Origin: FCB group bacterium
Lineage (GTDB): Bacteria > Fidelibacterota > Marinisomatia > SCGC-AAA003-L08 > JACNLC01
Direction: 5' to 3'
NCBI GenBank assembly: GCA_013152375.1
Contig: JAADGM010000140.1
Span: forward strand, 28,463 to 63,348
DNA: 34,886 nt
Shown: positions 1-34,886 of the stretch, one piece after another
Layout: each line of letters begins with the position of its first letter
How positions within the stretch are numbered: the stretch's first letter is position 1
The notes under the pieces: generated by a model
The model's input: only the letters and a program-made list of their open reading frames with translations
Databases searched by the model: none
Told to the model about the DNA's origin: nothing
Translations under genes and position numbers: made by a program

Positions 1-7
1 GACGATT

Positions 8-955
8 TTATTCACCCATTTTTTTCAATCTGGCAAGACGATCCGGTTGATTTTTCTGGAGCCAGGAGTCCTGAGATAAAATATCATAGGCCAGCTTAAA
101 ATATCGCCGGGAATTTTCCTGGTCTCCCTTAAGAAGATAGAGTTCCCCCAGTTCTTCGAAGACATATCCGTCAGGCGGCAGCGCCTTTTCAGAAATCTCC
201 TGCTCCAGCTTTTTTTGTAAATCCAACGCTTCATCAAGCCTGCCCAGCGAGCGAAAGGTTCTGCCCACAGTCCATTTGGCGATGAGGGCTCCGGCCTGAT
301 CCCCGATCTTTTCACGCCACTTCAATCCCTTCTGAAAATAGACCAGAGCCGTATCGAATTGCCCAAGATCATGATAGGTCCAGCCGATGTTGTTATACAG
401 GGGACCCCGCCATCCCTTCGCCCGGGGGTCGGTGGTCTTTTCTGAGATGGTCAGGGCTTTCAGACTCCAGTAAAGCTGCTTTTCAGGCGGTTCTACGATA
501 CCCAGCATATGTGCTACATCGACCGCCCAATAGTCTTTACCATTAGCTGTCGCAAGCTCCCAGGCCTGGAGAAATAACGGTTTTGCCTTTTCGGGGGAAC
601 CACTGGAATTCAGCACTCTGCCACGCTCCAGCAGATACCGTACACGGGCCACGATCATCTCGTCCGTGAGCAGGTTCTGCACCCGGTCCAAAGTTTCATT
701 CGCACCCGTGAAATTATCCTGCAGGCCCTGTGCACGGGCAATCTGTGTCAGCAGCTGAGCATAGTATGATTTATTACGGGAGCGCTTGGCGTTGGGGAGC
801 AGATCCCGAAACACTTTTTCTGACGCTGCGGGGTCGTTATAATTCCACATGCTGTCGAAATCCGGCAGAGGAGTGATGGTCTCCGGGGCTTTCTGACCTG
901 TCAGGGTTACGATCAGGAATGCCGTCGCGGCAATCAGTTTAAATATTCCGGTCAT
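8..955 (-). CDS. Exported TPR-repeat protein
   Basis: The 315-residue product starts with a hydrophobic stretch (about residues 4-20) that looks like a signal peptide. Helical tetratricopeptide-type repeats follow through most of the length. The clearest units are near residues 185-220 (Y-N-N-I-G-W-T-Y then L-Y-F-Q-K-G-L pattern) and 265-290. TPR arrays act as protein-protein docking surfaces; no catalytic domain is visible, so the partner is unknown. The ATG is preceded by AAAGG at good distance, which supports this start. It is the last gene of a long minus-strand run (aldo/keto reductase to here) and lies 32 bases after coaX. I am confident it is a TPR protein and make no claim about its specific role. 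Confidence 0.8.
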   Translation of the reverse strand: MTGIFKLIAATAFLIVTLTGQKAPETITPLPDFDSMWNYNDPAASEKVFRDLLPNAKRSRNKSYYAQLLTQIARAQGLQDNFTGANETLDRVQNLLTDEMIVARVRYLLERGRVLNSSGSPEKAKPLFLQAWELATANGKDYWAVDVAHMLGIVEPPEKQLYWSLKALTISEKTTDPRAKGWRGPLYNNIGWTYHDLGQFDTALVYFQKGLKWREKIGDQAGALIAKWTVGRTFRSLGRLDEALDLQKKLEQEISEKALPPDGYVFEELGELYLLKGDQENSRRYFKLAYDILSQDSWLQKNQPDRLARLKKMGE

Positions 956-987
956 TTGATATTACCTTTCTGACATTGGTCAATGAA

Positions 988-1731
988 CTATCTGTCATTT
1001 TTAACTGTTTTCTCAAAAATGATCCGCATGCCAATTGAGGTCAGGTCCGGCACCAGAAAATGCGGAATACGCAAACCTTTTGAGATCAGCGGGCTGAACC
1101 CGCCGGTCAGCAGTACGGGTGGATTTCTCCATCCTGTTTCCTGCAGGATTCGCTTTACCATTCCTTCGACCTCATCGATTGCCCCAAACATGATCCCGGC
1201 CTGCAAATTCGTGGCGGTGTCCCTGCCGATGGGAGTGTCCGGGATGGTAAAGGCCGTTTCTCTTAAAAGGGCGGCGCTTTCAAACAAATAGCGGGCGGAT
1301 ACATCAATCCCGGGGGCAATTGCGCCTCCGATGAATACGCCTTTGGGATCTATCACATCATAGGTGGTTGCCGTGCCAAAATCGACCACAATTCCCGGGG
1401 TTCCATACAGTTCAACAGCGGCGACGACATTACAGATCCTGTCGGCACCGATCTCATCAGGCCTGATCACGTCTGTTTTCAAACCCGAATTCCGATAATC
1501 CACCTGCACGGGGTCCAGGCGAAACAGATTCCTGCAGGTTTCGATATAGGCAGATGTCAGGCCGGGAACCACCGAACTGATCACAATTCCATCAATATCG
1601 TATTTTTTCAGGATTGAAAATTCTGCAAAGAAGTTCAGGTCTGATGCAAGGCGCAGTGACTCCTGCGGTTTTTCCCCTTCAAACAGGGTACAGACTACAT
1701 TCGTGTTGCCGATATCAATTGTCAGTATCAT
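988..1731 (-). CDS. coaX: Type III pantothenate kinase
   Basis: Phosphorylates pantothenate with ATP, the first step of coenzyme A synthesis in the cytoplasm. Seen: an N-terminal DIGNTN phosphate-binding loop, a central VDFGTATT motif with the GGAIAPG segment just after it, and a C-terminal LTGGF motif, all in the order of the CoaX (ASKHA-fold) family; length about 247 residues is normal. I take the ATG at 1731, which gives M-I-L-T-I-D-I-G-N-T-N. An in-frame TTG at 1740 would add three residues but lies only 3 bases from the GGAG. The start lies inside the 3' end of birA (overlap about 17 bases), so the two cofactor genes are probably translationally coupled. This birA-coaX pairing is common in bacteria. 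Confidence 0.95.
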   Translation of the reverse strand: MILTIDIGNTNVVCTLFEGEKPQESLRLASDLNFFAEFSILKKYDIDGIVISSVVPGLTSAYIETCRNLFRLDPVQVDYRNSGLKTDVIRPDEIGADRICNVVAAVELYGTPGIVVDFGTATTYDVIDPKGVFIGGAIAPGIDVSARYLFESAALLRETAFTIPDTPIGRDTATNLQAGIMFGAIDEVEGMVKRILQETGWRNPPVLLTGGFSPLISKGLRIPHFLVPDLTSIGMRIIFEKTVKNDR

Positions 1732-2497
1732 CAAATTCAATTTCTCCGGATGAAAATATTTGTTCTTTCCCGCCGATCCGTATTCTGGCGCAGCCCCGGT
1801 CGGTCAAACCTTCAAAAAGACCCCTCAACATTGTGGGTCCGCGGTTAAATTTTACGGTTTTTCCTGCATGCGTACAATAGGATTCCCACACTTTCAGGAT
1901 ATCGGCAGGGGCCGTTGTCGGATCATAGCTTTCCATTGCCAGTAAAATCGCTGCAAGCAGCTTTTCCCGACTCCAGGTTTTTCCCGTCGTGCTAAACAGA
2001 GACGTTGTGGATGCCTGAAGATCAGCGGGCATTTGCGCAAGGTCTTCGTTGACGTTGATTCCAATTCCCACGATAATGGCGCTACCGTGGCCGGTTATGA
2101 AACGCTCAGCGAGGATTCCCCCGATCTTTCTGCCGGAAATTAAAATATCATTGGGCCATTTGAGTCCTGCCTGAAAGAACCCCCCGGCCCGAAAGCCGTC
2201 TACAACCGCCACACCGGCCATTAATGAGATGAGCCCGGAGGCTTCCATTGAAAGCTGCGGATACAACAGTAAGGAAAAGGTCAGATTCAGGTTCTCTCCG
2301 GAATACCACCGGCGCCCGGCCCGTCCGCGCCCGGCTGTCTGGTGATCCGTTAGCAGCAGGGTTCCTTCTGGAAGGGTCTCAGTGGCGCAGGTTTTTCTCA
2401 ACAAATCATTGGTCGAACCAATCCGGGGGATATACCGGAACTCCCGGCCAAGAGTTCTGGTGATGAGCGCCTTAAAATATAATTCTCTGTTGAACAT
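1715..2497 (-). CDS. birA: Biotin--[acetyl-CoA-carboxylase] ligase
   Basis: Activates biotin as biotinyl-AMP and attaches it to the carrier-protein lysine of biotin-dependent carboxylases. Seen: the biotin/AMP loop GRGRAGRRW at residues 56-64, KWPNDI at 113-118, then GRKIGGILAE and the VGIGINVN strand, followed by a small C-terminal SH3-like domain. The N-terminal winged-helix repressor domain of E. coli BirA is missing: the protein begins directly with the catalytic domain (S-T-N near residue 28), so it should be a ligase only and not a bio-operon repressor. About 260 residues is the expected length for this short class. It overlaps coaX downstream and follows the cupin gene by about 30 bases. 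Confidence 0.95.
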   Translation of the reverse strand: MFNRELYFKALITRTLGREFRYIPRIGSTNDLLRKTCATETLPEGTLLLTDHQTAGRGRAGRRWYSGENLNLTFSLLLYPQLSMEASGLISLMAGVAVVDGFRAGGFFQAGLKWPNDILISGRKIGGILAERFITGHGSAIIVGIGINVNEDLAQMPADLQASTTSLFSTTGKTWSREKLLAAILLAMESYDPTTAPADILKVWESYCTHAGKTVKFNRGPTMLRGLFEGLTDRGCARIRIGGKEQIFSSGEIEFDDTDN

Positions 2498-2527
2498 GGA
2501 CCCTTCTCACATCTGTCCCACCGGACG

Positions 2528-2860
2528 TCAGTGTGTATCCTTTCCGCCCCAGTGTATCGACAGCCAGATGGTTTCAACGTCAGGGTCCGTCCATTCAACG
2601 CGATGTTTGCGATGCGCCGGGATTTCCACGTAATCGCCAGGGTTTAACCGCAGTTTTGTTTCCTCACCTGAAAAACGAAGTTCTGCACGCCCCTTCAGTA
2701 CAATTACCCACTCATTGAAATCCTGATCATACCAGAACCCCGGCGGTGATACCTGTCCTCTTGAAACGATCCGCTCGATTTTCAATTGTGAGTCCTTCAC
2801 CAACGTCTCCATTACTTCATCTGAGAGTTCGGTTGGTATTTTAGAAAATATATTTTTCAT
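2528..2860 (-). CDS. Small cupin-domain protein
   Basis: A 110-residue single-domain cupin. The second half carries the pattern NEWVIVLKGRAELRF, then LNPGDYVEIPAHRKHRVEW, which corresponds to cupin motifs 1 and 2 (G-x-A near a glutamate, then P-G-D-x-x-x-I-P-x-x-x-x-H). The usual two metal-binding histidines of motif 1 are not clear, although the motif 2 HRKHRV histidines are present. Small cupins of this type bind metals or small ligands; no substrate can be assigned. The ATG has only a weak ribosome binding site. The gene sits between the GH53 gene and birA in a same-strand cluster, which gives no functional clue. Confidence 0.85.
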   Translation of the reverse strand: MKNIFSKIPTELSDEVMETLVKDSQLKIERIVSRGQVSPPGFWYDQDFNEWVIVLKGRAELRFSGEETKLRLNPGDYVEIPAHRKHRVEWTDPDVETIWLSIHWGGKDTH

Positions 2861-2912
2861 TTATAGCAATCTCATTCCGGTTATCATTTCGCAGGAAAAG
2901 CCCCTATTTTTT

Positions 2913-4235
2913 TCATAAGATCAGGTCCACCAGCAACACAATATCAAGGATTGTCACGACATTATCCTGATTCAGATCGTAACCGGGGCAGACTCCGGAA
3001 AAATTCAGAATGCAGTCGACGATCAGGATCACATCTGTGATGTCGATCTGTCCGTCGCCGTTGATATCCCCGGTAAGTCCGTCTTCAAAAGCGGTAACGG
3101 ATTCCAGGAGTTCTCCGTCAAAATCAAACAGGGTGAGATTCTCCCAGGGGGATTCGTAGACTCCCGTGGAAATCCAGTCCGGAGCCCAATAAAAGAGCCC
3201 GGCCCCGGCTCCATCCGGAATGCTGCTGACTTCACCGATTAGCTGATCCAAAAAATTCCACTGTCCTTCAACGGTAGCAGGGAAACCCTCCAGCAGCTGA
3301 TTTTCCGATCCCACAATATTGTCGGTCCCATCGCTCCACTCCAGTGTCCAGGGGTAGGCGGTTTCCACTATCAGGATCTCTTTGGAATAAAGTTCGTGCA
3401 GGGCGTTCATACTCGTGGAAACCTCCTCCAGTGTTCCATGCCACCAGGGATAGTAAGACAGACCGATGATCTCAAAGTCAGAAATCCGTGGAATCAGTCG
3501 ATCAAAGAACCATTCTGCCGCCCCGTAATTACCCCCGTTGTCGAAGTGAATACAGATCCGGGTTGAGTCACGGGAGGGTGTACTGTCTCTGACAGCCTGT
3601 ATGGCGGTATCCACCAAAATTCCCAGTTGATCCCACTGTATATCGGTGTTGTACGAACCGCAAACCCGCCCGTCATCCCACAGCATCCCGCAGCTGATCT
3701 CGTTGCCGATTTGCACAATAGCAGGACTTGTATTTTGATCTCTAAGAGCATTAACGGCAGCAAGGGTAAATTGATACAGGCTGTCCGTAAGCGATGAAAA
3801 GTCCAGATCAGTCCAGGCCGCCGGTTTTACCTGATGGGCAGGGTCTGCCCAGGTATCGGAATAATGAAAGTCCAGAAGCAGCCCCAGCCCCTGGTCCCTC
3901 GCACGCCGGGCCATCGACAGGACATGAGACAAATTGTTGTAGCCCTCGGCAGGATTGTTCCAGAGCTTGAGGCGAACCATGTTGATCCCATGATCAGTGA
4001 AGATCGTCAGGGCATCCTGCGGCAGTCCGTTCACTGTGAAAATACCGCCGCTGTCCTCTACCCGGTCCAGCAGGGAACTGTCCACTCCTTTTAGCAAAGA
4101 ACCGCCAACACCCCTCAATTGGGCAATAGAGAGGGCAAAGATCAGGCTCAGGACTTTCAAACTGTACCGGGCCTGAAATCGGTCCTTCACCAAGTTTTTT
4201 CTACAAGGACTAAAACCGTTGTCATTTTGTAACAC
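2913..4235 (-). CDS. GH53 endo-beta-1,4-galactanase with C-terminal dockerin
   Basis: Predicted to cleave beta-1,4-galactan (arabinogalactan side chains) outside the cell. A charged leader and hydrophobic segment near residues 25-45 look like a signal peptide. The catalytic domain shows the family signature LLDFHYSDTWADP (about 119-131), the acid/base glutamate in VQIGNE (E179) and the nucleophile in LIVETAYPW (E291), so both catalytic residues are present. Residues about 389-440 form two dockerin-like Ca-binding repeats (GDINGDGQIDITD and a degenerate second copy, DLNQDNVVTILD). The start is GTG with GGGAG 7 bases upstream, 13 bases after the upstream stop. It is the only carbohydrate-active gene recognised here; the dockerin links it to two other secreted proteins in the window. 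Confidence 0.92.
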   Translation of the reverse strand: MLQNDNGFSPCRKNLVKDRFQARYSLKVLSLIFALSIAQLRGVGGSLLKGVDSSLLDRVEDSGGIFTVNGLPQDALTIFTDHGINMVRLKLWNNPAEGYNNLSHVLSMARRARDQGLGLLLDFHYSDTWADPAHQVKPAAWTDLDFSSLTDSLYQFTLAAVNALRDQNTSPAIVQIGNEISCGMLWDDGRVCGSYNTDIQWDQLGILVDTAIQAVRDSTPSRDSTRICIHFDNGGNYGAAEWFFDRLIPRISDFEIIGLSYYPWWHGTLEEVSTSMNALHELYSKEILIVETAYPWTLEWSDGTDNIVGSENQLLEGFPATVEGQWNFLDQLIGEVSSIPDGAGAGLFYWAPDWISTGVYESPWENLTLFDFDGELLESVTAFEDGLTGDINGDGQIDITDVILIVDCILNFSGVCPGYDLNQDNVVTILDIVLLVDLIL

Positions 4236-4248
4236 AGGTCTGCTCCCG

Positions 4249-5574
4249 TCAGAGGTCTTTCAACAGAGTATTTTCGGGCGCTTTCTCTAGATATCGGTCA
4301 AAGGCTAGCAGGGTTCGGGAGAGTCGATCCAGTTTTTCATCCTTCAGGACGTGAATGTCGTTCACTCCCAGAGTATCCAGCGAGGTCATGACGTACCGCA
4401 GGGTAAACTGATTCACATCCCCGGCCGGCAGCCAGGCCGGTTCTTTACCGTTTCTGGCAACAGTTTCAGAACAAAGTCCCGCTTCCGCCAGGCGGGACAG
4501 AATGCGATTTACCAGGCGAATGGGAATTTCCAATTGGATTGAGATTTCTTTCGCCGTCAGCGGCTGCTCTCCTTTAAGGATAACCGATACCAGCAAATGC
4601 AGGATGCGCAGCGTCAATAATTGTTGATAACGATAACTGACATGAGAGCAATCCGTGGCAAATTCGTAGGCTTCGACATTCTGATGGGCATAGGCTACTT
4701 CGACGCCGAAAAGAACGACCAGCCAACTGATTTGCAGCCAGACGAAAAAGAGAGGAATCGCCGCGAAACTGCCGTAAATAGCATTGTATTTGGCCACGCC
4801 AATCTGAAACTCGATGTAGCCCCACTGGACCAGCTGATAGATCGTACCTGCAATGATCCCGGCGATGAGACCAGAACGGAAATTCACGCGCGTATTGGGG
4901 ATCACCATGAACAGAAAGGTGAAAAAAATCCAGATAACCAGATAAGGCAGGAGATGCAGGAGAATCGTCAGTACTGGCGTCAACATCTGCTGGATGACCC
5001 CACTCTGGCCGCTGTTTGATAAGGAGGTGGAAATGATAACCGTCAAACTGACAGAGAAGGTGACGAAGACCGGCCCCACCAGCAGGATTGAGAGGTAGTC
5101 GCTGAATTTCCTTCCCAGGCTCCGAACTTTTTTCACATGCCAGATATCATTGAAGGTTTTTTCAATATTGGTGAGCATCTGCAATACGATCCACAGCAGC
5201 AGAATGATACCAATCACTGCAACGGTGCTGCCCTCTGTGTTTTTCAGAAGGATTTGAGCCGAGTCCATGATCTTTGTCAGTATGGCTTCATGGGCTGCAA
5301 ACTTTTCCAGCAGCTGTTCCCGGAGGATTGCCTCAAATCCAAAACCCTTGGCTATCCCGAATCCGATTGCCAGGATCGGTACGATCGACAGGAGAGAGTA
5401 ATAGGTCAGGGCTGATGCTTTCAGGGGACATTTGTCCTTTTTCAGACCGTAAAAGGCCAGCAGCATGATCCGGATTTGTTTCAGGAAAAAGGAAGGTACC
5501 CGGGCCAGATCCGCCAGGCGGATATTCCAGACATCCGAAGTAATAAAGGTGAATATTTTACGAAAAAAGCTCAC
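4249..5574 (-). CDS. YihY/virulence-factor BrkB family membrane protein with winged-helix tail
   Basis: 441 residues. The N-terminal 300 match the YihY/BrkB (formerly 'ribonuclease BN') family: the hallmark KASALTYYSLLSIVPILA near residues 52-69, about six membrane helices, and a GSFAAIPLFFVWLQISW segment around 270-285. The remaining ~130 residues are soluble and contain a helix-turn-helix-like stretch (LTAKEISIQLEIPIRLVNR, then LSRLAEAGL). That suggests a fused winged-helix domain, an architecture I recall from Bacteroidota/Chlorobi-type members. The biochemical function of the family is unsettled, and tRNA-nuclease annotations are considered erroneous. It lies between the aldo/keto reductase and GH53 genes in the same-strand cluster. 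Confidence 0.9.
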   Translation of the reverse strand: MSFFRKIFTFITSDVWNIRLADLARVPSFFLKQIRIMLLAFYGLKKDKCPLKASALTYYSLLSIVPILAIGFGIAKGFGFEAILREQLLEKFAAHEAILTKIMDSAQILLKNTEGSTVAVIGIILLLWIVLQMLTNIEKTFNDIWHVKKVRSLGRKFSDYLSILLVGPVFVTFSVSLTVIISTSLSNSGQSGVIQQMLTPVLTILLHLLPYLVIWIFFTFLFMVIPNTRVNFRSGLIAGIIAGTIYQLVQWGYIEFQIGVAKYNAIYGSFAAIPLFFVWLQISWLVVLFGVEVAYAHQNVEAYEFATDCSHVSYRYQQLLTLRILHLLVSVILKGEQPLTAKEISIQLEIPIRLVNRILSRLAEAGLCSETVARNGKEPAWLPAGDVNQFTLRYVMTSLDTLGVNDIHVLKDEKLDRLSRTLLAFDRYLEKAPENTLLKDL

Positions 5575-5633
5575 CGCAGGGTCTGTTATGCTGAAGAATT
5601 TTGACGATCCTGTTTATGCCGCAGAGATTAAAG

Positions 5634-6620
5634 TCACCATTCAATCGATACAGGTTTATTCTGCAGGATGTCTTCTATACGCTGCAGAACTTCCTCTGTG
5701 AGCAATTCCACGGCACTTGCAGCTTTCAGGTTTTCTTCGAGCTGTTCCATTTTGGTTGCCCCCAGGATCACCGTACTCACATTCGGATTTTTCAATACCC
5801 ACGCGATGGCCAGAGTCGCCATGGTTAGTTCCAGTTCTTCGGCCAGGATCATCAGCTCCCGCAGTTTGTGTATTTTTTCTTCGGTAATCCCCTCCAGTAG
5901 TTTGTCTTTCAGCCAACCCAGGCTTTCAAGAGACAAACGCGAACCACGGGGAATGCCTTTTAAGTATTTCCCCGTGAGGATCCCGGAATTCAAAGGAGAC
6001 CAGGTCGTGGTCCCGAGACCAATATGGGTATAAAGATCCGCATACTCAGCTTCAAAGCGCTCCCGGTGGAACATGTGGTATTCCGGCTGTTCCATCGCCG
6101 GAGGAATGAGACAATTCTGCCGGGCAAAGGCATGGGCTTCCATGATCTGCTGTGCGCTCCATTCGGAGGTCCCCCAATACAGGACCTTGCCCTGCTGAAT
6201 GAGGGTATTCATAGCCCAGACGGTTTCTTCTATCGGTGTATGCGCATCAGGGCGATGGCAGAAAAAGAGATCAAGGTATTCTACCTGCAGACGCCGCAGG
6301 GCGTTGTGACAGGCATCCATAACATGTTTGCGGTTCAATCCTTTCCGGTTGGGTCCCTCACCACCCCAGAATACTTTGCTTGAGACTACAAACGAATCCC
6401 TTGGCCATCCCAGCTGTTTCAGGTTTTCACCCATGACGATTTCAGATTGTCCCATGGCATAGGCTTCGGCATTGTCAAAAAAGTTGACGCCGGAATCGTA
6501 GGCTTTGACCATCAGTTCTTTGGCGAGTCTGTCATCAATCTGATTTCCGAAAGTTACCCATGAGCCCAGAGAAAGTTCACTGACTTCCAGGCCGTGTTTT
6601 CCCAGTCTTCTGTATTTCAT
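5634..6620 (-). CDS. Aldo/keto reductase (KvBeta / AKR6-like)
   Basis: NADPH-dependent reductase of aldehydes or ketones, cytoplasmic. Seen: 328 residues folding as the AKR TIM barrel, with the catalytic tetrad D49 (FFDNAEAY), Y54, K82 (VVSSKVFW) and H122 (FFCHRPD). The C-terminal nucleotide-binding motif (STVILGATKMEQLEENL) is also present. The N-terminal R-R-L-G-K-H-G-L-E-V-S and the W-G-G-E-G-P-N-R-K-G-L segment are typical of the voltage-gated potassium channel beta-subunit-like group (YghZ-like). The physiological substrate is unknown. It is the promoter-proximal gene of the minus-strand cluster and diverges from the phosphoesterase gene across 157 bases. Confidence 0.93.
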   Translation of the reverse strand: MKYRRLGKHGLEVSELSLGSWVTFGNQIDDRLAKELMVKAYDSGVNFFDNAEAYAMGQSEIVMGENLKQLGWPRDSFVVSSKVFWGGEGPNRKGLNRKHVMDACHNALRRLQVEYLDLFFCHRPDAHTPIEETVWAMNTLIQQGKVLYWGTSEWSAQQIMEAHAFARQNCLIPPAMEQPEYHMFHRERFEAEYADLYTHIGLGTTTWSPLNSGILTGKYLKGIPRGSRLSLESLGWLKDKLLEGITEEKIHKLRELMILAEELELTMATLAIAWVLKNPNVSTVILGATKMEQLEENLKAASAVELLTEEVLQRIEDILQNKPVSIEW

Positions 6621-6777
6621 CAGCTCCTCATATTTGACTTAATTTATTGAGTTGAATTTACGGCAAATGCAGAATACCACTGCACAGCAATCGTGCAACC
6701 GGAAAACTAGAGTAGCTCTTCCCGAATTCTTTGTAATTTTAACAGGATTACTTAACCGGAAAGGAGTCAATTTACGG

Positions 6778-8673
6778 ATGAAGAAATATCAATTTAAAAC
6801 AGTAATGGCACTAGCCCTAATACTCCTGACAGGCATCGCAGCCCTGGCGGCCCGGACGGATATCCCTGCGGTTTACGGGAATATCAGCGTAACAAAGACC
6901 GGTGAGCTGGTCTATCAGGACCGTGACGGGAATACACTGCCCTTACTGAAAAAACCAGCGGAGTACACGCTGCAGCAGATGCGATCATCCATGAGGGGGA
7001 CAGAGACCGGTATCCGTTTCAATTTTGCCGATTCAACCCTGCAGGGCTCTCTTTACTACGGGCTTATTAATTCAGATGAAGCCCGGTATTCCAATCCCAT
7101 TTATTATCATACGCCTGCAAAATTGACCGATGGTATTGCAGAAATCGATATTAAAAAACGTCTCCATGGAAAATACGATTTCACAAATTGGGAAGAAACG
7201 GGAATCGTCTCTCTCGGATATCGGGTTGTCACTGATCAGGGACTATTTCTATATGACGGCAAAATACGCCTGAAAGGTACAGGCCCCTTTGAGATTGGGC
7301 CGTGCATCATTGAGGGACCTTTTGTCAACCTGATCACGCCGGAAGGGGCAACCGTCTCTTTTGAGACAAACTTCCCGGTAGTTGGTGAAGTGAAAATAGA
7401 TGGGCTCTATTTTAGTGATGAAACCCCTGACGTCCATCATGAGATTACCGTCACGGGGCTTTCGGCTGACCGCGATTATGAGTATGTGGTTGAAGTGGAT
7501 GGAGTGACTGAACGATATGCTTTCCACACGGCACCCCGCCCGGAAGATCGGACAGCATTCACCTTTGCTTATGCCAGTGACAGCCGTTCCGGCGCCGGCG
7601 CCGGCGAAAGGGACCTTTACGGAGTAAACAAATACATGCTCCGGCGCATCGGTGCCGCCGCCCTCGACAATGAAGTTAGGTTCATTCAGTTCACGGGGGA
7701 TCTGGTTTCCGGTTACAAACTGAACAAGGGTGAATTACAGCTGGAATACGCCAATTGGAAAAGAACTATTGAACCCTTCGCCCATTATATTCCTGTAATC
7801 CCCGCCATTGGAAATCATGAAGCCCTGGGTACTGTATTTGACAACGGCGGTTGGGGCGTTTTCTTCGATAAATTTCCTTTTAACGAAACCTCCTCGGAAA
7901 AAGTATTTGCGGATAATTTTGTGAATCCGTTGAACGGCCCTATCAGTGAAGACGGCTCAAAATATGATCCGGATCCGGAGAGTCAGGATTTTCCCCCTTA
8001 TGCTGAAACTGTGTTTTATTATACTTATGGAAATGTCGCTGTCATCGCAATAAATTCTGATTATTGGTATGCTCCGTCGATCCGCCGTTATCCCGAAGGC
8101 GGCGGAAATCTTCACGGATACATTATGGACAACCAATTGGACTGGTGTCGGCGAACTCTGGAGAAATTGGAGCAGGACTCAACAATTGAGCATATCTTTG
8201 TGACTCAGCACACACCTATTCTGCCCAACGGCGGTCATGTTAAGGATGATATGTGGTACAACGGCAATAATCAGCCCCGGCCAACCATTGCCGGCCAGCC
8301 AGTCGAAAAGGGAATTATCCAAAGACGGGATGAATTTCTGGACCTGCTGGTCAATCAAAGCAGCAAAGTCGTCGCGGTTCTCACGGGTGATGAACATAAT
8401 TATAACCGGCTGCTTCTGACGGCGGACACTCCCATTTATCCCGAAGACTACCCACATTCGAAACTTGAATTGTCCCGATCGTTGTGGCTCATCAACAACG
8501 GCGCCGCAGGCGCGCCCTATTATGCCCGGGAGTACCCACCATGGTCTGATGCTTTACAGCGTTTCTCCACCCAGAACGCCGTTGTACTGTTCAAGGTGGA
8601 TGGTCAGCATATCCTTGCAGAGGTGATCAATCCGGATACACTGGAAAAAGTGGATGCTTTTGTGCTGAAATAA
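6778..8673 (+). CDS. Secreted purple-acid-phosphatase-like metallophosphoesterase
   Basis: 631 residues from the ATG at 6778, which has AAAGGAG upstream and opens a clear signal peptide. A longer reading frame from a TTG at 6652 adds residues unlike a leader and is rejected. After a ~160-residue unassigned beta-rich region there is an FN3-like segment (about 185-250). The calcineurin-type catalytic domain follows, with metal ligands in order: the D-S-R region near 267, GD at 307-308, GNHE (N346, H347), TQH (H478) and GDEHNYNR (H540). The last motif replaces the usual GH-x-H with G-D-E-H. It probably hydrolyses phosphate esters in the periplasm or outside the cell. It is monocistronic, convergent with the dockerin protein at 8713. 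Confidence 0.88.
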   Translation: MKKYQFKTVMALALILLTGIAALAARTDIPAVYGNISVTKTGELVYQDRDGNTLPLLKKPAEYTLQQMRSSMRGTETGIRFNFADSTLQGSLYYGLINSDEARYSNPIYYHTPAKLTDGIAEIDIKKRLHGKYDFTNWEETGIVSLGYRVVTDQGLFLYDGKIRLKGTGPFEIGPCIIEGPFVNLITPEGATVSFETNFPVVGEVKIDGLYFSDETPDVHHEITVTGLSADRDYEYVVEVDGVTERYAFHTAPRPEDRTAFTFAYASDSRSGAGAGERDLYGVNKYMLRRIGAAALDNEVRFIQFTGDLVSGYKLNKGELQLEYANWKRTIEPFAHYIPVIPAIGNHEALGTVFDNGGWGVFFDKFPFNETSSEKVFADNFVNPLNGPISEDGSKYDPDPESQDFPPYAETVFYYTYGNVAVIAINSDYWYAPSIRRYPEGGGNLHGYIMDNQLDWCRRTLEKLEQDSTIEHIFVTQHTPILPNGGHVKDDMWYNGNNQPRPTIAGQPVEKGIIQRRDEFLDLLVNQSSKVVAVLTGDEHNYNRLLLTADTPIYPEDYPHSKLELSRSLWLINNGAAGAPYYAREYPPWSDALQRFSTQNAVVLFKVDGQHILAEVINPDTLEKVDAFVLK

Positions 8674-8712
8674 TTCCGTCGCCTGGGGGAATCCGGCTGT
8701 TGAAGAATGTTT

Positions 8713-10116
8713 CTATTCGCCGATGATCAGGTTTAAAATGATAATGATGTCCAATACGTTTATGATGCTGTCGGTATTGATATCGGCCGCGTAGAATTGA
8801 ACCGTATCCGGGTCGGCCAGACCCAGGATGTAATTGACAATGATTACCAGATCCTGTACGTTGATCACTCCATCATCATTGGTATCGCCGGGTGTGTAGA
8901 TGAACTGATCTAAATAATCCGTGAGTTGCCTGAGGGTGATCTCGGCGGCGGTTCGGGCGGTATCCCAGTCAATCTGTCCGCCTACATGAATATGACCGGC
9001 TGCCAGGCAGGGGAACTCTCCATAGGGATTTTCTCCCCGATACCAGACGCCGTGATATCCCATGAATTCAGACAGAAACATACCTGCCGTTCCCTCCCAG
9101 TCAACATAGGAATTCAACCCCAGACCAGCTGTGTTTACGGCGCTCACAATGGCTTCTAGGGGCAGATCCGGGTTTCGGACGAGATAAGCCGGGTGGTCCT
9201 GGTCCGGGGGATTTGGAGTGGGCTGATTTGGCGGAGTGTAATCATAAATCCAGTTGGTTCGGTTGACGAGGTTCCATTCCAGTTCCCAACTATGATCTAT
9301 CCAGCCCCGGCTGAAGGTGATGATGGCAATGGGCTGCAGATCTGCCACGATGTTCCAGAAATCTGATGAGGTGTCCTGATAGTCTACTTCGAGGTCACCA
9401 TTTCCCTGTCCGCAGTCATCACAATCCGGGATATCAAAAACCGGGAAAAAGCTTACAATATCGTAACCTCGTCCTTCCCAGTCATCTCCCATCCAGCCGT
9501 CCGGGTTCAGGTCTGGGTTTTGACTGAACTGACGGATCATCTCATTGGTGGGCGGCCAGTAACCCGTTACGAGAATGACCGGGTTCACCCGACTTCTGCG
9601 AACCGGCTGGATTTGCTCTGCCGGACGACTTTTAACGGATACCGGCCGATATGCGGCCAGTCCCTGAATGAAAACATCACCCTGCCGGGGTTCGGTTGAC
9701 GGTTGCACCCATTCGATGACAATATCAGATTCGAAAATGACCTCCGTCATCAGAGTTCCCCCGGCTGAAAATTGCTCCCGGGTATAGGGCCCCAAGAAGC
9801 CTGAACTTTGGGTAAAACGTATAAAAATTCGATCGCCCTCCGTCAGCGACGCTGCCGAAAGAAGCAATCGAAAACCGCTGGAATCAGGGAGTATTAATCG
9901 CATCTGAATCAGACGTTTATCATTATATTGCGAGATTGCCCCGTTTGTATTGAGTGCCACAGGGGACTGAGCGGCAAGTGTCTTAAGCGTTTGGGTCGGT
10001 AATGAATCCGGGATTGGCCAGGCAGGGGCGCCATAGGGGGCTACCTGCGACTGTAGAAAAGTTCCCAGCAGCAGCAGAAAACCAAAAAGCCGCCGGGAGA
10101 ATTGGGATAGTGCCAT
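8713..10116 (-). CDS. Pyroglutamyl-peptidase-like (C15 fold) secreted protein with dockerin; catalytic Cys replaced by Ser
   Basis: 467 residues: signal peptide (1-25), a beta-rich domain (about 55-160), a C15-like domain (about 178-400) and two dockerin repeats (409-467). The middle part lines up by eye with pyrrolidone-carboxyl peptidase: PVILVTGYWPP matches its N-terminal V-L-L-T-G-F-x-P-F strand, AIITFSRG matches the G-Q-A-G-G-R region, EWNLVN (E280) sits at the catalytic Glu, and AGHIHV (H377) at the catalytic His. At the nucleophile the family has A-G-T-x-x-C-N; here it is AGMFLSE, so Cys becomes Ser349. The protein may be a serine-variant hydrolase or a non-catalytic binder. The start lies 6 bases after the ccmD stop, so it may be read from the ccm operon. 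The C15 assignment is a by-eye homology call. Confidence 0.7.
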   Translation of the reverse strand: MALSQFSRRLFGFLLLLGTFLQSQVAPYGAPAWPIPDSLPTQTLKTLAAQSPVALNTNGAISQYNDKRLIQMRLILPDSSGFRLLLSAASLTEGDRIFIRFTQSSGFLGPYTREQFSAGGTLMTEVIFESDIVIEWVQPSTEPRQGDVFIQGLAAYRPVSVKSRPAEQIQPVRRSRVNPVILVTGYWPPTNEMIRQFSQNPDLNPDGWMGDDWEGRGYDIVSFFPVFDIPDCDDCGQGNGDLEVDYQDTSSDFWNIVADLQPIAIITFSRGWIDHSWELEWNLVNRTNWIYDYTPPNQPTPNPPDQDHPAYLVRNPDLPLEAIVSAVNTAGLGLNSYVDWEGTAGMFLSEFMGYHGVWYRGENPYGEFPCLAAGHIHVGGQIDWDTARTAAEITLRQLTDYLDQFIYTPGDTNDDGVINVQDLVIIVNYILGLADPDTVQFYAADINTDSIINVLDIIIILNLIIGE

Positions 10117-10122
10117 CAGGCT

Positions 10123-10224
10123 TTATTCCAGATTGTCTTTTTCTTTCTTGCGGACCAGGACAATATAAGAGATAATGACAACCCAGACCGCTGCGACTGC
10201 AGCAATAAAATACCCTTTAAACAT
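10123..10224 (-). CDS. ccmD: CcmD-like small membrane protein
   Basis: A 33-residue open frame: MFKGYFIAAVAAVWVVIISY followed by a second hydrophobic stretch and a basic/acidic tail (VRKKEKDNLE). It has one membrane helix and a charged C-terminus, exactly the form of CcmD, which stabilises CcmC-CcmE and is needed for release of holo-CcmE. The ATG is one base after the ccmC stop, and the GGAGG overlapping the end of ccmC is at proper distance. Position directly after ccmC matches canonical ccmABCD order. The gene is short enough to be missed by automatic callers. Confidence 0.85.
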   Translation of the reverse strand: MFKGYFIAAVAAVWVVIISYIVLVRKKEKDNLE

Positions 10225-10225
10225 A

Positions 10226-10894
10226 TCAGGCCTCCAATCGTTTCTGTTCAAGCCGTCCGGCATGCAGACGGTATCTGATCATATTGACCAAAATGAGTGT
10301 AAAACTGAAAAGGGAAAAGAAGAAAATGTATTTAATACTCGGGTCATGCCCTCCGATACCCCTCTGCGGGTGGGACTGGACACTGGGTGCCCAGAAATTA
10401 ACGGCAAAATAAATGATGGGTACATCGACGAAAGCCAGGATGCCCAGGACCGCGGCATAACGTGAAGACCGTTCATAGGGACCGCCGAATTCACGGATCA
10501 TGAAATATCCGATATAAAGCAGGAACAGGATCAGCGTGGTGGTCAGGCGGGGTTCCCAGGTCCACGGGCTGCCCCAGATGGGCTTTGCCCAGATAGGTCC
10601 GGTAATCAATATCAGGAAGGCGAAGACAGTACCCGTCTCCGCCATGGACAGGGCCCAAACATCCCATTTGGGATCTCTTTTGACGAGATACAGAATGCTG
10701 AAGACCAGAACACCCAAATACCCCAGAAATGAATTCCACGCCAGGGGGACATGATAATAAAATATCCGTTGCGCCCACTCCTGTTCGGGCACCATGGGCG
10801 CCACAAAAATGATCAGATAAAGATTGACCAGCACGATAATGAGGGTGCCGATGGCCAGCAGTTTATTTTTCTCATAACTTAAATATGATTTCAT
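10226..10894 (-). CDS. ccmC: Cytochrome c maturation haem-handling protein CcmC
   Basis: Integral membrane protein that loads haem onto CcmE. From the ATG at 10894 (GGAGG upstream, TAATG junction with ccmB) the product has 222 residues and six predicted helices. The tryptophan-rich haem-handling loop is WGSPWTWEPRL at 107-117, a W-x-W-E variant of the usual W-x-W-D-x-R-L. External histidines expected as haem ligands are present in FYYHVP (H48) and SVQSHPQRG (H175). The frame extends 27 codons further upstream, but those residues overlap ccmB and are unlike CcmC, so that start is rejected. Confidence 0.93.
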   Translation of the reverse strand: MKSYLSYEKNKLLAIGTLIIVLVNLYLIIFVAPMVPEQEWAQRIFYYHVPLAWNSFLGYLGVLVFSILYLVKRDPKWDVWALSMAETGTVFAFLILITGPIWAKPIWGSPWTWEPRLTTTLILFLLYIGYFMIREFGGPYERSSRYAAVLGILAFVDVPIIYFAVNFWAPSVQSHPQRGIGGHDPSIKYIFFFSLFSFTLILVNMIRYRLHAGRLEQKRLEA

Positions 10895-11559
10895 TATTCC
10901 TCCGAAATTGAACCGAATGTCAGATACCCAACCAGTGTAAATATAACAGCAAAGGTCAAAATAATCATAACCCAAAAGTTGAAGTCTGCAAGGGTTTCAC
11001 CCCTGAATATCCCGGCAGTAATTTTCGTCGCGCCGATGAGAACAGGCGACAGCAGCGGAAACAGCAGAACGGGAACCAGCACCTCTCCCATACGGGTCCG
11101 CAAACCCATCCCGGATACCATCACACCGATGGCAGCAATAGACCAGTCCGTCAGGATAAACACTCCCGTCAACAGGGAAATATTGATGCCTAATCTTAAA
11201 TTTAAAAAGGCACTGAACAGCGGCATGGTGAGGAGCTGAGTTCCGATGATAAAAATCCAGAATGAAATCAGTTTTGCCAGGAAAATATTACCTCTGTCTA
11301 CTGGGGATGAGAGTAGAGCAGCGAAGGCATCCATCTCTTTTTCAGAGGCAAAACTGCGCAGGAGACCTAAAATGGATACAAATAAATACGTCATCCAGAT
11401 GAGCCCCGGCAGAAAGCGCTGGAATTCTACCGGTGCGGCATTAAATGCGAAGGCAAAGAGCAGAATGACCGTCACCCCGAAGACCGTCATGGAGACGATG
11501 GATTCCTTGGAGCGCATTTCCTGACGAAGCTCTTTGTTGATTAGGGTCAGCAGCTGCAT
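10894..11559 (-). CDS. ccmB: Haem exporter ABC permease CcmB
   Basis: Membrane subunit of the CcmAB(CD) complex that uses ATP to release haem-loaded CcmE from CcmC. The 221-residue product has about six membrane segments. It begins with the family pattern LINKELRQEMRSKE and contains EKEMDAFAALLSSPVDR near residues 74-90, typical of CcmB. It is joined to ccmA upstream and ccmC downstream by TAATG junctions, so stoichiometric, coupled translation is likely. Confidence 0.92.
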   Translation of the reverse strand: MQLLTLINKELRQEMRSKESIVSMTVFGVTVILLFAFAFNAAPVEFQRFLPGLIWMTYLFVSILGLLRSFASEKEMDAFAALLSSPVDRGNIFLAKLISFWIFIIGTQLLTMPLFSAFLNLRLGINISLLTGVFILTDWSIAAIGVMVSGMGLRTRMGEVLVPVLLFPLLSPVLIGATKITAGIFRGETLADFNFWVMIILTFAVIFTLVGYLTFGSISEE

Positions 11560-12245
11560 TAAAATTTTCCCTGCATGACGGCTTGAATATCTGCGGTTTT
11601 TACTTCTCTCGTATCAAAAGCAACTTTACCCTGATCAATGAGCAGGATCCGGTCGGCCCGGTCCCTGACCCAGTCCGCATCATGTGTGGAAAAAATCAGC
11701 GTTTTACTTTCCCGCTTCCACTGCTCTGAAAGGGATTTCAGAAATTCCAGGCCTTCAATATCCAACCCTGTAGTGGGTTCATCGATGAGACCAAGCTGCC
11801 AAGAAGACAAGGTCAGTTTGATCATGGTCAATCGCTGCAGCATCCCTGCGCTGTAGGTTCGGACCGGGTCCTTTTTGCTTCCTTCGAGATGATAGCGTTC
11901 CAGGTGTTCCCGAATGGATTCAGGGGAAACCTTTTCGGCTCTCAATGCCAGAAACAGGGCGATATTTTCATAACCCGTGAGAGCCGGATAAAATAACGCC
12001 GCATGACCCCAGAAGATGAGATGCCGGCGATGCGCGGAATTTTCAGTGAAGAGTTTTTCTCCAAGGAGTTCTGCCGTGCCGCTGAGAGGGCGCACGATAC
12101 CGGCGAGAATTTTTAAAAGAGTGGTCTTGCCCGCACCATTGGGACCCAGCAGCGCCACATGCTCACCCCTGCCGACCTCAAATGACACTTGTTTAAGGAT
12201 TTTTTTATGATGGAACGATTTTGAAATATTATTGACGGTCAGCAT
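11559..12245 (-). CDS. ccmA: Haem exporter ABC ATPase CcmA
   Basis: Cytoplasmic ATPase of the CcmABCD release complex. Visible: Walker A GPNGAGKT at 34-41, the ABC signature YSAGM at 131-135 and Walker B LGLIDEP at 151-157 followed by TTGLD, plus the switch histidine in FSTHDAD. The length of 228 residues is typical. The gene starts 84 bases after the zinc-ribbon gene, the only real gap inside the ccm operon, and no separate promoter is obvious there. The tight junction to ccmB distinguishes it from a generic ABC ATPase. Confidence 0.92.
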   Translation of the reverse strand: MLTVNNISKSFHHKKILKQVSFEVGRGEHVALLGPNGAGKTTLLKILAGIVRPLSGTAELLGEKLFTENSAHRRHLIFWGHAALFYPALTGYENIALFLALRAEKVSPESIREHLERYHLEGSKKDPVRTYSAGMLQRLTMIKLTLSSWQLGLIDEPTTGLDIEGLEFLKSLSEQWKRESKTLIFSTHDADWVRDRADRILLIDQGKVAFDTREVKTADIQAVMQGKF

Positions 12246-12329
12246 TCTGTAATTTTATTCGGCGCTTCATTAAAGCTAAGCGGATGAACTTCCCGGGCAG
12301 AACCTTAAATCAGTATTTTACGGTTTTCA

Positions 12330-12707
12330 TCAGGTTAAGGAAGTACCGCAATGTCCGCAGAACTTGCTCCCTTTAGGCACCCTGGCAGAACACTTCGGGC
12401 AATGCTCCGGGGCTGATTTGGGAGCCGTGGTTTTTTCGGATTCTATTGATTCCATTACATCCCGGGTTTCATTCATCAGCTCACTCTTCACCCGGTGAAA
12501 ATCCTCCTGGTCAATAATGCCGATTTCTCTTTCAAATTCAACCTCTTTGATCTGTCTTAACAGATTGATCTTTTTCAGTTCATCGGCTGAATATTCATCT
12601 TGATTTGCGTTCTGATATCGCGCAAGAACTTTTTCACTCATAAACGGCATCAGGGTAAAATATACTGCGGCGATGAGGATGATAAATACAACGATCACAA
12701 CGGTCAT
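12330..12707 (-). CDS. Membrane-anchored zinc-ribbon protein of the ccm operon (CcmI-like position)
   Basis: 125 residues: an N-terminal membrane helix (about 1-22), a charged helical region (about 28-90) with the L-L-R-Q-I-K-E-V-E-F-E-R-E-I-G pattern seen in the N-terminal part of CcmI/CycH-type proteins (L-x-x-I-x-x-L-E-x-D-x-x-x-G), then a zinc ribbon with CPKC and CGHC pairs near the C-terminus. The helix plus short coiled region fits the CcmI N-terminal module, which interacts with CcmF/CcmH. The TPR apocytochrome-binding half of CcmI is absent and the zinc ribbon takes its place. The start overlaps the ccmH stop (ATGA). The role is inferred from position and partial similarity. Confidence 0.75.
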   Translation of the reverse strand: MTVVIVVFIILIAAVYFTLMPFMSEKVLARYQNANQDEYSADELKKINLLRQIKEVEFEREIGIIDQEDFHRVKSELMNETRDVMESIESEKTTAPKSAPEHCPKCSARVPKGSKFCGHCGTSLT

Positions 12708-13285
12708 AGATCTAATTCCTTAATTTCTTTTTCAATTTTTGCCGATAGCTCCGGATCAAAGTCGGGCGCCTGTGCCGTAACCGGCTGAGCCTTCTGTCTT
12801 TTTACAAATCTGCGGACAATCAGCGTGATTACCCCAACCCCCACTAACAAAATGATTAAAGGCATGTACCAGACCAAATTACCGAATCCCTCATGTTTCG
12901 GCGAGGATCGGATAACTTCGCCGTGGATCCAGGCAAAGACATCCACGATTTCATCCAGAGTCATCCCTGCATGTACATTTTCATCGACATATTTTTGTAT
13001 CTCTTTGAGACTTTTAGTAGCCGGTGCAAAATGCAGTTGATAAATCCCCCGGTCGGAATAGGCCTCGTCAAACAGCTCTTTGACTTTCTGTTTGTCGAAG
13101 ACAGAGTCCGTCAGTGCAAACATGATCTGTTTCATATCATGGGAATAGCGATTTTCTTCGTGTTCCGCAAGCGTACCGCCGCCACAGCAGGGTGCCATCA
13201 GTATTGACTCCAGCTTGAGTTCCTTTTCACTTTTGAACTGACCAAAGATCAGGGCCAGGAATAATAAACCGGTTAACCATTTCAT
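12704..13285 (-). CDS. ccmH: CcmH-like apocytochrome thiol reductant with adjacent Cys-Cys
   Basis: 193 residues from the ATG at 13285 (ATGA overlap with ccmF). It has a signal/anchor helix, a periplasmic helical domain, a second helix near 145-170 and a cytoplasmic tail. CcmH usually carries L-R-C-x-x-C; here the corresponding site is LMAPCCGGGTLAEH with C33-C34 adjacent. The following segment (HGEVIRSSPKHEGFGNLVW) lines up with the conserved tail before the membrane helix of CcmH. The domain between is longer than usual, with an insertion around residues 50-90. It probably reduces the CxxCH cysteines for haem ligation by CcmF. No ccmG thioredoxin gene is adjacent. Confidence 0.82.
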   Translation of the reverse strand: MKWLTGLLFLALIFGQFKSEKELKLESILMAPCCGGGTLAEHEENRYSHDMKQIMFALTDSVFDKQKVKELFDEAYSDRGIYQLHFAPATKSLKEIQKYVDENVHAGMTLDEIVDVFAWIHGEVIRSSPKHEGFGNLVWYMPLIILLVGVGVITLIVRRFVKRQKAQPVTAQAPDFDPELSAKIEKEIKELDL

Positions 13286-15267
13286 AGGGATTTTCCTTTG
13301 ATTAAACCACCAATATTCAAACTGACCAGCGAGCCCAGGATCAGGACGAAAGTTCCCAGCCATACCCAGGATACCAGGTGATTCACACGGACCTTCAAAA
13401 TGGCATTCCCCGAGTGTAAATCCAGGCTGCCCAAAACGATGTAGAGATCTTCAAAGAGCGTCGCTTTCAGCGAGACTTCAGAGCTGGGCTGATTATTCTG
13501 ATCAGTGTAAAACCGTCTCTCGGCATTCAGGGTTGTATAATAAGAACCGTTTTTTGAAATTTTGAGAGTCACTATTTTTGCGGCATGGTTCGAACGGGTA
13601 TCGGGATTGGTCTCCGGTGTTTCAAGCCAGTAGTCGGTGTATTCGATGTCATAATGACCAACTGTTTTGATGTCACCCTGGTTCATGGAGAGATCGGCCT
13701 CTTTATCAAATACTTTACCGGTAAATCCAAGAAACATCATGACGATTCCCAGGTGAACAATATAGCCGCCGTAACGGGAACGATTCTTCTCAAGAAGTTC
13801 GAAAAAGGATTTTAAATATCCCGCTCCGGTCATCCTGTGCCTGGCTTTTGTCCCTTTGAAGAATTCCAGAAAAATAATCGCTGCAACAAATGAGATCAGC
13901 AAAACGGATATCAACGGATAGATCAGTGTCATTTTTGAAACTGCTCCGAAAATCCCCGTTAGGATTAACCCAACAATAAATGGAAGTGTAAAGTTTCTCC
14001 TGAGACTTCTGGTCGTCGTTCTCCGCCAGGCCAGCAAAGGCCCAACTCCGGTGAGAAACAACAGAAGCAGTCCCAGCGGTATCATGACCCGATTGAAGTA
14101 AGGGGATCCCACCGTAATCTTGGTTCCGGTGACGGCTTCGGACAGAATGGGATACATGGTACCCCACAATACCGTCAGCATCATGGCAACGAAGAGCATA
14201 TTATTGAACAAAAAGCCGCTTTCACGCCCCACAAAGGACTCCAGCCTGTTCACTGAGGCTAACTCCTTGCGGCGGATGACCAGCAGGATGATATTGGTAA
14301 CCAGGATCAAAACGATAAACCAGAAAAACCATACACCCAGGTCCGTGGCGGCGAAAGCATGTACCGAAGATACAACTCCGCTACGGGTGAGATAGGTCCC
14401 GAATATCGTGAGTGTAAAGGTTACCATGATAAGTACCATATTCCAAATCCGCAGCATATTCTTTTTTTCCTGAATGAGTACGGAATGAATATAGGCCGTC
14501 CCGGTGAGCCACGGCAGTAAAGATGCATTTTCAACCGGATCCCAGGCCCAGTAGCCTCCCCAGCCCAGTTCAACATACGCCCAGCGGCCACCCATAATGA
14601 TGGCTACGGAGAGGAAAAGCCAAGTGACCAGCGTCCAGCGACGGGTTGTACGGATCCAGACGGTATCCAGTTCGCCTGTGATCATGGCGGCCATCCCGAA
14701 CGCGAAGGGGATTGAAAAACCAATGAAGCCCAGATACAATAGGGGCGGGTGGATCAACATTACAGGATTCTGCAAGAGAGGATTCAGCCCCATCCCGTTC
14801 ATCACCATTCCTGCAGGGATGGGAGTAAAAGGATTTTCAAAGAAATTAGACATCGCCAGAAAGAACAATTGGATGACCCCCAGAGTTATGAGCACCCAGG
14901 GCATGAGTTTCTGATGCCGGTTGCGGTTCTGGTAGATTACCATAATGATGAAGACCGAAAGGATCATTACCCAAAAGAGAAGCGAGCCCTGCATACCGGC
15001 CCATAGTCCGCTGAATTTGTACAGGGTCGGAGTCTCGGCACTGCTGTATCTGGCCACATATTCAAGTGTAAAGTTACTGCGTAACAGCTCTATGAGGAGT
15101 CCTATCGTGGATAAAATTACGAATACTGAGGACGATAAAATTGCTCGTTCCCCGGACAGCATAAACTTCCGGTTGCCGTTTGCAGTGTAAAGCGTAGCTG
15201 ATAAAATGCCGTAAACCGTAAAGGCGAAGGACATCAGCAATAAGGTGTTTCCAAGGATTGCGATCAT
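13282..15267 (-). CDS. ccmF: Cytochrome c haem lyase subunit CcmF
   Basis: Large polytopic protein that attaches haem from CcmE to apocytochromes. From the ATG at 15267 (TAATG junction with ccmE) the product has 661 residues. It holds the WWD haem-handling domain WGGYWAWDPVENAS at about 236-249 and the conserved histidine of HPPLLYLGF near 173, plus more than ten membrane helices and a large periplasmic domain near 530-620. A frame extending to 15324 would begin inside ccmE and is rejected. Start and order (E then F then H) support one functional unit. Confidence 0.95.
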   Translation of the reverse strand: MIAILGNTLLLMSFAFTVYGILSATLYTANGNRKFMLSGERAILSSSVFVILSTIGLLIELLRSNFTLEYVARYSSAETPTLYKFSGLWAGMQGSLLFWVMILSVFIIMVIYQNRNRHQKLMPWVLITLGVIQLFFLAMSNFFENPFTPIPAGMVMNGMGLNPLLQNPVMLIHPPLLYLGFIGFSIPFAFGMAAMITGELDTVWIRTTRRWTLVTWLFLSVAIIMGGRWAYVELGWGGYWAWDPVENASLLPWLTGTAYIHSVLIQEKKNMLRIWNMVLIMVTFTLTIFGTYLTRSGVVSSVHAFAATDLGVWFFWFIVLILVTNIILLVIRRKELASVNRLESFVGRESGFLFNNMLFVAMMLTVLWGTMYPILSEAVTGTKITVGSPYFNRVMIPLGLLLLFLTGVGPLLAWRRTTTRSLRRNFTLPFIVGLILTGIFGAVSKMTLIYPLISVLLISFVAAIIFLEFFKGTKARHRMTGAGYLKSFFELLEKNRSRYGGYIVHLGIVMMFLGFTGKVFDKEADLSMNQGDIKTVGHYDIEYTDYWLETPETNPDTRSNHAAKIVTLKISKNGSYYTTLNAERRFYTDQNNQPSSEVSLKATLFEDLYIVLGSLDLHSGNAILKVRVNHLVSWVWLGTFVLILGSLVSLNIGGLIKGKSL

Positions 15268-15683
15268 TAATTGGTCTCCGAGACGGAAGTGTATTTTGAT
15301 TCTTCTTCGTAGCGGGAGGCGCATTTGGTCATCAAATTATCTGCGTAAAAAATACCCTCCTTGTAGGATCCTTCCACAATGACCTGGGCACCGTCTTTAA
15401 ACAGGTCCGGGATGGCCGCACTGGTATGCTCCACAGGAACAATGCTGTCTCCCTGTTTCAGGAGAAAATCTACGGTTAGTTTGTCATCAGAATAGTGGAT
15501 CGTACCCTCCTGAACATTACCCCCAAGTCTGAATCGGTCCTGCCTGAACATTTCTTTGTGATTCACCAGATCGGAAACGGAGATAAAGGGAACCTCCTGA
15601 GATTTAAAATCCATCGAGATCCAGGCCACGGTCAGGAGACCGAAAACGATCACAACAAGAATGAACTTTTTTCTAAAATTCAT
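15267..15683 (-). CDS. ccmE: Periplasmic haem chaperone CcmE, CxxxY variant
   Basis: 138 residues: N-terminal membrane anchor (6-24), then the OB-fold haem chaperone domain (FRLGGNVQEGTI, VDFLLKQGD, VIVEGSYKEGIFYADNLM). Classical CcmE binds haem covalently through His in H-x-x-x-Y after the K-x-x-K/L-A-K-H segment. Here the same place reads MTKCASRY, with C121 and Y125, so the ligand is Cys. A CxxxY CcmE is known from the variant System I* described for archaea and some sulfate reducers. GAGG precedes the ATG, and this is the first gene of the ccm operon. What is seen is the motif; covalent haem attachment to Cys121 is inferred. Confidence 0.93.
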   Translation of the reverse strand: MNFRKKFILVVIVFGLLTVAWISMDFKSQEVPFISVSDLVNHKEMFRQDRFRLGGNVQEGTIHYSDDKLTVDFLLKQGDSIVPVEHTSAAIPDLFKDGAQVIVEGSYKEGIFYADNLMTKCASRYEEESKYTSVSETN

Positions 15684-15733
15684 CGATTAGTACCTCTGAT
15701 TTATTTTTTGTGGTTTAAACAAGTAGTAAATTT

Positions 15734-15777
15734 ATTATATTTTTCACTCTAGTTATTAGAGAAAAGGTGAATATAAT
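15734..15777 (-). promoter_or_regulatory. Dyad overlapping a probable ccm operon promoter
   Basis: An inverted repeat about 44 bases long lies 51-94 bases upstream of ccmE. The outer arms are ATTATATT(TTT)CAC and GTGAATATAAT, and the inner arms are TCTA and TAGA around GTTAT. Read on the minus strand the left arm contains TATAAT (15739 to 15734), well placed for a -10 box with a start near 15727; no good -35 is seen. The overlap of dyad and -10 would suit an operator, but this rests on symmetry alone. Confidence 0.4.
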
Positions 15778-15854
15778 TTAAACCCTTGCGCTTCAAATGA
15801 GACTCAAAGAGGCCTAGTACGACAATGCCAATTCCCCTTGAATTTTCCAGAAAC

Positions 15855-15887
15855 AAAAAAGGGGTGCCTGAAAGAGCACCCCTTTTT
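15855..15887 (-). terminator. Intrinsic terminator of satP-acs
   Basis: A perfect 12-bp hairpin: AAAAAGGGGTGC pairs with GCACCCCTTTTT around an 8-base loop. Read on the minus strand it is followed by a run of T (TTTTTTG). It begins 18 bases after the acs stop. The symmetric A/T flanks could also stop transcription on the plus strand, insulating acs from the ccm operon. Confidence 0.9.
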
Positions 15888-15904
15888 AAAGAAGAAGACA
15901 TTAG

Positions 15905-17836
<1,932 letters not shown>

Positions 17837-17856
17837 TTTTCTCCTTCTGTAGTTAC

Positions 17857-18432
17857 TCATTCACCGAGTGGCAGAACCACCCGTCCATAGGTTTCATTCA
17901 CGACTTGTGCGAGTGCCAGATAAACAGCGGACAGTCCGCAAAAAATACCCTCCCAGCCGGCAATTACTTTCACTGTGGAACTTCCGGTTGCATCTGCCAG
18001 CGCCAATAACCAAAATAAAATAAACAATGAAAAAAATACCACCTGCAAGGCTTTATTGTGTTTTAGGGTCGCTATCCACATGACAAATGTAAACAACCCC
18101 CACATAAATAAGTAAGCAACCATCGCCGCTTTCGAACCGGGCTCGGCCCAGCCCCATTTTGGCATCATGATGAGAAACACCAGCGTCAGCCAGAACAGAC
18201 CATACGAGGTGAAAGCAGTCGTTCCAAAAGTATTTCCTTTTTTCCATTCTAACAGACCGGCAAGAATTTGCGCCAACCCTCCATAGAATAATCCCATGGC
18301 CAAAACCATACTGCCTAAGGCAAAAAATCCCGCGTTGTGCAGATTCAAGAGAACCGTTGTCATACCAAATCCCAAAAGACCGAGAGGTGCGGGATTGGCA
18401 GTTGTATCCGCATTTGTTACTAATTCAGACAT
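17857..18432 (-). CDS. satP: SatP/GPR1/FUN34/YaaH-family acetate transporter
   Basis: 191 residues with six predicted membrane helices. The family signature [11 protein letters not shown] opens the first helix (about 14-24), and the [11 protein letters not shown] segment follows around residues 49-59. The family moves acetate or succinate with protons, or forms acetate channels. GGAG precedes the ATG. It is the first gene of the satP-acs unit, divergent from the PPDK_N protein across 355 bases. The substrate call (acetate) is strengthened by the acs gene immediately downstream. Confidence 0.93.
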
Positions 18433-18787
18433 TCATGACTCCTACATTGTTGCAAACTGTTGAAATGACCGGTATAATTTGAACAGTTCAAACATCTCAG
18501 CGGAAACCGTTGCCAAACTCCGATCAATTATTTAAATTTATTTCAAAATAATTTTATACAGGATAACGTCGTACTATTTTAGGCGAACCTCCTGGATTAT
18601 TTCAATTCAACCAACATCTCTCCTAAATATAACATAAATCAGTTTAATTAGTAGTAATATTTTTATTGAGAAATGACTATTTCATTAAAACAGGATTAAA
18701 TCATCCTATATAATTTAAAAGCTGTACTAAATTCGTCACAAACAAATATTCATAGTTTTACATGGTTCTGACTCAATAATTTTAAGC
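18433..18787. promoter_or_regulatory. Divergent AT-rich control region between satP and the PPDK_N gene
   Basis: The only stretch over 300 bases without a gene. It holds a perfect 15-base palindrome TTTGAACAGTTCAAA (18478-18492) next to a minus-strand TTATAC that could be the satP -10. The palindrome is flanked about 30 bases on each side by the near-repeats GTTGCAAACT (18449) and GTTGCCAAACT (18509). Nearer the plus-strand gene, AGGAT/ATCCT arms (18692-18707) precede a TATAAT (18709-18714). No tRNA, small ORF or terminator was seen. Regulator identity is unknown. Confidence 0.5.
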
Positions 18788-21781
18788 ATGATAGAATTTC
18801 AGAATGCTACTCTTCCCGAGCCGGACTATATGCGGCTGATGTTACACAAAGTCTATGAGATCCTGCTCGTTGCCAGTCCCTACGACGCCTTCATACTGGA
18901 GGAAGACGGTCGTTTATCCGAGCAGATCATTACCGAGTATCTCGATATGAGGATGCGGAATGCCCCCCGGATCTGGCAGGCTTCCACTGCTGCCCAGGCG
19001 CTGGATATGATCATTAAACGGAAATTTGACCTGATACTGGTCATGCTGCGAATACCCGATATGAATCCAATAGCGTTCAGCGGAAAAATTAAAGAGCTGT
19101 ATCCCAAAAAACCAGTCATCCTTCTGCTGTTCGATGAATCTGAGCTGAAACAGATCCCGGAAAAACTCCCCAAAAGAACGATTGACCGCATTTTCATTTA
19201 TTCCGGGAATGCAGATGTTTTTCCGGCCATCATCAAGTTTGTGGAAGATCGTCAGAATGTGAGCCGGGATATCCGTATCGGGGATGTGAGGGCCATCATT
19301 CTTATCGAAGACAATCCGCGATACTACTCACTGATCCTGCCCTTGATCTACAAAGAAATCCTGTATCACACGCGCAAGCTCATCAGCAAAACGATGGACG
19401 AATCCCGGGTGCTCGTGAAAAAGATCGGCCGTCCTAAAATTCTGCTGGCAACAACTTTTGAAGAGGCCCGGTATTATTTCTCAAAATATCATGAAAACCT
19501 GCTCGGGATCATCTCGGATATTCGTTTCCCGAAAAACGGAGTATTGCGGGAACGGGCCGGAATTGAATTTGCCAAGTGGGCCCGGAAGCGGGAGCCCCAC
19601 ATTCCGGTGATGCTGCAGTCTACGGATTCGGCGAATTCAAAACTCGCCAAAGAGGCTTCCGTCGGTTTTCTGCATAAGGGATCCGTACGAATGCTCCAAC
19701 AGCTGAGGGAATTTATCCTCAACAACTTCGGGTTTGGAGATTTCATTTTCAGAGTTCCCTCAGGAGAGATTGTCGGCATCGCCCAAAACCCTGTGGAACT
19801 CATCAGTTTGCTGGGCCGGGTACCTGATGAGACCCTGAATTTCCACGCCTCACGCAATCACTTTTCAAACTGGCTGGCTGCCCGGGGAGAGTTTTCAATT
19901 GCCACCAAACTGCATCACCTGCAGGTCACTGATTTCGATTCTACAGATGATCTGCGTTCCTTTCTCATCGGTGAGATTGAGAGCATGATGCACCAGGCCA
20001 CCATGGGACGCATCACCAATTTTTCAGACGACGTCAATTTTGACACGGTTAATTTTTTACGCATCAGTCCTGGATCTCTGGGAGGAAAAGCCCGGGGGCT
20101 GGCATTTGCCAATGCCATGCTGGAGCAATCTGTTTTAAAAGAAAAATTCCCGGAGATCACTATCCGGATTCCCAGAGTCATGGTCATCGGCACGGATGAA
20201 TTCGATCATTTCATGGAAGTTAACCAGCTCTGGGACCCTATGGTGTCTCTGATCGATTCCGAGGAAATCACAAAATTGTTTCTCCGTGGTGATTTATCTG
20301 ATCCGTTGATTGACAAATTGAAATTTATCCTTTCCAAAATGAAGGGTCCTCTGGCCGTGCGCTCCTCAAGTCTCCTGGAAGATGCCCAGTACAATCCGCT
20401 GGCCGGAGCCTATTCAACTTACATGCTGCAAAATGCCGCCGAGGATGACGACCTCCGCCTCAGTCAGCTTTGCGAGGCGGTGAAGCGGGTCTTTGCCTCG
20501 ATGTTTTACCACAGTTCAAAATCCGTCATTATTGCCTCACATCACCGCTTTGAGTCCGAAAAAATGGCCGTGATTATTCAGGAGATGGTGGGCCAGCGGT
20601 TTGAGGATCGGTTTTATCCCTTGATGAGCGGTGTGGCGCAGAGTTATAATTACTATCCTGTCTCTTATATGCAGCGGGACGAAGGCGTTGCCTATCTTGC
20701 CCTGGGATTTGGAAAAACCATTGTTGACGGCGAAAAATCGCTGAGAATCTCTCCCAAGTACCCGGCCATCCTGCCGCAGTATTATTCGATAAAATCCACG
20801 ATCCAGAATTCACAGAATAATTTTTACGCTCTGAATTTGGGTTCAGAGCCGACAACCCTGTCAGATAAAGACCCGGACAATCTCACAAAATATCCCCTTG
20901 AAGCGGCTGAAAAAGACGGTATCCTCAAATATGCCGCAAGCGTCATATCAGCCCAGGACAATGTCCTGCGGGATTCGCTGAGTTATGAGGGGGTCAGGGT
21001 TATTACTTTCGCACCTTTTCTGAAATACAACCTGTTTCCCCTCGCTGACATTCTGAACGAGATCCTGGATCTGGGAGCCGCATCACTGGGCTGCCCGGTT
21101 GAAATCGAATTTGCAGTCAATATTTTCAAGGAGCGCAAACGTCTCCCCGAATTTTGTCTGCTGCAGATCAAACCCTTGCCCGTGAGCAGCATTGAGCAGA
21201 GTGAAGAACTTGACGGCATCGATGAAGAGGCCATATTCTGCCGCACCAGTGTATGTCTGGGGAATGGGAAAATTGAAGGATTAAGGCATATTCTTTACGT
21301 CAAACCCGAAGTGTTCGATGCCTCAAAAACCACAGAAATGGCCCGGGAGCTGGAAAAATTCAATGAAAAACTGGGGCCGGAGCATCCCTATATTTTAATC
21401 GGACCCGGCCGCTGGGGTTCTGCCGACCCCTGGCTGGGGATACCGGTGGTCTGGAACCAGATCTCAAATGTAAAAGTCATGATCGAAATGGGACTCGCCG
21501 AATTCGAAGTGGATCCGTCGTTCGGGAGTCATTTTTTTCAAAATGTGACCAGTATGCGCATCGGCTATTTTACAGTCAGTCATAAAGGCCGCCTTGATAA
21601 ACTGGACCGGGAATGGCTGTGCCGGCAGCCCAAAGCTGAAGAAACAGAATACCTGGCCTGGATCAAACTCAGGAAACCCCTGGTCGTGCAGATGGACGGT
21701 TTATCGGGGAAAGGCATCATTTACCAGCCGCGCAGACCGGCAATGGAGATCATGGATGAGGAGGAGTCAACGGGAATATGA
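18788..21781 (+). CDS. PEP-synthase-like PPDK_N protein with pseudo-receiver and receiver domains
   Basis: 997 residues, probably cytoplasmic. First comes a receiver-like fold (about 20-150) whose acceptor position reads LVMLRIPDM, with no Asp there. A second receiver (about 165-315) keeps the acidic pair E174/D175, an Asp in IISDIRFP (D244), S278/T279 and K297, with an unusual ~35-residue insertion after the first strand. From about 420 to 800 is an ATP-grasp PPDK_N domain (SLGGKARGLAFAN; AVRSSSLLED near 523-532). A conserved tail contains GPGRWGSADPWLG near 871-883. I find no phosphohistidine swivel domain and no PEP barrel. Such proteins are often labelled PEP synthase in Bacteroidota, but full enzyme chemistry is not supported. 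Divergence from satP-acs hints at a link to acetate or pyruvate use. Confidence 0.8.
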   Translation: MIEFQNATLPEPDYMRLMLHKVYEILLVASPYDAFILEEDGRLSEQIITEYLDMRMRNAPRIWQASTAAQALDMIIKRKFDLILVMLRIPDMNPIAFSGKIKELYPKKPVILLLFDESELKQIPEKLPKRTIDRIFIYSGNADVFPAIIKFVEDRQNVSRDIRIGDVRAIILIEDNPRYYSLILPLIYKEILYHTRKLISKTMDESRVLVKKIGRPKILLATTFEEARYYFSKYHENLLGIISDIRFPKNGVLRERAGIEFAKWARKREPHIPVMLQSTDSANSKLAKEASVGFLHKGSVRMLQQLREFILNNFGFGDFIFRVPSGEIVGIAQNPVELISLLGRVPDETLNFHASRNHFSNWLAARGEFSIATKLHHLQVTDFDSTDDLRSFLIGEIESMMHQATMGRITNFSDDVNFDTVNFLRISPGSLGGKARGLAFANAMLEQSVLKEKFPEITIRIPRVMVIGTDEFDHFMEVNQLWDPMVSLIDSEEITKLFLRGDLSDPLIDKLKFILSKMKGPLAVRSSSLLEDAQYNPLAGAYSTYMLQNAAEDDDLRLSQLCEAVKRVFASMFYHSSKSVIIASHHRFESEKMAVIIQEMVGQRFEDRFYPLMSGVAQSYNYYPVSYMQRDEGVAYLALGFGKTIVDGEKSLRISPKYPAILPQYYSIKSTIQNSQNNFYALNLGSEPTTLSDKDPDNLTKYPLEAAEKDGILKYAASVISAQDNVLRDSLSYEGVRVITFAPFLKYNLFPLADILNEILDLGAASLGCPVEIEFAVNIFKERKRLPEFCLLQIKPLPVSSIEQSEELDGIDEEAIFCRTSVCLGNGKIEGLRHILYVKPEVFDASKTTEMARELEKFNEKLGPEHPYILIGPGRWGSADPWLGIPVVWNQISNVKVMIEMGLAEFEVDPSFGSHFFQNVTSMRIGYFTVSHKGRLDKLDREWLCRQPKAEETEYLAWIKLRKPLVVQMDGLSGKGIIYQPRRPAMEIMDEEESTGI

Positions 21782-21958
21782 TCAGACCAAAAACCTGCTT
21801 CCTTTACCGAAGACTGACGGCTGTGAATTATATTTGTACCAGCCTCTGATTCCGGAAGCCGCGGTTACAGACCGTCTCGGCTCCTGAAAGTCCGACCTCG
21901 CGATTCAAGTTTTACCGCAAGAAATTATACTTCAATAAAGTCCTCGAGTGACTGTATT

Positions 21959-22837
21959 TCAATCCCGGATCCCAAACACACTGCGGAAAAATTCGTCGGT
22001 ACGTTGCCAGAACCCGGGGGCGCGGTGGCAGTCCGAATGTCCCATTCCGGGGATCACCCACAATCGCACCCGTTCGGAATCTGCGGCATTTTTCAGTTTA
22101 TAGGCCTGTTCCACGGGTACGGTCTTGTCGTCTTCGCCATGGACCAGCAGAAAGTCCGCCGCCGATTTTTGAATATTCCTGACGGGAGCAAAACTTGAGA
22201 AAGTACGGCCGATGCGACGTTCCATGCTTTTAAAGATCAGCCAGGCCAGAGGGAAATACGGGATATGCCGCCGTTTGAATTCCAGATTCATGATATCCCG
22301 GGGGTGCGCAAACGCGCCGACCGTCATGACCGCTTTCAACCTGCTGTCGAGGGATGCAGCGAATATTGAAGCAGCTCCTCCGATAGAGAGACCGATGATC
22401 CCCAGCTGGTTGCCTGCATTTTTTTCAGTTTCGAGATATTCTGCCACCGACAAAATATCCTCGCTGAATTTCAGCATTGAAGAATATTCATCCGGGTCAC
22501 TGCTGCCATGATTGCGGGAATCAAACGCCAGAAGATTGTACCCCCGTTCGTGGAGCCTGCGGATATACACCATCATCCGTTCGAGATTCCGGTTCCACCC
22601 ATGAACGAGTATGAGAGTGGGCATCTTCGGCGAGCCAGGTATCAGCCAGCCATAGAGATTAAGGTTTTTGGCCGTGGGGATATGAACCTCTTCGAAGGCA
22701 ATATCAAATTTTGCCGGCGTGTTCTGGTGCGGCGTACGGTTGTTTTCATAAACATGATTCAGTCCGTAATAGATGACAATAATCCCCAGCAGAACAACCC
22801 CGCCGAGAAGTCCGACGATTACCGTGAGGACATTCAT
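21959..22837 (-). CDS. Membrane-anchored alpha/beta hydrolase
   Basis: 292 residues with an N-terminal membrane helix (about 4-24), then an alpha/beta hydrolase fold: oxyanion strand LILVHGWNRN near 75-84, nucleophile elbow GLSIGG with S151, acid in HGEDDKTVP (D236/D237) and base H267 in PGMGHSD. The catalytic triad is thus complete. The family (YqkD/BAAT-like serine hydrolases) covers esterases and peptidases, so the substrate cannot be named. Its start overlaps the asparaginase-like stop by 4 bases (ATGA), so the two are probably co-translated. Confidence 0.9.
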   Translation of the reverse strand: MNVLTVIVGLLGGVVLLGIIVIYYGLNHVYENNRTPHQNTPAKFDIAFEEVHIPTAKNLNLYGWLIPGSPKMPTLILVHGWNRNLERMMVYIRRLHERGYNLLAFDSRNHGSSDPDEYSSMLKFSEDILSVAEYLETEKNAGNQLGIIGLSIGGAASIFAASLDSRLKAVMTVGAFAHPRDIMNLEFKRRHIPYFPLAWLIFKSMERRIGRTFSSFAPVRNIQKSAADFLLVHGEDDKTVPVEQAYKLKNAADSERVRLWVIPGMGHSDCHRAPGFWQRTDEFFRSVFGIRD

Positions 22838-23331
22838 GATCCGACCTGCTCAAAGATACCCTGCCTCCGGTTTTTCCTGACATTGTCCCAGCGGAAATAC
22901 TGCCCGTTCATGGCCACATAGACGCCTGAGGGCAGAACCTGCACGAATGAGAGGGCACTTCCCAGATTAAAAAGCCCGTCAGAGCTGGAAAAACAATAGG
23001 GGATCATGGCCCCGGTGAGCACAATGGTTTTATCCGGAACAGTCTTTCCCAGCAAGGCGGCGGTATCCGTCATGGTATCCGTCCCATGTGTGATCACGAT
23101 CTTTGAACTTTTTTCTTCGGCACAACGCTGTAGGATATAATTCCGTTGGTTGTCACTCATGTGGAGGCTGTCCTGCATCATCAGTGTCTCTACATGGATG
23201 TCCAGCAGGGACCGACCCAGCTGCAGCATGTCTGAGACATGTGTATTTTTAAAAAATAAGCTGCCGTTCAGCTCATTATATTCTTTATCAAAGGTTCCCC
23301 CGGTAACGAAGAGCTTGATACTGTAATCCAT
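22834..23331 (-). CDS. Single-domain asparaginase-like protein
   Basis: 165 residues, half the length of bacterial L-asparaginases, covering only the N-terminal catalytic domain. The active-site threonines and partners are present: TGGT (T13), HGTDTM (T84, D85) and the lysine K101 in DKTIVLTGAM. The second domain, which completes the active site across the dimer in full enzymes, is absent; the stop is followed directly by the hydrolase start. I have no sign of a frameshift remnant downstream, so it looks like the known short asparaginase-domain family rather than a broken gene. GAGG precedes the ATG. Activity on asparagine is uncertain. Confidence 0.85.
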   Translation of the reverse strand: MDYSIKLFVTGGTFDKEYNELNGSLFFKNTHVSDMLQLGRSLLDIHVETLMMQDSLHMSDNQRNYILQRCAEEKSSKIVITHGTDTMTDTAALLGKTVPDKTIVLTGAMIPYCFSSSDGLFNLGSALSFVQVLPSGVYVAMNGQYFRWDNVRKNRRQGIFEQVGS

Positions 23332-23363
23332 TATTTACCTCGAAAAATGCGGCGGGAATTTAA

Positions 23364-23378
23364 CAGGGTTAAACCCTG
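23364..23378. promoter_or_regulatory. Perfect dyad upstream of the asparaginase-like gene
   Basis: CAGGGTTAAACCCTG is a 7+1+7 palindrome 33-47 bases upstream of the asparaginase-like ATG (minus strand). It fits an operator in size and place, but could equally be a small hairpin in the leader; no regulator is linked to it. Confidence 0.35.
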
Positions 23379-23567
23379 CAGAAGGGTGTAAATTTTTAAA
23401 GTGAGATTGAATGGATTGATAGAATCCCGGCAACCGGATTGCAGTAATACGGAAGATCACCGTCATTTTAATTTAGGACTGTTCGCACTCCGCATTAACG
23501 ATAAAAAAGCTTTTTTGATCTTTGAAAAAGCTCTCAAATTTTAGGAGGAGATTTAATTAAAATTTCC

Positions 23568-23591
23568 ATGTTTAATTCCAAATGGAGGTAA
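23568..23591 (+). other. Seven-codon leader frame overlapping the lipoprotein ribosome site
   Basis: ATG TTT AAT TCC AAA TGG AGG TAA encodes MFNSKWR and ends one base before the lipoprotein GTG. The lipoprotein GGAGG lies inside it. An AGGAGGAG sits about 18 bases before the ATG, rather far. It may be chance or a translation-coupling leader. Confidence 0.25.
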
Positions 23592-23592
23592 C

Positions 23593-24381
23593 GTGAAAAA
23601 ATTAGTACTAACAATCCTGGGGATCACGATGGTGATGAGCCTGTTCAGCGCCTGTGAGGCCAAACCATCCAAAGAGACACAGGCCTGGATACGCAACCAG
23701 CAGATGCAGAAACAGCAGCAAAGTGCCGCGGCTTCCCAACCTGAAAACGGCGGAAGCATATCCGGTGTCGTCGTGGAAACGATGAATGCAGGAGGCTATT
23801 CTTATCTGAACATCGACACGGGATCAGGGCAGGTATGGGCCGCAGTTAAAGAACAACCGGTTACGGTGGGAATGACCATTACCGTTGAGGGCATCATGGC
23901 CATGCCTGATTTCCGCAGTGAAACCCTCGACCGTACTTTTGATCTGATCTATTTTGGTTCATCTGTGGCCCCGGGTGGAAAAGCACCGGGCTCTATGCCC
24001 CTGGCCGAGGCCATCAAACAAGGCAAGGAACATTCCAAAGCACCGAAAGCGGATGAATTTGATTTCAGCGGGATTACGGTTCCCTCCGGCGGCCTGCGCG
24101 TGGGGGAGATTTTTGAACAGAAAACCGATCTCAAGGGTAAAACCGTCAAATTAAGGGGAAAGGTGGTTAAATTTGTTCCCCAGGTGATGGGGAAAAACTG
24201 GCTGCACATTCAGGACGGAACCGGTTCACAGGGCACTAATGATATTACGGTGACAACTGCAGCGACAGCCGCCGTGGGAGATATCATTACCGTTGAAGGC
24301 GTTCTGGCAGTAGATAAAGATTTTGGGTACGGATATCTTTACGATCTGATCATTGAGGAAGCAAAACTGTCTTCAGAGTAA
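23593..24381 (+). CDS. Lipoprotein with two OB-fold (NrfJ-like) domains
   Basis: 262 residues. A signal peptide ends in the lipobox LFSAC (C21), so the protein is lipid-anchored. A Gln-rich linker follows, then two tandem OB-fold modules: residues about 52-120 (ISGVVVETMNAGGYSYLNID, later TVEGIMAM) and about 165-255 (KGKTVKLRGKVVKFVP, WLHIQDGTG, TVEGVLAV). The G-N-W-L-H-I-Q-D-G-T-G style motif matches OB modules found in NrfJ-like proteins near respiratory cytochromes. The role is probably binding rather than enzymatic. The start is GTG with GGAGG at 4-base spacing. A good terminator stands about 55 bases downstream. Confidence 0.85.
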   Translation: MKKLVLTILGITMVMSLFSACEAKPSKETQAWIRNQQMQKQQQSAAASQPENGGSISGVVVETMNAGGYSYLNIDTGSGQVWAAVKEQPVTVGMTITVEGIMAMPDFRSETLDRTFDLIYFGSSVAPGGKAPGSMPLAEAIKQGKEHSKAPKADEFDFSGITVPSGGLRVGEIFEQKTDLKGKTVKLRGKVVKFVPQVMGKNWLHIQDGTGSQGTNDITVTTAATAAVGDIITVEGVLAVDKDFGYGYLYDLIIEEAKLSSE

Positions 24382-24435
24382 GATTCTCCCAATAGGGCGT
24401 TTTAGGATGCCCTTGTCAGCAATTGCATTTAACCT

Positions 24436-24464
24436 AAAACCGCCGGATTTTATCTGGCGGTTTT
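24436..24464 (+). terminator. Intrinsic terminator after the OB-fold lipoprotein gene
   Basis: AAAACCGCC pairs with GGCGGTTTT, and the stem can extend by three pairs inward to leave a TTTTA loop. A T run (TTTTTC) follows on the plus strand. The stem flanks are A/T symmetric. Confidence 0.85.
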
Positions 24465-24603
24465 TCTATTCCACCAGGTAAAACCTGTGGTGAAACTTAA
24501 ATTCCACGGCGTAAACGGGCCTGAATAAAACTCTGTTTACAGAACCGGTGAGAATGATTAAATTTCAGGGTTACAAATTTATACAGGAATAAAGATTATC
24601 TCT

Positions 24604-25074
24604 ATGAAAAGAAAAATCATTGCTCTGATCATTTTAGTGCTGGTGACCATCCAGTTTTTCCGAATTGATAAATCTAATCCTCCGAGTGTTCCGTCACAGG
24701 ATTTCATCTCCATGACGGCTCCCTCCGATGAAATTGCAACCCTTCTTAAAACTGCCTGCTATGATTGTCATTCCAATCAGACGCGATATCCCTGGTACAC
24801 CAACATCGCCCCGGTCTCATGGCTCATTAAAAACCATATCAACGAAGCCCGGGAGTATATGAATTTCTCCGAATGGGGTACCTATCCCTCTGAGGAACAG
24901 GTACAAAAACTCAGCAAAAGCATGGAAGAAGTGGATGAAGGTGAAATGCCGCTGTTCACTTATACTCTGCTCAACGGCGACGCAAAATTGAATGCCGCGC
25001 AACAGGCCAAACTGACAGCCTGGTTTCAACAGCTTGGCGGTGTGGAAGATTATCCCGCTGACGATGACGAATAA
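24604..25074 (+). CDS. Haem-binding-domain protein (CxxCH cytochrome)
   Basis: 156 residues with an N-terminal membrane helix (about 4-18) and one c-type haem site, CYDCH (C52, C55, H56). The surrounding sequence DCHSNQTRYPWYTNIAPVSW and later GEMPLFTYTLLN (M115 as possible axial ligand) matches the 'haem-binding domain' family (Haem_bd), usually periplasmic. It probably acts in electron transfer or haem sensing and would need the Ccm system encoded at 10123-15683. It stands alone between a terminator and the symporter gene. Confidence 0.88.
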   Translation: MKRKIIALIILVLVTIQFFRIDKSNPPSVPSQDFISMTAPSDEIATLLKTACYDCHSNQTRYPWYTNIAPVSWLIKNHINEAREYMNFSEWGTYPSEEQVQKLSKSMEEVDEGEMPLFTYTLLNGDAKLNAAQQAKLTAWFQQLGGVEDYPADDDE

Positions 25075-25133
25075 ATTGGTAATAACCCCGCACCAAGCAC
25101 CTGGGGATTCACCAAATCGTCTCGTCCGGTGCA

Positions 25134-25159
25134 GACGGATTGAAACGGAAGCATCCGTC
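25134..25159 (+). other. Hairpin in the leader of the symporter gene
   Basis: GACGGAT and ATCCGTC form a 7-bp stem with a 12-base loop, ending 28 bases before the GTG start of the symporter. There is no T run, so it is not a typical terminator. Confidence 0.35.
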
Positions 25160-25186
25160 AGCGGCTGATTTGCGAAGGAACTTGAT

Positions 25187-26641
25187 GTGAATCCGATTAC
25201 AATAGGTTTTATACTATACCTGATATTGATTTTAGGGGTGGGGATTTACACACTCCGTGTGACCCGCACGCTAAGCGATTTTGCCCTTGGAGGTCAAAAA
25301 CTGGGGCCCTGGGTAATTGCCTTTTCCGAACGGGCCTCTGGAGAGTCTGCCTGGCTCATCATTGGTCTGCCCGGAGCCGCTCTTCTTTCAGGATTGCTGG
25401 AGTTGTGGACGGTTGTCGGCTGCATCTCCGGTATTATTTTTTCCTGGTTTGTGGTCTCCACCAGGCTGCGGCAGGCCACAGCCGATCTCGAGGCACTCAC
25501 CATCCCGGAGCTGCTGGCTAAAAAATTCAATGACGATACGGGCATTATCCGATTCTTATCGTCACTGATCATCACTTTTTTCTTCACTTTTTATGTTGCG
25601 GCTCAGTTTTCAGGTGCCGGCAAAGTACTCAATGTAACCTTCGGCCTCACCGAGCTTCAGGGAATGCTGCTGGGAGGCATCATCATCGTGTTTTATACCC
25701 TCATGGGAGGGTTCTTCGCCGTAGCCTGGACGGATCTGATCCAGGGTATCATCATGATCTGCACTCTGGTGATCCTCCCGCTGGTAGCCTGGTTTGAATT
25801 ATCAGGGATGCCTGCACAGGGTTCTGTACTGGAAGCCGCCGGATTATTCGGGGGCAAATCCGGCTGGTCAGCTTTGATCGGTGCCGTCGGCGGTTTGAGC
25901 TGGGGGCTCGGCTATATGGGACAGCCACATCTGGTGACCCGCTTTATGGCCATCGATAAAGTGGAAAATATTAAAAAGAGCCGGCGCATTGCCATCGCCT
26001 GGGCGGTACCCGCCTTCTTCGGATCTATGTTCATCGGGCTCATCGGCGCTAAATTGGTCACCACGGGCATTCTGAATTTTAACGGTGAGGTGATCCATTC
26101 CCTGGCGCAAATACCGGATCCGGAAAAACTCATGCCGGTCATGGCGAACTCGCTGCTGCATCCCTGGGTCGCGGGTATTTTTATTTCAGGGGCCATTGCC
26201 GCCATGATGTCCACGGCAGATTCACAATTACTGGTCACTACTACGGTTCTCACCGAGGATATATTCAAACGGTTTTTTCGGAAAGCGGCGGAGGGTCTCA
26301 ATCTGCTGACGATCGGCAGGGTCCTTACGGTTGTGATAGGAGTGATCGGTTTCATTCTGGCGTGGAAATCTACAGACCTTGTTTTTGAGATGGTCTCTTA
26401 TGCCTGGGGCGGACTGGGTGCGGCTTTCGGTCCGGCGCTCGTCCTCACCCTTTGGTGGCGGCGTACATCCAGGGCAGGCATTGTCGGGGGCATGCTGGGA
26501 GGAACGCTCTTTACGATCCTGCCGTTGGCCGGAGAGTTGATCACGCCCCGTCTGACAGCCTTCATCATTGCAGCAGTACTGGTCGCCGGGTTATCCCTTA
26601 TATTCCCCGACAGTTCTCAGGCTGAAGACAAAAACGGCTGA
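25187..26641 (+). CDS. putP: Sodium:solute symporter, PutP (proline) type
   Basis: 484 residues with about 12-13 membrane helices. PutP features: SDFALGGQKLGPWVIAFSERASGESAWL near 31-58, where the sodium-site region lies, GWSALIGAVGGLSWGLGYMG and QPHLVTRFMAI around 233-262, and SGAIAAMMSTADSQLLV near 330-346. The last is the S-T-A-D-S-Q-L sodium motif of the SSS family. It probably imports proline, or a related solute, with Na+. The start is GTG with GAAGGAA upstream. No proline catabolism gene is adjacent, so the substrate remains a family-level call. Confidence 0.88.
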   Translation: MNPITIGFILYLILILGVGIYTLRVTRTLSDFALGGQKLGPWVIAFSERASGESAWLIIGLPGAALLSGLLELWTVVGCISGIIFSWFVVSTRLRQATADLEALTIPELLAKKFNDDTGIIRFLSSLIITFFFTFYVAAQFSGAGKVLNVTFGLTELQGMLLGGIIIVFYTLMGGFFAVAWTDLIQGIIMICTLVILPLVAWFELSGMPAQGSVLEAAGLFGGKSGWSALIGAVGGLSWGLGYMGQPHLVTRFMAIDKVENIKKSRRIAIAWAVPAFFGSMFIGLIGAKLVTTGILNFNGEVIHSLAQIPDPEKLMPVMANSLLHPWVAGIFISGAIAAMMSTADSQLLVTTTVLTEDIFKRFFRKAAEGLNLLTIGRVLTVVIGVIGFILAWKSTDLVFEMVSYAWGGLGAAFGPALVLTLWWRRTSRAGIVGGMLGGTLFTILPLAGELITPRLTAFIIAAVLVAGLSLIFPDSSQAEDKNG

Positions 26642-26684
26642 AAATACCAGTGAAAAATCAGTATACTTTTGAGGAGGAGACAAT

Positions 26685-26888
26685 ATGTTAACGGCCGACG
26701 ATGTACTGACCCTGGATGAAGTTAAAAAAATTCTTAAAGTCAGCACCAAGACGCTCTACAAGCTGATAAGGCTGAAGAAACTGCCGGCCAAAAAGGTGGG
26801 CCGAAGCTGGCGGATATTAATGGAAAGCATCGACGACTATCTGAATGGAGTTACCCGTGAAACCGATCTTCCAAATGAAAAACCCTGA
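26685..26888 (+). CDS. Small excisionase/MerR-type helix-turn-helix protein
   Basis: 67 residues made almost entirely of one DNA-binding domain: LTLDEVKKILKVSTKTLYKL (about 8-27), then a basic wing KKLPAKKVGRSWRI and the terminal helix. This is the 'excisionase family' HTH_17 pattern. A strong GAGGAGG precedes the ATG. No integrase, transposase or attachment-like repeat is nearby, so it is more likely a chromosomal regulator than a phage remnant; its targets are unknown. It follows the symporter by 43 bases and may be co-transcribed. Confidence 0.88.
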   Translation: MLTADDVLTLDEVKKILKVSTKTLYKLIRLKKLPAKKVGRSWRILMESIDDYLNGVTRETDLPNEKP

Positions 26889-26939
26889 TAAATCAGTGTA
26901 TCCGCCACGGCTTAATTGTCCGGTTTTGAAATATGTCTA

Positions 26940-26978
26940 CGGTTGGGTAAATTGCTTTTACCCGGTGACCCATAACCG
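26940..26978 (+). other. Structured leader before the BNR/dockerin gene
   Basis: GGGTAAA/TTTACCC (26945-26951 with 26957-26963) form a tight hairpin, and flanking CGGTT/AACCG (26940-26944 with 26974-26978) extend it with a 10-base bulge on the 3' side. It ends 26 bases before the ATG at 27005. There is no T tract after it, so it does not look like a terminator. Confidence 0.35.
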
Positions 26979-27004
26979 AAAAAACTTGAAATTCCAGGGA
27001 AAAT

Positions 27005-29473
27005 ATGAAAAATAAATTACTGCTATTCGGGGCAGTTGTAACTCTGATCTTCGCCAGTTACAGCTTAGTACAAGCTCTTAAAAAGCCTGCACATCCACCG
27101 GCGCCCACAGAAATTGTTCTCCGGAACCGGGAACGACAGGACTTCAAGCGGCAGCGGGAGGAATATATCGAGAGTATGCACAAAACGGCCCCCGGTACCG
27201 ACTGGCACCGGATTGATGCTGAAACCCGCAGGCAGAAATGGCTTGAGAAAACCGTTTTAAGGCAAATCTGGAAAAACAGCCATGAGCCGGATCTGGAAAA
27301 ACCCGCCTCCGTGCGCTTCGGCAATCGGGATATCGAAGGCACCTGGTCCGAACGGGGCAGTAATAACCAGTCGGGACGTATGCTGACAACCGCAGTGGAT
27401 TATGAAAACGGCCTGCTGTATTGCGCTTCGTCCGGCGGGAATATCTGGCGTGGCACTCTCGATGGTGAAAACTGGGAGTCCCTCACAGACTATTATCAGA
27501 TCAAGGGGATCAGCCTGCTGCGGTTCGTCAGTACGGCAACTGCAGACAGACTCCTCATCGGCACCAGGGGTCAGCATTTCTATTACAGCGACGACGAGGG
27601 CTTTACCATACAGGAGGCCGCCGGACTGGACAATCTGCAAAACTGGGGATGGACTCAGCGTGTCATCGTCAGAAATGACGACACTCACACAATTTACCTG
27701 CTGTCGACCGAATGGGATTACGCAGCCTGGCAGCAGATTTCAGTCCTGCGGAAATCCACCGATCAGGGCGGGAGTTTTCAGACGGTCTCGATTCTGACGG
27801 AAACCATGTCCGGCAGTTTTGACATCTGGACACCGCGCTATGCAGATGCGGGGGTTTATCTTCAGAATGATAATGAAATTTACAGTATAGGTGAAAATGA
27901 CCTTTTTTCACCCGTCGGCAGTATTCCTACGGCAAACTCGGGGGACAACCTGCTCACCGGTGGCATGAACGGTAATGCACCATTTCTGTACGCCCGGGTT
28001 GGGAATGACATCTTCTATTCGCCAAATGGAGGCCATGCCTGGCAATGGCAGAGTACGGCTCCCACGGGCACATTTATGAACAATAGCTTCAACTGCTCAA
28101 ATATAAACCCGCAGTATGTCTTCATCGCCGGTGTGGAACTATATAAAAGCAGTGACCATGGTGTCACCTGGCAGGTCGTCAACAATTGGTGGGAATATTA
28201 TGGTCAGGAATCCAACCGCCTCCATGCGGATATTCCTGAAATACGCTTTTTTATCACGCCAACAGGAGAGGAGGTGGCCTATGTAAGCACCGATGGGGGT
28301 GTTTATGAGTCTGATGATTATCTGCAGTCAGTCAATAATTTATCCCTCAACGGACTGGGGGTCAGTCAGTACTATTCTACCTACACCACACGCTTTGAAC
28401 CCTATCATGTTTACGCCGGAGCACAGGATCAGGGTTACCAGCGCAATCAGAATGATCAGGGGGGTATTCTGGATTTCGAGCAGGTGATCAGCGGAGATTA
28501 CGGTCATCTGGTCTCCGGAGATAACGGCGCCAGTATCTGGTGTGATTATCCGGGCTTTGTCCTGTTTTATCCAAATGCCACCTCCGGTTCAAACGGACTG
28601 ACCTGGGATTTTGTCGGTTCGGATTATCTGTGGCTGCCGCCTCTCCTGGCCGATCCTTTCGATCCTGAAGTTGCTTATCTCGCCGGCGGGGGCGTCGGTG
28701 GTAATCATATCATCAGGCTGGAGGCATCTGCCGGGTATATCGATTACCAGCAGCTGCCCTATGGTTTTGGCGGAACCGTCTCTGCCATGGCCATATCTCC
28801 CATCGATCAGGCTTACAGCTATGTACTCACAACGGAAGGCCAGTTTTATACCAGCGTGGACTATGGCGGTGAGTGGCAGCTGTCAACCGGGTTCAGCGGT
28901 CCGGGTTCGCATTATTTTTACGGATCCACCATCCATCCCTCCTCAACACAACTGGGCACCGTCTATATCGGCGGGAGCGGATATTCCAATCCGGCTGTTT
29001 ATTTGAGTGAGGATAACGGGATTACCTTCACCCCGATTACAGATGGATTGCCCGGCACACTGGTCTTTGAACTGGCAGCTACGGAAGATGAAAGCATCCT
29101 GTTTGCCGCTACCGAAGCAGGCCCTTACGGCTATGTTCCGGATGAAGGGGTCTGGTACGACCTGGCCGGAATTTTCGCCCCCGATCAGACCTACTGGTCG
29201 GTGGATTATATACCGCAGATCGCCACCGCCCGCTTCGGCACTTACGGAAGAGGAATCTGGGATTTCACGCTGGAGGGCTTCTATTGGATTGAACCCGGAG
29301 ACGTGAATCAGGATGATATCATCAATGTCATGGATGTAATTATCGTTATCAATATTATTCTGGAAAATACGGACCCCTCTGATGAAATGCTGTTTGCCGC
29401 GGATGTTAATGCCGACGGGAATGTGAATATTCAGGATATCATCCTCATCGTGAACATCATTTTGCATCTCTGA
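27005..29473 (+). CDS. Secreted BNR/sortilin-like beta-propeller protein with dockerin
   Basis: 822 residues: signal peptide (1-24), a basic linker, then repeated Asp-box blades (for example YSDDEGFTI, STDQGGSFQ, KSSDHGVTWQV, TSVDYGGEWQL, LSEDNGITFTP), giving a VPS10/sortilin or WD40/YVTN/BNR-type propeller. Residues 765-822 hold two dockerin-like repeats (GDVNQDDIINVMD and ADVNADGNVNIQD), each followed by a very Ile-rich helix. Such propellers bind or hydrolyse glycans or peptides; no sialidase active-site set is clear, so the function is open. The dockerin matches those of the GH53 and C15-like proteins and points to a shared surface or export route. The gene is preceded by a structured leader. 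Confidence 0.85.
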   Translation: MKNKLLLFGAVVTLIFASYSLVQALKKPAHPPAPTEIVLRNRERQDFKRQREEYIESMHKTAPGTDWHRIDAETRRQKWLEKTVLRQIWKNSHEPDLEKPASVRFGNRDIEGTWSERGSNNQSGRMLTTAVDYENGLLYCASSGGNIWRGTLDGENWESLTDYYQIKGISLLRFVSTATADRLLIGTRGQHFYYSDDEGFTIQEAAGLDNLQNWGWTQRVIVRNDDTHTIYLLSTEWDYAAWQQISVLRKSTDQGGSFQTVSILTETMSGSFDIWTPRYADAGVYLQNDNEIYSIGENDLFSPVGSIPTANSGDNLLTGGMNGNAPFLYARVGNDIFYSPNGGHAWQWQSTAPTGTFMNNSFNCSNINPQYVFIAGVELYKSSDHGVTWQVVNNWWEYYGQESNRLHADIPEIRFFITPTGEEVAYVSTDGGVYESDDYLQSVNNLSLNGLGVSQYYSTYTTRFEPYHVYAGAQDQGYQRNQNDQGGILDFEQVISGDYGHLVSGDNGASIWCDYPGFVLFYPNATSGSNGLTWDFVGSDYLWLPPLLADPFDPEVAYLAGGGVGGNHIIRLEASAGYIDYQQLPYGFGGTVSAMAISPIDQAYSYVLTTEGQFYTSVDYGGEWQLSTGFSGPGSHYFYGSTIHPSSTQLGTVYIGGSGYSNPAVYLSEDNGITFTPITDGLPGTLVFELAATEDESILFAATEAGPYGYVPDEGVWYDLAGIFAPDQTYWSVDYIPQIATARFGTYGRGIWDFTLEGFYWIEPGDVNQDDIINVMDVIIVINIILENTDPSDEMLFAADVNADGNVNIQDIILIVNIILHL

Positions 29474-29598
29474 CAATGAGTTTTCAGCAGCCCCGGAGCC
29501 TGACCAGTTAGGATACGGTTCTGCAAAAAACGGATTAAATATTAAAAAGGATTAACCATCGTTACTATTCTTACTGAGAACGACCTGAGTAAACTGCA

Positions 29599-30177
29599 AT
29601 GCAGAAGCTGATCAAGATAATTCAGGCGGAAGCCAGTCATATCGGAGGAGGTATCCTCAAAGTTGACAGTTTCATCAACCATCAGATCCTGCCGGAGCTG
29701 ACCTATGAGATGGGGACTGCTTTCGTTGAGAAATTTCGCGCCAGGGGAATTGTAAACATTACCCGGGTACTCACAGCTGAGGTCAGTGGTATCGCCTCTG
29801 CACTGGCTACAGCCCAGGTGCTGAAAGTCCCTCTGGTTTTCGCCCGAAAGCGTAAACCCGTTACGATGTCCGAAGCCTGTTATAAGGCGGAGACCTTCAG
29901 CCCCACAAAAAATGAGAAAGTCGAGCTCCGCGTTTCAAGTGAATTTCTTTCCGGCAGTGACAGGGTGATCATTATCGATGACTTTTTAGCCTCGGCAAAG
30001 ACTGTTCTGGCACTGGCTGAAATAGTACGGTTGAGCGGGGCCGGTTTGCTGGGTGTGGGCTGTGTGATCGAAAAAGTTTTTGCGGAAGGTCGTGAAAAAC
30101 TGGCCGCCCTGCAGGTTCCGGTTGTAACCCTGGCCAAAATTGACCTGGTGGACGGCAAAATCAGGGCCTTTCAGTAG
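29599..30177 (+). CDS. xpt: Xanthine phosphoribosyltransferase
   Basis: Salvages xanthine to XMP with PRPP. 192 residues; the N-terminal ILKVDSFINHQILP (19-32) is the Xpt signature, ARKRKP (82-87) precedes the flexible loop, and VIIIDDFLASAKT (123-135) is the PRPP-binding loop. The chain length is usual for Xpt. No purine riboswitch consensus is visible in the 125 bases upstream. The permease start follows the stop immediately (TAGATG), so the two are translated from one message. Confidence 0.92.
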   Translation: MQKLIKIIQAEASHIGGGILKVDSFINHQILPELTYEMGTAFVEKFRARGIVNITRVLTAEVSGIASALATAQVLKVPLVFARKRKPVTMSEACYKAETFSPTKNEKVELRVSSEFLSGSDRVIIIDDFLASAKTVLALAEIVRLSGAGLLGVGCVIEKVFAEGREKLAALQVPVVTLAKIDLVDGKIRAFQ

Positions 30178-31578
30178 ATGAAAAGAGTCCTCGGTCTCTG
30201 GGATCTGGTGCTGCTGAACATTACGGCCATCGTGGGTCTGCGCTGGATTTCGCTGGCCGCGGCCGGTGGGAATACGTCCATCCTGCTCTGGGGAATGGCC
30301 CTGGTGTTTTTCTTCATCCCTCAGGCATTTGCCGTGAGTGAACTCACCAGTAAATACCCGGGCGAAGGCGGCATTTACATCTGGGTAAAGGAAGCCTTCG
30401 GAGATTTTCACGGTTTTCTTGCCGGCTGGTGCTACTGGACGAACAACCTGGTGTATTTCCCGAACCTGCTGGTCTATATTGCAGGGATCTCCGTCTTCAC
30501 AATGGGCAGCGGTTATGAGGCTGTCGGGGAAAGTAAACTCTATATTCTGCTCTTTTCTTTGTCCACGCTGTGGATCGTCATGCTGTTCAACATTCTGGGA
30601 ATGAAACTCGGCCGCTGGGTCAATAATATCGGCGGACTCGGAACCTGGCTGACGGGCTCGATTCTCATCCTCTTCGGCATTATTGCCGTCATAAAATACG
30701 GAGCCGCCAATCCGATGACGGGCTCCAGTTTTATAGGCGGCATTTTCACGTTTGATAAGCTCAAATTCTGGGCGGCCATGTGCTTTGGCTTTTCCGGACT
30801 GGAGTTGGCCTCGCTGCTGGCAGGTGAAGTGCGGGACCCTGCTAGAAACATTCCCCGGGCGATCGTCCTTTCGGGTATAGCCATCGCGGTCATTTATATC
30901 CTTGGAACCGTAGCCCTGCGAATTGCCCTGCCGGGTGAGCAGATCAGCATCATCAGCGGGTTTTTGCAGGGTGTGGCGGCAGTCGGAACCAAACTCGGGA
31001 TGGGCTGGTCCGTCAATCTGCTGGCCCTCCTCATCACGATGGGGGGAATCGGTGGTTTAATGGCCTGGTTCACCGCCGCGGCCCGGCTGCCTTTCGTGGC
31101 CGGTGTGGACCGCTATCTGCCACAAGGCTTCGGGAAGCTCCATCCGAAATACGGCTCGCCCTATATCGCCATTCTCATTCAGGGAGTGATTGCATCCCTG
31201 TTCATCCTCATGAGCTTTGCCGGTTCCACCGTTGAGCAGGCTTATACAATTTTATTGGATACCACTCTGCTGGTATATTTTCTGCCCTACGCCTACATGT
31301 TTCTGGCCTATGTGATCCTGCGCCGCAGAGACGGACATCCGCCGGGTAAACTGACGCTTCCTAAAAATAACGCTCTCGCCGGATTATTGGGTCTCAGCGG
31401 ATTGCTGACCACACTGATCGCCATTGCCCTTTCGGTCATACCGGATCCGGAGACCGGAAGTCCTCTGATCTTTGAGTTAAAAGTCGTGGGTGGATTTTTA
31501 CTGTTTGTGCTGGCAGGCAGCATTATTTTTAAAACCAGGGCTGTAAATGTCCCTGTACAAAAAAGTGATCATGAATAA
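30178..31578 (+). CDS. APC-superfamily amino acid permease
   Basis: 466 residues with about 12 membrane helices. The first helices show LLNITAIVGLRWISLAAAGG and the SELTSKYPGEGGIYIWVKEAFGD segment (about 57-79) typical of the glutamate/GABA-antiporter-like branch of APC transporters. FGFSGLELASLLAGEVRDPARN (about 202-223) is the conserved consensus of helix 6 and its following loop. The substrate is not determinable. Its start abuts the xpt stop, which raises the possibility of a purine- or nucleotide-linked substrate, but the sequence is an amino acid permease. The last 8 bases overlap the PAP2 gene. Confidence 0.88.
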   Translation: MKRVLGLWDLVLLNITAIVGLRWISLAAAGGNTSILLWGMALVFFFIPQAFAVSELTSKYPGEGGIYIWVKEAFGDFHGFLAGWCYWTNNLVYFPNLLVYIAGISVFTMGSGYEAVGESKLYILLFSLSTLWIVMLFNILGMKLGRWVNNIGGLGTWLTGSILILFGIIAVIKYGAANPMTGSSFIGGIFTFDKLKFWAAMCFGFSGLELASLLAGEVRDPARNIPRAIVLSGIAIAVIYILGTVALRIALPGEQISIISGFLQGVAAVGTKLGMGWSVNLLALLITMGGIGGLMAWFTAAARLPFVAGVDRYLPQGFGKLHPKYGSPYIAILIQGVIASLFILMSFAGSTVEQAYTILLDTTLLVYFLPYAYMFLAYVILRRRDGHPPGKLTLPKNNALAGLLGLSGLLTTLIAIALSVIPDPETGSPLIFELKVVGGFLLFVLAGSIIFKTRAVNVPVQKSDHE

Positions 31579-32383
31579 AAATTTCCGGATTAATATGCCC
31601 GGTTTCCTCCGTCGATGTTTCCCGCTCGTCCTGCTGCTGGTCGCAGTGAGCCCGGTCCGGGGCGCTTTAGGTTTAAGTTCGGCAAAAACCTTTTCCCTGA
31701 CCCCTGAAAAGCAGGTCTATTGGATAGGCAGTACTTTACTCACTGCCGCCTGCATTTATACTTTTGATGAGCAGATCAACCGCTATTACGCCAGCCCCCG
31801 GAACGGCCTTCTCTATGACCTCGGGAAGGGAATGTCTGACCTGACACAATTCTACGGCGCCAACAATGCCCGGGTGGCCTACTTTTATGCCGGACTGACC
31901 TCTGCTTTCTATGCCGGCGGCTGGCTCAGCGGGAACGAGCGAATGAAACACACCTCTCTGCTGCTGACGCGGTCGATGGTCTATACTCTGGCGGCAACTT
32001 TCGGAACCAAAATGATCATCGGCCGGGCCCGCCCCGGGATGAAGCAGGGAGCCCATGAGTTTTACTGGTTTGAGTTCAGCAAGCTGAAAGAGCGCCGTTC
32101 CTTTTTATCCGGGCATACTGCCACGGCCTTCGCCCTGATGACGGTCCTGGCCCGGGAGTACCCCAAAGCCCAAATCCCGGCCTATCTGTTTGCTGTGTGT
32201 GTGGGCGCCCAGCGCATCGTCACCGGGGAACACTGGGCTTCGGATGTGATCGTCGGAGGGCTCACCGGCTACTGGATCGGGAAAGCCGTCACGGCCCATC
32301 GGTCCGGGGGAAAAGCTGAATCCCGCACATCCCTCACTCCGTACATTTTCCCGGGTTACCTCGGGGTTACGATCTACTTTTAG
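31571..32383 (+). CDS. Membrane-associated PAP2 (type 2 phosphatidic acid phosphatase) protein
   Basis: 270 residues from the ATG at 31571, which opens a clean signal peptide (MNKNFR to about residue 31) and overlaps the permease stop by 8 bases; an ATG at 31547 adds eight residues. The three phosphatase motifs are complete: K147 with R154-P155 (KMIIGRARP), SGH with H182, and R215 with H221 and D225 (RIVTGEHWASD). Members dephosphorylate lipid phosphates such as phosphatidic acid or undecaprenyl-PP. Only a few membrane segments are evident (around residues 50-70, 105-125 and 180-240), and the N-terminal leader suggests an outer-face location. Confidence 0.9.
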   Translation: MNKNFRINMPGFLRRCFPLVLLLVAVSPVRGALGLSSAKTFSLTPEKQVYWIGSTLLTAACIYTFDEQINRYYASPRNGLLYDLGKGMSDLTQFYGANNARVAYFYAGLTSAFYAGGWLSGNERMKHTSLLLTRSMVYTLAATFGTKMIIGRARPGMKQGAHEFYWFEFSKLKERRSFLSGHTATAFALMTVLAREYPKAQIPAYLFAVCVGAQRIVTGEHWASDVIVGGLTGYWIGKAVTAHRSGGKAESRTSLTPYIFPGYLGVTIYF

Positions 32384-32450
32384 ATGAGATATGGGATGAC
32401 ACCAGACAGAATATTGTCTCCCGCCGCTGGTAATAACAGGAATTTCTGAC

Positions 32451-33374
32451 CTGCAGGGTCTTCCCTATATCGGTGAACTCGCCGCGCTGGGCACCGCTCT
32501 CTGCTGGACTTTCGGGTCACAGTTTTTCGAGGCCGCCGGAACCCGGATAGGCGTTCTGCCTGTCAATCTGCTGCGGCTGGTGATGGCCTTTGTTTTCTTT
32601 GCAGTGCTGTCTCAGAGCATCACCGGTGCACCTGTACCACTCGACCTTTCGTCACATGCCTGGGTCTGGCTGGGCTTATCCGGGATCATTGGCTTCGCTC
32701 TTGGAGATATGTTTTTATTCCGGGCCTTTGTGGAAATCGGTCCCCGAATATCCATGCTGATCATGACGTTATCAGCCCCCCTGTCCGCCATCTTCGGTTT
32801 GTCTTTTCTGCACGAGCAGTATTCACCGCTGCAGTGGGTCGGGATGTTAGTGACGCTCTCAGGGGTTGGCTGGGTCATTCTGGAACGTCCCGGCTCCCCT
32901 AGAGGCAAACGGAAGGTTCGTGTTCTGACCCGGAGCGGTTTGCTGGCTGCATTTTTGGGTGCGGTGGGACAGGCCGGCGGCTATGTGCTCAGTAAATACG
33001 GCATGCAGGACAACGGGCAATTTCTGGACCCGTTTGTTGCCACACAGATCCGTGTCATCGCCGGAATTCTAGGATTTCTGGTAATCCTTTCAATCAGAAA
33101 AGGCTGGAAAGACGTATATCGGGCGCTTCGGCATAAAGCCGCCCTGGGATATCTCACTGCCGGAGCCTTTCTGGGCCCCTTTCTCGGTGTCTCCCTGTCG
33201 CTGCTGGCTCTGCATTACATCACCGCCGGGATTGCCGCCACCATCACCTCGCTGGTACCTATTTTTATAATTCCTTCCGTAATCTTCATCGGTAAAGAAC
33301 ATGTCTCTCACAGGGCAATGATGGGCGCCGCCATCGCCGTTGCCGGGGTTGTACTGTTAACGCTGACAAATTAG
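32451..33374 (+). CDS. DMT/EamA-family transporter with non-canonical start
   Basis: Ten-helix drug/metabolite exporter family, two EamA repeats. The first ATG/GTG in frame is at 32580/32583, which would delete the first helix. The frame is open from 32400, and translation just upstream gives LPYIGELAALGTALCWTFGS and then FFEAAGTRIGVLPVNLLRL, a typical EamA helix 1 and loop. No ATG, GTG or TTG occurs in 32400-32579. CTG at 32451 has AGGA 9 bases before it and is my best start (307 residues); ATT at 32442 is an alternative. The two-repeat layout and GDMFLFRAFVEIGPR segment support the family. An assembly error at the start is also possible. Confidence 0.75.
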   Translation: MQGLPYIGELAALGTALCWTFGSQFFEAAGTRIGVLPVNLLRLVMAFVFFAVLSQSITGAPVPLDLSSHAWVWLGLSGIIGFALGDMFLFRAFVEIGPRISMLIMTLSAPLSAIFGLSFLHEQYSPLQWVGMLVTLSGVGWVILERPGSPRGKRKVRVLTRSGLLAAFLGAVGQAGGYVLSKYGMQDNGQFLDPFVATQIRVIAGILGFLVILSIRKGWKDVYRALRHKAALGYLTAGAFLGPFLGVSLSLLALHYITAGIAATITSLVPIFIIPSVIFIGKEHVSHRAMMGAAIAVAGVVLLTLTN

Positions 33375-33386
33375 GAGAATTTATAT

Positions 33387-34619
33387 TTATTCCTGTCTTG
33401 ACGGAATGTCCCTTACATCCCGTTGCGCGGTTTTGAGCCGCTCACGGGCCAGGGTACAATATTTTTCGGAGATATCAATCCCCAGGTAATGACGCCCCAG
33501 CGCCATGGCCACCGCCGTCGTTGTGCCCACACCATTGAAGGGGTCCAGGATGATATCATTCCGATAGCTGAAGAGTTTCAGCACGCGGCGTACCAGTTCC
33601 TCCGGGAACATGGCCGGATGCCCCATCTCTTTCATCTTCCTTTCAGGGGCGATGGACCATTTTGCCACGACCCACGATTTAAACTCCTCGTCGGTGATAT
33701 CAATATCGTCCCGACGGCCGGTTTTTTTTAGATCGCCTTTGCAGAAAATTTCCAGAAATTCCCAGGTATATTTCAGATAGGGACTGGCAGGACTTTTCCA
33801 ACTGCCCCAGGCTGTATATTTACAGTTGTAATTATTTTTTTCCCAGAGGATCTCACCCTTCCAGATCAGCTTCTCATCCAGAAAAAACCGGCTGATCATG
33901 TGATGGGTGGGAATATAATCGGAAAACAGCGGTTGGATATTTACGATGATCCGACCACCGAATTTCAGGACGCGTACACACTCCCTGAAGATGCTGAACA
34001 GCTTTTCAAAATACCGCTCCCAGAAATGCTCGTCCTGCTGCTGGTGATATTCAAGCCCGAAATTATAGGGCGGTGAGGTGAATACCAGATCGATGCAGTT
34101 CTCCGGCAGCTGCCGCAGAATTTTCAGGCTGTCTCCGCAGATGATCTGATCGCGGAACGGTCCGGGGAGATTCCGGTTCTCTTTTGAAAAGTCATTGTCT
34201 CTGGCATAATAATATTTGCCGCGATTTTCTTCCTTGGCTTTGCGGTTACGAACTTTGCGTTCCTTGTTATAATCCACATAAATTCGTTTCTTCCCGTTGA
34301 TGCCGTAACTGCGGATTGCCTCGATTTCATTTTTGATCACCTGCAGATAGGTCTCACAGCCGGGAGCAATTATTCCCCCGAATTTTTCAAGATCAATTTT
34401 ATTCAGATGGACCTTCAGGGCCTGCTCTTCAATCTCGAGATATAGATCGTCCCGGGCGATACAGCGATTTACCGCTTCCACCAGACGCTTGAGCTGCCGG
34501 AGGTCTTCAGGCTGAAAGCTGATGTCGATTATTTTATAACGGATGTCTTTTTCCACCTCTAAATTTAAGCAGGGCAGATCACTCAGGAGAGTGAAATCCT
34601 TGTGCACTTTTTCATTCAC
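33387..34619 (-). CDS. Beta-class DNA methyltransferase (N4-cytosine or N6-adenine)
   Basis: 410 residues. The catalytic motif IV TSPPY is at 181-185 and the AdoMet-binding motif I DPFNGVGTT at 359-367, i.e. IV before I with a ~170-residue target-recognition stretch between, the circularly permuted beta order. SPPY favours N4-cytosine but does not exclude N6-adenine. The first ~155 residues are an extra, charged N-terminal domain I do not recognise. The GTG start has no own ribosome site but overlaps the end of a short leader frame (GTGA). No restriction gene is visible in the downstream neighbour or in the bases upstream, so it may be an orphan or have its partner beyond the window. Confidence 0.88.
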   Translation of the reverse strand: MNEKVHKDFTLLSDLPCLNLEVEKDIRYKIIDISFQPEDLRQLKRLVEAVNRCIARDDLYLEIEEQALKVHLNKIDLEKFGGIIAPGCETYLQVIKNEIEAIRSYGINGKKRIYVDYNKERKVRNRKAKEENRGKYYYARDNDFSKENRNLPGPFRDQIICGDSLKILRQLPENCIDLVFTSPPYNFGLEYHQQQDEHFWERYFEKLFSIFRECVRVLKFGGRIIVNIQPLFSDYIPTHHMISRFFLDEKLIWKGEILWEKNNYNCKYTAWGSWKSPASPYLKYTWEFLEIFCKGDLKKTGRRDDIDITDEEFKSWVVAKWSIAPERKMKEMGHPAMFPEELVRRVLKLFSYRNDIILDPFNGVGTTTAVAMALGRHYLGIDISEKYCTLARERLKTAQRDVRDIPSRQE

Positions 34620-34672
34620 GCAGAACAGCAGTGCAATGAGCGGTAGAAAGGTATTTTCTTCATGATTCTCAT
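34616..34672 (-). CDS. Short leader frame coupled to the methyltransferase start
   Basis: An 18-codon frame, MRIMKKIPFYRSLHCCSA, with a well-placed AGGA (inside AAGGAAAAGGAAA) 7 bases before the ATG. Its TGA overlaps the methyltransferase GTG as GTGA. This looks like a translated leader for coupling; it could also be chance, since the methyltransferase frame itself stays open about 75 bases upstream without an ordinary start codon. Confidence 0.35.
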   Translation of the reverse strand: MRIMKKIPFYRSLHCCSA

Positions 34673-34886
34673 ACTGCTTTCCTTTTCCTTCTACGTTTCG
34701 TTACGCCGGGTAAATCCCCCGACAACTTGCGCTGTTAATTTAAAACTCTGAACCCTTCAACTCTGACCCTCATTTTCTGAATCACGCCCGCCACCCTTTA
34801 AGCTGTCAGGTAAACCCGCCGCTGCAAAGCATCGTCGGGCAGGCCCCCTCAGTAGGGGGAGAAAAGCTGATGAAGGATATTCAACC
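34673..34886. other. Non-coding end of the window with a small hairpin
   Basis: I find no gene, tRNA or terminator here. A hairpin CCCCCT-CAGT-AGGGGG is at 34844-34859, in a C/G-richer stretch unlike the AT-rich spacers elsewhere. The region probably carries the promoter of the methyltransferase message, but no convincing -35/-10 pair is seen. Confidence 0.4.

Follow-up and report, generated by a model that had tools for sequence, protein, structure and literature searches.

Does the 34,886-nucleotide stretch of DNA analysed here (hereafter the window) encode an exported relative of the pyroglutamyl peptidases in which serine occupies the place of the catalytic cysteine, and, if so, is the protein an enzyme? 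Peptidase C15 acts inside cells, where it takes pyroglutamate caps off proteins. Its clan, CF, is described in a review as comprising one family, whose triad is Glu-Cys-His (PMC12445089).

Organization of the gene and its product

The open reading frame was confirmed at positions 8713–10116 of the window on the minus strand and encodes 467 aa. The features are given below in window coordinates; residue numbers of C15 are those of the Bacillus amyloliquefaciens enzyme.

8713–10116, minus strand: ORF of 467 aa plus stop, with signal peptide, N-terminal beta module, C15-like domain and dockerin; orthologues of the same layout were found
10048–10116, minus strand: putative Sec signal peptide, residues 1–23 (RRLFGFLLLLGTFLQS, followed by Q24), as read from the sequence
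9643–9999, minus strand: N-terminal beta-rich module, approximately residues 40–158, common to trypsin-type secreted peptidases (strands in the model, and HMM)
8902–9585, minus strand: predicted C15-fold domain, residues 178–405 (structure models, Foldseek, hhalign)
9277–9279, minus strand: Glu280, paired with C15 Glu81 (Asn285 is paired with Asn86) in the alignments; 34/34 members
9070–9072, minus strand: Ser349, at the place of the catalytic Cys144, start of the nucleophile helix (model and alignments); 34/34 members
8986–8988, minus strand: His377, paired with C15 His168 in the alignments, within GHIHVG; 34/34 members
9412–9423, minus strand: invariant CxxC (C232, C235) in a family-specific insertion loop (alignment; model confidence is low here)
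8731–8892, minus strand: C-terminal type I dockerin, residues 409–462 (Pfam PF00404, E 2.2e-8; structural match)

The ORF is a real gene under strong purifying selection. When the window gene is compared with the orthologue from the same genus, dN/dS amounts to 0.034 across the C15-like domain and 0.049 across the dockerin, as opposed to 0.345 for the signal peptide together with the N-terminal module; these values are approximate because dS is near 1. This constraint is established computationally, and the difference between the C15-like domain and the N-terminal module within the same gene pair supports a hydrolase. The N-terminal residues look like a Sec signal peptide, in agreement with the secretion claimed in the initial annotation; the protein is probably exported through it, and its mature form would begin with Gln (Q24). 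Almost every full-length relative likewise has Gln at this position.

Fold of the middle domain

The dockerin is the sole Pfam family recognised in the protein, and hmmscan gives no match to PF01470, even up to E 10. Searches of the PDB with phmmer and hmmsearch reach C15 only at E ~0.1, and the NCBIfam value is E 0.12. Since the domain could not be placed by sequence searches alone, relatives were collected and structures were predicted. The full-length model (mean pLDDT 73.8) matches 23 C15 entries among the matches listed with Z scores of 13.9–17.3, and the next non-dockerin family, the nucleoside phosphorylases, follows at Z ~10. With the domain model (34 sequences, pTM 0.83), the VIA Z scores for the same 23 listed entries are 16.9–20.2, and those of the nucleosidases, which come next, are at most 11.9. 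Folds of the same broad class other than C15, the nucleosidases (Z about 11–12), were considered as the closest relatives and were rejected, the C15 scores standing well above theirs. Foldseek relates the domain model to C15 with E values down to 1.2e-10 and a probability of 1.00. The profile-profile comparison agrees with C15, hhalign giving E 1.1e-4 and a probability of 57 when the family (34 members) is aligned with ten C15 enzymes. A rerun using first-sequence columns scored 33; the highest of 60 column-shuffled controls reached 19.3, and the reversed profile scored 16. Judging from the models, Foldseek and hhalign, the alpha/beta fold of peptidase C15 that had been proposed from the letters of this protein is confirmed for residues 178–405, and in this computational sense the fold is established.

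Active site and substrate pocket

Both hhalign and MAFFT pair E280 with E81, N285 with N86, S349 with C144, and H377 with H168, and MAFFT additionally pairs A344-G345 with A139-G140, F347 with F142, and Y354 with Y149. This residue correspondence is likewise established by computation. E280, N285, S349, E350, H355, H375, H377, C232, C235, R270, and R314 are invariant in all 34 distinct members. The nucleophile position is Ser in every one of them and Cys in none, and three further copies that are partial or contain N (L079, L080, and L082) also keep the Ser and the His. The retained Glu280 and His377 and the serine in place of the catalytic cysteine, all noted in the initial annotation, are thus features of the whole family. 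No other Cys sits at the nucleophile elbow; the C15-like domain has no Cys residues except C232 and C235, which lie in the insertion loop, and C370, which directly precedes the His strand and is conserved in only 32 of the 34 members.

In the Bacillus enzyme, the pyroglutamyl ring is held by Phe10, Phe13, Gln71, Phe142, and Val143. Three of these, Phe10, Phe142, and Val143, have similar counterparts in Tyr186, Phe347, and Leu348, respectively. Phe13 is replaced by another residue in this family, and Gln71 is either deleted or replaced by Arg270, depending on the aligner. The aligned residues suggest that the pyroglutamate pocket is kept only in part. Glu350 follows the nucleophile at the position of the invariant Asn145 of C15, and His375 stands at the position of C15 Phe166, two residues ahead of the catalytic His. 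Two long conserved loops, around the CxxC and PTPxPPD motifs, are family-specific and are modelled with low confidence. Since these two loops and the loss of Phe13 and probably of Gln71 amount to a rebuilt pocket, pyroglutamate is a possible substrate but not the default one.

The protein resembles pyroglutamyl-peptidase I (peptidase C15; MEROPS clan CF, PF01470) in fold, in the positions of Glu and His, in the A-G-x-[FY]-x-nucleophile motif, in the Glu-x4-Asn spacing, and in the LP ahead of the next helix. Contrarily, it has Ser for Cys, two long family-specific loops and an altered pocket, is apparently exported, carries an N-terminal beta module and a dockerin, escapes detection by PF01470, and is a multi-domain protein of 467 aa, whereas C15 enzymes are small single-domain proteins of ~200–220 aa. 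Lacking the defining Cys, the protein falls outside C15 and counts as a divergent relative that shares its fold. The open-access literature searched yielded no C15 protein that is secreted, fused to a dockerin or of serine type. Separately, a "hypothetical protein" on the Turneriella parva plasmid pTURPA.01 (L089) is homologous to C15 but divergent; it retains the Cys and has a long C-terminal extension.

N-terminal module and dockerin

Residues 409–462 match PF00404 with E 2.2e-8 and 34.6 bits (cut-off 22.9), and in the full-length model they match known dockerins with Z up to 12.5. The segment has the duplicated calcium-binding-type repeat of type I dockerins. The N-terminal module is rich in beta strands in the model, so that the N-terminal beta domain and C-terminal dockerin described earlier are both found. 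Searches with an HMM built from the N-terminal module retrieve trypsin-type proteins with E values of 3e-10 to 1.4e-5, namely L092–L095 from relatives and two proteins of the same genome (contig C121, locus L121). The trypsin fold is confirmed by Pfam for L094 and L095, a dockerin is present on L094, and contig C121 has several dockerins.

These S1 peptidases share the signal peptide and the N-terminal beta module with the present protein, and several share the C-terminal dockerin, but their catalytic domain has the trypsin fold instead of the C15 fold. As the combination of signal peptide, N-terminal module and dockerin is common to trypsin-type secreted peptidases, what is unusual is the catalytic domain alone. 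The architecture, which had seemed unfamiliar, is indeed unusual for C15, but it is what secreted peptidases of this lineage ordinarily carry, and such a shared chassis supports an extracellular peptidase-like role. The dockerin is like those of the type I dockerin proteins of cellulosomes in sequence and fold. Unlike them, the protein does not look like a cellulosomal enzyme, and binding to a scaffold is only a candidate role, given 94 dockerin matches against few cohesin matches. The genome (2.6 Mb) contains six of the latter, and ORFs of contig C11 hold both kinds. The open-access literature searched gave no description of a dockerin-rich system in Neomarinimicrobiota.

Distribution and pyroglutamate context

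Of 245 Neomarinimicrobiota genomes, 39 (16%) carry the family, each with a single locus. A recognisable ordinary C15 (PF01470) is found in none of the 245, while the same profile matches 4 of 14 control genomes; it is also blind to the 39 genomes carrying the serine family. The window belongs to a Neomarinimicrobiota genome: the relatives from the genome-contig scan come only from Candidatus Neomarinimicrobiota MAGs and one uncultured bacterium, and none was found in the plasmids or viral contigs searched. No viral C15 link was found in a viral search that returned no C15 of any kind. One relative (L081, G175 contig C4) is a broken gene copy with in-frame stops.

In ~350 kb of the genome and the window, Gln follows signal-peptidase-like motif sites, selected with a home-made signal-peptide filter, in 10.5% of cases, compared with 3.1% in protein bodies (Fisher p 5e-6). 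The Q-rule is known from Bacteroidetes (PMC5837995), and the enrichment is possibly a partial version of it outside that group. A type II glutaminyl cyclase homologue is encoded on contig C32 of the same genome (L101:1240–2169; best PDB match 6qro, E 2e-52), and 221 of the phylum's 245 genomes have such a homologue. The glutaminyl cyclase superfamily includes aminopeptidases as well (PMC5837995). Exported proteins with N-terminal Gln, taken together with a cyclase homologue, make pyroglutamate ends outside the cell likely.

Proposed function and alternatives

The reading that we favour, and regard as reasonably probable, is an exported Ser-His-Glu hydrolase on the C15 (clan CF) fold, with catalysis as a prediction. 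Ser349 would act as the nucleophile in place of the cysteine, His377 as the base, and Glu280 as the third residue of the triad. The Sec signal peptide would export the protein, and the N-terminal module and the calcium-binding-type dockerin would serve as a generic chassis of the lineage. The catalytic domain would most likely cleave an amide or peptide bond, with an acyl-serine as the intermediate; the hydrolase is probably a peptidase or an amidase. Among the options offered in the initial annotation, namely a serine-type variant, a peptide-binding receptor and a new extracellular amidase, the best fit is an extracellular hydrolase or amidase of serine type, since the triad is frozen in its entirety and so are the active-site loops. 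The fold, the triad paired alike by two methods and invariant in 34 of 34 members, and a single-copy family in 39 genomes of a phylum where ordinary C15 was not found also speak for this reading. Against it stand Glu350 in place of Asn145, the low model confidence in parts of the active-site loops, and the cost of the exchange itself: replacing Cys with Ser in an existing cysteine peptidase usually removes most of the activity, ~10^4-fold for TEV protease (PMC4576821). We give about an even chance to a naturally evolved branch with a serine nucleophile within clan CF, from which only cysteine peptidases are known so far, exported to the cell surface or the medium, that acts on a new substrate or on extracellular pyroglutamate caps.

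The C15 fold might instead serve as an extracellular recognition module for pyroglutamate or another cap, Ser349 being the outcome of lost activity. The exchange of Cys for Ser is a common route by which cysteine peptidases lose activity, and the N-terminal Gln of exported proteins and the cyclase homologue make its putative ligand likely to be present outside. Such a non-catalytic binder, the receptor of the three earlier options, seems unlikely to us, since a mere binder has no evident need for His377, Glu280, and Ser349, all of which are invariant, and since the residues binding the pyroglutamyl ring are the very part that changed. The latter point also bears on a serine-type extracellular pyroglutamyl peptidase, which would uncap exported Q-rule-like proteins or environmental peptides and which overlaps the main reading. 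The C15 fold with its complete triad, the Gln enrichment (p 5e-6), the cyclase homologue in 221/245 genomes with ordinary C15 in 0/245, and the resemblance of Tyr186, Phe347, and Leu348 to Phe10, Phe142, and Val143 in the pocket are consistent with this activity. Nevertheless, with Phe13 replaced and Gln71 deleted or changed to Arg270, we consider it quite unlikely; the cyclase is nearly universal and the family is present in 16% of genomes, so that their co-occurrence is uninformative and can give no signal.

A metal-dependent hydrolase or metal-binding protein, in which Cys232/Cys235, His355, and His375/His377 together with acidic residues would form the site and Ser349 would be structural, is the most improbable of these readings. 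The proposed ligand residues are all invariant, and zinc exopeptidases belong to the same broader fold class. His375 precedes the catalytic His by two residues, and both side chains may therefore face the same side of the strand. However, Ser349 is located exactly at the nucleophile position of C15, at the helix start, a CxxC motif in an exported protein would more often form a disulfide, and the model confidence in the CxxC loop is too low for its contact with His375/His377 to be judged.

If the serine hydrolase reading is true, a strictly conserved natural Ser-His-Glu version would represent a nucleophile switch on the clan CF fold, with which one could test directly how the scaffold of a cysteine peptidase accommodates serine. 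The exported proteins of Neomarinimicrobiota, a marine phylum that is abundant yet almost uncultured, would gain an assigned enzyme, and there may be a link to the pyroglutamate capping of those proteins.

Genomic surroundings

The window contains three dockerin proteins: a GH53 protein (2916–4235, minus strand), the serine-C15 protein (dockerin at 8731–8892, minus strand), and a Sortilin/Vps10-like protein (27005–29470, plus strand). Across the family, no conserved neighbourhood partner was found, and the near neighbours vary between families; in one group a biotin ligase gene adjoins it, apparently by chance. The neighbouring gene convergent with the serine-C15 gene (6652–8670, plus strand) encodes a secreted metallophosphoesterase of the purple acid phosphatase kind, an adjacency that is retained in the same-genus genome only.
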